57,552 nt of DNA from an uncultured Bacteroidota bacterium (GTDB lineage Bacteria > Bacteroidota > Bacteroidia > Bacteroidales > VadinHA17), in contig CALMJY010000046.1 of the NCBI GenBank assembly GCA_937864815.1, forward strand, positions 1-57,552. Direction: 5' to 3'. The notes under the pieces were generated by a model, which saw only the letters and a program-made list of their open reading frames with translations, was not told where the DNA came from and searched no databases. Shown one piece after another: positions 1-57,552 of the stretch (the first letter of the stretch is position 1; every line of letters starts with the position of its first letter). The position numbers and the translations under genes were made by a program.

Positions 1-1307
1 TCAGCATTATTATAGCGGAAAAGACATACTCTTACCGTTCCGGATCCAGGAAGACCATCAGATACAATCCTCCACTTATTCCAAACGGGGGAGCTTATGG
101 ATGATCTTACCTGAGATATAAGTAATGTTTCAGTAGTTGTCCATTCTCCGAGTTCATTCAGATAGTAGTAGGTTGCTCCAACCTCGAGTCTGACCATTAT
201 CCGAACGGTCATATCAATTGAAAGTATATGCCCGTTTGTATTTTTACCAATAGGGGCAAAGTCCAGCTCAAAGTTAAAATAGGCAGTAGTATTTACAATT
301 TCTATTTCCCTGTAAATCTGATCAGTATTATTATTACTTCCTCCTGAAAGGAAGGCATAAGGTTTGCTGTTAATGGTGCGCTGTTCGAGTGTAAATGTTC
401 CGACTTGTGTCCACCCAGTGAATTGGCCGTTTTGAAACTCTGCAAAATCATAATTTCTGAGTGTCATCAGAGAATCTTTTCGGCCGTAATCATGTGTGAT
501 TATTACCTTTTTAGCGCCTGGTTCCATGCTCCTGTCAAGAGATCCCACCGGCCATATTTCAACACCTGCTCCCTTGTATCCCAGGTCCAGTACAGGGGGG
601 GCCGCTTCGGTTCCTTCGTAAACACCTGCTGAAGTGTACAGAATCCGTGAGCTCTTCTTGTCAGCGCTGCAGGTAATTAGCCACCGTCCATTAAACTGCG
701 TTAAAACAGCGTCATATTTTACCAGCATATTTTCAATAACCTGGTAACAGTTCATGCCAGTATAAATCTCTGCATATTCATAAGTTTGAGATAATGGTGA
801 ACGGTTTTCGGCATGAAGCGGGGCAAAGAGATTTATAGCTATGCTGTACCCTATAGCAAGCCCGGTCTTATCAATACAATGACGTATGATTTCCAGCTGG
901 CTCTTAAAGCCTGTTAAAGTAAAATCCTCATACTTCAGCAATCCAAGCCCGTCTGTGGCAGTGAATCGCACATTAAGGGGAGCCGGTATATACGGAGCCT
1001 GGTACTGCTGCGGCAGCACATACCCTGTCCACAACAGGGTAGTATCCTTATACAGCTCTGCCTTAATCTTTTTTGAATTGTTCGTATATAATTCATCAAG
1101 TTCAAAATCAACCTCCTCTCTTATTGCAAACTCCAGAGAGGTCCCGCCTACAACCTTAGCCCTGTCTTTTCGTAGGATCAAAGCGCCGTCTTTTGGCATG
1201 TTACGGTCAATGTCATCGCCCGAGTAGCCATCGAATAAAAGCTTCAGCTTATAATTGTTTCCAAGCCTTGATTTACAGAGAAGTTCGTACTTTAAACCGT
1301 ATGACAT
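1..1307 (-). CDS. Phage tail/baseplate-like protein, 3' end cut by window edge
   Basis: The minus strand has one uninterrupted frame from an ATG at 1307 to the window edge: 435 codons, no stop reached. The N-terminal third is beta-rich, with a short 'WTGYVLPQQYQAPY' segment followed by 'ATDGLGLLK'. That pattern resembles the N-terminal domain of large tail or baseplate proteins in Bacteroidetes prophages, as I remember the family; no search was run. Later it has Asn- and Tyr-rich beta stretches typical of structural proteins. It lies 28 bp after an excisionase-like HTH gene, and the recombinase is two genes further upstream, all on the same strand. This fits the end of a prophage or phage-derived element. 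No Shine-Dalgarno sequence is visible. The tail call is moderate; that this is the coding frame is much surer. Confidence 0.55.
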   Translation of the reverse strand, partial: MSYGLKYELLCKSRLGNNYKLKLLFDGYSGDDIDRNMPKDGALILRKDRAKVVGGTSLEFAIREEVDFELDELYTNNSKKIKAELYKDTTLLWTGYVLPQQYQAPYIPAPLNVRFTATDGLGLLKYEDFTLTGFKSQLEIIRHCIDKTGLAIGYSIAINLFAPLHAENRSPLSQTYEYAEIYTGMNCYQVIENMLVKYDAVLTQFNGRWLITCSADKKSSRILYTSAGVYEGTEAAPPVLDLGYKGAGVEIWPVGSLDRSMEPGAKKVIITHDYGRKDSLMTLRNYDFAEFQNGQFTGWTQVGTFTLEQRTINSKPYAFLSGGSNNNTDQIYREIEIVNTTAYFNFELDFAPIGKNTNGHILSIDMTVRIMVRLEVGATYYYLNELGEWTTTETLLISQVRSSISSPVWNKWRIVSDGLPGSGTVRVCLFRYNNA

Positions 1308-1335
1308 ACTTGCTTATTTTGATTGTATAATATTT

Positions 1336-1665
1336 TCAAGTTCCGGGGTTTTCTTGGTTATTCTGTTTTGATGATAAAAGTTCCACCAGGTCGGAGTTTT
1401 TATAATACTTTCTTTTGGCGACATATGCCGGATGAGTAATATGTTTCTTATCCCAGTCAATAAGAGTAACCTCCGAGATATGAAGCATATCACAAACCTC
1501 ACGGGATGTGAGGTATCTTTCCTCTGCAGGTTTCTGTTTTGATTTTAATTCGGAGACAGCCTTTTCAATAAGGCTGTTGCTGAATGAGAGCAGGTCGCTT
1601 GCGGTGACTTCGAGCTTTACATGCTTTGCCAGCTCGGGATTTTCTATCAGAAGACTCAGATCCAT
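1336..1665 (-). CDS. Excisionase/MerR-type helix-turn-helix protein
   Basis: A 109-residue protein. The C-terminal half (about residues 50-100) begins 'YLTSREVCDMLHIS' and continues to 'YYKNSDLVELL', the standard pattern of the small winged HTH family (HTH_17, excisionase-like) abundant on Bacteroidetes mobile elements. The N-terminal half is helical and unassigned. Such proteins usually act as DNA-binding directionality factors or small regulators near an integrase. Here the recombinase is two genes upstream on the same strand, which supports a role in element excision or control. The ATG at 1665 is the only good start. It could instead be a general small regulator. Confidence 0.8.
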   Translation of the reverse strand: MDLSLLIENPELAKHVKLEVTASDLLSFSNSLIEKAVSELKSKQKPAEERYLTSREVCDMLHISEVTLIDWDKKHITHPAYVAKRKYYKNSDLVELLSSKQNNQENPGT

Positions 1666-1704
1666 TAAATGCCGATTAATGGATCAAATTTCCTACAAAT
1701 AAAA

Positions 1705-1727
1705 ACCGGTACCATCAGGATACCGGT
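1705..1727 (-). terminator. Intrinsic terminator after the unknown element gene
   Basis: The 7-bp arms 1705-1711 and 1721-1727 (accggta/taccggt) are perfectly complementary around a 9-nt loop. Read on the minus strand the hairpin is followed by a T-rich run (tttttattt). It lies 30 bp beyond the stop of the gene at 1757-2464 and just upstream of the HTH gene, so it would separate the two transcripts. Confidence 0.6.
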
Positions 1728-1756
1728 AACTAAAAAGGGTAACTTTTTGTAATTAT

Positions 1757-2464
1757 TTAATTTACAGTACTTTTTATCTTGTCATGTAGTTTCATGCCAT
1801 GAGAATAATCTTTTGGGTACCTTTCCATTGAAGTTTCAGTTATTTCATTTTTCTTTTTATCGTAAAAACAATCTTCTTTTTTCGTTTTCATTTTTTTGTA
1901 CATGGTTTGTCCGGACTGATCAGGAAAGTACTTCTTAACCATTTTAATAAATTTGGTCTTACTGTTCCATGTCTCTTCATCGATATTGCCATTAAGATAC
2001 AATTGAGTCAAACAAAACGCCCTGGCTCTTACAATTGACTTGTATTCTTTTTTCTCCCTTACGGGTTTACTGATTGTTGACTTATCAATTCTCAGCTCTG
2101 GGGGGATCATTTCGCCGTAGTGGTTTTCCAAGACTGCATATTGCTCCGGGGTTAAAAAGTTTTTGACCATGTGCTCGCACGCAAATTCATTAACCGTTTT
2201 CGCTTTTAAGAACAGTCCGGAATTGGATTTTTCGGCCCAGAATTGAAATTTCTGATCTTCGCTTGCTCCTTCAGGATATCCGGGATAATCCGGATTATTT
2301 GAGATCAGATCATAAATCCGCTGCTTTTCTTTGCCTTTGATTTCTTTTGAGTACTCAAAGAGCTCGATCTGTTCCCAGTACTCAAGTGAAGTGATATAGA
2401 TAGGCAGCCTTGCGACCTTGTCAAAATACCTCTTTTTATCTTCCAGCGTCAGATTTTTTGCCAT
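1757..2464 (-). CDS. Unknown protein of the integrated element
   Basis: A 235-residue, charged, mostly helical, soluble protein without signal peptide or membrane segment. I do not recognise a family. Visible features are a Lys/Glu-rich N-terminus, a segment rich in Tyr, Pro and Gly near residues 55-70, and a basic C-terminus with several Lys runs. It starts 18 bp after the recombinase stop on the same strand, so the two are probably co-transcribed. A terminator-like hairpin follows it. Position between integrase and excisionase-like gene suggests an element-specific accessory or regulatory role, but this is only inference. Confidence 0.6.
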   Translation of the reverse strand: MAKNLTLEDKKRYFDKVARLPIYITSLEYWEQIELFEYSKEIKGKEKQRIYDLISNNPDYPGYPEGASEDQKFQFWAEKSNSGLFLKAKTVNEFACEHMVKNFLTPEQYAVLENHYGEMIPPELRIDKSTISKPVREKKEYKSIVRARAFCLTQLYLNGNIDEETWNSKTKFIKMVKKYFPDQSGQTMYKKMKTKKEDCFYDKKKNEITETSMERYPKDYSHGMKLHDKIKSTVN

Positions 2465-2482
2465 GTTAATATTTTCTTTTAC

Positions 2483-3796
2483 TTATTCATTTACAACTTT
2501 CAGATGTGACAGGTTCCAGTGTTTCCTCAGATCCAGGGCCGACTCATCACTTGTTATTTTTATATACCGCTCGAAAGCCGAAAGTGACCGGTGGCCTGTT
2601 ATCTGCATTATCTTCCGGTCATCGAATCCCGAGTTATGCAGGTTTGTTGCAAAGGATCTCCGGGCTGTGTGACTGGTGACCATGTCGCTTTTATCGATCC
2701 GTGACTCTATGGTCATCCCGCCCCTTGTTATACGCTTGCTCACCTCACCGGTTATCTTTGCTTCAAGGGCTATTTCCTTTAGTGCCTTGTTGAATTTCTG
2801 GTTGCTGATTAGGCGTGGCAGCTCCCCCTTATATTTATTCAAAATAGCAGTGACAACGGGGTGAAGCGGTATGAGAACCTTGTTTCCTGTTTTTTGCTGG
2901 TGAATGGCAATGAGTCCCGCTGAAATGTTTTCGGCCCTTACCTGGGAGATATCCGAGAAGCGGCAACCGGTCCAGCAGCCTACCAGGAAGAGGTCACGCA
3001 CCCGGTCCAGCTGTGGCCTGGTGGAGAGATCCGCCCGGGCGATCCTTTCAAGCTCCTCTTCATTAAGGTAAATAGCATCGGAGTCCTCCGAAACGGAGAC
3101 AAAGGCGCTGTTTTTATATGCCGGGTTGGTAATGTGTCCTTCCCCGCTGGCTGCATTAAGAAAAATCTTAAGAGTCTGAATTTTTTTCCCGATGGTATTA
3201 ACTGAGAGTTTTTTTTCTCTTTCTGCCTGGTCTTTAGCGTCGGGGTTTGCGGATGACTCCTGGAGAAAGTGGGTGAACTCATCATAAAAGTTAAGATCGA
3301 TGTCTTTGAAGTCAATATTTCGGCCCTTCTGCAGGGAGAACTTCTTAAGGTAGCCGAATGTCACTTCATATTCACGCTGCATTTTATATGAGATCGGTTT
3401 TTTCGTGCGCCTGTTCATCCTTGTTGAAGATCTCGAGATAAAGGATTCGATAAAGCTGAAGAGGTTAACGGTATATTTCTCAGGGTGATGGAAGCGGTCA
3501 ATGGCTGTTTTGAGCCACTCAGAACCAAGGTCGCTTTGAGGAATTTTTTCTATCTCGTCTTCAAGGTGCTTTTTCATGGAAGCGATCCTGTTGTCGAAAT
3601 CGTACTTGCCACCGCTGCGGTTTTCGGCCCTTTGCCTTGTTCGCTGGGTGCCGTTGTTCCAGTTAAGGGCCTTGATTACAAGATCCGTTTTAGAGACAAT
3701 ATCAATGCCTCTTCCGCATGATACACGTACATAGACGGGTACCAGTTTACTGCGGTCCTTTGCCTTTGTTTTTGTAAAGAATCTTGTTGTTGTCAT
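2483..3796 (-). CDS. Tyrosine recombinase (phage integrase family)
   Basis: A 437-residue site-specific recombinase. The N-terminal 100 residues form the Arm-DNA-binding region common in Bacteroidetes integrases, then a SAM-like core-binding domain at about 110-220 and the catalytic domain at about 245-415. Catalytic residues can be seen: Arg279 in 'TGCRFSD', His376 and Arg379 in 'SHTARRSF', His402 in 'ITGHRS' and the nucleophile Tyr411 in 'FERYIKIT'. A Lys near 302 ('QQKTGNKV') fits the catalytic lysine. All are intact, so the enzyme is probably active. It is the outermost gene of the element, reading inward, with a 520-bp repeat-bearing region outside it. It should cut and join att sites for integration or excision. 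Confidence 0.95.
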   Translation of the reverse strand: MTTTRFFTKTKAKDRSKLVPVYVRVSCGRGIDIVSKTDLVIKALNWNNGTQRTRQRAENRSGGKYDFDNRIASMKKHLEDEIEKIPQSDLGSEWLKTAIDRFHHPEKYTVNLFSFIESFISRSSTRMNRRTKKPISYKMQREYEVTFGYLKKFSLQKGRNIDFKDIDLNFYDEFTHFLQESSANPDAKDQAEREKKLSVNTIGKKIQTLKIFLNAASGEGHITNPAYKNSAFVSVSEDSDAIYLNEEELERIARADLSTRPQLDRVRDLFLVGCWTGCRFSDISQVRAENISAGLIAIHQQKTGNKVLIPLHPVVTAILNKYKGELPRLISNQKFNKALKEIALEAKITGEVSKRITRGGMTIESRIDKSDMVTSHTARRSFATNLHNSGFDDRKIMQITGHRSLSAFERYIKITSDESALDLRKHWNLSHLKVVNE

Positions 3797-3829
3797 TTTC
3801 TTGAATTTTACCAGGGTTCGGTTTTTGTA

Positions 3830-4112
3830 ATTTTGTCGGGGTAAATTTTAACATTTGGCTGTAAATTACTCTCTATGTGTTACTTGCGCTTATTCATTTT
3901 GTCGGGGTAACATTCCGGAAATAAAGGTACTGTTTTCCCAACACTTTCCCAACATTTTCTTAAACTGCCTTAAATCGGCTTAAATTTCCTCAAATACAGA
4001 CCTGTTAAAAAAACTATCGCAAGGTTAAAGAGAATGGGGGGAAGTGGCGGTTTTAAAGGCTGGCCGATTTTGGGGGGTTAAAATGCCTCAAAGTCCTGCC
4101 ACCCCGACAAAA
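3830..4112. repeat. Repeated attttgtcggggtaa motif upstream of the integrase
   Basis: The 15-bp sequence attttgtcggggtaa occurs at 3830-3844 and again, identical, at 3896-3910, a 66-bp repeat distance. Its first 12-bp core (ttttgtcggggt) recurs inverted at 4101-4112. Two copies lie in the integrase 5' region. Such sites often are arm-type binding sites of tyrosine recombinases or operator sites; which one applies cannot be read from sequence. Confidence 0.65.
3960..3999 (+). repeat. Four phased near-decamers
   Basis: Consecutive 10-bp units ttaaactgcc, ttaaatcggc, ttaaatttcc and tcaaatacag share the start TTAAA/TCAAA at exact helical-turn spacing. The phasing puts the A-tracts on one face of the DNA, as in bent DNA or side-by-side protein sites. 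Confidence 0.5.
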
Positions 4113-4119
4113 GAAAAAG

Positions 4120-4147
4120 CCCTGTCGCTTTCGTGACAGGGTTTTGT
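4120..4147. terminator. Bidirectional terminator-like hairpin
   Basis: Perfect 7-bp arms ccctgtc (4120-4126) and gacaggg (4135-4141) enclose an 8-nt loop. The plus strand continues ttttgtttttt; the minus strand continues into ctttttctttt. No gene ends close by on either strand, so it may belong to the integrated element or mark its former neighbour. Confidence 0.55.
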
Positions 4148-4215
4148 TTTTTGAATCCCCCCACCCAATCAGGATCACCAAAGGTAATCCTGCAGTTCAC
4201 GAACTCTCACTAAAT

Positions 4216-4234
4216 CCTCTCCCAGGGGGAGAGG
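4216..4234. repeat. Short GC-rich hairpin repeat
   Basis: Arms cctctccc (4216-4223) and gggagagg (4227-4234) are perfectly complementary with a 3-nt loop. It stands alone in the intergenic region before the cupredoxin gene and looks like a REP-type palindromic unit common in such genomes. Confidence 0.45.
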
Positions 4235-4316
4235 GACTTGAATAGCTATTATTATAAGTTCCATTAAACTTAATCGGAAATTCTTTGTTTTATATGTATA
4301 CATATCTGTTAATAAG

Positions 4317-4709
4317 ATGAAAAAGTCTAGAAGGTTTAGAGGAAGGATTATTATAGGGTATCTTTTTCTGTTATTAGTTCTTTCTTTTCCAAACGGTTGT
4401 TCCAAGGATAATATGGAGGAAATGAATACTCCATCAGGAAAACCTGATGCTCCCAAACCAGGAATCAATGAGGTATGGATTCAGGGTTCGGTATTCAATC
4501 CTGACAAAATTACTGTAACAGCCGGAACAACAATAACATGGACAAACAAAGATGGTGTTGTTCATACAGTTACCAGTGATACAGGTCTGTTCGACAGCGG
4601 AAATATAGGTGCTAACGGTACATTTTCACACAAGTTCAGTACCGCCGGGACATACCTTTATCATTGTGCAGTACATCCAACAATGACAGGCTCTGTTGTT
4701 GTTAATTAA
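4317..4709 (+). CDS. Cupredoxin (plastocyanin/azurin-type) lipoprotein
   Basis: A 130-residue exported blue-copper protein. Residues 1-28 form a signal with hydrophobic core and a lipobox-like 'FPNGC', so Cys28 is likely lipidated. The cupredoxin fold covers about 52-130 and the copper ligands are all visible: His83 in 'VVHTV', then Cys117, His120 and Met123 in 'YHCAVHPTM'. It probably carries single electrons or binds copper at the periplasmic or outer membrane. A short Pro/Lys linker (about 38-50) separates anchor and domain. It converges with the acs gene, 10 bp away. Electron partners are not identifiable here; the four-heme cytochrome 4 kb away is a possible but unproven one. Confidence 0.9.
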   Translation: MKKSRRFRGRIIIGYLFLLLVLSFPNGCSKDNMEEMNTPSGKPDAPKPGINEVWIQGSVFNPDKITVTAGTTITWTNKDGVVHTVTSDTGLFDSGNIGANGTFSHKFSTAGTYLYHCAVHPTMTGSVVVN

Positions 4710-4719
4710 TTAACAGAAT

Positions 4720-6669
4720 TCAAAGTTCAGCCCGGAGCCTTACAAGAGTATCAACAATTGCAGGATCAGCAAGCGTCGTGGTATCTCCAAGGTCTTCAGT
4801 CTCATTTGAAGCAACTTTCCTGAGAATTCGCCTCATTATCTTTCCTGAACGGGTTTTTGGAAGTCCCGGTGTGATAAGTATCTGATCAGGTGTGGCAAAT
4901 GCTCCGATATGACGTCTTACTTCATTTCTGAGTTCACCAACCAGTTCTTCATCAGCGTCGTATCCTTCCTTAAGAATTACGTATGCAAATATTCCCTCTC
5001 CTTTTATTGGATGAGGATAACCTACAACGGCTGCTTCTGAACAGAAAGGATGTGAAACAAGAGCGCTTTCAATTTCAGCGGATCCTATCCTGTGCCCGGA
5101 AACGTTCATCACATCGTCCACACGCCCGGTAAGCCAGTAATAGCCGTCACCATCACGTGTAGCCCCGTCACCTGTAAGATAATATCCGTTGTACTGTTTA
5201 AGATATGTCTCATAAAACCTCATATGGTCACCCTGGATTGTGCGGGCCATGCTGGGCCACGGTCCTTTAATAGCCAAAAGACCTGAGCCTTCGGTTGTCT
5301 TAATCTCCTCCCCTTCCTGGGTTAAAAGCACTGCCTCAATTCCGAAAAATGGTAAAGTAGCAGATCCCGGTTTGGTAGGAATAGCGCCGGGCAGCGGGGT
5401 TATAAGTATCCCACCGGTTTCTGTCTGCCACCAGGTATCGACTATTGAGCATCTTCCGTTTCCAACAACGTTGTAATACCATTTCCATGTTTCCGGATTA
5501 ATAGGTTCACCTACCGTACCGAGAATCCTTAAAGAAGACCTGTCATATTTGGTAACAAATGCATCTCCTTCACGCTGAATGGCCCTCAGAGCAGTGGGTG
5601 CCGTATAGAACTGGTTGATCTTAAGCCTTTCAACCATTTCCCAGTATCTTCCTGCATCAGGATATGTTGGAATACTTTCAAAGAGAACTGTTGTAGCTCC
5701 GTTCAACAAAGGGCCATATACAACATATGAGTGACCGGTAATCCATCCTATATCTGCCACACAGGCATATATTTCACCCGGTTTGTAATCGAATACATAT
5801 TTATGTGTTAGTGCGGTATAAAGCAGATAACCGGCAGTTGTGTGTGATACCCCTTTCGGTTTGCCGGTACTGCCTGATGTGTATAGCAGGAAGAGAGTAT
5901 CTTCAGAATCCATATGCTCAATCGGACAGTATGGTCTTTCTCCTTCCATAGCTTCATCCATCCAGATATCACGGGGAGGGTAAAAAGGAATTTTTCCGTT
6001 TGTTCGTTTTGTGATAAACACATGCTCTACAGTTGGACATGCCATAACAGCCTCATCTGCCATTCTTTTCAATGGAATAATCTTTTTCCCTCTTATAGCT
6101 TCATCTGCAGTTATTACAGCCTTGCACTTTGCATCATTAATTCTGTCCCGGAGTGATTCTGCACTGAAACCGGCAAATACAACCGAATGAACAGCGCCAA
6201 TCCTTGCACAGGCAAGCATTGCATATACTGCCTCCGGAATCATTGGCATATATATTGCCACTCTGTCTCTTTTCCTTATACCATTATGCCTTAGCACATT
6301 GGCCATTCGTGATACTTTACGCTGAAGTTCCCTGTACGTTATCCTTACCTCTTTTCCCGGTTCATCCGGTTCCCATATAATTGCAACCTGATCACCCTTA
6401 TCCATTACATGGCGGTCAACTGCATTTTCGCAGGCATTTAACTTACCACCTAAAAACCAGGATACTAATCCCTGAGAGAAATCACAATCGCTCACCATCT
6501 GAAAATCGTGCTGCCAGTTAATAAGCTTTCTCGCCTGCTGCTCCCAGAATTTCGAACTGTTGCTGATACTTTCGGAATACATTTTACGGTATTCTTCCAT
6601 TGAAGAAACATAAGATTCTTTGAAAAGATCTTTTTGAGGCAGGTAAGTGCCGGGATTTTCTGCTGCCAT
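4720..6669 (-). CDS. acsA: Acetate--CoA ligase (acetyl-CoA synthetase)
   Basis: A 649-residue enzyme, the usual length for Acs, making acetyl-CoA from acetate, ATP and CoA through acetyl-AMP. The N-terminal ACAS_N region is present, followed by the AMP-binding domain with the phosphate-binding motif 'YTSGSTGKPKG' near 262-272. The C-terminal lid domain has 'TGRVDDVMNVSGHR'. Lys610 in 'TRSGKIMRR' is the catalytic lysine that is acetylated in many species. It appears to be a single-gene transcript: cupredoxin converges on one side, prfC lies 114 bp upstream on the same strand. It would allow acetate assimilation or recycling in the cytoplasm. Confidence 0.97.
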   Translation of the reverse strand: MAAENPGTYLPQKDLFKESYVSSMEEYRKMYSESISNSSKFWEQQARKLINWQHDFQMVSDCDFSQGLVSWFLGGKLNACENAVDRHVMDKGDQVAIIWEPDEPGKEVRITYRELQRKVSRMANVLRHNGIRKRDRVAIYMPMIPEAVYAMLACARIGAVHSVVFAGFSAESLRDRINDAKCKAVITADEAIRGKKIIPLKRMADEAVMACPTVEHVFITKRTNGKIPFYPPRDIWMDEAMEGERPYCPIEHMDSEDTLFLLYTSGSTGKPKGVSHTTAGYLLYTALTHKYVFDYKPGEIYACVADIGWITGHSYVVYGPLLNGATTVLFESIPTYPDAGRYWEMVERLKINQFYTAPTALRAIQREGDAFVTKYDRSSLRILGTVGEPINPETWKWYYNVVGNGRCSIVDTWWQTETGGILITPLPGAIPTKPGSATLPFFGIEAVLLTQEGEEIKTTEGSGLLAIKGPWPSMARTIQGDHMRFYETYLKQYNGYYLTGDGATRDGDGYYWLTGRVDDVMNVSGHRIGSAEIESALVSHPFCSEAAVVGYPHPIKGEGIFAYVILKEGYDADEELVGELRNEVRRHIGAFATPDQILITPGLPKTRSGKIMRRILRKVASNETEDLGDTTTLADPAIVDTLVRLRAEL

Positions 6670-6783
6670 AATGGGGAAGTTTAGTTTTACCTTAAGAATT
6701 CTACGATGTATTATACAATTATAATCCCAAATTGTTCATTTTCAGAAAATAATTGTAAATATCACTCCCTCAGCAAAACTAAA

Positions 6784-8376
6784 TCATAGTTTTAGCTTGA
6801 AATCTGAAGTCTCATGAAATGTAATTGACGGGAAATTCTCACGTGCCAGTCTGAGCATCCATTCACTTTCGGCTAGGAAGACAGGATTATTCTCCTTGTC
6901 ATAGGCTATGGCACCGGGTTTTCTGCGTATAAATGCCTCGAGTTCTTTTTTATCTTCAGTTGTTATCCAGCATGCTTTTACAAAAGGGAGACTGGAAAAG
7001 CTGCACCTTGCACCGTATTCATGCTCGAGTCTGAACCTTATAACTTCATACTGTAACTCTCCTACAGTTCCTATTATTTTCCTGTTTCCAGGTTGTTGAA
7101 GAAAGAGTTGTGCAACACCTTCATCGGTCATCTGCCAGACACCCTTTTCAAGCTGCTTGGTTTTCATCGGATCAAGATTGATGACCTCTTTCAAAATCTC
7201 AGGCGAAAAACTGGGAACTCCATGAAAATGAAGCACTTCACCCTCTGTAAGTGTGTCGCCAATTTTAAAATTGCCATTGTCATACAATCCCACTACATCA
7301 CCGGGGTATGCTTCCTCAACAATGCTCTTGTTGTTAGCCATAAAGCTTGCAGGCGAAGAGAATCTGAGGTTCTTTTTTATTCTTGTATGGAAGAAGAACT
7401 TATTCCTTTCAAATTTTCCCGAGCAGATCCTCAGGAAAGCGATCCTGTCACGGTGATTCGGATCGAGGTTAGCATGGATCTTGAAAACAAAACCGGTAAG
7501 TTCTTTCTCGAATGGCATAATCTGCCGCACAGAAGATTCGACAGGTCCGGGGCATGGGGCAATCTCGAGAAAAGTCTCAAGAAGTTCAAGAACTCCGAAA
7601 TTATTCAATGCGCTTCCGAAGAACAAAGGTGCCAAATAACCTTCACGATAAAGAGACATATTGAATGTTTCAAACATATCTTCAATGAAGTCGACTTCCT
7701 CCCAGAGCTTTGTTATATTATCCTCACCTACCAGGACCTTAAGCTTAGGATCCTGAATATCACGGGTACATATAAGACTTTCAGGAATTCCTGTTTTTTC
7801 CGGGGCAAAAAGCTGGATTTCTTTTTTGAAAATATTATATACACCCCTGAACTGTTTTCCGCTGCCAACCGGCCATGTATATGGACAAACTGCTATATGA
7901 AGCTCTTTTTCAAGATCATCAAGCAGATCATAGGGATTCATCCCGTCCCTGTCCATCTTATTAATAAATATCATTACCGGAGTATGCCTCATACGGCATA
8001 CTTCCATAAGCTTCCGGGTTTGTTCCTCCACCCCCTTTACGGAATCGACCACAAGTATTACACTGTCAACAGCGGAAAGGGTACGGTAAGTATCTTCGGC
8101 AAAATCTTTATGCCCCGGTGTATCGAGGATATTGATCCTTATATTGTTATATTCAAAGGCCATAACAGATGTCGACACAGAGATTCCTCTCTGTTTTTCA
8201 ATCTCCATAAAATCGGAAGTTGTTGTTTTCCTTATTTTATTGCTTCTGACAGCACCTGCAGTCTGTATAGCACCACCGAAAAGAAGAAGTTTCTCTGTAA
8301 GTGTAGTCTTGCCGGCATCAGGATGACTGATAATGGCAAATGTTCTTCTCCTGCTTATTTCGCTTCTGAGGTCCAC
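6784..8376 (-). CDS. prfC: Peptide chain release factor 3
   Basis: A 530-residue translational GTPase that removes RF1/RF2 from the ribosome after termination. The G domain starts at once: 'SHPDAGKTT' (G1, about 17-25), the switch region 'EKQRGISV', 'DTPGHKDF' (G3) and 'NKMDRDG' (G4). The RF3-specific C-terminal domain follows. The start is a GTG at 8376: the next upstream codons are Phe/Lys without ATG, and the conserved N-terminus '[11 protein letters not shown]' begins just after. A candidate promoter 20 bp upstream supports this start. A long frame on the opposite strand is a shadow. Confidence 0.96.
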
Positions 8377-8395
8377 AAAAAAAAATTTGAAGGTG

Positions 8396-8425
8396 CAAAA
8401 ATAACAAAAGTGCCCAATTATTCAA
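8396..8425 (-). promoter_or_regulatory. Candidate prfC promoter
   Basis: On the minus strand TTG (8423-8425) and TATTTTTG (8396-8403) are 19 bp apart, a good match to the Bacteroidetes housekeeping consensus TTTG/TTG-N19-TAnnTTTG. The leader to the GTG start would be about 14-20 nt. Confidence 0.5.
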
Positions 8426-8499
8426 GTTGATGGATCGATATTATATTTTGTTTTCCTCGTGTTTATCAGTTTTTGAAAATTATGGTATTCAATTTGTAT

Positions 8500-8507
8500 T
8501 ATATTTG
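8500..8507 (+). promoter_or_regulatory. Candidate -7 box for the cytochrome gene
   Basis: TATATTTG matches TAnnTTTG exactly, 65 bp before the cytochrome start. A TTTG lies 24 bp upstream, somewhat too far for the ideal -33 element. Confidence 0.4.
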
Positions 8508-8572
8508 TAAAAAGAGGAAGATCATAAACGACCAAATAAACCAAATCGAATATAAACTTATCTTTAAACATC

Positions 8573-9109
8573 ATGATGAATAAAAAGTTTTTGTTTTTAA
8601 TCTGCCTGTCTCTTCTTATAGCAGGGACCGTTTCAGCTCAAACCTCTAAGTACATAGGGGCTGATAAGTGTAAGGTATGCCATAACAAACCGGCCAAGGG
8701 TGAGCAGTACAACAAGTGGATGAAGGAAAAGCATTCACAGGCTCTCAAATCACTTGCAAGCCAGGCCTCAATAGACTATGCAAAGAAAAATGGTATTGCT
8801 GATGCCACCAAGGAACCCAAATGTCTGAAATGTCATTCAACATATGATGCAGTAGCTGCTAATCTGCGTGGCGGCATACTTGCAACAGAGGGAGTTTCAT
8901 GTGAATCATGCCATGGACCGGGCAGTGCATACAAATCACCTACAATTATGAAGAACCAGGATATGGCTGTTAAAAACGGCCTTGTACTTCCAGATGAGAA
9001 AGTTTGCAAAACATGCCACAACCCTGAGAATCCATTCCACAAGGAGTTCAAATTTGCTGAGGCTGTTGCAAAAATCGCTCATCCCGATCCAACGCTTGCA
9101 GAGAAATAA
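8573..9109 (+). CDS. Four-heme cytochrome c (c554-like)
   Basis: A 178-residue exported cytochrome. A signal peptide (1-22, ending 'VSAQ') leads to four CxxCH heme sites: CKVCH at 33-37, CLKCH at 84-88, CESCH at 110-114 and CKTCH at 145-149. The first site is preceded by 'YIGADKC' and the third followed by 'GPGS', as in cytochrome c554-type tetraheme domains. It should carry electrons in the periplasm. Hydroxylamine or nitrite chemistry cannot be concluded from the fold alone. It is followed by a split repeat element and then a lipoprotein with an OB-like fold on the same strand. Two adjacent ATGs are possible starts; the choice does not change the mature protein. Confidence 0.92.
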   Translation: MMNKKFLFLICLSLLIAGTVSAQTSKYIGADKCKVCHNKPAKGEQYNKWMKEKHSQALKSLASQASIDYAKKNGIADATKEPKCLKCHSTYDAVAANLRGGILATEGVSCESCHGPGSAYKSPTIMKNQDMAVKNGLVLPDEKVCKTCHNPENPFHKEFKFAEAVAKIAHPDPTLAEK

Positions 9110-9133
9110 GAATTTAAAGCAATAAATTCCTGC

Positions 9134-9270
9134 AAAGGGGCTGTCTCATAATTCCGAATTTACCCCCCATCCCCCCAAGAGGGGCTTTAAAATCCACTGA
9201 TTTTCAATAAGTGCCGCTATGCGGCATTTAGGGGTGGATTGAGAAAAACAGACTTTTGAGACACCCTTTT
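9134..9270. repeat. Split terminator-like inverted repeat with nested palindromic element
   Basis: Outer arms aaaggggctgtctca (9134-9148) and tgagacaccctttt (9257-9270) are nearly complementary and resemble the tight terminator hairpin at 48440-48469, but here they are separated by 108 bp. The interior carries inverted aatccac/gtggatt (about 9191-9197 and 9234-9240), C-rich and G-rich tracts, and a perfect hairpin tgccgc-tat-gcggca at 9212-9226. Confidence 0.6.
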
Positions 9271-9309
9271 TGTCTTATTAATGAATCCACCATAAATCAT
9301 TTATTTACC

Positions 9310-9783
9310 ATGAATAAGTTAATCGCCTTTCTGTTTATCGCAATCACAATTGTTTCATGCAAAGGCCCTGGATCAGGTCCCTTAGTGAAGGAATCATTTG
9401 AGGATAAAAAAGAGAATAATCCTATGACAGGACAGCAGCATCAGGTCAAGCCAGTTATTCCTAAAGCTGATATCAAGATTATTCCATGCGAAAGTTGCAC
9501 TACAATTGAAAAATTAATGGCAGATAAAAAGTCATTTTCGGGAAAAACAATAAAAGTAAAAGGGGTTGTTACCAGGGTAAATGAAGAAATAATGGGGAAA
9601 AACTGGGTACATATTCAGGATGGTACCCGGGCCGGTGAAGAATATGATCTGACTATAACTACACTACAATCTGCAAAAATCGGTGACACAGTAACTTTTG
9701 AGGGAAAAATCTCTCTCGATAAAGATTTTGGCTATGGCTACTTCTATAATGTCCTTATGGAAGAGGGAGCCATTGTCAAATAG
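9310..9783 (+). CDS. OB-fold-like lipoprotein
   Basis: A 157-residue lipoprotein. The ATG at 9310 is preferred because a signal sequence with lipobox 'TIVSC' follows directly (Cys17); a longer frame upstream lacks this logic. The mature protein has a Lys/Glu-rich linker, a 'CESC' pair near residue 60, and a beta-barrel-like domain with 'GKTIKVKGVV', 'WVHIQDGT' and 'GDTVTFEGKI', the pattern of OB-fold envelope proteins found near respiratory genes in Bacteroidetes. Function is unknown. It follows the tetraheme cytochrome on the same strand, 200 bp downstream, so a link to periplasmic redox work is possible but not shown. Confidence 0.75.
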   Translation: MNKLIAFLFIAITIVSCKGPGSGPLVKESFEDKKENNPMTGQQHQVKPVIPKADIKIIPCESCTTIEKLMADKKSFSGKTIKVKGVVTRVNEEIMGKNWVHIQDGTRAGEEYDLTITTLQSAKIGDTVTFEGKISLDKDFGYGYFYNVLMEEGAIVK

Positions 9784-10008
9784 CTAATATCTGTATTTGT
9801 GAATTTTACTGTCAGCCTTGAGGTATTCTTCCAGGGCTGCTGATCCATACCAGGGAACAAGCTCAGTATCAAAAATCTTCTCCTTAACAGTTGGATCTCC
9901 CTCCAGAAGTGCTGTCGCTTCAGCAATGCCATGATAAACAAGCTTTTCAGGGAAAAGTTGGAATATATGCTTAATTTTATTGCCGGTAGCATTTAAATAA
10001 ACCTCAGA
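9784..10008 (-). pseudogene. C-terminal fragment of an unidentified gene
   Basis: The minus strand has a 74-codon open frame ending in TAG at 9784-9786, with an in-frame TGA directly before its first codon and no start codon. Its translation looks like real protein: balanced composition with segments 'FPEKLVYHGIAEA', 'LLEGDPTVKEKIFD' and 'PWYGSAALEEYLKAD'. A competing 82-codon frame with an ATG on the same strand (9744-9992) reads as low-quality sequence and overlaps the neighbouring gene. The fragment stops where the rhamnosidase gene begins, so the rest of the old gene was probably replaced. I do not recognise the family. Confidence 0.5.
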
Positions 10009-10010
10009 TC

Positions 10011-12803
10011 ATGAAAAGGATTACATTGGGTCACACCTGCTTTATTATTATGGTTTTTTTACAGGCATGCCAGCTCAGTGCTGAAATCAACCCTGTAAGA
10101 CTGACCTGTGAAAATCTTGCAGATCCTATGGCTATTGACCTGACTGAGCCCAGACTCTCATGGATCAATGAACCGGAAAAGGGCTCAAGGGGCGTTGAGC
10201 AAAGTGCATGGGAAATAAGAGTTGCGGGCTCAAGAAAGCATTTAATTTCAGGAGAATCTGATCTCTGGAAAAGCGGAAAGATAAATTCCGGAAAGTCTGT
10301 AAACATTAAATACGCAGGAAAAAAACTTATCTCCGGACAGGATTGCTGGTGGCAGGTAAGGGTATGGGACAATTCAGGAAGGAGATCTGCCTGGAGTGAA
10401 CCTGCATACTGGGGTATGGGCATACTGAATAGTGATGAATGGAAAGCAAAATGGATTGGTGCACCATGGCAGGGAGAAGACCCCCTTCCAAAACCACCAT
10501 TTCCAAAGGGGGTGGATCAGTCAGTTGCTCCCGGCAAATCACCTGAAGAAAAACTACCCGGTAATGCTCCTTTACTGAGAAAAAGCTTCAAACTAACAAA
10601 GGAGATTGCTTCGGCTAAAGCATATGTTAGCGGGCTAGGCTTTTTCGAATTCTATATTAATGGAAATAAGGTTGGAGATGATGTCCTTGTCCCCAATCTT
10701 ACTTTATATAGTAAAAGATCCGACATAGGACCTATTGGAGCAATGACTGAAAACAATTTCATGGAATACCGGGTTATGTACCTGGTTTACAATATTACCG
10801 GTCTGCTGAAAAAGGGTGATAATGCTGCAGGGGTAATTCTGGGAAACGGGTTTTATAATCCTGCCTCATTCTGGACACAGGGATACGGCACACCAAGATT
10901 TATTGGTCAGATTCATATATACTACACTGACGGCACCAAAGAAATTATTTGCAGTGATCAGACATGGAAAGCATCAAGAAGTCCCATTGTGATGGATCTT
11001 GTATATGATGGTGAACATTATGATGCACAAATGGAACAGGAAGGCTGGTCATCACCCGGATTTAATGATAATGCATGGGAGTTTGCCTCTTTAAGAAAAA
11101 AGCCCGATGGCTCAATGAAGGCACACATGTCTCCTACTGATAAAGTTATGGAAGTGCTTTCTCCGGAAAAAATAGAGAAACTCGGAGAAGGTCATTACAG
11201 GGCAGATTTCGGGGAAGAGATTTCCGGCTGGCTCAGGATCAGGAACATTAGCGGTGAAAAAGGGAGAAAAATTGATATCAGATATATATGCGAATCACCA
11301 CAGGGGGAGAACTCCTACACTATGAAAGGTAACGGACCTGAAGAATATGCAGCAAGGTTTACATGGTTTGTCTTCAGAGAGGTGGAAATATTTAACTGGC
11401 CGGGAGATCTAAAGCCAGAACAACTGCTGGCTGAAGCAGTATATACTGATATTGAAACCACCGGAAAGTTTGAATGCTCAAACAATCTATTCAATACGAT
11501 AAATAAGATCTGGCGGAGAAGTCAGACCGATAATATGCATGGAGGTATTGCAAGTGACTGTCCCCACAGGGAACGGTCACCCTATACAGGTGACGGGCAG
11601 GTTGCATGTGTAACAGTTATGCACAATTTTGACGCAAAAGCATTCTATACCAAATGGATCCGCGATATTCTCGGTTCCCGGAATCCTGAGAACGGATATG
11701 TACCTAACGGAGCACCATGGCAGCCAGGCTGTGGTGGTGGTGTTGCCTGGGGAGCTGCCATGAATATTATGCCATGGGAATACTACCTTCATTATGGTGA
11801 TAAAGAGCTCCTTGAAGAAAATTATGAAGGGATGAAAGGTTATATCAGGTACATGCTTACTTGGACAGATGAAGACGGGATCATGTTTTCGCAGGCTCCT
11901 GAAAAATCAAATCCAAACAGATGGATAAATCTTGGTGACTGGGTAGCTCCCGGAAACCTGCCACCTGATAATATGGTACATACATTCTATTTATGGAGAT
12001 GCTCCGATATCACAGCAAAAGCTGCCCATGCACTTGGAAAAACCGATGATGAAGAATACTTCCGATCTGTTGCCCTTAAAACAAGCAAGGCATTTCAGAA
12101 AAAATTCTTTGATGAAGAGAAAGGTTCATATGGGAAATACGGAGGAAACATATTTGCACTTGTGATGGGACTGCCGGAGGAACAGAAAAGCAGGGTGGTC
12201 AAGGCTTTGGTTGATGATATAGCAGCAAACGACTATCATCTCGATACCGGTATTTTCGGTACACAATTCTTCTTTGAGGTACTGGCAGATAACGGATTAC
12301 AGGACCTTGCCTGCAAAGTAATGAATCAGAAAACAGCCCCGGGCTACGGCTGGTGGATTGAACAGGGGGCAACAACCACATGGGAACAATGGAACGGTAA
12401 AGGTTCCAGGAATCACCCTATGTTCGGAGGCGGACTTACATGGTTCTATCGAAAACTTGCAGGTATGAATGCTGATCCTGAGAACCCCGGATACAAACAC
12501 ATAATATTCAGACCTCAGCCGCCTGATGAAATTACAAGGGCATCCTATTCAACTCTTACCCCAAATGGAAATGCCGGTATTGATTGGGGAAAAAATGATC
12601 AGGGCTTCACAGTATCAGTAACTGTTCCTGTCGGTAGTACCTCAACCATTTATATTCCCGGATCTGAGTCATCACAAATAACAGAAAACGGGAAAGAAAT
12701 TATTAATTCAGATTTAATCAAATTCAGCGGCATAAAAGATGGTTATGCAGTATATACAACAGGATCAGGACAATACAAGTTTAATTCAGCGTTAAAACCA
12801 TGA
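10011..12803 (+). CDS. Alpha-L-rhamnosidase (GH78)
   Basis: A 930-residue exported glycosidase that should cleave terminal alpha-L-rhamnose from plant or microbial glycans. The N-terminal signal ends near 'LQAC' (Cys20, possible lipoprotein). An N-terminal beta-sandwich covers about 25-165 ('WWQVRVWDNSGRRSAWSEP'), further beta domains run to about 485, the (alpha/alpha)6 catalytic barrel covers about 490-830, and a C-terminal beta domain ends the protein. Typical GH78 motifs are 'SDCPHRERSPYTGDG' near 510, 'LGDWVAPG' near 640 and 'TTWEQWNG' near 788, which hold the acidic catalytic residues of the family. The next gene overlaps it by 4 bp (ATGA), so both are translated together. Confidence 0.95.
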   Translation: MKRITLGHTCFIIMVFLQACQLSAEINPVRLTCENLADPMAIDLTEPRLSWINEPEKGSRGVEQSAWEIRVAGSRKHLISGESDLWKSGKINSGKSVNIKYAGKKLISGQDCWWQVRVWDNSGRRSAWSEPAYWGMGILNSDEWKAKWIGAPWQGEDPLPKPPFPKGVDQSVAPGKSPEEKLPGNAPLLRKSFKLTKEIASAKAYVSGLGFFEFYINGNKVGDDVLVPNLTLYSKRSDIGPIGAMTENNFMEYRVMYLVYNITGLLKKGDNAAGVILGNGFYNPASFWTQGYGTPRFIGQIHIYYTDGTKEIICSDQTWKASRSPIVMDLVYDGEHYDAQMEQEGWSSPGFNDNAWEFASLRKKPDGSMKAHMSPTDKVMEVLSPEKIEKLGEGHYRADFGEEISGWLRIRNISGEKGRKIDIRYICESPQGENSYTMKGNGPEEYAARFTWFVFREVEIFNWPGDLKPEQLLAEAVYTDIETTGKFECSNNLFNTINKIWRRSQTDNMHGGIASDCPHRERSPYTGDGQVACVTVMHNFDAKAFYTKWIRDILGSRNPENGYVPNGAPWQPGCGGGVAWGAAMNIMPWEYYLHYGDKELLEENYEGMKGYIRYMLTWTDEDGIMFSQAPEKSNPNRWINLGDWVAPGNLPPDNMVHTFYLWRCSDITAKAAHALGKTDDEEYFRSVALKTSKAFQKKFFDEEKGSYGKYGGNIFALVMGLPEEQKSRVVKALVDDIAANDYHLDTGIFGTQFFFEVLADNGLQDLACKVMNQKTAPGYGWWIEQGATTTWEQWNGKGSRNHPMFGGGLTWFYRKLAGMNADPENPGYKHIIFRPQPPDEITRASYSTLTPNGNAGIDWGKNDQGFTVSVTVPVGSTSTIYIPGSESSQITENGKEIINSDLIKFSGIKDGYAVYTTGSGQYKFNSALKP

Positions 12804-14101
12804 AAACACTTTTTACTGTTATTTTTTTCACAACACTTTTCATATCATGTTCGACAACCTCTGAAAATAAAGAACTGAAGGATAAAATACTCAATGACCC
12901 CAACATCCCTTTTATTAAAAGTAAAGCGTTGGAGGTTGTAAAGACTGGATTCAATGCAGGTGACGGATATGGTGAGGTATGGATAAGAGATTATAATACA
13001 TTTATTGAATTATCCGGAAAGGTTTATGACAGGAATATACTTAAGGAAAATCTGCTGGTATTCTTCAGAATGCAGGGTGAGGACGGGAATATAATTGACG
13101 GATTTATCCCAAAGGAAAAGGCAGTAAAGACAGAAGGAGGATACGACTACATTTTTTCTGATCTTGAGCCCAGGTATGCCGGTCATAAAAACACAGTTGA
13201 AACCGACCAGGAATCGTCACTTATCCAGGCAGTTTACAAGTACATAAGTATTACAGGAGATAAGGAAATCCTTAATGAGGAGGTTAATGGCATTACGATA
13301 GGCGAAAGAATGGAAAGAGCTTTGTTGTTTCTTATGAATCACCGGTTTAATGATCAATATGGACTTATCTGGGGAGCAACAACTGCCGACTGGGGTGATG
13401 TACAACCTGAACATGACTGGGGTGTATTTCTGACTGATGACACGCATTATTCAATTGATATATATGATAATGCCATGTTTATTATAGCAATTTCCTGTTT
13501 TACAGAAATGGCTCCCATGATGGAATCCAGATGGAAACCTGTCCGGGACAGTCTTAGTGCAAATACCAGGAAACATTTGTGGGATAATGAGAAGAAAAAA
13601 TTCATACCTCACATTTATCTGAACGGTTCACCCTTCCCGGAGGGATTCGACGAGAACCAGATTTTTTATCACGGCGGCACTGCTGTAGCTATTGAAGCCG
13701 GGTTACTCTCACCTGAAGAAATAAAGGAGTCACTTGACAAAATGGTTGAAAATGTAAAGGCATCAGGAGCTGGATCAATAGGATTGACAATGTATCCACC
13801 CTACCCTGAGGGATACTTTAAAAACAAGGGAATGTATCCGTATGGTTATCAGAATGGAGGTGACTGGACCTGGTTCGGAGGAAGGATGATCCAGCAACTG
13901 ATACGATACGGAATGATTTCTGAAGCATATGAACATCTGACTCCTATGTTAAAAAGAGTAAAGGACAATAATGGATTTTTTGAGTGGTATACTGTTGAAA
14001 ATAAACCTGAAGGATCAGGCACTTTCAGGGGTGAAGCAGGAGTTCTCTATAAGGCGGTTACGATGCTTGAAGATGCTGTTGGTATAGAATCAGAGAAATA
14101 A
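12800..14101 (+). CDS. Six-hairpin glycosidase-like lipoprotein
   Basis: A 433-residue lipoprotein: signal with lipobox 'LFISC' (Cys17). The rest is helical with (alpha/alpha)6-barrel features: 'GEVWIRDYNTFIE' near 55, 'WGATTADWGD' near 190, 'SIDIYDNAMF' near 220, 'GGDWTWFGGRM' near 355 and 'FRGEAGVLYKAV' near 415. This resembles the glucosidase/trehalase-like clan rather than one clear GH family. The 4-bp overlap with the rhamnosidase suggests that it removes a second sugar from the same glycan. Its 3' end overlaps the convergent feoB by 12 bp. Substrate is unknown. Confidence 0.8.
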   Translation: MKTLFTVIFFTTLFISCSTTSENKELKDKILNDPNIPFIKSKALEVVKTGFNAGDGYGEVWIRDYNTFIELSGKVYDRNILKENLLVFFRMQGEDGNIIDGFIPKEKAVKTEGGYDYIFSDLEPRYAGHKNTVETDQESSLIQAVYKYISITGDKEILNEEVNGITIGERMERALLFLMNHRFNDQYGLIWGATTADWGDVQPEHDWGVFLTDDTHYSIDIYDNAMFIIAISCFTEMAPMMESRWKPVRDSLSANTRKHLWDNEKKKFIPHIYLNGSPFPEGFDENQIFYHGGTAVAIEAGLLSPEEIKESLDKMVENVKASGAGSIGLTMYPPYPEGYFKNKGMYPYGYQNGGDWTWFGGRMIQQLIRYGMISEAYEHLTPMLKRVKDNNGFFEWYTVENKPEGSGTFRGEAGVLYKAVTMLEDAVGIESEK

Positions 14102-16543
14102 CAGATTTCCAATCTGATAGAAAGCAAATGATGTCAGCCAGGCAATTGCTGTTGTATAAACAATAACAAATGCAGCCCATTTCCAGTTCCCCGATTCCCT
14201 TCGGATAGCAGCAACTACTCCTATGCATGGGAAATATATAAGTATAAAAAGCATAAATGAGAAAGCCATTACCGGATTGAAAAGCGGTTGCCCTGCAGAA
14301 TTTTTCTGAGTCTGGATCTTTCCAACAAGAGAGGAAACATCTGCTTCATCTACAGTCTGAAACAATACCCCGAGAGTACTTACCACAACCTCTTTGGCTG
14401 CTATTCCTGAAAGAAGTGCCACGCTAAGGCGCCAGTCAAATCCAAGTGGTTTCATAACCGGTTCAATGACCTTACCGAGCATCCCCATATATGATTTGCT
14501 CTGCCTTTCGGTTTGCTCTTCAATTCTTAGGTAATTTAACTCAATTTCTTTCTCTGAAACAGAAAGCTGACTCATTTCAATTTTTTGTAATTCTTTTTTA
14601 TAATCCTTTGATAGCTCAACAGATCCGGGGAAAGTGCTCAATATCCAGATTATAACTGAAGCAATGAGTATAATGCCACCAATTTTTCTCAGATATAATC
14701 CTGTTCTGAATATCACATGCTTTATTATACTCCTGAAGGTCGGTATCCTGTAAGGTGGGAGCTCCATTACAAACGGGATCTCTGACGACTTAAAAAAAAC
14801 TTTGCGTAAAAACAGCGCCGACAATATGGCAAATAATGCTCCCAAAAGGTAGAGCAGGAAAAGAACAGTACCCTGGTTTGATGCAAAAAAGGCACTTATA
14901 AAAAGAATATATACTGGCAGACGGGCACTGCATGACATGAATGGTGTTATAAGCATTGTTATCATTCTGTCACGGCGGCTTTCAATAATTCTTGTAGCCA
15001 TAATTGCTGGTACGTTACAGCCGAAACCCATAAACAGGGGGATGAACGATTTTCCATGCAGTCCTATCTTATGCATCACCTTGTCCATAATAAATACTGC
15101 CCGTGCCATATAACCGGTATCCTCCATGAATGATATAAAAAGGAAAAGAATTATGATATTGGGAAGAAATACCAGAACACCACCAACACCGCCAATAATA
15201 CCCTCAGTGATAAAATCCTGCAGTATTCCCTCCGGCATTAATGAAGAAATGTGAATGGAAAGCTGCGATAGTCCCGTTTCAAGCCATTGTTTTGGATATT
15301 CTCCCAGCCTGAATGTTGTAAAAAAAGTAATCCACATGAATATCATGAAAACCGGGAATCCGAGGTATTTATTAGTAAGGTACCTGTCAATAACTCTTGT
15401 CCGGCTGAGTTTCTCTGTCTTATTTGGCTTAAGTGTTTCAGCCAATGCTCCGGAAATAAAACCATAACGCAGATCGGTAATTACTGTTTCAATTGGTTCT
15501 GTATACATCTTTTCAAGTCTGGAGCATTCTTTTCTCGCTGCTTCAATAATTTCCTTTGAATTATAACATCGTTTAATGTCGGAAGAGAATTCCATGTCAT
15601 TCTCAAGTAGTTCCAGTGCAAGGTACCGTGAAGAAACTATATTTGTAAAATTCCTGTTTTCATCAACCTTAATCTTTGACTGTATTGATGATATGGCATT
15701 CTCAATTTCAGTCCCGTAATTAATATGAATGTGTCTTACTGAAGGATCCCTGTTTTCATACACAGCAATTATGGTGTCAAAAAGCTCCCTAAGCCCCTTT
15801 CCCTTTGAACTGACTGTAGGAATAACGGGTACCCCAAGCAGATTTCCAAGTGATTTGTAATCAAACAAATCCCCTCTTTTTTCAAGCTCATCGTACATGT
15901 TCAGGGCAATTACCATCTGAACGCCCATGTCAATCAGTTGTGTTGTTAAATACAGGTTGCGCTCAAGGTTTGATGCATCAACTATATTCAGTACAATATC
16001 GGGCTTGTTATCAAAGATATAGTTGCGAACATAAATCTCTTCGGGGGAATAACTTTTTAGAGAATAGGTTCCCGGCAGGTCAATTATTGAAAATGTGTAC
16101 CCTGACTGCCTGTATCTGGCTTCTTTTGAGTCTACTGTTACCCCGGCATAGTTACCTACCTTTTCACGGGAGCCGGAAGCATAATTGAATAGTGTTGTTT
16201 TTCCTGAATTGGGATTTCCAACCAGGGCAATCTGTATATTTTTCGTCTTTTCAATCCATGCCCCGTTTTCAGTCTCACGAACAAGAACATCAGCATGGTT
16301 GTATTCACGTGCGACCCCCTTCCTGTCAACTTCAATAAGTTGTGCCTCATTGTTTCTCAATGAGATATGATATCCCATTATCCTGTATTCCACAGGATCC
16401 CCCAAAGGGGCTTTTCTGATGACAGATACCTTCTTTCCGATAACAAATCCCATTTCTGAAAGACGTTGCCGGAACTGACCTCTACCCTTTATCTTCAGTA
16501 TTATCCCCTCTTCACCCTCTTCGAGATCGTATAATGTTGTCAT
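14090..16543 (-). CDS. feoB: Fused FeoA-FeoB ferrous iron transporter
   Basis: An 817-residue inner-membrane Fe2+ importer. Residues 1-75 are a FeoA (SH3-like) domain ('RLSEMGFVIG', 'PVEYRIMGY'). A short linker leads to the FeoB GTPase with G1 'GNPNSGKTT' at 109-117, 'NYAGVTVD', 'DLPGTYSL' and 'LNMYDE'. The membrane part has two Gate motifs with 'FGCNVPAI' and 'SARLPVY', Cys residues near the metal path, and about eight helices. A charged segment of about 60 residues lies before the last helices. FeoA-FeoB fusion is known in Bacteroidetes. It is transcribed alone and its end overlaps the convergent glycosidase by 12 bp. Confidence 0.97.
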   Translation of the reverse strand: MTTLYDLEEGEEGIILKIKGRGQFRQRLSEMGFVIGKKVSVIRKAPLGDPVEYRIMGYHISLRNNEAQLIEVDRKGVAREYNHADVLVRETENGAWIEKTKNIQIALVGNPNSGKTTLFNYASGSREKVGNYAGVTVDSKEARYRQSGYTFSIIDLPGTYSLKSYSPEEIYVRNYIFDNKPDIVLNIVDASNLERNLYLTTQLIDMGVQMVIALNMYDELEKRGDLFDYKSLGNLLGVPVIPTVSSKGKGLRELFDTIIAVYENRDPSVRHIHINYGTEIENAISSIQSKIKVDENRNFTNIVSSRYLALELLENDMEFSSDIKRCYNSKEIIEAARKECSRLEKMYTEPIETVITDLRYGFISGALAETLKPNKTEKLSRTRVIDRYLTNKYLGFPVFMIFMWITFFTTFRLGEYPKQWLETGLSQLSIHISSLMPEGILQDFITEGIIGGVGGVLVFLPNIIILFLFISFMEDTGYMARAVFIMDKVMHKIGLHGKSFIPLFMGFGCNVPAIMATRIIESRRDRMITMLITPFMSCSARLPVYILFISAFFASNQGTVLFLLYLLGALFAILSALFLRKVFFKSSEIPFVMELPPYRIPTFRSIIKHVIFRTGLYLRKIGGIILIASVIIWILSTFPGSVELSKDYKKELQKIEMSQLSVSEKEIELNYLRIEEQTERQSKSYMGMLGKVIEPVMKPLGFDWRLSVALLSGIAAKEVVVSTLGVLFQTVDEADVSSLVGKIQTQKNSAGQPLFNPVMAFSFMLFILIYFPCIGVVAAIRRESGNWKWAAFVIVYTTAIAWLTSFAFYQIGNLLFL

Positions 16544-16707
16544 CTAATACGTTGATTCAATATAGTAACGCTATCCGGGATATTTTGTTCATAAAATTTT
16601 TCCGACCACAAATATGGCAAAGTTTTAATCACCTCATATACTATGATTATAACTATTTCCATTAAAAGTAAAGTGAAAAAGAGTGAATAGCACATCTGTT
16701 TTTTTCA

Positions 16708-16715
16708 TAATTTTG
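16708..16715 (+). promoter_or_regulatory. Candidate -7 box for the secreted unknown gene
   Basis: TAATTTTG fits TAnnTTTG and lies 32 bp before the ATG at 16748. No clear -33 box was seen. Confidence 0.35.
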
Positions 16716-16747
16716 AATTATCCTTAAAACCAGTGTTAACTAGAGCA

Positions 16748-17470
16748 ATGAGACAGTCATTTACTATTCTTATACTGATAGTATTTGTAACAGGTTTGAA
16801 TGGCCAGGTAAAAAACACTTATCAGACCGGAATTTCTGCTGAGGAAAACTTAAAGGCAATCGCAAATCTGGGTGCACTTTCAATCGGAGGTATCGGATTT
16901 GATACCAGGTATAAAGGAGTAAAAGGAAGTCCCCTGCTTTTCGATACCCTGCAGTTTTCCTATCTGAAAATCAACCAACAGGACAAGTACATCGAAATTC
17001 AGTCAAATATTGATGTTGTGTCAAACTCAATAATTTGTTTACATCCCAAAACGAAACAACTTATATCTATTCCCGGATACAAGATAAATGAGCTGATAAT
17101 AAGGAATGAGGATACTGATATGATCTTCCGGACCATGAGTAATGACAACCTTAAAATGAAATCAGGGGAGTATATTTTCTATCAGGTTCTGAATGATGAT
17201 GCTTACAAACTGATTAAGGTACCTTCCAAAGATTTTATTGAAGCCGATTATAAACAGGCTTACTCACCCGGAAGAAATTACGATGAGTTTGTTACAGAAT
17301 ATAAGTATTATATTTTATCTCCTGATGGAAAAATAAATCAATGCCAGCTTTCAGCCAAATCTGTCTCTAAAATCTTTCCGGATAAAAAAGAACTTATAAA
17401 AAAGAAATCAGAAGAAAAAACGTATACTGACAAAGAATTAATGGTGATTGATATCCTGAAGAGTTTCTGA
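16748..17470 (+). CDS. Secreted protein of unknown function
   Basis: A 240-residue protein from the ATG at 16748, chosen over a GTG at 16733 because the signal peptide ('MRQSFTILILIVFVTGLNGQ') starts there. The mature part is mixed alpha/beta with many Lys and Asp residues. It contains 'GALSIGGIGFDTRYKGVKGS' near the N-terminus and a Lys/Glu-rich C-terminus. No family was recognised. It stands 69 bp before a prohibitin-like gene on the same strand, so they may be co-transcribed, though no functional link is evident. Confidence 0.75.
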   Translation: MRQSFTILILIVFVTGLNGQVKNTYQTGISAEENLKAIANLGALSIGGIGFDTRYKGVKGSPLLFDTLQFSYLKINQQDKYIEIQSNIDVVSNSIICLHPKTKQLISIPGYKINELIIRNEDTDMIFRTMSNDNLKMKSGEYIFYQVLNDDAYKLIKVPSKDFIEADYKQAYSPGRNYDEFVTEYKYYILSPDGKINQCQLSAKSVSKIFPDKKELIKKKSEEKTYTDKELMVIDILKSF

Positions 17471-17538
17471 AAAGTTCTCAATTCAGCCTTTTATGATTAT
17501 CTTAGTCAGAAAATAGTAATAACCTAAATCAGTATAGT

Positions 17539-18435
17539 ATGTCAGTCGTAATTGTAGGAATTGTAATCCTGATAATCGGATTTCTTGTTGCTAAAGCAGA
17601 TCCTCCCGTTAGAGCCTATAAATCAATAATTAAGTCTGTAGGAATTATTGTTATCATTTTAGGTCTTTCAATAGCCTCGGTTGTTCAGATTGAGCCCGGA
17701 CAGGTAGGTGTTCAGAAACTTTTTGGTAAAGTAAACAATAACATCCTCGAAAGTGGTTTAAATGTCATCAATCCTCTGGTTCAGGTTGAAATGTTTGATG
17801 TCAGAACTGAGAATTATACTATGTCAGCAGTTCATGATGAAGGAGCAAAACAAGGTGATGATGCTATCAGAGTTCTTACAGCCGACGGGCTTGAAGTTAT
17901 AGTTGATCTGACTGTGTTATATAAGGTACTTCCATCCGAGGCCCCTCGTATTCTTCAGGAGATAGGAACAGATTACAGAAATGTTATTGTAAGGCCAATC
18001 TGCAGGACAAAAATAAGAGACAACGCTGTTTATTACGATGCAGTAGCACTTTATTCGACAAAAAGAGATGAATTTCAGAGCAGGATATTTTCAACTATTG
18101 AAGCCAATTTTAAAGAACGAGGATTGGTCCTTGAGCAGCTTCTGGTCCGCAATATTACTCTTCCTGAATCGGTTAAGGCTGCCATCGAATCTAAAATTAA
18201 TGCCGAACAGGAGGCGCAGAAAATGACTTTCGTACTTCAGAAAGAAAGACAGGAAGCCGAGAGAAAAAGAGTCGAGGCCCAGGGTATTGCAGACTATCAG
18301 AAGATTCTCAGCACCGGACTCAGCGACAAATTGCTTCAGTATGAAATGATTAAAGCAATCTCCAATTCACCAAACTCCAAGCTGATATTCATGACCAACG
18401 GCAAGAATTTACCGATACTGGTCGATAGTAAGTAG
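17539..18435 (+). CDS. Prohibitin/SPFH-family membrane protein
   Basis: A 298-residue band-7 protein. Two hydrophobic segments lie at about 2-20 and 33-52, then the SPFH domain (about 55-215, 'IEPGQVGVQKLFGKV' and 'GLNVINPL') and a coiled-coil (about 215-265, rich in Glu/Gln/Arg: 'EAQKMTFVLQKERQEAERKR'). This is the layout of HflC/prohibitin-like scaffolds that form oligomeric rings in the inner membrane and often control FtsH-type proteases. No protease gene lies next to it. The 3' flank contains 8-bp and 7-bp tandem arrays. A second, different SPFH protein is at 29129-29983. Confidence 0.93.
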   Translation: MSVVIVGIVILIIGFLVAKADPPVRAYKSIIKSVGIIVIILGLSIASVVQIEPGQVGVQKLFGKVNNNILESGLNVINPLVQVEMFDVRTENYTMSAVHDEGAKQGDDAIRVLTADGLEVIVDLTVLYKVLPSEAPRILQEIGTDYRNVIVRPICRTKIRDNAVYYDAVALYSTKRDEFQSRIFSTIEANFKERGLVLEQLLVRNITLPESVKAAIESKINAEQEAQKMTFVLQKERQEAERKRVEAQGIADYQKILSTGLSDKLLQYEMIKAISNSPNSKLIFMTNGKNLPILVDSK

Positions 18436-18438
18436 GTA

Positions 18439-18478
18439 GGTCCTGCGGTATTGCGGTCCTGCTGTCTTATGGTCTTCT
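18439..18478 (+). repeat. Imperfect 8-bp tandem array
   Basis: Units ggtcctgc, ggtattgc, ggtcctgc, tgtcttat and ggtcttct follow each other directly, starting 3 bp after the prohibitin-like stop codon. The unit type GGTNNTGC resembles the octads at 30341-30442. Confidence 0.6.
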
Positions 18479-18488
18479 ATCCCTAAGG

Positions 18489-18548
18489 CCGGTTGCCGGT
18501 TACCGGTTGCCGGTTACCGGTTGCCGGTTGCCGGTCGCCGGTCGCCGG
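18489..18548 (+). repeat. Imperfect 7-bp tandem array (ccggttg family)
   Basis: Eight consecutive heptads plus a partial one: ccggttg, ccggtta, ccggttg, ccggtta, ccggttg, ccggttg, ccggtcg, ccggtcg, ccgg. Only the last three positions vary. The array fills the gap between the prohibitin-like gene and the convergent small membrane protein gene. Confidence 0.85.
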
Positions 18549-18553
18549 ATTTC

Positions 18554-18781
18554 CTATTCACTCTTCATAAAATCACCTTTTGAGTTGGTAAGGAGATTCT
18601 TTGTGAGGTAAGAGATTCCGGCACCTGCTGCTGCAATAACTACAGGTTTCATGGTAATCCAGTTAATAACCCCTCCATTTGCTATTACCTGGTAGAGCCC
18701 TGTTATAAATGTGCAGATAATAACAACTATTAAACCCTTATAGAAATCACGGGAATTCAGATGCAGAAAATCAGATCTCAT
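18554..18781 (-). CDS. Small holin-like membrane protein
   Basis: A 75-residue protein from the ATG at 18781; a longer frame would need a TTG start. It has two likely membrane segments (about 16-35 'GLIVVIICTFITGLYQVI' and 45-60 'PVVIAAAGAGISYL') and ends 'KNLLTNSKGDFMKSE'. The pattern of an N-terminal 'DFYKGLIV' and C-terminal 'KNLLTNS' recalls small holin-like proteins of Bacteroidetes phages, but no other phage gene is near. It lies 74 bp downstream of cdaA on the same strand and may be co-transcribed with folP-cdaA. Function is uncertain. Confidence 0.65.
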   Translation of the reverse strand: MRSDFLHLNSRDFYKGLIVVIICTFITGLYQVIANGGVINWITMKPVVIAAAGAGISYLTKNLLTNSKGDFMKSE

Positions 18782-18855
18782 GACATTCAACTTTTATCAG
18801 ACAAAATGAACTTTCATCTCAAATCTAATAAAATTTCATTAAACCTGGTTAAATC

Positions 18856-19632
18856 TTACCTGGACTTTTTGCTCACCAACACATCGCGCAGTTCATTAGG
18901 AGTGATATTCTCCCTGATCTCTCCTGATATCACAACTGTAATATGTCCGGTTTCCTCCGATACCACAACGATCATTGCATCAGAATGTTCCGACATACCT
19001 ACAGCTGCCCTGTGACGCATTCCAAAATGTGGAGGAATTGACACCTGGTCTGTCACTGGTAGTGGACATCTTGCGGCAAGAATGACTCCTCCCTCTATCA
19101 GTACAGCACCATCGTGCAAAGGGGAATTTTTAAAGAATATAGTTTCAAGAAGCTCAGCACTGATCCTGGCATTAAGAATTTCACCACTTTCGGTATAGAG
19201 GTCAAGACTGCTCTTTTTACCTATAACTATCAGTGCTCCGGTTTTCTTTAAAGACATTGATTCACAAGCCCTTACAATTTCCTCTGTAAGTCCCGGAGTA
19301 TCATGGTCATCAGGAGCCAATGAAAAGAATCTTGTGAAGGAGAACCTGCTGCGGGTTATATACCTGTTACCCAATACCAGAAGAAACCTCCTTACCTCCT
19401 GCTGGAAAACAATAATAAGTGCAATTACACCCACTCCGATCACCTGACCCAAAAGCGCAGTGGTGAGCTCCATATTCAGAGTCTTTACAACAAGCCAGGA
19501 AAGGTAAATAAGGAATATGGCAAAGATAATACTGAAGGCTGCAGTTCCTCTTATAAGCCTGTACAGCTGAAAAAGTATTACTGCAACAAGCACTATGTCA
19601 ATTATATCCAGGATAGTTATCTGAAAGGGCAT
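18856..19632 (-). CDS. cdaA: Diadenylate cyclase CdaA (c-di-AMP synthase)
   Basis: A 258-residue inner-membrane enzyme that makes c-di-AMP from two ATP. Three N-terminal helices (about 8-25, 32-50, 58-78) precede the DisA_N/DAC domain. The hallmark motifs are intact: Asp174-Gly175-Ala176 in 'LHDGAVLI' and Arg206-His-Arg208 in 'GMRHRAAVG'. It follows folP with a 38-bp gap on the same strand, the usual Bacteroidetes arrangement; no cdaR regulator gene is adjacent. A small membrane protein lies downstream. C-di-AMP likely controls osmolyte transport and the cell wall. Confidence 0.95.
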   Translation of the reverse strand: MPFQITILDIIDIVLVAVILFQLYRLIRGTAAFSIIFAIFLIYLSWLVVKTLNMELTTALLGQVIGVGVIALIIVFQQEVRRFLLVLGNRYITRSRFSFTRFFSLAPDDHDTPGLTEEIVRACESMSLKKTGALIVIGKKSSLDLYTESGEILNARISAELLETIFFKNSPLHDGAVLIEGGVILAARCPLPVTDQVSIPPHFGMRHRAAVGMSEHSDAMIVVVSEETGHITVVISGEIRENITPNELRDVLVSKKSR

Positions 19633-19670
19633 ATCAAAATTATCATAACATCAAATGTAACACTTAAATC

Positions 19671-20519
19671 TTACCCTGCATTCTTCCGTAGAAGGCATAT
19701 GAGCTTAACAGCCTGCACAGCCTCTTTAACATCGTGTACTCTCAGTATATCGGCACCTTTCAAAAGAGCTATGGTATTGAGTGATATTGTACCTGCAAGA
19801 GCCTCTTCGGCAGTAATACCAAGTGGTTTCCATATCATGGATTTTCTTGACAGGCCAACCATCAAAGGCAAGCCGGCAATTGAAAAGTCTCCAAGCCTGT
19901 CAAGCATATCATAATTATGCTCACGTGTTTTCCCGAATCCAAATCCCGGGTCGATTATAATATCCTTTACACCTGCCGATCTGAGCCGGAATATTCCTTC
20001 TCCAAACCACTTAAGTATATCAGCAACCACATCATTATAAACAGGATTTTCCTGCATTGTCCGGGGATCACCTTTCATGTGCATCAGTATATACGGAACA
20101 TTCAGATGCCGTACTAACTCAAACATGCCGGGATCAGCTTTTCCTCCTGAGATATCATTAATAATATGAGCTCCGCATTCTTCAACTGCCGCTTTGGCCA
20201 CAGATGCCCTGAAAGTATCAACAGATATAATTGCACCGGGGTAGACTGAAGATATTTTTCGGATGGCACCAAGGACTCTCCTCCCTTCTTCCTCCTCCGG
20301 AATATCAATGGCACCGGGACGTGATGAATAACCGCCAACATCAAGGATGTCTGCTCCCTCTTCAAGCATAATACCTGCAGCTTTTATTATATCATCATCA
20401 GATTCATAACGGCTGCCACGGTAAAAAGAATCAGGTGTTATATTGAGTATACCCATTACCCTGGGGACCGAAAGATCCAGTAATTTTCCACCAACATTTA
20501 TGTATCGTGGTTTATCCAA
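19671..20519 (-). CDS. folP: Dihydropteroate synthase
   Basis: A 282-residue cytoplasmic enzyme joining p-aminobenzoate to hydroxymethyl-dihydropterin pyrophosphate in folate synthesis. TIM-barrel motifs are in place: 'MGILNITPDSFY' (22-33), 'ADILDVGGYSSRPGA' (about 55-69), 'ISVDTFRASVA', 'INDISGGKAD' and 'IDPGFGFGKT'. The start is a TTG at 20519: an in-frame TGA lies two codons upstream and the next ATG is inside the first conserved strand. It is the first gene of a folP-cdaA unit and diverges from tmk. Confidence 0.96.
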   Translation of the reverse strand: MDKPRYINVGGKLLDLSVPRVMGILNITPDSFYRGSRYESDDDIIKAAGIMLEEGADILDVGGYSSRPGAIDIPEEEEGRRVLGAIRKISSVYPGAIISVDTFRASVAKAAVEECGAHIINDISGGKADPGMFELVRHLNVPYILMHMKGDPRTMQENPVYNDVVADILKWFGEGIFRLRSAGVKDIIIDPGFGFGKTREHNYDMLDRLGDFSIAGLPLMVGLSRKSMIWKPLGITAEEALAGTISLNTIALLKGADILRVHDVKEAVQAVKLICLLRKNAG

Positions 20520-20570
20520 TTTTCAATTTGTTTTAACAGCCGAATTTAATGATTTTAATTATAAGCTTAT

Positions 20571-20578
20571 TACATTTG
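20571..20578 (+). promoter_or_regulatory. Candidate -7 box for tmk
   Basis: TACATTTG fits TAnnTTTG, 23 bp before the tmk ATG in the folP-tmk divergent gap. No good -33 box was found. Confidence 0.4.
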
Positions 20579-20601
20579 TAAACTAAGAAACTGATGACTG
20601 A

Positions 20602-21288
20602 ATGAAGCTTTTTGTAATTGAGGGAGTTGACGGTGCAGGGAAGTCGACGCAGATTAAACTGCTTAAGGACTATTTGACACAGAAAGGGTATAGTTGCGAA
20701 TATCTTCATTTTCCAAGAACCGATGAACCATTCTTCGGAGAGCTGATTGCAAGGTTTCTCAGAGGTGAATTCGGATCTGTCAATGAAGTCAATCCATACC
20801 TTGTGGCCATGATGTATGCAGGTGATAGGAAAGACTCCGCTTCAATCCTTGAAAAATGGCTAAATGATGGCAAAATTGTACTTCTTGACAGGTATACTTA
20901 TTCAAATATTGCCTACCAGTGTGCAAAACTTGATTCCGAGGAGGAACAGGATAAGCTTATGAAATGGATTCTGTCGCTCGAATTCACTCATTTTGCAATT
21001 CCCCGACCAGACCTGAATATATTTCTTGACGTTCCACATCAGTTTACCGAGAAAAAATTAACAGGAAATCGTACAGGAAATGACCGCAGCTACCTGAATG
21101 GTACACGGGATATCCATGAAGAGAGTCTTGATTTCCAGAGAAAAGTAAGGGAGATATATCTGAAAGTTGCTGTTAACGATAAACGACTGGCGGTAATCGA
21201 CTGCGATAATAATGGTGATATGCTGCCTCCGCATGAGATATTCACCAAAATAAAAGCACTGCTGGAATCATTAAATATGATTAAATGA
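20602..21288 (+). CDS. tmk: Thymidylate kinase
   Basis: A 228-residue cytoplasmic kinase converting dTMP to dTDP. The P-loop 'EGVDGAGKST' is at about 7-16, the 'LDRYTYSNIAYQ' motif carries the DR(Y/F) residues that bind nucleotide, and a lid region rich in Lys/Arg ('KKLTGNRTGNDR') follows 'DVPHQFTEK'. It is slightly longer than the usual 205-215 residues. Its last codons overlap the next gene by 4 bp (ATGA), so the two are coupled. Confidence 0.96.
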   Translation: MKLFVIEGVDGAGKSTQIKLLKDYLTQKGYSCEYLHFPRTDEPFFGELIARFLRGEFGSVNEVNPYLVAMMYAGDRKDSASILEKWLNDGKIVLLDRYTYSNIAYQCAKLDSEEEQDKLMKWILSLEFTHFAIPRPDLNIFLDVPHQFTEKKLTGNRTGNDRSYLNGTRDIHEESLDFQRKVREIYLKVAVNDKRLAVIDCDNNGDMLPPHEIFTKIKALLESLNMIK

Positions 21289-22514
21289 AAATAATCAGGC
21301 AGATCAGCATAATAATAGTCGGACTGGTCTTTATTTTTTCCGGAGTGGTCAAGGGTGTAGATCCTTTGGGATCAGCATATAAATTTCATGACTATTTTAT
21401 TGCATTCAATATGTCATGGCTTGACTGGCTAAGTTTGCCTCTTGGTATTCTGTTATGTACTGCCGAATTTATGGCAGGATTCTCAGTTATATCAGGCATC
21501 CGTCAGAAAGCCGGAATATGGGTGGTATTCCTTCTTATGCTTCTCTTCACACCTCTCACTTTTGTACTCGCCCTGAATAATCCCGTTTCAGACTGCGGGT
21601 GTTTTGGTGATGCAATACATCTTACCAACTGGCAGACCTTCTGGAAAAATGTTGTCCTGATTACATTTACTGTTATTATTTTCACAGGAAGAAAAGAGGT
21701 CACATCACTTTTTAAGCCATCAGTTGAATGGATTATAACCGGAATTGTCGCCGGTACATTTATAATGTTCTGTCTTGGTAATCTCAGGAATTTGCCGGTT
21801 CTCGATTTCCTGCCTTACAAAACTGGTATTAAGATTGCAGATCAGATGGTTATTCCTGAAGGAGCAGAGCCCGATAAGTACCAGACAACTTTTATTTATG
21901 AAAAAAACGGGGAACAAAGAGAATTCACTCTTGAGAACTATCCGGCAGACGACACAAGCTGGATATTTATAGATCAGAAAACTATTCTCCTTCAAAAGGG
22001 TTATCAGCCACCCATTCATGATTTTACAATAACAAACACAGACGGAGTTGATATAACAAATCAGATACTGGCCGACAGCAACTATTCCCTTTTAATGATA
22101 TCAGGAAAACTTAATAAAGCAGATACTCTCAGACTTTCAGAAGGATTTGAACTGGGGAAAAATGTAACTAATATGGGCATAAGCTTTTATATTCTTACTG
22201 CCACCTCAACAGATGAACTTCAAATATATTTTAATGGACTTAGTTTCTGTACAGTGGATGAAACAACCCTGAAAAGTATGGTCAGAGCCAACCCGGGTTA
22301 CATACTGCTTAAGGATGGCATAATAACCGGAAAATGGTCCTGGGCAACAGTTCCGGGGAAAGACTGGTTCAGCAATATTGCAGCAAACAAACAGGATAAG
22401 TCAGTTTATATAAAGAATACTACATTTTTCGTTATATCAATAATAACAGGGCTCTTACTTATTTTGATTATATTAGGGTTTAATATCAGACAATACACTA
22501 TCAGAAAACTATAA
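21285..22514 (+). CDS. DoxX/MauE-like membrane protein (BT_3928 family)
   Basis: A 409-residue inner-membrane protein. The first 170 residues form about five helices of the DoxX/MauE type, with 'FSGVVKGVDPLG' after the first helix and a 'CGCFGD' motif (104-109) typical of MauE-like thiol/redox membrane proteins. The middle (about 180-375) is a soluble, probably periplasmic region, and a last helix is near 385-403. It overlaps tmk by 4 bp; the pairing of this family with nucleotide or glycolysis genes is common in Bacteroidales, with unknown reason. A role in disulfide or redox handling at the membrane is inferred. Confidence 0.88.
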   Translation: MKIIRQISIIIVGLVFIFSGVVKGVDPLGSAYKFHDYFIAFNMSWLDWLSLPLGILLCTAEFMAGFSVISGIRQKAGIWVVFLLMLLFTPLTFVLALNNPVSDCGCFGDAIHLTNWQTFWKNVVLITFTVIIFTGRKEVTSLFKPSVEWIITGIVAGTFIMFCLGNLRNLPVLDFLPYKTGIKIADQMVIPEGAEPDKYQTTFIYEKNGEQREFTLENYPADDTSWIFIDQKTILLQKGYQPPIHDFTITNTDGVDITNQILADSNYSLLMISGKLNKADTLRLSEGFELGKNVTNMGISFYILTATSTDELQIYFNGLSFCTVDETTLKSMVRANPGYILLKDGIITGKWSWATVPGKDWFSNIAANKQDKSVYIKNTTFFVISIITGLLLILIILGFNIRQYTIRKL

Positions 22515-22545
22515 ATAAAACAAACACTATTAAAAATTGAATTTT

Positions 22546-23304
22546 ATGAGAAAAAAGATTGTTGCAGGCAACTGGAAAATGAATATGGACCTGAATGAGG
22601 GGATTAAACTGGCAGGGTCGATCGACAAGTACTTCAGCGAAAAACCAACAGATAAGGTTACTGTTGTTTTATGTACCCCATTCATTCATCTTGCAGGTGT
22701 TCATGATATCCTGAAACACGGAAAAATTGCGCTTGGAGCACAGAACTGCGCTTCAGAAGCATCAGGTGCCTACACAGGTGAGATTTCACCATGGATGATA
22801 AAGAGTACAGGAGCTGAATATGTTATAATAGGCCATTCGGAAAGAAGAACCTACTACCTTGAAGACGATAAATTATTGAATAAAAAGACATTATTGGCTA
22901 TCAGCAGCGGACTGAAAGTAATCTTTTGTTGCGGTGAAGTGCTGAAGGAGAGGGAAGATAATAAACACTTTGTAATTGTTAAAAGACAGCTTGAAGAGGG
23001 TCTCTTCTCTCTGACCGCAGAGCAAATGGACAGGATAGTCATTGCTTATGAACCAGTCTGGGCAATTGGCACAGGTCTCACCGCTTCACCTGAACAGGCA
23101 CAGGAGATGCATAAGTATATCCGTGATCTGGTGAAAGAGAATTATGGAAGTGATTGTTCAAAAAAACTTCCTATCCTTTACGGAGGAAGCTGTAAACCAT
23201 CGAATGCAGCCGAAATATTTTCAAAGCCTGACGTTGACGGCGGACTTATTGGCGGTGCATCACTCAAAAAAGAAGATTTTGTAGGAATTATTGAAGCAGT
23301 ATAA
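22546..23304 (+). CDS. tpiA: Triosephosphate isomerase
   Basis: A 252-residue glycolytic enzyme interconverting dihydroxyacetone phosphate and glyceraldehyde 3-phosphate. The ATG at 22546 gives the family N-terminus '[13 protein letters not shown]'; a TTG nine bases upstream is not needed. The catalytic Lys is in 'GNWKMN', His in 'IIGHSERR', Glu in '[11 protein letters not shown]', and the phosphate-binding 'YGGSC' and 'GGLIGGASL' loops are intact. It lies 31 bp after the BT_3928-like gene on the same strand. A heptad repeat begins two bases after the stop codon. Confidence 0.97.
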
Positions 23305-23306
23305 GG

Positions 23307-23341
23307 ACAGGCGACAGGCGACGGGCAACAGGCTTTAGGCG
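23307..23341 (+). repeat. Imperfect 7-bp tandem array after tpiA
   Basis: Units acaggcg, acaggcg, acgggca, acaggct and ttaggcg run directly from 2 bp after the tpiA stop. The downstream 15 bp (ttagtgaggcggtag) continue in a more degraded form. Confidence 0.6.
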
Positions 23342-23380
23342 TTAGTGAGGCGGTAGGAAGAGAGTTAAATTATAAAACAG

Positions 23381-26300
23381 ATGCTGAAAAAACAGACTAT
23401 TCTTAGTCTCTTTATAATTGTTTTTCCTGTGATCACATTTTCACAGGGAAAGAGTGCTTTTTCAGGTGATCCGGAGAAATACAGGGCAGAACTTATTACT
23501 TTCATGGGCCCGAACCTTAAGCCTGACCAGCTTGCCAACCTCAATTCTTTTCTGGCCAAGTGGGACAGCACCTCATTCAATCCGGAAGACAAAGTCAGAA
23601 TCATTGATGTCTCAAGCCAGATGTCTTCCAGAAACATGAGGCCGGTACCTCATTTTAATGATTTCCTTTCAACGCTGATTATATTTGCCGAGAACAATAA
23701 GGATGAAACTTTCTTTAAAAACTGGATCACTGGCCTCAGTGAAATCGTTTTCATGCCCAGGTTCTCCAGTGACAACATCCACAGGTACTTTAAGAATACA
23801 GGTTCGATGATTAAGGATAATGTTCTTTTAGAAAGTTCAAGTGTGAAATGGAAAGTGAAAAACAGTAAAATAAAATTCCTTCATGATACTGTATACTCAG
23901 CCTATGTTGAAAATGCAACCCTGGCCTGTTATTCACAAAAAGACAGCACTGAGATTTATAATGTTACCGGAGAATATTTTCCGGATATACAGCAGTTTAT
24001 CGGTTCAAAGGGATTGGTTACCTGGGAAAAGGCAGGATTCAGCAGAAATGATGTTGCAGTAGAACTTGGAAAGTTTTCCATCGATATAACCAGGAATAAT
24101 TTCAGGCTCGATTCAGTAAAAATAAGACACAGCAGCTATTTCAGGGAACCTGTACTTGGAACCCTCACCGACAGGGCAGCCAGCTTCAGCTCTCCTGAAA
24201 AAGCAAACTACCCGCAGTTTGCAACCTATGCTAAAGAATTTAAGATTAAGAATATATACAAGGATGTCAATTATGAAGGAGGACTTGCCTTTGAAGGTGC
24301 GAATGTAAAAGGTACCGGGGAAAGATATACTCCGGCAAAAATCACTCTTTACAGGAATGATACTCTGTATCTGAAAATAGGTGCAAGAGAATTTATTTTC
24401 TCAAAAACAGGACTTAACAGCCAGGAGACATCGATGACCCTTTACCTTGATCAGGACTCAATTTATCACTCAAATCTGGGATTTTCCTACTTCGCCACAA
24501 ACAGGCAGGTAAACCTTTTCAGGACAAACAATCCGGTTTCCAAAAGCCCCTATTTCAATTCATTCCATAACCTTGATATGTATTTTGAATACCTGACATG
24601 GAATATGGACGAATCGAAGATCCTGCTCTCCAGGGCAAGAGGAGCTTCTCTCGGTGAAGCAATGTTTGAATCGGTGTCATTTTTTGATAATGATGATTTT
24701 TTCAGGCTTATGGGACTTGACCAGTATCATCCCCTGAACCGGCTCCTGAAGTTTGCTGACTGGTATTATTCAGAAACCTTCCCGGTACCTGAATTTGCAA
24801 AATGGCTCAACAAACCTGATGAATCAGTCACAGGTCTTTGTATTGATCTTGCGAATAAGGGATTCCTTTTTTATGACAGGGCAAACAATGAGGTTACAAT
24901 CAAACAAAAAACAAAAGACTATCTCGACTCCTATGGAAAAAGGATTGACTATGATGTAATGAGAATAATCAGCTCCACAAAAGCACCACTCGACAATGCT
25001 ATACTCGACCTCCGGAATTATAACCTGACAGTTAACGGAGTAAATGGTGTGCTGCTGAGCGATTCTCAGAAAGTAGCAATGTACCCTTATAACAGGCAAC
25101 TTGTTATTGAAAAAAACAGAAGCATTCATTTCGACGGAGTTGTTGATGCCGGGCTGTTTACAGTCTTCGGCAAGAATTTCTCATTCAATTATGATACTTT
25201 CAAGATAAGACTTCAGAAAATCGACTCGATAAGGATTTCTGTGGAAACAGAAGAAAATGATATGTACGGAAATCCGGTAATCCAGGAGATTGATAATCTG
25301 ATCCAGCTCGGTACTGCCGAGCTTTACATAGACCATCCGGCAAATAAATCAGGACTAAGAAGTTATAAGGAGTATCCTATTATTAACGCTGTAACATTCT
25401 CCTACATCTTTTATGATAAAATTGCCGGACTCGAAGGTATTTACCCGCAGAAGGATTTCTATTTTAAGGTTGATCCGTTCACTTATGAGAATATCGACCA
25501 TTACACGTATGAGGATTTGAACCTTTCAGGTGAATTCTTTGCAGGAAACATTCTAAAACCCATGAAACAATATCTGACAATTCAGGACAGTAACTCACTG
25601 GGATTTAACATGATCATACCTGAAGAAGGGATAGATGTTTATGGTGACAAGGGAATACTCTACGATGAGATCAGCATGAGTAACAGGGGACTGATCGGAA
25701 GCGGAACCATGAAAAGACTTACATCAACTGCACTTGCTGATGAGTATCATTTCTACCCCGATTCGATGATTTCCCAGGTTAAAACTTTCAATATTGTAAA
25801 AGATCCTGAAGGTTTGTTTCCTGTCCTAAACAGTGAAAATATATCAGTAAAATGGCTTACAAAACCTGATGAATGGATAGCGACAAATGCAACAGACAAG
25901 AAATTTGATATGTTTGAAAACGGGACTATTCTTGATGGTTCGATAACACTTACTCCTTCAAAATTGCTGGCCTCAGGTGCCATAGATATGTCAGATTCAA
26001 GGATCACTTCAAACATGTTCAACTTCAGATCAAATGCCATAAGGGCTGATACTTCTGATTATAACCTCAAATCAAGGTCTGCAGGCGGTTATTCCTTTAT
26101 TGCTGAAAATGCCAATACTGATATAAACTTTGACCTTCAGACTGCAAAATTCAGACTTAACACTGACTCTTCAATGGTGAAATTCCCTGAATTGCAGTAT
26201 ATATGTACGATGACCGACTTTACATATGGAATGCAGACAAGGGTACTGAGCATGGAACAGAAGGGTAAATCAAATACACCTCTCCTTACAGCTGAACAGC

Positions 26301-27868
26301 TCATCAGGCTGCCATTCTCAAATCTTGATAAACCTACTTTCTTCGCAACAAATAACCTGGAAGACACAGTGTCTTTTTCATCGTGGAAGGGAAATTATAA
26401 CCTTGACAAGGAAATAATTGAAGCAGAAAACATTAATTATATCAGGGTAGCAGATGCTCTTATACAGCCTGACAGCGGCAAGATCACAATCTCCCGGAGG
26501 GCAAAAATAGAAACCCTTCAGAATGCACTTGTTGCAGTGAATAACAGACACATTCTTCATACTGCATCTATTGACATTGAATCAACCAGGAGGTATACAG
26601 GAAGCGCTTATTATGATTATGTTGATGAAAACAAGGAAATTCAGCAAATTAAATTTCCTGAACTGTCTGTAGACACTCTTACCACAACTGCAAAGGGAAT
26701 TATTCCACCGAGTCAGAAATTCATGCTGAGTCCTGCCTTCTCATTTTCGGGTGATGTCGCACTGTCAGCAAGACTTCAGCTGCTTACATTTACAGGATCT
26801 GCTGGTATTGTGCACAACTGCAGCAATATGACCAGCTACAGCATCAAATTCAAGTCAGCAATTGATCCGCAGAAAGTTCTCATTCCTGTTGCCGATAAGC
26901 CAAGGGATATTAATGATAACCTGGTATTCTCCGGTTCGTATATCAATGTTGATTCAATTCATATTTACCCTGCCTTCCTTTCAGCACAAAAGTCATGGAG
27001 TGATGTTCCCCTGGTAAATGCAAATGGATTCCTGTATTATGAGAAAGAAAAAGGTAAGTACCTTATCAGCTCTCTTGCTAAAATCACAGACAGGAGCATT
27101 AATGGCAACCTTATAAGCTTCGACAAGAACTATTGTGTTATGGCTGGAGAAGGAAATCTAAGCTTCGGAGCCAAATATGACTTGTTCCAGATGTCCAGTG
27201 CCGGTAATTTCACACACAGAATGGATTCCGGAATCGTAAATCTGGAGGCAATACTTGGAATGGATTTTCATTTCTCACCTGAAGGTTTAAAAATTATGGC
27301 TGACGAGATAAGGATGATGCCAAGCCTGACACCGGTTAATCTCAGTTCTCCCCTTTATAAAAATGGGATGAACGATCTTCTGGGTACTGCAGCAGCTGCC
27401 CAGTTAAAGGAGGATATTGATCTCTTCGGTGCTACAAGGAACCTGCCAAAGGAGTTTACATATGAACTTTTCCTTAATGATGTCAAGTTCTTCTGGAACG
27501 AATCAACTGCATCATTCAGGTCGAAGGGGAAAATTGGGATAGGATTCATTGGAGCCCAGCCAATTAATACCTATGTTGACGGATATGTAGAAATTCAGAG
27601 AAGAAGATCGGGCGACATGCTTGATATATATCTGAAAGCTGATGATGCAACCTGGTATTATTTCTCCTATTTCAGGGGGGTGCTTATGACCCAGTCAGGC
27701 AATTCTGCTTATAACACACTTATAACCAACATAAAAATCAATGACAGGAAACATCCTGATGCATCTGTACGAGTACCTTATACCTATATGATTGCAGCTG
27801 AAGGCAGACTTCAGAGCTTCCTCAGGAGAATGACAAGTGATGAACCTGTTGAGGAAGTAATCAGATAA
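23381..27868 (+). CDS. Giant secreted protein of unknown function
   Basis: A 1495-residue protein with a clear signal peptide (1-21, ending 'ITFSQ'). No other membrane segment, no lipobox and no type IX C-terminal signal could be recognised. After a helical N-terminal part (about 22-150), most of the sequence alternates beta strands with Asn/Asp/Tyr-rich turns; segments such as 'PDSGKITISRRAKIETLQNA' and 'FSFSGDVALSARLQLLTF' suggest a long repetitive beta scaffold, loosely like OstA/LptA or AsmA-type envelope proteins. No catalytic motif is visible. It is probably periplasmic or surface-exposed. Its last codons overlap the convergent phosphoesterase remnant. Confidence 0.8.
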   Translation: MLKKQTILSLFIIVFPVITFSQGKSAFSGDPEKYRAELITFMGPNLKPDQLANLNSFLAKWDSTSFNPEDKVRIIDVSSQMSSRNMRPVPHFNDFLSTLIIFAENNKDETFFKNWITGLSEIVFMPRFSSDNIHRYFKNTGSMIKDNVLLESSSVKWKVKNSKIKFLHDTVYSAYVENATLACYSQKDSTEIYNVTGEYFPDIQQFIGSKGLVTWEKAGFSRNDVAVELGKFSIDITRNNFRLDSVKIRHSSYFREPVLGTLTDRAASFSSPEKANYPQFATYAKEFKIKNIYKDVNYEGGLAFEGANVKGTGERYTPAKITLYRNDTLYLKIGAREFIFSKTGLNSQETSMTLYLDQDSIYHSNLGFSYFATNRQVNLFRTNNPVSKSPYFNSFHNLDMYFEYLTWNMDESKILLSRARGASLGEAMFESVSFFDNDDFFRLMGLDQYHPLNRLLKFADWYYSETFPVPEFAKWLNKPDESVTGLCIDLANKGFLFYDRANNEVTIKQKTKDYLDSYGKRIDYDVMRIISSTKAPLDNAILDLRNYNLTVNGVNGVLLSDSQKVAMYPYNRQLVIEKNRSIHFDGVVDAGLFTVFGKNFSFNYDTFKIRLQKIDSIRISVETEENDMYGNPVIQEIDNLIQLGTAELYIDHPANKSGLRSYKEYPIINAVTFSYIFYDKIAGLEGIYPQKDFYFKVDPFTYENIDHYTYEDLNLSGEFFAGNILKPMKQYLTIQDSNSLGFNMIIPEEGIDVYGDKGILYDEISMSNRGLIGSGTMKRLTSTALADEYHFYPDSMISQVKTFNIVKDPEGLFPVLNSENISVKWLTKPDEWIATNATDKKFDMFENGTILDGSITLTPSKLLASGAIDMSDSRITSNMFNFRSNAIRADTSDYNLKSRSAGGYSFIAENANTDINFDLQTAKFRLNTDSSMVKFPELQYICTMTDFTYGMQTRVLSMEQKGKSNTPLLTAEQLIRLPFSNLDKPTFFATNNLEDTVSFSSWKGNYNLDKEIIEAENINYIRVADALIQPDSGKITISRRAKIETLQNALVAVNNRHILHTASIDIESTRRYTGSAYYDYVDENKEIQQIKFPELSVDTLTTTAKGIIPPSQKFMLSPAFSFSGDVALSARLQLLTFTGSAGIVHNCSNMTSYSIKFKSAIDPQKVLIPVADKPRDINDNLVFSGSYINVDSIHIYPAFLSAQKSWSDVPLVNANGFLYYEKEKGKYLISSLAKITDRSINGNLISFDKNYCVMAGEGNLSFGAKYDLFQMSSAGNFTHRMDSGIVNLEAILGMDFHFSPEGLKIMADEIRMMPSLTPVNLSSPLYKNGMNDLLGTAAAAQLKEDIDLFGATRNLPKEFTYELFLNDVKFFWNESTASFRSKGKIGIGFIGAQPINTYVDGYVEIQRRRSGDMLDIYLKADDATWYYFSYFRGVLMTQSGNSAYNTLITNIKINDRKHPDASVRVPYTYMIAAEGRLQSFLRRMTSDEPVEEVIR

Positions 27869-28037
27869 CCATCTTTCCCCTTTCACCAAGCTCGATTACC
27901 TCAAGATCGTGAATATTGTTAGCCTCTATCTGAAATCTCATGGCAGTCATATACTTGTGAAAACCATTAAATCCTGCAGCTCCCGGATTAATATACTGTA
28001 TTCCTTTATTCTTACTTTTGTATAAATTCTGAAACAT
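27861..28037 (-). pseudogene. C-terminal remnant of a metallophosphoesterase
   Basis: A 58-codon minus-strand frame reads '...KGIQYINPGAAGFNGFHKY...' and ends 'DLEVIELGERGKMVI'. The 'INPGAAGxxGFHK' and 'LEVIELG' motifs are those at the C-terminus of YfcE/MJ0936-type calcineurin-like phosphodiesterases in Bacteroidetes (family knowledge, not searched). The two-metal motifs at the N-terminus are missing, as about 110 residues are gone. The stop overlaps the end of the giant gene and the first codon overlaps the rsmE start. An ATG is present, so a short peptide could be made, but the enzyme cannot be active. Confidence 0.75.
28013..28020 (+). promoter_or_regulatory. Candidate -7 box for rsmE
   Basis: TACTTTTG fits TAnnTTTG and lies 15 bp before the rsmE ATG, inside the phosphoesterase remnant. 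No clear -33 box. Confidence 0.4.
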
Positions 28038-28740
28038 GCAGATATTTTATGCACCGGGTATAAATGGTGATTCATATATGCTTGATGAACACGAATCAAA
28101 GCATTGCATAAGGGTACTCAGAATGGTCAGGGGAACGGCTGTCAGACTTATTGACGGTAATGGAAACCTGTATGAAGGGACTATAAGCGATCCCGACCCG
28201 AAAAAATGTCTCATTACTGTCTCAGATGTTAAACATAATTTTGAGAAGAGGAACTACAGGCTGAATCTTGCAATATCACCACTTAAGAATCCGGAAAGGT
28301 TTGAATGGTTTATTGAAAAAAGTGTAGAAATAGGAATCGATGAAATAACCCCTGTTATCTGTAAAAACACTGAAAAAAAATCTGTTAAACGGGAAAGGAT
28401 TGAAAGTATCATAATTTCTGCAATGAAACAGTCTCTGAAAGCATTAAAGCCTGTCCTCAATGAACCTGTGAATTTGGAAAATTTCATAAGCAGGTCTTCA
28501 GATGCAGTTTTGATGATTGCACATTGCAGGGACAGCATTGAGAGGTCACGAATATCTGATGTCTGTCGTAAGGGACAGAATACTATAATTATGATCGGCC
28601 CGGAGGGAGATTTCAGTGAGGAGGAAATCCTGTCTGCAATTAAAGCAGGCTTTGTCCCTGTACACCTGGGTACAAGCAGACTGAGAACAGAAACGGCAGG
28701 CATTGCAGCCTGCCATTCCATATACTTTATCAATCAGTAA
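28036..28740 (+). CDS. rsmE: 16S rRNA m3U1498 methyltransferase
   Basis: A 234-residue SPOUT-class enzyme that methylates N3 of U1498 in 16S rRNA. An N-terminal PUA-like domain (about 1-70, 'ESKHCIRVLRMVRG') precedes the trefoil-knot domain, where 'MIGPEGDFSEEE' and 'LGTSRLRTETA' form the SAM-binding knot as in RsmE. The start ATG overlaps the first codon of the phosphoesterase remnant on the other strand. It converges with the zinc-ribbon gene 14 bp away. Confidence 0.95.
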   Translation: MQIFYAPGINGDSYMLDEHESKHCIRVLRMVRGTAVRLIDGNGNLYEGTISDPDPKKCLITVSDVKHNFEKRNYRLNLAISPLKNPERFEWFIEKSVEIGIDEITPVICKNTEKKSVKRERIESIIISAMKQSLKALKPVLNEPVNLENFISRSSDAVLMIAHCRDSIERSRISDVCRKGQNTIIMIGPEGDFSEEEILSAIKAGFVPVHLGTSRLRTETAGIAACHSIYFINQ

Positions 28741-28754
28741 TCCTTCCAGGATAA

Positions 28755-28955
28755 CTACAGTTCTTTTTTCCGGCCTGACATTACATGGTAAAACTCAGTG
28801 TACCGGCAGTTACTGCAAACAACAGCATTGAATTTCTTATTCTGAATATCGAAAATGCTTGTAAATAAACTACCTGACGTTCTGATATTAAAACTATTGC
28901 AGCTTGTTGCTCCGCACTTGGGACATGTATATTTAAATGTTCGGTCCATTTTCAT
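28755..28955 (-). CDS. Zinc-ribbon protein
   Basis: A 66-residue protein from the ATG at 28955; the GTG one codon upstream is less likely. Four cysteines, CPKC at 11-14 and CSNC at 47-50, can form one zinc ribbon, with a hydrophobic middle strand. Such proteins bind nucleic acids or act as small accessory proteins. The start lies 23 bp inside the end of the Arc-like gene, so translation is likely coupled. It is the last gene of the SPFH-Arc-zinc-ribbon unit. Confidence 0.85.
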   Translation of the reverse strand: MKMDRTFKYTCPKCGATSCNSFNIRTSGSLFTSIFDIQNKKFNAVVCSNCRYTEFYHVMSGRKKEL

Positions 28956-29127
28956 CACTTTTTATTTCACCTTGTTTTATTTTCCATCTGCCTGACTTTC
29001 TCAAGGCCTGATCGAGTATGAATTCGATCTGCCCGTTGGTGCTCCGGAATTCATCTTCAGCCCACTTCTCGAGAGCTTTGAGTTTCCCGTGATCTATCCT
29101 GAGAACAAATGGTTTTTTTTCACTCAT
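28933..29127 (-). CDS. Arc/MetJ-type ribbon-helix-helix protein
   Basis: A 64-residue protein: 'KPFVLRIDHGKLKALEKWAEDEFRS' gives the strand-helix pattern and 'TNGQIEFILDQAL' the second helix of an Arc-like RHH fold, close to the Bacteroidetes 'Arc family' proteins seen next to SPFH genes. It would dimerise and bind DNA through the N-terminal strand. It starts one base after the SPFH stop and overlaps the zinc-ribbon gene, making a tight operon. It may be an autoregulator of that operon, which is inference. Confidence 0.88.
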   Translation of the reverse strand: MSEKKPFVLRIDHGKLKALEKWAEDEFRSTNGQIEFILDQALRKSGRWKIKQGEIKSDENGPNI

Positions 29128-29128
29128 A

Positions 29129-29983
29129 CTAATTGTGCAATGTTCCGGTATTAACTATAGGTGTGGCATCCTTATCACCGCAAAGAACCACCATAAGATT
29201 ACTAACCATTGCGGCTTTCTTCTCCTCATCAAGATCGACAATTTTCTTCGAGGAAAGCTGCTCCAGAGCCATCTCAACCATTGAAACAGCACCTTCAACT
29301 ATTTTAAACCTCGCTGAAACTACAGCCGAAGCCTGCTGACGGCGCAGCATTGCACTGGCAATCTCCTCTGCATACGCGATATAGTTGATCCTTGCCTCAA
29401 TAACCTCAATTCCGGCTATCTGAAGCCTTTCTCGTATCTCCCTTTCCAGTTCAGTATTTACCTCCTCCCCTCCGCTTCTGAGACATATGACAGCATCATG
29501 ATCCTCGAAATTATCATAAGGATATAATCCGGCCAGTTTCCTGAGAGCTGCATCACTCTGAACAAGTACAAAATGCTGAAAATCATCAACCTCAAAAACA
29601 GCTTTAAAGGTATCCGATACCCTCCATACCAGAACCAGACCGATCTTTATTGGATTACCAATCTTGTCGTTTACCTTGATCGGTTCTCCGTTAAAGTTGC
29701 GGGCTCTGAGTGATAAATGCCTTGTTATGTAGAACGGATTTACCCAGAAGAATCCGTTATCCCTGATAGTTCCCTTGTAGGCACCAAAAAGCACCATCAC
29801 ACAGGAACTGTTAGGATTGACAACTTTAAATCCTATAATGTTGAAGATGAACAGGACTATAAGAACAATACCCAGCCAGATAATATTATAAATAAATCCG
29901 GCAACAGCTCCACAGACTAACAAAATCGCAATCAGCAAAGCCAAATAACCCGAAATTGGTTTAACTGTAAATTCTTTTTTCAT
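29129..29983 (-). CDS. SPFH-domain membrane protein
   Basis: A 284-residue band-7 protein. Two adjacent hydrophobic helices (about 12-30 and 33-50) lead to an SPFH domain ('GFFWVNPFYITRHLSLRARNF', 'GNPIKIGLVLVWRV') and a helical C-terminus containing 'EIASAMLRRQQASAVV', typical of stomatin/flotillin-like proteins of this Bacteroidetes subgroup. It probably forms membrane microdomain scaffolds. It leads a three-gene operon with the Arc-like and zinc-ribbon genes, and a good promoter precedes it. It differs from the prohibitin-like SPFH protein at 17539-18435. Confidence 0.93.
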   Translation of the reverse strand: MKKEFTVKPISGYLALLIAILLVCGAVAGFIYNIIWLGIVLIVLFIFNIIGFKVVNPNSSCVMVLFGAYKGTIRDNGFFWVNPFYITRHLSLRARNFNGEPIKVNDKIGNPIKIGLVLVWRVSDTFKAVFEVDDFQHFVLVQSDAALRKLAGLYPYDNFEDHDAVICLRSGGEEVNTELEREIRERLQIAGIEVIEARINYIAYAEEIASAMLRRQQASAVVSARFKIVEGAVSMVEMALEQLSSKKIVDLDEEKKAAMVSNLMVVLCGDKDATPIVNTGTLHN

Positions 29984-30008
29984 GACATATGATATTATTA
30001 TGATATTA

Positions 30009-30040
30009 CAAAGATATTATTTTAATTTATCAAAAACAAA
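30009..30040 (-). promoter_or_regulatory. Promoter of the SPFH-Arc-zinc-ribbon operon
   Basis: On the minus strand TTTG (30037-30040) and TATCTTTG (30009-30016) stand 20 bp apart, a near-ideal Bacteroidetes promoter, 26 bp before the SPFH ATG. It sits directly downstream of the terminator of the preceding gene. Confidence 0.6.
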
Positions 30041-30043
30041 AAA

Positions 30044-30067
30044 AACACAGGATTTTTTTCCTGTGTT
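30044..30067 (-). terminator. Intrinsic terminator of the small unknown gene
   Basis: Arms aacacagg (30044-30051) and cctgtgtt (30060-30067) are perfectly complementary; on the minus strand a run of eight T with a G break follows. It lies 8 bp after the stop of the gene at 30076-30276. Confidence 0.75.
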
Positions 30068-30075
30068 CATTTTTT

Positions 30076-30276
30076 TTACTGACCGAGACTTCCAATTTTA
30101 TCGATAAGTCTCTTTGTTATGGCTTCCCCGGGTTCGAATCTGACCCTCCGGAGACAGGCAACCACATCGTTAAAATCGCAGTTAAAGCCAAATGCATCTT
30201 CAATAAGATCTGAATCCTTAACATTAATTTCCCGATATGTAACAATTTGAGTAGAAGTTAAACCCATAGGCATCAT
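30076..30276 (-). CDS. Small unknown protein
   Basis: A 66-residue soluble protein with 'EDAFGFNCDFNDVVACLRRV' in the middle and a Lys/Asp-rich C-terminus. No family recognised. Two adjacent ATGs (30276, 30273) can serve as start. It has its own terminator directly downstream, which supports that it is a real transcribed gene. It lies between the SPFH operon and an array of octad repeats. Confidence 0.55.
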   Translation of the reverse strand: MMPMGLTSTQIVTYREINVKDSDLIEDAFGFNCDFNDVVACLRRVRFEPGEAITKRLIDKIGSLGQ

Positions 30277-30340
30277 TTTTCAGAAAAACGCCCGGTATTT
30301 AATATTATTGTTTACTTATAAAAAAATATTCCGGAATAAC

Positions 30341-30442
30341 GGTATTACGGTACTACGGTACTACGGTGCGTCGGTATTAAGTTAATAAAAAATCTCCAAA
30401 CCATCATACCGTCGTACCGTCATACCTTTGTACCGTCGTACC
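30341..30442. repeat. Two inverted 36-bp octad arrays
   Basis: Left array 30341-30376: ggtattac, ggtactac, ggtactac, ggtgcgtc, ggta. Right array 30407-30442 is the inverse type: taccgtcg, taccgtca, tacctttg, taccgtcg, tacc. Both are exactly 4.5 units long, 30 bp apart, and can pair at about 28 of 36 positions. The right array ends one base before the sigma factor stop codon. Confidence 0.8.
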
Positions 30443-30443
30443 C

Positions 30444-31031
30444 CTAATTCACGGTCAGGCTGATCTTCTTCTCCTCCATGATCTTTCTCATATTAATAAG
30501 TGCATATCGCATCCTGCCCAGAGCTGTATTTATACTGACACCTGTCAGGTCAGCTATTTCCTTAAAGCTCATATCGGCATAATGCCTTAGAATGACAACC
30601 TCTCTCTGATCATCCGGCAGTGAGCTTATCATAGCCCTGACATCCTTCATAATCTGACGTTTGATTATGTCATCCTCGATATTCTCAGCTGATAGTTTTG
30701 CAGAATTAAACAGATCTGACTCATAATTATCATTTGAGACAGTATTCATCTGCTTCACTCTCCTGAAATTATCAATAATAAGGTTATGTGCAATCCTCAT
30801 GACCCATGAGAGAAACTTCCCGTTATCAGAATATTTTCCTGCCTTAACAGACTGGAAAACCTTCAGGAATGTATCCTGGAAGATGTCTTCAGCAAGTGCC
30901 TGATCGCGAATATACAAAGAAATATACCCGAAAACTTTAGCTTTATGACGATGGATTAGTTGTTCAAAACAGGACTCCTCGCCTTTTATGAACCGGGATA
31001 TCAGTTCATAATCGGAAATCACTTTATTCAT
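30444..31031 (-). CDS. ECF-family RNA polymerase sigma factor
   Basis: A 195-residue sigma-70 family factor. Region 2 lies at about 20-90 ('AEDIFQDTFLKVFQS', 'FLSWVMRIAHNLIIDNFRR') and region 4 at about 135-190 ('LPDDQREVVILRHYADMSF', 'EIADLTGVSINTALGRMRYAL'). There is no region 1.1 or 3, as expected for ECF sigmas. No anti-sigma factor gene is adjacent, which is unusual but not rare in this group. It diverges from uvrA, and its 3' end carries an inverted repeat array that could affect transcript decay. Confidence 0.94.
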   Translation of the reverse strand: MNKVISDYELISRFIKGEESCFEQLIHRHKAKVFGYISLYIRDQALAEDIFQDTFLKVFQSVKAGKYSDNGKFLSWVMRIAHNLIIDNFRRVKQMNTVSNDNYESDLFNSAKLSAENIEDDIIKRQIMKDVRAMISSLPDDQREVVILRHYADMSFKEIADLTGVSINTALGRMRYALINMRKIMEEKKISLTVN

Positions 31032-31139
31032 AACTCTCTCTTTTAATTAAACAGAGTAGAATTATTCTATAGGCGGTCCTCCTTGTTTAGATTTATTATT
31101 ACTGATACAAAGAAACGAATTTTTTTGATTTGAAAGTAT

Positions 31140-31147
31140 TACTTTTG
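31140..31147 (+). promoter_or_regulatory. Candidate -7 box for uvrA
   Basis: TACTTTTG fits TAnnTTTG and lies 40 bp before the uvrA ATG. The -33 region is poor. Confidence 0.35.
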
Positions 31148-31187
31148 CCATTTAACTGAATTTTAACACTCCAAACAGGTTTCCGGG

Positions 31188-33977
31188 ATGCAGGGTGGAA
31201 TAGAAATAAAGGGGGCGAGGGTACATAATCTTAAAAATGTAACACTTACGATACCCAGGGATAAGCTTGTTGTTATTACAGGTGTTTCCGGTTCAGGAAA
31301 GTCATCACTTGCATTTGATACGATTTATGCTGAAGGTCAGAGGCGCTATGTTGAGAGTCTTTCAGCTTATGCCCGGCAGTTCCTGGGAAGAATGAATAAA
31401 CCAGAGGTCGATTTTATAAACGGTATCCCTCCTGCCATAGCAATTGAACAGAAAGTAAATACAAGGAACCCGCGGTCCACAGTCGGAACCTCTACCGAAA
31501 TATACGATTATATGCGACTTTTGTTCGCCAGAACCGGAAGAACATTTTCACCTGTATCGGGGAAAGAGGTTAAGAAGCACAGTGTGGATGATATTGTTGA
31601 TTACCTGGCTTCGCTGCCTGAGGGAACAAAGGTGATAATAACTTCTTCAGGCCAGATCCCGGAAAATATAGAAACAGTTGAATACTTTTCATTCCTGGAG
31701 AAACAGGGATTTAACCGGATTGAGAAAGATGGAGAAGTAATTAAGCTTGATGAACTGAAAACCCTCAAAGGATTCAGACCTGGTTCGATGATAAATATTG
31801 TAATCGACAGGCTTGTAATAAATCACTCAGCAGATAGTTTCAGCAGGGCAGCAGATTCTGCTCAGACTGCTTTCCAGACCGGAAAGGGATATTGCCAGGT
31901 TGTGATTCAGGGAGACAATGAACTACACCATGAAAGTTTTTCAAACAAGTTTGAGGAAGACGGCATAATCTTCGAAGAACCAAATGAATACCTCTTCAGC
32001 TTTAATAATCCCATCGGGGCCTGTCCTGTCTGTGAAGGATACTCCAGGGTTATAGGAATTGATGAGAATCTGGTTATACCAAATCATAACCTCTCTGTAT
32101 ATGATGATGCGATTGTATGCTGGAAAGGCGATACAATGAAGAAATGGAAAGAAAGACTGATTGCAAATGCAGTATCTTTCGGATTTCCTGTTCATAAACC
32201 GTATTACAAGCTGACAGATGAACAAAAGAGGCTTCTGTGGACTGGCAACAGGTACTTTTATGGACTCGACAGGTTCTTCAGGCATCTTGAGGAGAAAAAA
32301 TTCAAAATTCAGTACAGGGTTCTTCTCAGCAGGTACAGGGGTAAAACTATCTGTCCGTCATGCAATGGATCAAGGCTGAGAAAGGAAGCCGGCTATGTCA
32401 GGGTTGGAGGATATAAAATACAGGAACTTACAACAATTCCTGTTGGCAAGTTATATGAAGTGATTTCAGGGCTGGAGCTTAATGAAAGTGACGCAAAGAT
32501 ATCAGAAAGACTTCTTAAGGAGATAACTGTAAGATTAAGGTTTCTTATCGAAGTCGGACTTCCCTATCTCACTCTTGACAGGCTCTCCTCATCACTTTCA
32601 GGAGGTGAATCCCAAAGGATAAACCTGGCAACATCTCTTGGCAGCAACCTTGTGGGTTCTATGTATATACTTGATGAGCCAAGCATTGGTCTTCATCCGC
32701 GTGATACCAACCTGCTCATCAGTGTATTAAAGGAGCTGCGTGATCTTGGCAACTCGGTCATTGTTGTTGAACATGAAGAAGAAATAATCAGAGCTGCCGA
32801 TGAGATAATAGATATGGGACCTGAAGCCGGGAGACTTGGGGGGGAAGTAATCTACCAGGGCAGCCTTAATCTGACAACATCAAATAAATCATTAACAGCC
32901 GGTTACCTCAGCGGAAGAATTGAGATTCCGGTACCCCTGGTAAGAAGGAAATGGAACAGCTATATTGAAATAAAGGGTGCAAGGGAAAATAATCTGAAAG
33001 GTATAGATGTCAGATTTCCCCTCCATACAATAACCGCAGTAACAGGTGTCAGCGGATCAGGTAAATCCAGTCTTGTATCAGATATCCTTTACAGGGCACT
33101 TTCAAACAGAATTGCAGGTAATAACCTTAAACCAGGTCAGTTCATCGATATTACAGGTGACGCTGCTTTGCTGACAGGGATAGAACTTGTGGATCAGAAT
33201 CCTATTGGTAAGTCAAGCCGGTCAAACCCGGTGACATACCTCAAGGCCTATGACGAAATACGTAAACTCTATTCTGAACAGCAGGCTTCGGTTCAAAACA
33301 GCTTCAAGGCATCACATTTTTCATTCAATATAGAAGGAGGACGATGTGAGGAGTGCCAGGGTGAAGGAATTATTCGGGTTGAAATGCAGTTTATGGCTGA
33401 TGTCGAACTGACCTGCGAGAGTTGCAGGGGAATGAGGTTTAAAAAAGATGTACTTGAAGTAAGGTATCACCGGAAGAATATTTATGATATGCTCGAAATG
33501 ACAATCGATGATGCAATTGAATTCTTCAGTGCAAATCCCGGAAGAAATGAAAAGAGGATCATTGAAAAACTTAAGCCATTATCTGATGTTGGTCTTGGTT
33601 ATATCAAGATGGGGCAGTCATCAAGTACGCTGTCAGGAGGAGAAAGCCAGAGGGTAAAGCTGGCCTACTTCCTGAGCCAGGAAAGGGGAAGCGGGCATAT
33701 ACTGTTTATCTTTGATGAACCGACTACAGGACTTCATTTCCACGATATTAACAAACTTCTGAAATCTCTTAATGCACTCGTTGATCATGGCCATTCCGTT
33801 ATTCTGATCGAACATAATCAGGAAGTAATAAAATGCTCCGACTGGGTTATAGATCTGGGGCCGGAAGGGGGTGAGGAAGGAGGTTATGTAGTGTATGAGG
33901 GTAAACCGGAAGGTCTTGCCAGGTGTGAGAAATCCTATACAGGCAGATACCTATCATCAAAACTGACACAAAAATAG
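31188..33977 (+). CDS. uvrA: Excinuclease ABC subunit A
   Basis: A 929-residue DNA damage sensor of nucleotide excision repair, acting as a dimer with UvrB. Two ABC ATPase units are present: the first Walker A 'GVSGSGKSS' at about 31-39, the second in '[13 protein letters not shown]' near 620, each with a 'SGGESQR' signature and 'DEP' Walker B. Zinc-finger cysteines are seen in 'CPVC'/'CPSC' and 'CEECQGEG'/'CESCRG'. The length is at the short end of the usual 940. It is transcribed alone, divergent from the sigma factor. Confidence 0.97.
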
Positions 33978-34030
33978 AAGGGATGACTCGCGATATAAGA
34001 AGAAGGGATGACTCGCGAGTCATCCCTTCT
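33976..34030. terminator. Perfect 30-bp palindrome with an extra copy of its left arm
   Basis: 34001-34015 (agaagggatgactcg) and 34016-34030 are exact complements, a 15-bp stem without loop that can end transcripts of both uvrA and the convergent gene. A second copy of the left arm with three further bases (18 bp) is at 33976-33993, starting inside the uvrA TAG stop codon, so two alternative pairings with the right arm are possible. Confidence 0.75.
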
Positions 34031-34046
34031 ATCATTATAGATTATA

Positions 34047-34487
34047 TTATTTTTTCATCTTAAATCCGAACATAATGGAAACGCAACCACTTGCAGGTGT
34101 ATCGCCAGCCTGGTTAAATGAAGATACTTTTACGATAAGTTTAAGCTGCTGTGAAGATTGCAGCTTAAAGTCCCATGTTTTTGCATAATCGTGTTCCTTG
34201 TTTGAATAGAGGACATTTTTATTTGCATCCATGATTCGAAACTCAATGTTTGGAAGCTTATCCTCACCGCAAATAGCTATTCTATAATCCATATCGGAAT
34301 AGAATGTTTTATAAAGTTCAGCCTCCTCACCTTCAACCAGCACAGCGGCATGGTAATTGCCATCATGAGTATAAGAAGCCAGCTCGGGAAGGCACACCTT
34401 CTTCGCGAAAGCCTTGCATTGAGCATCGGCATTAGCTGATGCCAGCAGAAACAATGCAAGGATCGGTAATATTTTAAGTAGTCTCAT
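34047..34487 (-). CDS. Small secreted protein, unknown
   Basis: A 146-residue exported protein with a signal peptide of about 23 residues ending 'ADAQ'. The mature part is beta-rich and holds four cysteines (two early: 'CKAF', 'KVCLP'; then 'AICGED' and 'ASGCVS') that may form disulfides. The pattern 'YHAAVLVEGEEAEL' and 'SGCVSIMFGF' recalls conserved Bacteroidetes periplasmic proteins of unknown role. It starts 8 bp after the lipoprotein gene stop on the same strand and is likely co-transcribed with it. Confidence 0.78.
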   Translation of the reverse strand: MRLLKILPILALFLLASANADAQCKAFAKKVCLPELASYTHDGNYHAAVLVEGEEAELYKTFYSDMDYRIAICGEDKLPNIEFRIMDANKNVLYSNKEHDYAKTWDFKLQSSQQLKLIVKVSSFNQAGDTPASGCVSIMFGFKMKK

Positions 34488-34495
34488 AGTCTGTG

Positions 34496-35416
34496 TTATT
34501 TTACAAATGAATTTCTTATCTCACCTACTGTTTTTGAAAGCTCAAGGAATACTTCAGGAGTCATATCGGTTTGTACTTCCGATTTCAGAACTGTAGTGTT
34601 TGATGACTGGTCAAACTCAGGGCGTACAGGAGAGGTGGTAATTTTTATTTTGTCAAAAACAACCTTAAGCTTGTTGACCTGACCAATCAGTTCATCAACA
34701 GCAGGATCTCCCTTGCTGCTCTCAAGGAGACTGATAAGTATATCTATAGACAGTTTCTGGTCAATTATCCTGCCCACCAGCTTATTTCCATTGAATTCCT
34801 TCATATCCACAAGCTGGGTGGAAATATAAAGTCCTTCGAACCATCCTCCAACAAGTGTCATTGCTGCAATGGCAGGCTGTCCGTTATCCTCCAGGTATGA
34901 GTTTGAATTCATGAATGTCTCACTCACAATCTCCATGATAACTTCACTGTTATTTATATTCTCTTCCAGCCTGTCGATAGTTGACTGTTCAATTGCTTTA
35001 AGAATGCCAAGACCATCAGCCATCTTTTTAGCAGCATTCATGTAATCGATAATCAGCTGTGTTTGTTCATAAAGGCTTGCAAAACTGAGGTCGCAGGTGT
35101 AAATCCCCAGGTTTAGTGCCATGCTCTTGTTTGTAACATATTTATTCACACTGCCAACAGGGTTGAGAAGAGACTCATCAAACCTTGCACCGGCAGATTT
35201 TATGAGCATTGCTGATTCAAGCGGTGAAGGCAAGGCATTGAAAATCCTCTCAGCCTGTTTGATGTCTTCATAAACTGTAGCATTATCTTTGGGAACTTCA
35301 ACTGTCAAGTCTTCCTTAGGTGCCTTGTTCCCACCTGATTTGCAGCCAGCAAGAATAATGGTACTCATAATAACTACCATTAAAAGCCCTGAACACATTC
35401 TATGATTTCTATTCAT
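34496..35416 (-). CDS. Helical lipoprotein, unknown
   Basis: A 306-residue lipoprotein. The ATG at 35416 is preferred over 35425 because a candidate -7 box at 35436-35443 would leave too short a leader for the latter. The signal ends in lipobox 'IILAGC' (Cys25). The mature protein is mostly helical and acidic, with 'NALPSPLESAMLI' near the N-terminus, 'LGIYTCDLSFASLYEQ' near residue 110 and 'LVGGWFEGLYIST' near 190. No family was recognised with certainty. It pairs with the small secreted protein downstream (8-bp gap), suggesting a shared envelope role. Confidence 0.75.
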   Translation of the reverse strand: MNRNHRMCSGLLMVVIMSTIILAGCKSGGNKAPKEDLTVEVPKDNATVYEDIKQAERIFNALPSPLESAMLIKSAGARFDESLLNPVGSVNKYVTNKSMALNLGIYTCDLSFASLYEQTQLIIDYMNAAKKMADGLGILKAIEQSTIDRLEENINNSEVIMEIVSETFMNSNSYLEDNGQPAIAAMTLVGGWFEGLYISTQLVDMKEFNGNKLVGRIIDQKLSIDILISLLESSKGDPAVDELIGQVNKLKVVFDKIKITTSPVRPEFDQSSNTTVLKSEVQTDMTPEVFLELSKTVGEIRNSFVK

Positions 35417-35435
35417 AATGAACATATTTAATTAT

Positions 35436-35443
35436 CAAACCTA
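35436..35443 (-). promoter_or_regulatory. Candidate -7 box for the lipoprotein gene
   Basis: TAGGTTTG (minus strand) fits TAnnTTTG and lies 19 bp before the preferred ATG at 35416. The -33 box is not clear. Confidence 0.4.
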
Positions 35444-35491
35444 ATTTCGGACTAAATTAGTATTTTATTTTTATTTTTCAAAAACAGCCCG

Positions 35492-35518
35492 TTGTAATTA
35501 ATGGTATTTCTAATTTTG
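35492..35518 (+). promoter_or_regulatory. Candidate promoter that decides a start codon
   Basis: TTG (35492-35494) and TAATTTTG (35511-35518) are 16 bp apart. The -7 box covers the base of a possible GTG start at 35518, so this GTG would lie upstream of the transcript start and the ATG at 35536 is the better start. Confidence 0.45.
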
Positions 35519-35535
35519 TGCTAAATTATCAGGAA

Positions 35536-36048
35536 ATGATCAAATCTGATGCCAAATTGAAAAAGCTGTCTGAAGTATTCAGGATGAATAATCAGAAGCT
35601 TGTTTCCGAAGCAATTGAACTGCTTCGTGATGAACAACCTTTCACAGGAGCGATAGGGTTGCTTGCAGAATTATATAACCGCACTACAAGTCAAGAAATA
35701 AAGAGCTCAATTGAAGCTTTTTTGAATGATATAAAGGATCAGTCTGCTGTTCCTGAGGTGATGGCACAGATCAGTCACGGCTGGAAGACTGAAACAACAA
35801 GAATGCTCGTGGCATCTTGCTGGCAATCAGGACTTGACTACTCATCTTACTCAATGGAGATCACCGGCATATTTATGAGCGCTGATTATGCCACAGCTGT
35901 AGAATGTCTCACAGTATTAGGGGAATCTGCCCATGCATTGTCTGAAAAAGAGAAACAGGAATTACTGGACTATATCGACGATAAACAACATCTGCTTAAA
36001 CCAGGAATGACAGATCTTGCTCTTGAGCTAAAATCAATGCTGGCGTGA
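35536..36048 (+). CDS. HEAT-repeat-like helical protein, unknown
   Basis: A 170-residue soluble protein from the ATG at 35536. It is wholly helical, with amphipathic repeats of about 30-35 residues ('FTGAIGLLAELYNRT', 'SAVPEVMAQISHGWK', 'YATAVECLTVLGES') that look like HEAT/ARM-type solenoid units. Such proteins usually serve as binding platforms. No enzyme motif is present. It converges with the yggS gene 2 bp away and has its own candidate promoter. Confidence 0.72.
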   Translation: MIKSDAKLKKLSEVFRMNNQKLVSEAIELLRDEQPFTGAIGLLAELYNRTTSQEIKSSIEAFLNDIKDQSAVPEVMAQISHGWKTETTRMLVASCWQSGLDYSSYSMEITGIFMSADYATAVECLTVLGESAHALSEKEKQELLDYIDDKQHLLKPGMTDLALELKSMLA

Positions 36049-36050
36049 GT

Positions 36051-36734
36051 TTATACAGGTTTGTTTTTATTTCTTTCTCCGAACAGGAGACTCCCGATTC
36101 TTACCATTGTGCTTCCCTCTTCCACGGCAATTTTATAATCGCCCGACATACCCATTGATATTTCCCTGAAGTGGGTTTCTGAATTGAAATATCCTGCTTT
36201 AAGTATTTTAAAATACTCCCTTAGACAGCTGAATTCTTTTCTAACCTGGCTGAAATCCTCAGTAAATGTTGCCATGCCCATAACACCGCATATCCTTACA
36301 TATTTCAATCCATCTAAACCTTTCAAATTAATTATTGATTCTATTTCGGACATGCTGAATCCGTATTTGGTCTCCTCCTCTGCTATATATATCTGCAGAA
36401 GGCAGTTCACCACTTTGTTAACTTTTGATGCTTCATTGTTAATTGCATTCAGCAGTTTAAGTGAATCAACCGATTGTATCATACTGATAAAAGGAACAAC
36501 ATATTTCACCTTGTTTGTCTGAAGATGACCTATCAGGTGCCATTCAGCATCGGCAGGTACATGGTCCTTTTTATCCAGGAGTTCCTGAACCCGGTTTTCT
36601 CCAAAGTACTTTTGCCCGGCATTATAAGCCTCAATAATTTCGCTCACAGATTTTGTTTTGGATACTGCAATCAGCATTACTGATGACGGAAGTTCAGATC
36701 TTAATCTGCTAATATTTGATGATATATCAGTCAC
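36051..36734 (-). CDS. YggS-family PLP-binding homeostasis protein
   Basis: A 227-residue alpha/beta-barrel protein that binds pyridoxal phosphate and helps keep its balance. The PLP lysine is in 'IAVSKTKS' near residue 25, with 'YFGENRVQELLDK', 'WHLIGHLQTNK' and 'MGMSGDYKIAVEEGSTMVRIG' completing the active site. The start is a GTG at 36734: an in-frame TAA stands five codons upstream and no ATG lies between. It is the last gene of the serC-serA-DUF1015-yggS run; a PLP carrier next to a PLP aminotransferase is sensible. Confidence 0.93.
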   Translation of the reverse strand: MTDISSNISRLRSELPSSVMLIAVSKTKSVSEIIEAYNAGQKYFGENRVQELLDKKDHVPADAEWHLIGHLQTNKVKYVVPFISMIQSVDSLKLLNAINNEASKVNKVVNCLLQIYIAEEETKYGFSMSEIESIINLKGLDGLKYVRICGVMGMATFTEDFSQVRKEFSCLREYFKILKAGYFNSETHFREISMGMSGDYKIAVEEGSTMVRIGSLLFGERNKNKPV

Positions 36735-36760
36735 TTTACAAACCTGTTACAATTCTGCCA

Positions 36761-38011
36761 TCAGCTTAAAAGGTGGATTACAAGGCCGCTGCGGAGCTTT
36801 GGCTCAAACCAGGTGGTTTTTGGAGGCATAATATTGCCTGAATCAGCAATCGTTATAAGCTGTTTCATCGAAACAGGATAAAGGGCAAATGCAACCTTCA
36901 TCTCACCGCTGTTAACTCTCTTTTTCAATTCGCCAAGTCCTCTGATACCACCAACAAAATCAATTCTCTTGGACCTTCTGAGATCCTGTATATCCAGAAT
37001 CGGGCTGAGTATCTGGTTTGTCAGGATCGTTACATCGAGTACTCCTATCGGATCATTGTCGTCGTAGGTACCCTCTTTTGCAGTGAGGCTATACCAATTG
37101 CCTTCAAGGTACATTGAAAAATTATGAAGTGCTTTTGGTTTATAGATCCTGGTTCCTTTGCTTTCTATGACAAATGACTTCCCGAGTTTTTCCAGCAAGC
37201 CTTCCGGAGAAAGTCCGTTAAGATCTTTAATGGTACGATTATAATCAATAATCTGAAGCTGGTTGTCAGGAAAATGAACTGCAAGGAAATAGTTGTATTC
37301 CTCATCGCCACGGTGAGCCGGATTGGCATCTTTCTTCTCTTTTCCTACAAGTGCTGCAGCTGCTGTCCTGTGATGTCCGTCAGCAACATATGTATAAGGA
37401 ACTTTTGTTGCAAAGAGATTTTCAATCTTACTTATTGTATCTTCATTATCAATTACCCAGAAATGATGACCAAAACCATCCCCGGATGTAAAATCATATT
37501 CGGGTTTTACTTTGGAAACTATTTTTTTTACAATATCATCTATCTCACTAACAGCAGGATAAGCAAAGAAAACAGGTTCAATATTAGCATTATTTACACG
37601 TACATGAACCATTCTGTCCTGTTCCTTGTCAGGACGTGTAAGTTCATGCTTCTTAATGATCCCGTCGAGATAATCACTTACGGCAGCACATCCTACTATT
37701 CCGTATTGTGTCCTTGCATTCATAGTCTGTGCATAGATGTAAAACCTGGGTTTGCTATCCTGTACAAGCCATCCTTTTTCCTGCCATTTTCTGAAATTTT
37801 CAACTGACTTATCATACACAAGATCCGAATGTGTATCAGTATCCGGTGGAAGGTCTATTTCTGAGCGGGTAATATGAAGCAATGAGCACTCCTTACCTTC
37901 TGCCATTGTTGCTGCTTCTTCCGAATTCATTACGTCATAAGGCAGACATGCCAGATCTTTGGCCAGAACACGAGGAGGTCTCAGCCCCCTGAAAGGTTTT
38001 ACAATTGCCAT
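36761..38011 (-). CDS. DUF1015 family protein
   Basis: A 416-residue cytoplasmic protein with the family hallmarks: N-terminal 'KPFRGLRPP', 'LACLPYDVMNSEEA', 'KKHELTRPDKEQDR' in the middle and 'YVADGHHRTAAA' near residue 210, the last probably part of the active or metal site. The biochemical role of DUF1015 is not settled. It lies 21 bp after serA and before yggS. Since serA and serC are present and no serB-type phosphatase is in the window, a role in the last step of serine synthesis or in serine or PLP handling is a fair hypothesis. Confidence 0.92.
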   Translation of the reverse strand: MAIVKPFRGLRPPRVLAKDLACLPYDVMNSEEAATMAEGKECSLLHITRSEIDLPPDTDTHSDLVYDKSVENFRKWQEKGWLVQDSKPRFYIYAQTMNARTQYGIVGCAAVSDYLDGIIKKHELTRPDKEQDRMVHVRVNNANIEPVFFAYPAVSEIDDIVKKIVSKVKPEYDFTSGDGFGHHFWVIDNEDTISKIENLFATKVPYTYVADGHHRTAAAALVGKEKKDANPAHRGDEEYNYFLAVHFPDNQLQIIDYNRTIKDLNGLSPEGLLEKLGKSFVIESKGTRIYKPKALHNFSMYLEGNWYSLTAKEGTYDDNDPIGVLDVTILTNQILSPILDIQDLRRSKRIDFVGGIRGLGELKKRVNSGEMKVAFALYPVSMKQLITIADSGNIMPPKTTWFEPKLRSGLVIHLLS

Positions 38012-38032
38012 CTACTTATGTTTATGATATTT

Positions 38033-38953
38033 CTATTTATTCACCCTGAAAGTTTCATTTCCGTTAATGAAGTAGTCAACTATCTGACGTGCAGCAGCAA
38101 CACCTGCATTAATGTTGGCCTCCTCTGTCTGTGCACCCATTTTCTTTGCTGTAAAGAGATATCTTCCTTTGAATTTTTCAGCAAATACAGCCTTACAGTC
38201 TGGTTCCACATCTGAAAGATAAACCAGGTCTGGTCTTTCCTCAAATACTTTCAACAGACCGTTTTCATCAATTATCTCTTTTCTCGCAGTGTTAATTAAA
38301 GTTGCAGGAGAAGGCATTTTTGAAATCAGGTCATATCCAATAATCTGCCTGGTGGCACTGTTATAAGGAAGATGGAGGGATATAAAATGACATATCCTGT
38401 ACATCTCTTCTGCTCTTTTAAGAACTTTGATGCCATACTTCCTTATATCGGTTTCAGGAACAAATGGATCGTAAGCATAGACATACATGGAAAATCCCTT
38501 TGCAATCTCTGCGACCAGCTTACCAACATGACCGAAAGCGTGTATACCGATAGATTTTCCACGGAGCTCTGAACCGGATTTGCCATTAAAACCTCCCCTG
38601 ATCTGATAAAGCATCATTGCGAAAACAAGCTCTGCCACAGCATTGGCATTCTGGCCAGGAGTATTCATTGCAACAACCTTATGAGCTGTACATGATTCAA
38701 TATCAATATTATCATACCCTGCACCGGCTCTGATTACAATCTTAAGTCGCGATGCAGTATCGAGTACTTCTTTTGTAACAAGATCGCTTCTTACTATCAG
38801 TCCGTCTGCATCAGCAACTGCTGCAATAAGATCTTCCTTGTTTTTGTAGTTTTCAAGAAGATCGAGTTTAAATCCGGCTGAATCAATAACTTCCCGCATG
38901 GAGGATACGGCAACAGGAGCAAATGCTTTTTCTGTTGCAAGAAGTATTTTCAT
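38033..38953 (-). CDS. serA: D-3-phosphoglycerate dehydrogenase, short ACT-less type
   Basis: A 306-residue NAD-dependent 2-hydroxyacid dehydrogenase, first step of serine synthesis from 3-phosphoglycerate. Substrate-side 'IRAGAGYDNID' (74-84) and catalytic Arg224 in 'NTARKEIID' are clear. Where the general-base His of the family is expected ('PHxG'), the sequence is 'TAKKMGAQT', so Lys271 takes that place. The first Gly of the GxGxxG nucleotide motif is Ala139 ('HAFGHVG'). There is no ACT or other regulatory domain. Lys-type PGDHs are known, for example from Entamoeba. Its place beside serC supports the assignment. Confidence 0.93.
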   Translation of the reverse strand: MKILLATEKAFAPVAVSSMREVIDSAGFKLDLLENYKNKEDLIAAVADADGLIVRSDLVTKEVLDTASRLKIVIRAGAGYDNIDIESCTAHKVVAMNTPGQNANAVAELVFAMMLYQIRGGFNGKSGSELRGKSIGIHAFGHVGKLVAEIAKGFSMYVYAYDPFVPETDIRKYGIKVLKRAEEMYRICHFISLHLPYNSATRQIIGYDLISKMPSPATLINTARKEIIDENGLLKVFEERPDLVYLSDVEPDCKAVFAEKFKGRYLFTAKKMGAQTEEANINAGVAAARQIVDYFINGNETFRVNK

Positions 38954-39014
38954 AATGAGAGTTTTAAATTATCAAACCAACAGACTAAAACCACAACATC
39001 CCAGAATTGAGAGA

Positions 39015-40085
39015 TCAGTTTTTAGACTCAAATTCCTTCATAACACCAACAAGGGCTTCAACACTCTCCCTTGGCAGTGCATTGTATGTGGAAGCTCTGA
39101 ATCCGCCAACCGATCTGTGCCCTTCGATTCCGAGCATACCTTTCGATTTGGCAAATTCAGCAAATGATTTTTCAAGTTCTTTATAATTATCGGCCATTAC
39201 CCAGCAGATATTCATAATTGACCTGTCTTCTGAATCAGCGATTGTTGGTTTAAAAAGCTTATTTCTTTCAATTTCGTTGTAAAGAATCGCAGCCTTCTCA
39301 ATATTCTTTTTTTGAATTGCGCTGACTCCGCCAAGTTCTTTCAGCCATTTAAGTGTCTGCTGTGCTGCAAATACTGCAAAAACAGGTGGTGTATTATACA
39401 TCGATTCACCTTTTATATGTACCCTGTAATCGAGCATGGATGGCAAAGGTCGGGTAACTTTACCAAGTACATCTTCACGGACAATAACAAAAGTTACTCC
39501 GGCAGGGGCAAGATTTTTCTGGGCACCTCCATAAATAAGTGCATATTTTGAAACATCCACCGTCCGGCTGAAAATATCAGATGACATATCAGCAACAAGT
39601 GGCACTTTAACATCCATATCTTTCTTAATCTCAGTGCCGTAAATTGTATTGTTTGTCGTTATATGGAAATAGTCAGCATCCTCCGGAATAGTATAATTTT
39701 TGGGAATGTAATTGAACAGCTTTTCCTTTGAAGAGGCAACCTCGACAGCATCTCCGAAAAGTTTAGCTTCCTTAAGAGCTTTGCTTGCCCATTCACCTGT
39801 ATTCAGATATGCTGATTTCTTTTCCATAAGATTCATCGGAACCATACAGAACTGCATGCTTGCTCCGCCGCCGAGAAACAACACCTGATAACCTGAAGGA
39901 ATATCAAGAAGTTCTTTGAAAAGTGCAATGGTATCATTCATGCAAGCTACAAATTCCTTACTTCTGTGCGAGATCTCAAGCACAGAAAGCCCGGTTCCGG
40001 CAAAATCCCTGATGCCTTCAATTGACTTTTCGATTGTATATTGAGGGAGTATTGAAGGACCTGCATAAAAGTTATGTTTTTTCAT
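39015..40085 (-). CDS. serC: Phosphoserine aminotransferase
   Basis: A 356-residue PLP enzyme that converts 3-phosphohydroxypyruvate and glutamate to phosphoserine. '[12 protein letters not shown]' starts the protein, 'LGGGASMQF' (71-79) binds PLP phosphate, and Lys190 in '[12 protein letters not shown]' forms the Schiff base. '[12 protein letters not shown]' near the C-terminus binds substrate. It is the first gene of the serine unit, 61 bp before serA, with a candidate promoter 49 bp upstream. Confidence 0.97.
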
Positions 40086-40133
40086 AAAATGATTGTTTAA
40101 TTGGGTTAAAAAATGAGAGGATTAATATTATAA

Positions 40134-40141
40134 CAAATTTA
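40134..40141 (-). promoter_or_regulatory. Candidate -7 box for the serC operon
   Basis: TAAATTTG (minus strand) fits TAnnTTTG, 48 bp before the serC ATG, in the gap after comB. The -33 box is unclear. Confidence 0.4.
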
Positions 40142-40188
40142 AAAAATTTTTGCTTTTCAGGTAAATGACCATATAACACAATTATTCT

Positions 40189-40914
40189 TTAGGTTAAACT
40201 AACTAATGATCCATCTATCATCACCGGGATAATACTTGTAAATCCGGTGGTAAGACAGAAATCTATACAGTCATCCAGTTTTTTTTCTTTCAATCTGGTT
40301 CTCTGTGCAGCTTTTTCAATATAGGTCCTGGGATCAGGTTTTGCAAACGACCAGAGGTCGATTGAAGCCAGTGTTGAATCGCAGATTGTGGAATATTTAC
40401 CGGATTGCATAAGTCGTTCAGCCAGCGCACCGGCAAATACAGTATCTTCAAGGTTGAACCTGTTCTTCCATCCGGCGCAAAAAAGCATCACATTCTTATC
40501 AAGACCTATGAGCCATTCAGAAAGTGCATCAATATTAAGAAATGAACCTATTACTATACGGAAAGAGGATGATGCCAGATTTATAATGCCCGTACCATTT
40601 GTTGTGCTGTAAACTATAGTTTTATCCCTGACTCTTTCATTGGTGAAATTGAAGGGTGAATTTCCAAAATCAGCAAAGTCAAGCACAAAACCATCACGTT
40701 CTGCAGCAACCAGGAATCCCTTTTCTTTATAATCCCGGGCTTCATCTATACCTGCAACCGGAATAATTGAGCTGGCACCGTTTGCAAAGGCAGTACAGAT
40801 TGCTGAGGAGGCCCGGAGTATGTCGATAACAACCACAACTGCATCCAGATGCAGTTTAGGCTCATATAAAGCCGGAGAAAAGCAAGTATCAAGGGCCCGG
40901 AGCGGAGATGTCAT
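40189..40914 (-). CDS. ComB-family 2-phosphosulfolactate phosphatase-like protein
   Basis: A 241-residue protein with ComB family pattern: 'VVVIDILRASSAICTAFANGA' near 27-47, 'SPFNFTNERVRDKTIVYSTTNGTG' near 85-108 and 'CAGWKNRFNLEDTVFAGAL' near 145-163. The family includes 2-phosphosulfolactate phosphatase of coenzyme M synthesis, but most bacteria that have it do not make coenzyme M, so substrate is open. It starts 3 bp after gcvT on the same strand, so the pair is an operon. Confidence 0.9.
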   Translation of the reverse strand: MTSPLRALDTCFSPALYEPKLHLDAVVVVIDILRASSAICTAFANGASSIIPVAGIDEARDYKEKGFLVAAERDGFVLDFADFGNSPFNFTNERVRDKTIVYSTTNGTGIINLASSSFRIVIGSFLNIDALSEWLIGLDKNVMLFCAGWKNRFNLEDTVFAGALAERLMQSGKYSTICDSTLASIDLWSFAKPDPRTYIEKAAQRTRLKEKKLDDCIDFCLTTGFTSIIPVMIDGSLVSLT

Positions 40915-40917
40915 TAA

Positions 40918-42024
40918 TCAGGATTTATTATAAATTGGCAGATTTACTATTCTGGCTTTGAGGTCCTTATTCCGGATTCTGATAAAAATCTCCGTATCAG
41001 CTTTCCAGTTTCCTTTCGCAAGATATGCCATTCCAATACCCTGCTTCATCACAGGAGACATAGTTCCTGATGTAACCTCGCCTATTATTTCACCCTGCGA
41101 ATTGACAACCTCATAATGTTGTCTGGGAATACCCCGGTCAATCATCACAAAACCCCTGAGTTTACGCGAAACACCCTCATCCTTCTGTTTGATCAGAAGG
41201 GATTTGTCGATAAAATCCTTATGGTCAGTAAATCTGGTAATCCATCCAAGACCGGCTTCAATTGGTGATGTATCATCATTTATATCATTACCATACAGGC
41301 AGAATCCCATTTCAAGTCTCAGTGTATCCCTGGCACCAAGACCGATTGGCTTAATCCCGTATTCCTCTCCGGCACTGAAAACTGCTGTCCAGAGAGATTC
41401 CGCATCGGCGTTTTTAACATAAAGCTCACATCCGCCTGCACCTGTATAGCCGGTTGTTGAAAATATAACATCCCTAATTCCTGCAAATTCAATTACCCTA
41501 AAAGTATAGTATTCCATATCTTCAACAGGAACAGTTGTAAGTTTCTGCATTGCTTTCAGTGCCAGAGGGCCCTGCACTGCAAGCTGTGCTATTTCATCAG
41601 ATGAATTGACAAGATCCCTGCCGGTAACAAGTCCGAAACGGGAAGCATTTGCCATACACCAGTTCCAGTCTTTTTCAATATTAGCAGCATTCACAACAAG
41701 CAGATACTTCTCAGCATTGAACCTGTATACAAGAAGATCATCAACAATACCTCCTCTCCCATTCGGAAAACATGAATACTGTATCTTACCGTCGAACAAT
41801 TCAGCAACATCGTTGGAGGTAATATATTGTACAAATTCGAAAGCAGATGGCCCGGTTACCCAGAATTCACCCATATGAGAAACATCAAATACTCCTGCCT
41901 TTTCCCTGACTGTTATATGCTCATCATTGATCCCGGTATATTCAACAGGCATATTGTACCCTGCAAAGGGGACCATCTTTGCACCGGCTTCGATATGGAA
42001 TTTGGTAAATGGTGTATTTTTCAT
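40918..42024 (-). CDS. gcvT: Glycine cleavage system aminomethyltransferase (T protein)
   Basis: A 368-residue enzyme that moves the methylene group from the H-protein aminomethyl-lipoyl arm to tetrahydrofolate with release of ammonia. Folate-binding motifs are '[13 protein letters not shown]', '[20 protein letters not shown]', '[11 protein letters not shown]' and 'ETSGTMSP'-like '[18 protein letters not shown]'. Family length is normal. The P and H proteins are not in the window. It forms an operon with comB (3-bp gap) and sits next to the serine unit, so glycine/serine one-carbon genes are grouped here. Confidence 0.97.
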
Positions 42025-42110
42025 ATCAGATAAATGTAAGGTGAAGGATATCTAATGACCTTTCACTTTGCAAAGCAAATAAAGATTTTCACCAAAATAT
42101 CTGATGATTA

Positions 42111-43673
42111 TCAGAATTTCAGGATTATTTGTTCTTTCCTTAGAAAAAACTGACCTGAACTATCAGAAAAGTCTTTGTCCGGAGGAATTGTTTCTTCGGT
42201 AGGGTCAGACTCAACTTTTTCAGTAGGAATAGGTACCGCTGAGGTATCACTTACTGAAATAACGGGCACTGTATCGGCCTCAACAATCGTATCAGGAACT
42301 GATTTGAGCTGATCCTCTTTAATAACTTCAGAAGGTTTGCTTAAAAGGGTGGCAAAATAAATATCAAATCCCCCAAATCCCCCGCTCCTGTTCGATGCAA
42401 AACAGAAAGAATCTGAAGATGATCCTGGATAACTGTGAAATAATTCATCCCATGGAGTATTGATGGGATAACCTGCATTGACTGCCTGCTTCCATGTTCC
42501 ATCCTGATTCCTGACGCTGTAGAACAAATCATAGCCACCCACGGAGTTATGACCCTTTGAACTAAACCACATCGTATCTCCTGAGAAGGAAAAGCTAACA
42601 GCCTGTTCATCATATTCAGTATTTACAGTTGCTCCTGCATTCTGTGGTTTTGACCATTTTTTGTCTGTAAGTTTTTTTATGAAATAAATGTCATATCCAC
42701 CCTTATTGTCCTTTCCGTCATTTGTAACATAAAATATTTCATTTCCGGAGGGTGAAAAAGCAATTGATGTCTCAGATGAGCTTGTATTTATTGCAAATGG
42801 CAGATTTTCAGGACTTCTCCAGTCGCCTTTCCTGTTCTCCGAAACCTTAATATCTCCGCCGTTTTCATATCCGGAATATATGTAAAGCCTGGTCTCCGAT
42901 GAGTCAATATATACCGGACTTTCATTATAGGATGTATTTAGATCTTCACCGGCAGGAGAAGCAATACTCCATTTTCCGCCGACAAGCCTTGAAAAATAGA
43001 TATTTTCGTCGAGCCTTACAGGAATAGTATTACCTGAGGATTTGGCAGATGAACGCTGAGAAGCAAAATATAATGTTGTTCCTGTAAGGGTAAAAACAGG
43101 CGAAAAATCATCATACGAAGAATTAATATTTGCTCCCGGATTCTTAAGTTCGATGTCAATTGTATCTTTTACAATTTCAATTGCTGCTGTGCATTCTTCA
43201 ATAAATTTCTTAGCGAGCAGAACATTATTTTCAGGCTTAGATGTTTTTGATTTAAGGTACTCCTTAAGCTTTTCAGAAGCCTCCTCATACCTACCTGTAT
43301 ACTGCAATGCCCTGCCGGTATAAAGAAGTATATCATCTGAAATATTGCTTTTTAACTCAAGAGCTTTCAGAAAAAATCCAGCTGCCTCTTCCTTCCGGTC
43401 AGTATATATTGCAGTTATTCCAATTTTATAATTTAATTCTGCATTGGAATTATTATATGCCATCGCCTGAATATAATGATCAAATGCGTTATTGTAGTAC
43501 TGACCCTTTTTAACGTAAGCGATATCACCAGCAAGTACGTGATCCCATGCCTGACTGAGACCTGCCTTAGAACTCTTAAACTCTTTCTTTTTAATTTTTA
43601 AATCTGCCTGGCCTGACAACGTATTGTTAAAAAATAATATGAGGGTCAGTATCAGAATGAAAAACCTTTTCAT
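42111..43673 (-). CDS. TPR and PD40 beta-propeller exported protein
   Basis: A 520-residue protein from the ATG at 43673; 25 codons of open frame further upstream would put charged sequence before the signal peptide ('MKRFFILILTLILFFNNTLSGQ'). TPR-like helices fill about 30-150 ('AGDIAYVKKGQYYNNAFDHY'), then PD40/WD40-like propeller blades to about 440 ('DFSPVFTLTGTTLYFASQRS', 'ETSIAFSPSGNEIFYVTN', 'AVSFSFSGDTMWFSSKG', 'SFCFASNRSGGFGGFDIYF'). The last 80 residues are a Pro/Thr/Glu/Asp-rich tail. This is the front part of PorE/OmpA-like Bacteroidetes proteins, but no OmpA peptidoglycan domain follows. Confidence 0.85.
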   Translation of the reverse strand: MKRFFILILTLILFFNNTLSGQADLKIKKKEFKSSKAGLSQAWDHVLAGDIAYVKKGQYYNNAFDHYIQAMAYNNSNAELNYKIGITAIYTDRKEEAAGFFLKALELKSNISDDILLYTGRALQYTGRYEEASEKLKEYLKSKTSKPENNVLLAKKFIEECTAAIEIVKDTIDIELKNPGANINSSYDDFSPVFTLTGTTLYFASQRSSAKSSGNTIPVRLDENIYFSRLVGGKWSIASPAGEDLNTSYNESPVYIDSSETRLYIYSGYENGGDIKVSENRKGDWRSPENLPFAINTSSSETSIAFSPSGNEIFYVTNDGKDNKGGYDIYFIKKLTDKKWSKPQNAGATVNTEYDEQAVSFSFSGDTMWFSSKGHNSVGGYDLFYSVRNQDGTWKQAVNAGYPINTPWDELFHSYPGSSSDSFCFASNRSGGFGGFDIYFATLLSKPSEVIKEDQLKSVPDTIVEADTVPVISVSDTSAVPIPTEKVESDPTEETIPPDKDFSDSSGQFFLRKEQIILKF

Positions 43674-43779
43674 TAAAATATTATTTATTAAGTCTAAATA
43701 TAGCAATTTTTTTGCTTGGACTTTAAAGTTTTTATATATCATAATCAAAATAAAAGCTACTACCCAGAATAAAATTATA

Positions 43780-43787
43780 TATATTTG
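43780..43787 (+). promoter_or_regulatory. Candidate -7 box for the HPt-STAS pair
   Basis: TATATTTG fits TAnnTTTG and lies 47 bp before the HPt ATG, in the divergent gap with the propeller gene. No strong -33 box. Confidence 0.4.
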
Positions 43788-43834
43788 TTACAATAATCTT
43801 TAACATTATTGCTATCTGATTTGTTCATCTCTAT

Positions 43835-44197
43835 ATGAATTACAAACTCATCAATTCAGACTATCTCGATTCAGTATCCGGTGGTGATCCTCAATTTATT
43901 GCTGAGATAGTTGCCATGTTCAGTGTTCAGGTTAATGAGTTTTTTGAAGAGATGAAACGCCTGCATTCCGGGAAGGATTTTCGTGCTTTGGGTATGATGG
44001 CTCACAAGGCAAAATCATCAGTTGCAATTATGGGAATGAGTGAACTCGCAACCATTCTTAAAACACTTGAGCTTTCTGCAAAGGAAGGAAAAGACACAGA
44101 GCTTTATGAATCATATATTAATAAGTTCGGTGAGGATACAAAAAATGCTGTCACAGAACTTAATGATCTGGTCAAAAACCGAATAAAGAGGAGCTGA
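43835..44197 (+). CDS. HPt domain protein
   Basis: A 120-residue all-helical histidine phosphotransfer protein. His57 in 'GMMAHKAKSSVAIMG' is the phospho-acceptor in the usual HxxKGSS-like setting. It should relay phosphate between a hybrid kinase and a response regulator, neither of which is encoded nearby. The stop codon TGA shares its last base with the next start (TGATG), so it is co-translated with the STAS protein, which suggests that the relay output meets partner-switching control. Confidence 0.9.
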   Translation: MNYKLINSDYLDSVSGGDPQFIAEIVAMFSVQVNEFFEEMKRLHSGKDFRALGMMAHKAKSSVAIMGMSELATILKTLELSAKEGKDTELYESYINKFGEDTKNAVTELNDLVKNRIKRS

Positions 44198-44532
44198 TGA
44201 TCAATGTTGAAAAAAAAGACAAAATAGATATTGTTACCTTTCCGGTTAACAAGATAAATGCCCTGATAACCGATGATATCAGGGATGAAATAGGCAAATT
44301 ATCAGGCATATCCAATTCCAAAATAATTATTGACCTCACTGGTGTTGAATACATTGACAGTTCAGGGTTCAGCTGTCTTCTTTCAATAATGAAAACCGTA
44401 AGAAACAACTATGGCATTATCAAGTTCGCCAATCCAGGCCCGAATGTAATGGAACTGCTTAAAATGCTTCATCTTGATACAGTTTTTCAGATATATGGAG
44501 ATCTGGAATCATGTATCAGATCATTCAGGTAA
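44197..44532 (+). CDS. STAS-domain anti-anti-sigma-like protein
   Basis: A 111-residue single STAS domain. The 'YIDSSGFSCLLSI' motif holds Ser55/Ser56; the second Ser corresponds to the phosphorylated residue of SpoIIAA-type antagonists. Such proteins switch partners after phosphorylation by an HATPase kinase and dephosphorylation by a PP2C phosphatase. No matching kinase is adjacent, but a SiaB-type HATPase kinase lies 4.4 kb away. It is translationally coupled to the HPt gene. Confidence 0.92.
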   Translation: MINVEKKDKIDIVTFPVNKINALITDDIRDEIGKLSGISNSKIIIDLTGVEYIDSSGFSCLLSIMKTVRNNYGIIKFANPGPNVMELLKMLHLDTVFQIYGDLESCIRSFR

Positions 44533-44634
44533 AACAATTTTATTTAACTGACATCGTCATGTGAATACATCGGGCTTGTCCTTCTGACATGGGAAGGGAT
44601 AACTTTTTAGTGTCAATCTGGCAATAAATAAAGC

Positions 44635-44642
44635 TATATTTG
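44635..44642 (+). promoter_or_regulatory. Candidate -7 box for the flavin reductase gene
   Basis: TATATTTG fits TAnnTTTG and lies 18 bp before the ATG at 44661. No good -33 box. Confidence 0.4.
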
Positions 44643-44660
44643 ACCTAAAATGTAATTGAA

Positions 44661-45263
44661 ATGAGTAAGCTACTCTGGAAACCAGGGACAATGATCTATC
44701 CCCTGCCTGCAGTAATGGTAAGCTGCGGTTCTGTACCCGGGGAATACAATATAATTACTATCTCCTGGACAGGTACAATATGCACTGATCCGGCAATGTG
44801 CTATATTTCAGTCCGGCCAGAAAGGCACTCCTATGATATTATCAGGAAAAACGGAGAATATGTGATTAACCTCACCACCAGATCACTTGCTTTTGCGACT
44901 GACTGGTGCGGAGTGAAATCAGGTGCAATGCACCGGAAGTTCGAGGAGATGAACCTTACACCTGTGCCTGCATCAAAAGTGAATGCTCCCATGATAATGG
45001 AATCACCTGTAAATATTGAGTGTGTTGTAAAAGAGATAAAGGAGCTGGGGACACATCATATGTTCATTTCGGAAATTGTTGCTGTTAATGCTGATGAATA
45101 TCTTGTTGACAAAAAAACAGGACTCTTCAGACTAAATGATTCAAAACCTATATGTTATTCTCATGGTAAATATTATGAGACCGGAACTCTTATTGGCAGG
45201 TTTGGATTTTCGGTTGAGAAGAAAAATAAAAAGAATAAGGGAAAAGTGAAAGTTAAAGCCTGA
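44661..45263 (+). CDS. Flavin reductase family protein
   Basis: A 200-residue FMN-binding split-barrel protein. 'LWKPGTMIYPLPAVMVSC' starts the barrel, 'NIITISWTGTICTDPAMCYISVRPERHSY' is the flavin-binding stretch and 'YVINLTTRSLAFATDWCG' follows. The C-terminal 20 residues are very Lys-rich. The family includes flavin reductases and other FMN-dependent oxidoreductases; substrate is unknown. It is in the same direction as, and 91 bp before, the ABC exporter gene, without clear link. Confidence 0.9.
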   Translation: MSKLLWKPGTMIYPLPAVMVSCGSVPGEYNIITISWTGTICTDPAMCYISVRPERHSYDIIRKNGEYVINLTTRSLAFATDWCGVKSGAMHRKFEEMNLTPVPASKVNAPMIMESPVNIECVVKEIKELGTHHMFISEIVAVNADEYLVDKKTGLFRLNDSKPICYSHGKYYETGTLIGRFGFSVEKKNKKNKGKVKVKA

Positions 45264-45354
45264 ATACAAGTGATAATTAGAAAACATTTGTTTAAAATAT
45301 TTGAAGCAAAAAACTATTTTCCTATCTTCAATGCGGAAATAAATGTGATTTACC

Positions 45355-48300
45355 ATGAGTGAAAAGATCCTAGAAACCCTGATGCAACTATTCGCAATAA
45401 TTGCCAAGCCACAAAGCAATGACAGTGAAAGAAGAGGCGTCGTGGAAGCATTTCTTAGAAGGCTCCTCAACCAGGAGCTTGTTCAGACATATCTGTCAAC
45501 ATATGATGCAGCTTATGAGGAGGCAAGGAAAAAACTTGAGAAGAGTAGTGCTGAAAGGCGTGAAGGCGCTATTGCCATTAGGATCAGAAAGTTATGTAAA
45601 GAGATCAATGAACAGGGTCAGCTTGCACAGGACCAGAGAATTGTGGTTGTAATACAGGTTCTTGAATTCTGCAAATCAGGAGGAGGAGAAGTAAGCCAGC
45701 TTGAACTCGGTTTTATCAGCACACTGGCTGAAGGATTGAATATAACATCAGAAGAATATGAGCATATCGAAAAATTTGTACTGAATCCATTCACAAACAT
45801 ACCCTCTACATCCAACCTTTTAATAATCAACGGAATACCCGACTACAATCCCGGGGAGGCAAAACATGTTTATAAGGATCAGCTGAAAGGCAATGTGTGG
45901 GTACTCTTCGTGCCATCGGTTCAGATGTACTTTGTCAGGTTTAAGGGATCTGGTGAACTTTCCATGAACGGCCAGCTGCTACAGGAAGAGAAGGTATATC
46001 CATTCAGCCAGGGAGCTGCAATAAAAGGATACAAGATAACTCCTGTTTATTACTGGGACGTAACCATGCAATTCCTTAAGGAGGAGTTTATGGCGTCCAG
46101 GGTTGTTTATGAGGTCAATAACCTGGAATACAGGTTTAAGAACGGGAAAGTTGGTATACACCATATGACCTTCAAGGAAGAATCAGGCAGAATGGTAGGA
46201 ATAATGGGAGCCAGCGGTGCAGGAAAATCCACACTTCTTGGTGTGCTCAACGGAACCAATAGTCCTTTTGACGGTGAAGTCCTTATTAATGGTGTAAGCA
46301 TTCATAAAGATAAGGACAAAGTAAAAGGGCTCATAGGGTATGTATCTCAGGATGATCTGCTTATTGAAGAACTCTCTGTTTTTGAAAACCTTTACTATAA
46401 TGCCAAGCTTTGCTTTGATAATCTTTCCGAAGAGGAAATAGTAGCCAGAGTTGACAGTGTTCTGAAAAACCTGGGACTCTACGAGATCAGGGATATACAG
46501 GTTGGAAGTCCGCTGAATAAAAAAATCAGTGGCGGACAGAGAAAGAGACTGAATATTTCGCTTGAGCTTATTCGTGAACCGGCAATTATGTTCCTCGATG
46601 AACCGACTTCCGGTCTTTCATCCCGTGATTCAGAAAATATCCTTGACCTTCTGAAGGAACTGGCAAGAAAAGGGAAGCTGCTCTTCATAGTTATTCATCA
46701 GCCTTCTTCTGAAATATTCAAGATGTTCGACAAGCTTATAATCCTTGATACCGGAGGTTATCTTATTTACAATGGTAATCCGATCGACTCCATCGAATAC
46801 TTTAAAAGGAAGATTGAACAGGCAAACTACAATGAAAGTGAATGTTTCGTTTGCGGAAATGTCAATCCCGAGCAGATATTCAACATTGTTGAAACCAAGG
46901 TATTCACTGAGAGCGGTCAGCCAACCGAAACAAGAAGGATCTCACCTTCACACTGGAGGAATCTTTTCCTGGATGAAAATAAGGAAGACATCCGGGAGCC
47001 TGGCGGGGCAATTCCTGAAATCAATTTCAAGACCCCAAACAAGCTGAAACAATTTATTGTTTTCACAAAGAGAGATGTGCTCTCAAAAATAGCCGATACA
47101 CAATATCTTTTAATTACTCTGCTCGAAGCACCGGTACTGGCATTCTTCCTGGCATTCCTCATTAAATATTTTAATGAGAGTTCAAAGGATGCACATTATA
47201 CTTTGTATGAGAACAGCAATCTGCCTGTTTATCTCTTTATGTCGGTTATCGTGGCAATTTTTATGGGTCTTACTGTAAGTGCCGAGGAAATCATTAAAGA
47301 CAGGAAAATACTTAAGCGTGAGGCATTTCTGAATCTCAGCTGGAACAGCTATCTTATGTCAAAGGTATTTGTCCAGTTCGGTATCTCTGCAATTCAGGCT
47401 TTTACTTTTGTTCTGGTTGGAAACGGAATCACAGAAATAAAAGGGATGATGCTTCAGTACTGGTTTGTTCTCTTCACATGCTGGGCCGGGGCTAACATGC
47501 TTGGCCTTGTAATATCTGACAGTTTCAAGGCAGTTGTAACCATTTATATCCTTATTCCCTTCCTCGTCATACCACAGATCATTCTGAGCGGTGTCATGGT
47601 TAAATTTGAAAAACTTAACCCCAATATTTCATCCCCAAGTTCCATACCTTTTTACGGGGAGTTTATTACTGCACGTTGGGGATATGAAGCTCTTGCGGTT
47701 AATCAATTCATATACAATAAATTCGAAAACCAGTTTTATGAATATGAAAAGATGAAGAGCCGTGGGAACTTCAAAAGAAATTTCTGGTGCACCGAAATGA
47801 AATCGAAGCTGGAATTATTAACCAATAGCCTGAAAAAAGGTGAGAGGAATGAAGATTTCATTTACAACCTCACCATTGTCAGAAATGAAATAGCCAAGGA
47901 GATGGTATTCGTGCCCAAAATCAAATTTGAATACCTTGATATGCTTACACATGATAAAGTAACGACTGAAGCATTAGCTGCCGCCCATAACTATGTCGAG
48001 ATCCTGCGAAAGTATTATATCGATTACTATAATTTCGCTGATAACAAAAGAAATGCTCTAATCGGCAGATTAGAGAAGGAAGAAGGAAACCTTTTTATGT
48101 TGTTACGCGACAAACACCATAATGAATCACTTGAAGAGTTTGCTGTAAACAAGAATGAAACTGAAACAATAATAGAATATAAGGGAGAGCTTATTCAGAA
48201 AATGGATCCTATTTTCCTTGATCCGAGCCATCCGTTTATCAAGGCTCATTTTTATTCCCCAACAAAACAGGTCTTCGGAACATATGTTGACACATATTTA

Positions 48301-48420
48301 GTAAACGTTATTGTTTTATGGGTTATGACTCTGGGGCTTTACCTGGCGCTCTATTTCAGGCTACTGAAAAGGTTGCTTGATTCAGGTGAAGTTATTATGG
48401 GCAAGAAATTCAAGGAGTAG
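45355..48420 (+). CDS. TerB-like/ABC/permease fusion, ABCG-type exporter
   Basis: A 1021-residue fused half-transporter. The N-terminal 145 residues are helical and TerB-like ('MQLFAIIAKPQ', 'LELGFISTLAEGLNI'). A beta-rich, faintly FHA-like part (about 165-235) follows. The ATPase has Walker A 'GASGAGKST' at about 285-293, signature 'SGGQRKRL' near 391 and Walker B 'IMFLDEPTSGL' near 411, the order and 'PTSGL' wording of ABCG/White exporters. Six membrane helices run from about 583 to 760 and at 975-1000, with a 200-residue charged helical insertion before the last. It likely exports a lipid or lipophilic compound as a dimer. siaC converges on it. Confidence 0.88.
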   Translation: MSEKILETLMQLFAIIAKPQSNDSERRGVVEAFLRRLLNQELVQTYLSTYDAAYEEARKKLEKSSAERREGAIAIRIRKLCKEINEQGQLAQDQRIVVVIQVLEFCKSGGGEVSQLELGFISTLAEGLNITSEEYEHIEKFVLNPFTNIPSTSNLLIINGIPDYNPGEAKHVYKDQLKGNVWVLFVPSVQMYFVRFKGSGELSMNGQLLQEEKVYPFSQGAAIKGYKITPVYYWDVTMQFLKEEFMASRVVYEVNNLEYRFKNGKVGIHHMTFKEESGRMVGIMGASGAGKSTLLGVLNGTNSPFDGEVLINGVSIHKDKDKVKGLIGYVSQDDLLIEELSVFENLYYNAKLCFDNLSEEEIVARVDSVLKNLGLYEIRDIQVGSPLNKKISGGQRKRLNISLELIREPAIMFLDEPTSGLSSRDSENILDLLKELARKGKLLFIVIHQPSSEIFKMFDKLIILDTGGYLIYNGNPIDSIEYFKRKIEQANYNESECFVCGNVNPEQIFNIVETKVFTESGQPTETRRISPSHWRNLFLDENKEDIREPGGAIPEINFKTPNKLKQFIVFTKRDVLSKIADTQYLLITLLEAPVLAFFLAFLIKYFNESSKDAHYTLYENSNLPVYLFMSVIVAIFMGLTVSAEEIIKDRKILKREAFLNLSWNSYLMSKVFVQFGISAIQAFTFVLVGNGITEIKGMMLQYWFVLFTCWAGANMLGLVISDSFKAVVTIYILIPFLVIPQIILSGVMVKFEKLNPNISSPSSIPFYGEFITARWGYEALAVNQFIYNKFENQFYEYEKMKSRGNFKRNFWCTEMKSKLELLTNSLKKGERNEDFIYNLTIVRNEIAKEMVFVPKIKFEYLDMLTHDKVTTEALAAAHNYVEILRKYYIDYYNFADNKRNALIGRLEKEEGNLFMLLRDKHHNESLEEFAVNKNETETIIEYKGELIQKMDPIFLDPSHPFIKAHFYSPTKQVFGTYVDTYLVNVIVLWVMTLGLYLALYFRLLKRLLDSGEVIMGKKFKE

Positions 48421-48439
48421 ACAAATAAGTAAAAATATA

Positions 48440-48469
48440 AAGAGGCTGCCTCATATGAGACAGCCTCTT
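48440..48469. terminator. Bidirectional terminator between ABC exporter and siaC
   Basis: Arms aagaggctgcctca (48440-48453) and tgagacagcctctt (48456-48469) pair over 14 bp with one mismatch and a 2-nt turn. T-rich runs follow on both strands. On the minus strand the mismatch becomes a U-G wobble. Confidence 0.85.
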
Positions 48470-48514
48470 ATATTTTGGAACAACCGATCTGTTACAATAA
48501 TATAAGAACCGTTG

Positions 48515-48895
48515 TCAGTCGGTGATTTCAATCATCTTGAAAGGTACTCTGATGATTGACTCATAGTCCTCTCCGGCTTCGAGCATATCCTCATCGTCCT
48601 CTTCATAATACCAGTTAACCTCTACTTCATTTTTAGCCTTGTGAATAGCTTCAAGTTTCTTGAAGACATCAAGTATGCATTTGGAGGAACTTGTATTGAA
48701 ATATTCAAGACGTATATTAACCGTAGTTTTTGCCAGCGGGGTTTCCTTATAACTCTCGAGCCAGTCGACTAGCGGTTTGTAAAACTCTACTGAGTTTTCA
48801 GGAATTGAGCGTCCTTTGATTTCAAAAATTCCAGCTGCAGCATCAAATTTTACTGTTGGTGTTTTCGGGGTTCCTTCGATGATGATCGGTTCCAT
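48515..48895 (-). CDS. siaC: SiaC-family regulatory phosphoprotein (DUF1987)
   Basis: A 126-residue small alpha/beta protein of the SiaC family. 'TPKTPTVKFDAAAGIFEIKGRSIPENS' is the family's N-terminal pattern and 'LEYFNTSSSKCILDV' contains Thr68, the same number as the Thr phosphorylated in Pseudomonas SiaC. In Pseudomonas, SiaC is phosphorylated by SiaB and dephosphorylated by SiaA and then activates a diguanylate cyclase; no such cyclase is seen here, so the Bacteroidota target must differ. It lies 20 bp after siaB on the same strand. Confidence 0.93.
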   Translation of the reverse strand: MEPIIIEGTPKTPTVKFDAAAGIFEIKGRSIPENSVEFYKPLVDWLESYKETPLAKTTVNIRLEYFNTSSSKCILDVFKKLEAIHKAKNEVEVNWYYEEDDEDMLEAGEDYESIIRVPFKMIEITD

Positions 48896-48915
48896 ATTTT
48901 TCTTTTTTTAGTTGC

Positions 48916-49476
48916 TTAATTTTCTTTTTCTTCGCTTACCAGAATATCCAGATAAAAAAATGAATAATTGTCATTATACTTAACAAAAGCATAGTCTAAT
49001 TTGTTACCTGTTTTTCTTGCGATATCTACCAGTCCGAGTCCTCCGCCTCCCTTTGCGGAGATCCTCTGATGATTGAGTATAAACTTGTATAGTTCCTTTA
49101 TCTCCTCATGAGTTGACCGGTTAATACGCTTTATTTTCTCCTCCAGCTTCTCAATATTTTCACTCTGGACAAAATTACCTGTCACAATTTTATACCCTGT
49201 ATCCACTTTTTTAACTACAAGCAAACCATATTTTTCAGCCTGCTCCTCAAAATCAGCTGGTACTTTATCAACATGGTGAAAAAGATTCTGTAAACTCTCA
49301 ACAAGCACATTATAAACTTTCTTGCGGAGTTTAGGATTATCGTTTACGGCCACCATTTTTTCCTCAACCGAGTCAAGTACATGGTTTATCACGTCAGAAT
49401 CAACATTACCCTTATACATAAGGATTACATTGTCTTTTGGCTGATCTGAAAAATAATTCTCTATATTAAAGCTCAT
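48916..49476 (-). CDS. siaB: SiaB-family protein kinase
   Basis: A 186-residue kinase with an HATPase-like fold (DUF6272). The N-box-like 'YNVLVESLQNLFHHVD' near 55-70 binds Mg-ATP, and 'SAKGGGGLGLVDIARKTG' near 140-158 is the glycine-rich lid. It would phosphorylate SiaC encoded next to it. A strong promoter precedes it. The matching PP2C phosphatase (SiaA) is not in the window. STAS proteins at 44197 and 54952 could be other partners. Confidence 0.93.
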   Translation of the reverse strand: MSFNIENYFSDQPKDNVILMYKGNVDSDVINHVLDSVEEKMVAVNDNPKLRKKVYNVLVESLQNLFHHVDKVPADFEEQAEKYGLLVVKKVDTGYKIVTGNFVQSENIEKLEEKIKRINRSTHEEIKELYKFILNHQRISAKGGGGLGLVDIARKTGNKLDYAFVKYNDNYSFFYLDILVSEEKEN

Positions 49477-49515
49477 TTAAGCTTCATTTTAGATGAGGTG
49501 ACGTAATTCCAATAA

Positions 49516-49545
49516 CAAATATAATAAAAATATGAAGTTACCAAA
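49516..49545 (-). promoter_or_regulatory. siaBC promoter
   Basis: On the minus strand TTTG (49542-49545) and TATATTTG (49516-49523) are 18 bp apart, the best promoter match in the window. The -7 box is 39 bp before the siaB ATG. Confidence 0.65.
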
Positions 49546-49636
49546 TTATAACATATCCACTTTCCTACTTAATAAAAAAGGAGTTTTTTGATAAAGGATA
49601 CTATTTTTTGTGACTAACACCATTTTTAAGGAGATT

Positions 49637-50779
49637 TCAAGGATTCCGGACTTTCATTGAACCCTGATAAAGTTCATATTTCAGGAGGATACATTCGAGA
49701 GCGCCGTTGAAAAGAGTATATTTCTGTGCTGGTTTAAGACCTACTTTCCTCAGGGATTCCCTGTTAGAGGTTATGAGCCATGCTGTATTTCCGCTGAAAC
49801 CATGCTTTAGAGTTGAACCTATCATTCCATAAATAGAGTCAAGTTCCCCGGGATTAAGTCTTAGTCCGTATGGAGGATTCATAACCACAACTCCCTCATT
49901 ATCAACAGATTTAAGATCCTTAAAATCAGCAACCTGCAATGATATAGAATCGCTTAGACCGGCTCGCCTGATGTTTGCTTCGGCCAGTTTAACTGCCTCA
50001 GGTGATATATCGCTGGCAGATATTTTAACCGGTGGACTAATGATCCTGTTATCAGATTCAGACCTGACATTATTAAAAAGCTCTTCATTATAGCCCTTCC
50101 ATTTCTGGAATCCGAATGATTTCCTGAACCGACCAGGAGGAATTCTGGATGCAATCAATGCAGCCTCGACCGGTATTGTTCCCGAACCGCACATAGGATC
50201 AAGTAAAGCTGTTTTTGCCTCCCAACCTGAAATTAAGAGAATTCCTGCCGCAAGAGCCTCATTAAGAGGTGCGGCAGTCTGCTCAAGCCTGTAACCTCTC
50301 TTGAAAAGAGGAACTACTGAAGAATCGAGGGATACAGTAACTTTGTCGTTGCTGATATGCAGGTTTACAAGGAGATCCGGATCATTTTGATTTACAGAAG
50401 GCCTTTTTCCGCTTCGGTTTCTGAAATAATCGGCAATCGCATCCTTAACTACAAGACCAGAATAACCTGTATGTGTAAACAAAGGGGAATTAACAACAGG
50501 AGAGATTGAAAAAGTGCTTTCTTCATTAATATATTCTTCCCATCTTATTTTTAAGCACCCTTTGTATAGGTCATCCTTGGATCTTATTCTGAACTCTGCA
50601 ACAAGCATCAGGAATGACAGGGCTGTCCTTGAACAGTAATTTGCCCTGTAAAGCAGGTTCATATTTCCATCGAATAATACTGCCCTGTTAGCAGTATGGA
50701 CATTTGAGGCACCAAGATCAGTCAGCTCCCCGGCAAGAATCTTTTCAAGTCCGTAAAGAGTCTTTGCTACAAATCTCAT
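49637..50779 (-). CDS. THUMP-domain class I RNA methyltransferase (RlmL/Trm14-like)
   Basis: A 380-residue RNA guanine-N2 methyltransferase. A THUMP region is at about 40-155, then the Rossmann-like domain: 'LLDPMCGSGTIPVEAALIA' (SAM motif I, near 190-208), 'ASDISPEAVKLAEANIRRAG' and the catalytic 'VVMNPPYGLRL' near 300-310. It corresponds to the N-terminal half of E. coli RlmL (m2G2445 of 23S rRNA), without the RlmK half. It is 19 bp after the S41 protease on the same strand. Confidence 0.94.
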   Translation of the reverse strand: MRFVAKTLYGLEKILAGELTDLGASNVHTANRAVLFDGNMNLLYRANYCSRTALSFLMLVAEFRIRSKDDLYKGCLKIRWEEYINEESTFSISPVVNSPLFTHTGYSGLVVKDAIADYFRNRSGKRPSVNQNDPDLLVNLHISNDKVTVSLDSSVVPLFKRGYRLEQTAAPLNEALAAGILLISGWEAKTALLDPMCGSGTIPVEAALIASRIPPGRFRKSFGFQKWKGYNEELFNNVRSESDNRIISPPVKISASDISPEAVKLAEANIRRAGLSDSISLQVADFKDLKSVDNEGVVVMNPPYGLRLNPGELDSIYGMIGSTLKHGFSGNTAWLITSNRESLRKVGLKPAQKYTLFNGALECILLKYELYQGSMKVRNP

Positions 50780-50798
50780 TTCCTTATTATTGTAAGGA

Positions 50799-52400
50799 TC
50801 ATTTGTATCCTATTATTGTGTTATACCTGGCTTTATCCGATATAACTTCAAGTGCCTTATCAATTACCTTATCATTCTGATTTATAATCTGATAATACTC
50901 CGATAGTTGCCACATATTGGCAGCAACCAGCCCTTTAAGGACAAGAAGTATTTCATCCTTTGAGATATTGTACTGCTCCTCGTCAAATTTCACTCCTTCA
51001 GCTTCACCTTTTGCAATGAAAGCTTTTATGTCCTCCGGTGTGAACTGGAAGTTTGTCCTGAAATCTGCAAAGCTCTTATACTTTGAATTTATCTGAGTTC
51101 TGTTGCGATCATAATACTCAAGTGTAAATGAATTGAGTACTGCTTTCCCGGCAAGTCTTCTGAAATAGGATGTATTGTAAGTAGTATCGACTGCAACAAA
51201 AACATCAGGCATTATACCTCCGCCTCCATATACTATACGATTGTTCACAAGTGTCTTGTATTTAAGAGAATCAGGCATCTTGATACTGTCAGCACTTATC
51301 AGCTCCCCATCAGTGTATCGTTTATAAAAGTTCTCGATGTACTTGTCATATCCGCCATTATAAGGACTTTGTATTGAACGGCCTGTTGGTGTATAATATC
51401 GTGCTATTGTCAGTCTTACCATGGAACCGTCAGTAAGATAGAATCCATTCTGAACCAAACCTTTGCCAAATGTTCTGCGTCCCATTATGACACCCCTGTC
51501 CCAGTCCTGAATTGCACCGGAAAGGATCTCACTTGCAGATGCTGAGTTTTCATCTGTAAGTATTACAATACGCGCTGATGAGAGATTTCCTGATCCCTTG
51601 GATTTATAATCCTGTCGTGGTGTTTTCCTTCCCGAGAGGTAAACAAGAAGTTTCTGATCGGAGAAAAATCTTTCGGCAATCTGCGTTGCAGCCATCATAT
51701 ATCCTCCGCCATTTCCTCTGAGATCAATTACAAGATTTTGCATTTTTCTTTTTCTGAGTGTGTCCACAGCATCAGAAAACTCCTTGTCAGTTGTGGCAGC
51801 AAACTTGTTAAGTTTTATATATCCTGTTTCCTTGTCAAGCATATAGGCAGCATCGAGGCTGTTAATAGGTATCTTATCACGGATAATAGTAAAATCAAGA
51901 ATATCCTTTTCACCTTTTCTGAAGATGGTAACATTTACTTTTGTGCCTTTGGGACCCATAAGCTTGCTTCGTACACCTGCAGTTGTAATCCCGATACCTG
52001 TAACCTTCTCTTTGTTAATTGTGAGTATCCTGTCACCTGCTTTGAGACCCACTTTTTCAGATGGTCCTCCTGCAATAGGTTCAATTACTATTATCGAGTC
52101 ACGCAGAATATTGAACTGAATTCCTATTCCCTCAAAATTTCCATTCAGCGGTTCATTCATATCCTTGACATCCTTTGCTGAAATATATGTTGAATGAGGA
52201 TCCAGATTCTTGAGTATTTCGACGATAGCTTTTTCAGCAAGCTTATCCATCTGTGTAGTATCGACATAGAACGCATCGATCAGGCTGAGAGTCCTTCCAA
52301 TCTTAAAGGTCTGCTCATTAAGAACCTGTGCTGTAACCGGCTTTGATATAAACAGTAATGCTGATACCAGTATTACTCCGGTTTTTAATATTCTTTTCAT
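50799..52400 (-). CDS. S41-family C-terminal processing protease
   Basis: A 533-residue periplasmic serine protease. A signal peptide (1-25) precedes a helical part, a PDZ domain (about 85-170, 'GNFEGIGIQFNI', 'VGLKAGDRILTINKEKV'), and the S41 catalytic core. Ser288 in 'TDENSASASEIL' and Lys313 in 'RRTFGKGLVQ' are 25 residues apart, as in E. coli Tsp; 'NLVIDLRGNGGG' at 222-233 is also conserved. A C-terminal domain of about 150 residues follows. It trims or degrades envelope proteins. It lies between guaA and the RNA methyltransferase, all in one direction with small gaps. Confidence 0.95.
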   Translation of the reverse strand: MKRILKTGVILVSALLFISKPVTAQVLNEQTFKIGRTLSLIDAFYVDTTQMDKLAEKAIVEILKNLDPHSTYISAKDVKDMNEPLNGNFEGIGIQFNILRDSIIVIEPIAGGPSEKVGLKAGDRILTINKEKVTGIGITTAGVRSKLMGPKGTKVNVTIFRKGEKDILDFTIIRDKIPINSLDAAYMLDKETGYIKLNKFAATTDKEFSDAVDTLRKRKMQNLVIDLRGNGGGYMMAATQIAERFFSDQKLLVYLSGRKTPRQDYKSKGSGNLSSARIVILTDENSASASEILSGAIQDWDRGVIMGRRTFGKGLVQNGFYLTDGSMVRLTIARYYTPTGRSIQSPYNGGYDKYIENFYKRYTDGELISADSIKMPDSLKYKTLVNNRIVYGGGGIMPDVFVAVDTTYNTSYFRRLAGKAVLNSFTLEYYDRNRTQINSKYKSFADFRTNFQFTPEDIKAFIAKGEAEGVKFDEEQYNISKDEILLVLKGLVAANMWQLSEYYQIINQNDKVIDKALEVISDKARYNTIIGYK

Positions 52401-52426
52401 GAATTTGATTTATATCATTATAAACA

Positions 52427-53956
52427 TCATTCCCACTCAATTGTTGAAGGAGGCTTCGAACTAATATCATAAACTACTCTGTTTATGCCCTTTACCTTAT
52501 TAATAATTTCATTGGAAACTGCTCCCAGGAATTCGTATGGAAGGTGTGACCAGTCAGCAGTCATTCCATCAGTAGATGAAACTGCTCTCAGAACCACGGC
52601 ATTTTCATAGGTCCTTTCATCACCCATAACACCCACAGATCTGACCGGCAGCAGAATTACTCCAGCCTGCCACACTGTGTCATATAATCCACTGTTCCTC
52701 AGAGCTTCAATAAATATCTCATCCGCCTCTTTCAGTATATTCAGATTCTCTCTTGATATAGGCCCTAAAAGCCTGATTGCAAGTCCCGGACCCGGGAAAG
52801 GATGCCTCTTTAGGATATATTCAGGCAAGCCAAGTGCGAATCCCACTTTTCTTACTTCATCTTTAAAGAGAAGTCTGAGTGGTTCTACTACCCTGAGGTG
52901 CATTTTATCAGGTAGTCCACCGACATTATGGTGCGACTTTATTGTTGCAGAAGGACCTTTAACTGAAACTGATTCAATTACATCGGGATAAATTGTTCCC
53001 TGAGCCAGCCATTTTACGTCTTTAACTTTATGTGCTTCCTTTTCAAATACTTCTATAAATACCCTTCCAATTATCTTTCTTTTCATTTCCGGATCACTTT
53101 CCCCTTCAAGTTCACCCAGGAATCTTTCACTTGCATCCACTCCTGTCACATTTAAACCAAGGCCGAGATAGGATTCCATCACTTTTGAAAATTCATTTTT
53201 ACGCAACAGCCCGTTATCGACAAAAATGCAGGTAAGATTTCTTCCAATAGCTTTGTGAAGTAAAAAAGCAGCTACTGAAGAATCCACTCCTCCCGAAAGT
53301 CCCAATATAACTTTGTCATTACCAAGCTGTTGTTTCAGCATTTGTACTGTAGAATCAACAAATGACCCGGGTGTCCAGTTTTGTTTGCATTTACAAATAC
53401 CTGCAACAAAATTTCTGAGCATCACCGACCCTTCAGTAGTATGATAAACTTCAGGATGGAATTGGATCCCCCATGTCTCTTCTCCTTTTATTTTATATGC
53501 TCCGGCTCTGACGTCTGATGTTGAGCCTGTTACTTCATACTGTTCGGGCAGGCTGGTTATTGTATCTGCATGTGACATCCAAACCTGTGTCCCTGAGGTC
53601 ACTCCTTTGAACAGTAAATCATCATGATTTACAAATACAAGATTAGCTCTTCCATATTCCCTGTTCTTTGAGGGCTGGACCTCTCCGCCGAAATTGTGAA
53701 CCAGGTGCTGGGCTCCATAGCATACCCCCAGAAGCGGAAGTACACCCTTGATGCCGGAAAGGTCTGGAACAGGAGCATCTTTGTCGCGCACTGATGCCGG
53801 GCTTCCCGACAAAATTACTCCCTTTACATCTTTTTCAGGAGCAGGGAAATGGTTAAACGGATGGATTTCACAATATACATTCAGTTCCCTTATTCTTCTG
53901 GCAATCAATTGGGTGTACTGAGAACCGAAATCTAAAATCAGAATTTTTTCCTGCAA
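52427..53956 (-). CDS. guaA: GMP synthase (glutamine-hydrolysing)
   Basis: A 509-residue purine enzyme that aminates XMP to GMP. The class I glutamine amidotransferase domain has Cys79 in 'LLGVCYGAQ' and His in 'WGIQFHPEV'. The ATP-pyrophosphatase has '[13 protein letters not shown]' and the C-terminal dimer domain is complete, ending '[10 protein letters not shown]'. The start is a TTG at 53956: an in-frame TAA stands four codons upstream with no ATG between, and this gives the conserved N-terminus '[16 protein letters not shown]'. A candidate promoter lies 26 bp upstream. Confidence 0.97.
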
Positions 53957-53982
53957 GGCTCTGTGTTATTTAATGGTGAACC

Positions 53983-54014
53983 CAAATATAGGCATTCTTT
54001 TGATCAGTAGTCAA
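53983..54014 (-). promoter_or_regulatory. guaA promoter candidate
   Basis: On the minus strand TTG (54012-54014) and TATATTTG (53983-53990) are 21 bp apart. The -33 box lies inside the end of the rnz gene. The short leader of about 20-26 nt supports the TTG start. Confidence 0.55.
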
Positions 54015-54930
54015 TAGTGTTGTTTGTGATTTCATAACTCTTGCCGTCAATTGCCGGAAATGTACGAGGGAATATAGTTCTGGCTTCATCCACCAATGGT
54101 TCAATCTTCCGGTAACGGGAAGAAAAATGACCGATCAGAAGTGTTTTTGCTCCGGCTTTTTCAGCAACTTTTGCCGCATCAAGTGTTGTTGAATGAAAAG
54201 TAGCTGCAGCAAGTTCAGTTTTATCTTTATCGAAGGTAGCTTCATGATAGAGCATGGTTACATCCTTTACAAAAGTTGAAAGACGCGGACAAAATCTTGT
54301 ATCGCTGCAGTAAGCGTAAGATAATTGCTCATCAGGAGGAAGAGTGAGATCCTCATTCCTGATAATAGTTCCATCATCCCTTAAATAATCCTCACCTTTT
54401 TTGATGGCAGGAATTCTTTCAACCGGAATTCCGAATTCGATTATACGATCTTTTATTATGTTTCTATCCTTCTGCTTTTCCCTGAAAAGAAATCCGAATG
54501 AAGGGACACGGTGAATCAGAGGAATGGCAGTTACAGTAATGTATTTATCATCCAGAACCAATACCGGATCATTGCCATAAAGGGGGAAAAAATCAATTTC
54601 ATAGCCAAGATTAATATCGAAATCACCCAGGTGTGATCGCAGAATTGAACCGTACATTTCAGGTGCATAGAGGCTGAGAGGTGCTTTTCTGCCCATCAGG
54701 TTTAAAGTGGAGAGGAATCCGTAAAGTCCGAATACATGATCACCATGCAGATGGCTGATAAACACATGATTTATTTTTCCGAACCTGATCCTTTTTTTAC
54801 GAAGCTGCATCTGGGTACCTTCACCGCAGTCTATTAAAAACAACCGCTCATGCGCATTAAGCACATGAGCGGATGGGAATCTTTCTGAAGTCGGCAGTGC
54901 TGAACTACTACCAAGAATGGTCAGTTTCAT
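54004..54930 (-). CDS. rnz: Ribonuclease Z
   Basis: A 308-residue metallo-beta-lactamase-fold endonuclease that trims tRNA 3' ends. From the ATG at 54930 the family N-terminus 'MKLTILGSSSALPT' is obtained; a TTG four codons upstream is not needed. The zinc motif 'HLHGDH' is at His60-His65, with 'YHEATFDKDK' and 'LIGHFSSRY' supplying further ligands. The start is 21 bp after the STAS gene stop on the same strand, so both are likely one transcript. Confidence 0.95.
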   Translation of the reverse strand: MKLTILGSSSALPTSERFPSAHVLNAHERLFLIDCGEGTQMQLRKKRIRFGKINHVFISHLHGDHVFGLYGFLSTLNLMGRKAPLSLYAPEMYGSILRSHLGDFDINLGYEIDFFPLYGNDPVLVLDDKYITVTAIPLIHRVPSFGFLFREKQKDRNIIKDRIIEFGIPVERIPAIKKGEDYLRDDGTIIRNEDLTLPPDEQLSYAYCSDTRFCPRLSTFVKDVTMLYHEATFDKDKTELAAATFHSTTLDAAKVAEKAGAKTLLIGHFSSRYRKIEPLVDEARTIFPRTFPAIDGKSYEITNNTIDY

Positions 54931-54951
54931 GGCACTCTGCAAGCGTGAAGC

Positions 54952-55290
54952 CTATGCTATCATCTTTTCAGCATCCTCTACGGTTCCTGTAATAGTCAGT
55001 ACCGTATCAAGCTGTGAAATTGTTATAAGTCTTTCGACAGCTTCGTTAAGGCCGCAAAGCACGAATACGCCACCTGCATTTTTGCACAACCTGTTTGCTA
55101 CCAAAATTGCACTGAGCCCTGAAGAATCACAATACTGGCACTTTTTCAGATCGAGGATGATATTCTTCTCCCCTTTCCCTGAAACGAGAACCAGTTCCGA
55201 CTTAAGTGCCGGTGCAATGTGAGTATCAAGTTTTTCAGCCTGTATCTGGATGACAGTGCTGTTATTCCGGCTTTCAATATTGAAATCCAT
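54952..55290 (-). CDS. STAS-domain protein
   Basis: A 112-residue single STAS domain with 'YCDSSGLSAILVANR' (Ser56/Ser57; the second is the usual phospho-site). It resembles anti-sigma factor antagonists. It is upstream of rnz on the same strand and 39 bp after rpsA, a pairing common in Bacteroidetes whose purpose is not known. No kinase or phosphatase is adjacent. It differs in sequence from the STAS protein at 44197-44532. Confidence 0.92.
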   Translation of the reverse strand: MDFNIESRNNSTVIQIQAEKLDTHIAPALKSELVLVSGKGEKNIILDLKKCQYCDSSGLSAILVANRLCKNAGGVFVLCGLNEAVERLITISQLDTVLTITGTVEDAEKMIA

Positions 55291-55329
55291 AGTATTAAAG
55301 ATTTGATAGCCTAAATTTAATCAATTTTT

Positions 55330-57396
55330 CTATTTCTTGGAAGCTTTATTCTCTTTTTCTTCCATTTCTTCTTTTAAAGCCGCAAGCTGTGTAATATCGC
55401 CAAGTGTAGTTTTTTCAGCACTGGTCTTTGTTTTTCTTGTTGTCTTTTTTGCAACAGCAGGTTCTGATTTCTTCACAGGTGCTTCAGCTGCTTTCTTCTC
55501 ATCTTCAAAAACCCTGCTGTGTGAAAGGATGATCTTTTTAGCGGATTTATTGAATTCTATTACTTTGAACTGAAGTTTTTCATCAACCTTTGCCATAAGA
55601 CCGTCTTCCTTAACAAGATGTTTCGGAGTAACAAATCCTTCAACACCATATGGAAGGGCGATTACAGCGCCTTTGTCAAACACCTCCATCACGGTTCCCT
55701 CATGTATTGAATCCATCGTAAAGAGTGTTTCAAATACGTCCCATGGATTCTCTTCAAGCTGCTTGTGACCAAGACTCAAACGCCTGTTTTCCTTATCGAT
55801 TTCCAGAACCACTACTTCAATTTCTGCATCAATAGCTGTGAATTCTGCAGGATGCTTGATCTTCTTGGTCCATGAGAGATCAGAAATATGTATAAGTCCG
55901 TCTACACCTTCCTCAATCTCAACAAATACTCCGAAGTTGGTGAAATTCCTGACTTTGGCTGTATGTTTTGAACCTAAAGTGTATTTCTCATCAATATTCT
56001 GCCATGGATCTGACTTAAGTTGTTTGATTCCGAGTGACATCTTCCTCTCATTCCTGTCAAGTGTAAGGATAACTGCCTCTATTTCATCACCAACTTTAAG
56101 GAATTCCTGAGCACTGCGAAGATGCTGTGACCAGGACATCTCTGAAACATGGATAAGACCTTCAACACCGGGAGCAATCTCAACGAATGCGCCGTAATCT
56201 GCCATTACCACTACTTTTCCTTTAACTTTATCGCCTATGGCAAGATTAGGATCAATTGAATCCCATGGATGTGATGTAAGCTGCTTCAGACCAAGTGCAA
56301 TTCTCTTCTTGTCATCATCGAAATCGAGGATAACCACATTGAGTTTCTGGTCAAGCTTGACAATCTCTTCAGGATGATTAACCCTTCCCCATGAAAGGTC
56401 TGTAATATGAATAAGTCCATCAACACCACCAAGGTCAATGAACACTCCGTATGATGTTATATTTTTAACGGTTCCTTCAAGAACCTGTCCTTTTTCAAGT
56501 TTTGCAATAATCTCTTTCTTCTGCTGTTCAAGTTCAGCTTCAATAAGAGCTTTATGGGAAACAACAACGTTTTTGAACTCCTGGTTGATCTTAACCACCT
56601 TGAATTCCATTGTTTTGCCTACAAATACATCGTAATCGCGAATTGGTTTAACATCGATCTGCGATCCCGGGAGGAATGCTTCTATGCCAAATACGTCAAC
56701 GATCATACCTCCTTTTGTGCGGCACTTGATGTAACCTGTAATTATCTCATCTTTTTCAAGTGAGGCATTAACCCTGTCCCATGAATTAATAGCGCGGGCT
56801 TTCTTGTGTGAAAGAAGAAGCTGTCCTTTCTTGTCTTCCTGGCTTTCAACATATACCTCAACGCGATCACCTACCTTAAGATTCGGATTATAACGGAACT
56901 CGTTAAGGCTGACAACACCTTCAGACTTATAACCGATATTGATGACAACCTCACGTGAGGTCATCTGGATAACTGTACCCATAACAACTTCATCAACTGC
57001 CACAGTTGAGAGAGTTTCATCATAAAGCGATTCATACTCCTTGTACTTGGGTGAATTACGGAGTTCTTCATCTTCAAAGCGATCCCAGTCAAACTCTTCA
57101 GCCTGAACAACACCGTGAGTCTCGGATTTTACCTTAATCTGAACTACTTTGTCATCATCAGATTCAGTGTGGCTTTTCCTGGATTTTTTCTCCTTTTTAA
57201 CATCAGATTCTATTCCGTAATCTGCTGCTGTTGCTTTTTCAGTAATACCTTCATTTACTGGTTCTTCAGTTGCAAGAAGATCAGTTTCCTTTACCTTTTT
57301 AACAGTTTTTGCTTTTACTTTCTTTGGCTGTTTTGCTTCAGCGTCATTTGTTTCAACAACATCCTTCTTTGTTGTTTTCTTTTTGCTTTCAGTCAT
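55330..57396 (-). CDS. rpsA: 30S ribosomal protein S1
   Basis: A 688-residue RNA-binding protein that helps mRNA onto the ribosome. Six S1 domains follow each other: about 135-205, 217-287, 302-373, 388-460, 475-547 and 562-632. The third to fifth carry the canonical 'GVFIDLGGVDGLIH' or 'GAFVEIAPGVEGLIH' wording. The first 130 residues are a Lys/Glu-rich, low-complexity extension, and the last 55 are similar, so the protein is longer than the E. coli one (557). In Bacteroidetes, where Shine-Dalgarno sequences are weak, S1 is expected to matter for start selection. A promoter lies upstream. Confidence 0.97.
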   Translation of the reverse strand: MTESKKKTTKKDVVETNDAEAKQPKKVKAKTVKKVKETDLLATEEPVNEGITEKATAADYGIESDVKKEKKSRKSHTESDDDKVVQIKVKSETHGVVQAEEFDWDRFEDEELRNSPKYKEYESLYDETLSTVAVDEVVMGTVIQMTSREVVINIGYKSEGVVSLNEFRYNPNLKVGDRVEVYVESQEDKKGQLLLSHKKARAINSWDRVNASLEKDEIITGYIKCRTKGGMIVDVFGIEAFLPGSQIDVKPIRDYDVFVGKTMEFKVVKINQEFKNVVVSHKALIEAELEQQKKEIIAKLEKGQVLEGTVKNITSYGVFIDLGGVDGLIHITDLSWGRVNHPEEIVKLDQKLNVVILDFDDDKKRIALGLKQLTSHPWDSIDPNLAIGDKVKGKVVVMADYGAFVEIAPGVEGLIHVSEMSWSQHLRSAQEFLKVGDEIEAVILTLDRNERKMSLGIKQLKSDPWQNIDEKYTLGSKHTAKVRNFTNFGVFVEIEEGVDGLIHISDLSWTKKIKHPAEFTAIDAEIEVVVLEIDKENRRLSLGHKQLEENPWDVFETLFTMDSIHEGTVMEVFDKGAVIALPYGVEGFVTPKHLVKEDGLMAKVDEKLQFKVIEFNKSAKKIILSHSRVFEDEKKAAEAPVKKSEPAVAKKTTRKTKTSAEKTTLGDITQLAALKEEMEEKENKASKK

Positions 57397-57458
57397 GATT
57401 TTAAATTAAGCTACTAATAATTAATAAGTTAGACATTATATTGTGAAAAAATTGGCCT

Positions 57459-57490
57459 CAAAGATATGATTATTTTTTGTATCTGCACAA
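57459..57490 (-). promoter_or_regulatory. rpsA promoter candidate
   Basis: On the minus strand TTG (57488-57490) and TATCTTTG (57459-57466) are 21 bp apart, 62 bp before the rpsA ATG. The leader of about 55 nt is A/T-rich. Confidence 0.5.
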
Positions 57491-57520
57491 TTATAGTGTA
57501 GTTTTTCATGGGATTAAGAA

Positions 57521-57545
57521 CCGGCTACCGGCTACCGGCTACCGG
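57521..57545. repeat. 7-bp tandem array at the window edge
   Basis: Three ccggcta units plus ccgg on the plus strand, which read ccggtag on the minus strand. This fits the CCGGTNR heptad family at 18489-18548. The array lies upstream of the rpsA promoter and ends 7 bp before the window edge. Confidence 0.7.
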
Positions 57546-57552
57546 AGACAAG

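Follow-up and report, generated by a model that had tools for sequence, protein, structure and literature searches.

A TerB-FHA-ABCG half-transporter of Bacteroidota associated with SiaB/SiaC genes and its putative control by a Sia-type partner switch

We analysed a 57,552-nucleotide stretch of DNA from an uncultured Bacteroidota bacterium (henceforth the window), in which the gene of an ABCG-type transporter converges with a siaC-siaB pair (Table 1). The original prediction placed siaBC and the transporter gene at a shared terminator region, and a terminator-like hairpin does lie in the gap between them. On its other side the siaC-siaB pair is flanked by a gene for an RlmL-like methyltransferase, so that the immediate neighbours of the pair are the ABCG and RlmL-like genes rather than a SiaD diguanylate cyclase. 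Two further genes, located at 34.0-35.4 kb of the window, encode a lipoprotein, which is conserved in the genus, and a small secreted-like protein, both of families associated with the transporter.

Table 1. Genes, domains and other features of the locus, with positions in the window.
Feature	Position	Strand	Basis or detail
Small secreted-like protein of an ABCG-associated family, 146 aa	34047..34487	-	Profile search, ORF; signal-like start by eye
Lipoprotein of an ABCG-associated family, 309 aa	34496..35425	-	Profile search, ORF; Cys28, lipobox-like start
TerB-FHA-ABCG half-transporter	45355..48420	+	ORF exact, 1021 aa, ATG start
N-terminal domain of predicted TerB fold	45361..45783	+	Residues 3-143; model, structural match, Pfam TerB in relatives
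Predicted degenerate FHA-like beta-sandwich	45808..46074	+	About residues 152-240; model and structural matches
Nucleotide-binding domain (NBD)	46108..46794	+	About residues 252-480
ABC2_membrane domain	47050..47709	+	Residues 566-785
Large loop between TM5 and TM6	47725..48291	+	Helical bundle 791-931, two hairpins 939-979
Last TM helix	48292..48396	+	About residues 980-1014
Terminator-like hairpin between convergent ABCG and siaC genes	48440..48469	.	Consensus match only
SiaC-family regulatory phosphoprotein with Thr68	48515..48895	-	PF09345 1e-47; alignment to solved SiaC
SiaB-family protein kinase	48916..49476	-	NF038262 147.1 bits, cut-off 85

The transporter carries an ABC ATPase domain (Pfam ABC_tran, residues 269-419, 2.3e-29) followed on the same chain by a membrane domain (Pfam ABC2_membrane, 1e-17), which is the arrangement of ABCG/White-type half-transporters and bears out the class originally assigned to it; TIGR00955 also matched residues 259-789 (8.2e-80), yet under its curated cut-off (269 vs 736 bits). 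Proteins of relatives open with a sequence similar to that at its start codon. The ATPase motifs (Walker A at residues 285-293, signature at 391-398, Walker B at 411-421 and the H-loop histidine at 448) were nearly invariant across 185 sequences, with the Walker A lysine in 183/185 and the signature SGG, the Walker B DE and the H-loop histidine in all 185. These sequences, which were also the rows of our tree, comprised the window protein, 75 relatives' loci, 3 copies from the source genome (the fragment L085 of that genome being excluded) and 106 loci from other genera. The relatives' loci were the best 80 of 130 and therefore lean to close relatives; alignments A1 and A2 hold the window and 75 of these 80, with L013, L032, L043, L053 and L059 excluded as partial or odd. 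The 106 loci were drawn from 110 distinct places, after exclusion of the second piece of one gene (G164:C411) and of four copies from the source genome. Judged by its sequence, the window protein has intact ATPase motifs and is putatively a dimeric transporter. The fusion was at first thought to be unusual. A one-off event is ruled out because the TerB-FHA-ABCG architecture is family-wide: it is shared by relatives at 42-88% identity and occurs in several copies per genome, the source genome holding four full-length members. Genera in which the family occurs include Fluviicola, Marinoscillum, Ancylomarina and Xanthocytophaga.

Structure prediction largely upheld the additional domains that had been proposed. 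Residues 1-252 were modelled by AlphaFold2 at a pLDDT of 85.9, and VIA-align matched the N-terminal model to PG1108 (2h5n; Z 9.1 over 119 residues, rmsd 3.7) and to a tellurite-resistance protein of COG3793 (2ou3; Z 7.8 over 136 residues, rmsd 5.1). Pfam TerB had no match in the window protein itself and was found at E<=1 in 39/76 aligned N-termini of the family (best 8.6e-16), in which the TerB region is conserved; a search of the N-terminal profile against PDB sequences returned nothing credible (best E 0.36). The N-terminus of the transporter is thus predicted to adopt a TerB fold. TerB domains carry metal-binding acidic residues; here the domain is fused to an ABCG exporter, and its likeness to the tellurite-resistance proteins is one of predicted fold. 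In the second, beta-rich module, FHA-domain entries made up most of the 50 structural matches listed by VIA-align for the AlphaFold2 model (Z 5.9-7.4). Foldseek gave FHA entries a probability of about 0.99 and found no match to the N-terminal model at E<=0.001 (best E 0.011), so the FHA fold call depends on the consistency of the match list.

A helical insertion before the last transmembrane helix had also been noted, and a long, mostly helical loop was confirmed: residues 758-1015 were modelled at a pLDDT of 90.5 as a helical bundle with two hairpins that run into the last helix. The loop would lie on the periplasmic side, judging from ABCG topology. Foldseek found no match to its fold at E<=0.001, Pfam gave weak and scattered matches only, and VIA-align returned generic helical bundles, the best being the chaperone FliS (Z 7.9). 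We did not count the likeness to FliS as a finding, given that such helical matches may reflect a merely common arrangement of helices (the tool's own warning).

The partner genes resemble the SiaABCD system of Pseudomonas aeruginosa, in which SiaB is reported to phosphorylate SiaC at Thr68 (PMC7647112). The window SiaC fell short of the NCBIfam cut-off for SiaC equivalogs (102.8 vs 150 bits) and retains Thr68 within an NTSS context, as in P. aeruginosa. Among 84 rows of transporter-linked SiaC (including one repeat of the window, L081), 82 have Thr in this column and the other 2 have Ser, and the kinase residues of linked SiaB (E60, N64 and GGxGLG) were likewise conserved. The window differs from SiaABCD in that siaBC converges with an ABCG gene, which takes the position held beside siaC by the SiaD diguanylate cyclase, and in that no phosphatase was found within it: our in-house profile detected no SpoIIE gene in the window at E<=1e-15, and none of the 18 Pfam SpoIIE matches in the source genome lay on the window's contig. 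In that genome SiaB is confined to the window's contig (C46) and to C305, which has no SiaC, and the window pair is therefore the genome's only adjacent SiaB-SiaC pair.

We then compared the distribution of these families across genomes. In an order-level set of 80 genomes (80 genera) the ABCG family was present in 34, and SiaC in 35, namely all 34 carriers and one of the 46 non-carriers (G166). The lipoprotein family occurred in the same 34 genomes as the transporter and the secreted-like family in 35 (the 34 carriers and G136). In a phylum-wide set of 118 genomes, the full-length ABCG family was found in 3 and SiaC in 5, those 3 included. Over the two sets, SiaC without the transporter was seen in genomes G079, G109 and G166. 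Per-genome tallies of SiaC and of the lipoprotein were complete, with up to 29 candidates scored per genome for the lipoprotein and up to 50 for the secreted-like protein.

The genes are also physically linked. SiaC lay within 2 kb of the transporter in 42 of the 106 loci (33 other genera), where about 1.3 would be expected under uniform placement (calculated from 346 SiaC in 33 genomes, per-genome counts and genome sizes), and at least one SiaC-linked transporter locus was found in 28 of the 33 genomes. The linkage counts are lower bounds because many of the 106 loci end at contig ends, and the Poisson and Fisher values are nominal because related genomes are non-independent. The association of the transporter with siaBC across Bacteroidota genomes, which had been put forward as a check, exceeds chance. 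Neither outcome named beforehand as refuting the original prediction, a missing TerB fold or a missing siaBC association, was seen. The association takes two layouts: either the genes converge, as in the window, or they follow the order siaB-siaC-ABCG, most often preceded by a SpoIIE phosphatase gene. Our tree gave a support of 0.343 for clade A alone, 0.999 for clade B and 1.0 for A and B together. Of the 28 order-level loci in clade B, 26 carry a same-strand siaB-siaC pair upstream of the transporter, with SiaC 4-357 bp away (distances being measured between open frames), and the full order SpoIIE, siaB, siaC, ABCG occurred in 24 of the 106 loci (gene orders being those among the families searched, between which other genes may lie). 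These loci with upstream SpoIIE reproduce the siaABCD order of phosphatase, siaB, siaC and effector, with the transporter in SiaD's place.

Such association could also arise if SiaB/SiaC and the transporter were co-inherited and co-located as parts of a shared lifestyle regulon, with SiaC acting on some other target and never touching the transporter. SiaC outnumbers the transporter within genomes (2-21 copies vs 1-5), and the other 13 of the 14 SiaC matches in the source genome lie on contigs without an ABCG-family copy. Counting against control of the transporter by SiaC, no SiaC was found within 2 kb at 64 of the 106 loci, including 47 of the 49 clade C paralogues, nor in the flanking DNA examined at 39 of the best 80 relatives' loci, among them those of Fluviicola (L063-L066) and many Flavobacteriales. 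Window-type synteny takes in other genes, with an RlmL-like gene near 9 of 14 convergent order-level loci, and the convergent linkage is thus partly general synteny. Against the reading of a shared regulon stand the clade B loci, whose same-direction siaB-siaC genes, usually with SpoIIE, form a siaABCD order, and we regard it as unlikely.

Neither the SpoIIE phosphatase of related operons nor the two partner families at 34.0-35.4 kb had figured in the original prediction. Members of these families are typically about 300 aa (lipoprotein) and about 150 aa (secreted-like protein) long. A lipobox pattern was matched in 64/93 lipoproteins and an AxA pattern in 32/78 secreted-like proteins; Cys28, invariant in 41/41 aligned sequences, is the better evidence that the former are probably lipoproteins (alignments A3 and A4 being the window plus random samples, 41 of 93 lipoproteins and 43 of 78 secreted-like proteins). 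Lipoproteins encoded next to transporters of one ABCG clade largely group together. Neither family had a convincing relative in Pfam or the PDB. For the recurrent neighbour families in general, the Pfam search covered seven representatives.

Taken together, we think it reasonably probable that the window encodes an ABCG-type exporter controlled by a Sia-type partner switch and working with envelope partners; the association of the genes is shown, and regulation, docking site and substrate are what we infer. Specifically, whether SiaC is phosphorylated at Thr68 would be determined by SiaB and by a SpoIIE/PP2C phosphatase, which related operons encode next to siaB and which may lie elsewhere in the source genome. 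SiaC would in one of its states bind the cytoplasmic part of the transporter, either at the TerB/FHA-like region or at the NBD, and alter the transporter's ATPase activity or assembly; this is most likely the unphosphorylated state, in which SiaC binds its target in P. aeruginosa according to PMC8457831. Comparison of mirror trees by region singled out no docking domain for SiaC, SiaB, the lipoprotein or the secreted-like protein (partial correlations for SiaC: no positive signal with TerB, -0.12, or FHA, -0.17, and the highest values with NBD, 0.36, and TMD, 0.38; rows for the window, L061, L068 and L069 left out). Across the membrane, the enlarged TM5-TM6 loop may cooperate with the dedicated lipoprotein and the small secreted protein by periplasmic docking, and the substrate may be amphipathic or lipid-like. 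That the pump belongs to a conserved gene team, together with a lipoprotein, a small secreted protein and the phosphorylation switch, suggests that this switch turns it on and off.

Direct contact between SiaC and the transporter would have two analogies. SiaC is described as activating SiaD in P. aeruginosa, DUF1987 proteins having been suggested to modulate adjacent proteins and STAS domains being structurally related to SiaC (PMC8457831), and in Escherichia coli MlaFEDB the small STAS-domain protein MlaB is reported to bind and control the ABC ATPase MlaF (PMC7367683). Mla is a multi-subunit lipid transporter, whereas the window protein is a one-chain ABCG half-transporter. To our knowledge, a SiaB-type kinase is not part of the Mla system. 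A further likeness is to Rv1747 of Mycobacterium tuberculosis, described as an ABC exporter with two FHA domains and similarity to White, which shares an operon with the Ser/Thr kinase PknF that acts on it (PMC3908365). In both systems a single chain joins NBD and TMD to a regulatory region of (here predicted) FHA fold, and a protein kinase gene is linked. In place of two FHA domains and a PknF-type Ser/Thr kinase, the window locus has one degenerate FHA-like domain after TerB and a SiaB-type kinase with SiaC; lipoprotein and secreted-like families are also linked to the transporter here.

The extra domains had been suspected of sensing stress or phospho-signals from siaBC. A regulatory link from SiaB/SiaC to the transporter is plausible from gene association, and the part of the claim that would run through the FHA-like module fared less well. 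FHA domains bind phosphothreonine through GR and SxxH motifs. Here these were mostly absent (GR in 18/185 and SxxH in 12/185 family sequences), and Pfam FHA was missing from the window protein, from the families listed for the 76 N-termini (25 of 68) and, as a profile, from the whole source genome (zero matches). A canonical phosphothreonine-reading FHA domain is therefore unsupported, and we class residues 152-240 as a predicted FHA-like fold, not as a phosphothreonine-binding FHA domain. We accordingly find it quite improbable that the module binds phospho-SiaC (pThr68) or another phosphosite in the canonical manner proposed for Rv1747 (PMC3908365), a reading encouraged by that precedent, by the predicted fold and by the conserved phosphorylatable threonine of SiaC, and at odds also with the unphosphorylated state in which P. 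aeruginosa SiaC is reported to bind its target. It is very improbable that the transporter is mainly a stress exporter, gated by a TerB domain that senses metal or stress at the envelope and merely modified by SiaBC, even with a predicted TerB fold in a conserved region and a P. aeruginosa SiaABCD that is reported to respond when SDS, for example, stresses the membrane (PMC12834913).

Returning to an exporter under a Sia-type switch, we tentatively propose, with somewhat less confidence than in the control itself, that it belongs to a modular envelope machine of Bacteroidota that has so far gone undescribed, in which a TerB-FHA-ABCG transporter, its dedicated lipoprotein and its small secreted partner form several paralogous sets per genome. 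The transporter would take siaD's place in a siaABCD-like operon, and thus a Ser/Thr partner switch may act directly on an ABC exporter, where other such switches act on sigma factors or on an enzyme of c-di-GMP metabolism. No report of SiaC beside an ABC transporter, or of a TerB-ABC fusion, appeared among titles and abstract openings in the literature searched; since that literature took in few subscription journals, this supports novelty only weakly. Sigma factors are the best-known targets of switches that combine a kinase, a PP2C phosphatase and a STAS-like protein, and SiaC-type switches are known to act on a diguanylate cyclase; an ABC exporter as target would extend this logic to membrane transport. 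The transporter would also be a concrete candidate for what SiaC acts on in genomes with many copies of it (14 matches in the source genome and as many as 21 in relatives). Finally, as the distribution of the partner families nearly equals that of the transporter, the system would be genetically testable, and two uncharacterised families gain a context.

The hydropathy of the transporter family, with maxima in the alignment at about 591-598, 628-640, 674-686, 711-713, 724-745 and 986-999, follows the six-helix ABCG pattern with a predicted enlargement of the loop between TM5 and TM6, a loop that ABCG topology would place on the outer side. The ATPase motifs (Walker A, signature, Walker B, H-loop) retain their residues in 183-185 of the 185 family members. 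A model of residues 758-1015 (pLDDT 90.5) gives a helical bundle plus two hairpins, and Foldseek, structural alignment and Pfam returned no informative relative of this loop.

Features of the window and domain order of the transporter (residues refer to the transporter)
Feature	Position	Strand	Length, basis or context
Lipoprotein and secreted-like protein pair	34047-35425	-	next to uvrA, about 10 kb from transporter
HPt-domain then STAS-domain protein	43835-44532	+	
ABCG transporter ORF	45355-48420	+	1021 aa
TerB-fold helices	residues 3-143		structure model
FHA-like beta-sandwich	about residues 152-240		structure model
ABC ATPase (ABC_tran)	residues 269-419		Pfam
ABC2_membrane	residues 566-785		Pfam
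Long TM5-TM6 loop	to about residue 979		structure model
Last TM helix	about residues 980-1014		structure model

The original prediction had placed TerB and FHA-like folds in this protein, and both hold in a model of residues 1-252 (pLDDT 85.9). The model matches TerB-like 2h5n (Z 9.1, rmsd 3.7, 119 residues) and 2ou3, a tellurite resistance protein (Z 7.8, rmsd 5.1, 136 residues). Its beta-sandwich matches many FHA domains (Z 5.9-7.4; e.g., 3gqs_B, 2.3 Å over 74 residues, and 6hc1_A, 2.5 Å over 78), although a structural Z under 8 can, as the tool warns, reflect a common arrangement. Pfam also detects TerB at E≤1 in 39 of 76 family N-termini (best 8.6e-16), the window's own being without a match. 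Foldseek ranked FHA entries at the top, yet none at E≤0.001; we call the fold FHA-like because such entries recur consistently through the match list. Canonical reading of phosphothreonine by this domain is unlikely, since the usual motifs are missing from most family members and Pfam FHA had zero matches in the window's genome.

The fusion, first thought unusual, is not a one-off: of 130 relatives found, the best 80 are 42-88% identical and mostly full length, and genomes often carry several copies. The transporter occurs in 34 of 80 genomes representing 80 genera of the order (1-5 copies each), and the window's genome has three further full-length copies and one contig-edge fragment. In an even phylum sample of 118 genomes the N-terminal profile matched 12, with full-length genes in 3 and short TerB-like matches in 9. 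Among the best 80 of 130 relatives, 77 are labelled Bacteroidota or its members. The exceptions, loci labelled Glaciecola amylolytica (L072; 45% identical to the window's transporter), Nitrospiraceae (L043; 85%, partial) and Verrucomicrobia (L070; 51%), resemble Bacteroidota members, and possibly reflect mislabelled or contaminated records, or transfer.

SiaC was found in 35 of the 80 order genomes, namely all 34 with the transporter plus G166 (Fisher p 8e-22, nominal). Profile searches for SiaB and SiaC around 106 transporter loci, from 33 order genomes other than the window's own, placed SiaC within 2 kb in 42 loci (64 were without), versus about 1.3 expected by chance from SiaC number and genome size; the suspected association with siaBC goes beyond chance. 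In the linked loci SiaC lies upstream on the same strand (26), downstream and convergent (14) or otherwise (2). At least 28 of the 33 genomes have a SiaC-linked copy, and 12 show both arrangements. Nearly all linked loci fall within one clade of the family tree, A+B (support 1.0): siaB-siaC is upstream in 26 of 28 order-level loci of clade B, SiaC is convergent in 14 of 29 loci of clade A, which holds the window's transporter, and clade C shows linkage in 2 of 49. Distant loci show both forms too, L054-L056 and L061 the convergent one, L071 and L076 that of the operon. Within the stretch covered around each of the best 80 of 130 relatives, SiaC was present in 41 and not found in 39, the latter including Fluviicola and many Flavobacteriales loci. 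The convergent synteny is partly general, because an RlmL-like gene lies near 9 of the 14 convergent loci.

The SiaC of the window can be aligned with 6kko, the solved SiaC (4.6e-19), and its Thr68 has the same NTSS context as LLYLNTSSIK, reported as a phosphorylated SiaC peptide (PMC7647112). Of 84 linked SiaC rows (one row repeats the window), 82 have Thr in this column and 2 have Ser, and linked SiaB proteins keep E60, N64 and the GGxGLG loop. SiaC T68 is reported to be phosphorylated by SiaB and dephosphorylated by SiaA (PMC7647112); unphosphorylated SiaC is described as binding and activating SiaD, and DUF1987 proteins have been suggested as modulators of adjacent proteins (PMC8457831). 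The window's genome (G000) has 14 SiaC matches but SiaB genes at just two places, in the window and on contig C305, where one 388-aa frame contains two SiaB domains; no SiaB was found in the neighbourhoods of 12 of the 13 other SiaC matches (all except a short one on C14). Next to that short match, in the other orientation, lies a match to SpoIIE phosphatase (G000:C14:10187-10976), and three SiaC genes stand in tandem at G000:C64:1283-2608 (L271). In another genome, a 505-aa SiaB-SiaB-SiaC frame (L267:895-2409, + strand; G179:C114) joins two kinase-family domains and SiaC in one chain.

When the genes around the 106 loci were clustered, further recurrent families emerged. A PAS/GAF-SpoIIE phosphatase is present in 40 loci, 24 of the 106 having the order SpoIIE, siaB, siaC, ABCG, which is siaABC plus an effector. 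In the window's genome a paralogous ABCG gene converges tail to tail on a 697-aa frame that contains a SpoIIE-phosphatase match (G000:C205:654-4375, L082). A lipoprotein family of about 300 aa (61 of 106 loci) and a secreted-like family of about 150 aa (51 of 106) had no convincing relative in Pfam or PDB. Among the 80 order genomes, the lipoprotein occurs in exactly the 34 with the transporter and the secreted-like family in these plus G136, whose match (G136:C58:54912-55343, E≤1e-5, inside a 372-aa frame) is the sole one among the 46 transporter-less genomes. Lipoprotein grouping largely follows the clade of the adjoining ABCG, with a poor fit for L061, L068, L069 and the window's own. Close relatives of the window's pair were found in 9 of 9 other genus members searched (lipoprotein 69-93%), with uvrA alongside in 8; L251 had no uvrA match in the stretch covered. 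We infer that the two proteins work for the transporter of the window, a point on which the pair's position in the tree is not decisive. At L069:9040-15021 one transporter is followed by three lipoprotein-secreted gene pairs. Upstream of the flavin reductase and transporter genes in the window, an HPt-domain gene is directly followed by a STAS-domain gene; both are also present in many close relatives and could form another small pair in phospho-signalling.

On the simplest interpretation, a Sia-type partner switch would act on the ABCG exporter as its target. This agrees with the gene order of the operons, with Thr68 and with two precedents: the STAS protein MlaB, reported to bind the ABC ATPase MlaF (PMC7367683), and the kinase PknF, described as paired with the FHA-containing ABC exporter Rv1747 (PMC3908365). 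As a pointer to where SiaC would bind, partial mirror-tree values, a weak test, were higher for NBD and TMD than for TerB and FHA. Given the ABCG relatives and the reported tie of SiaABCD to membrane stress (PMC12834913), our guess is that the substrate may be an amphipathic or lipid-like molecule. Every single part is of a known kind, and the combination was not found in the literature searched, as judged from search listings; there is a fair chance that transporter, lipoprotein, secreted-like protein and partner switch together make up an undescribed system.
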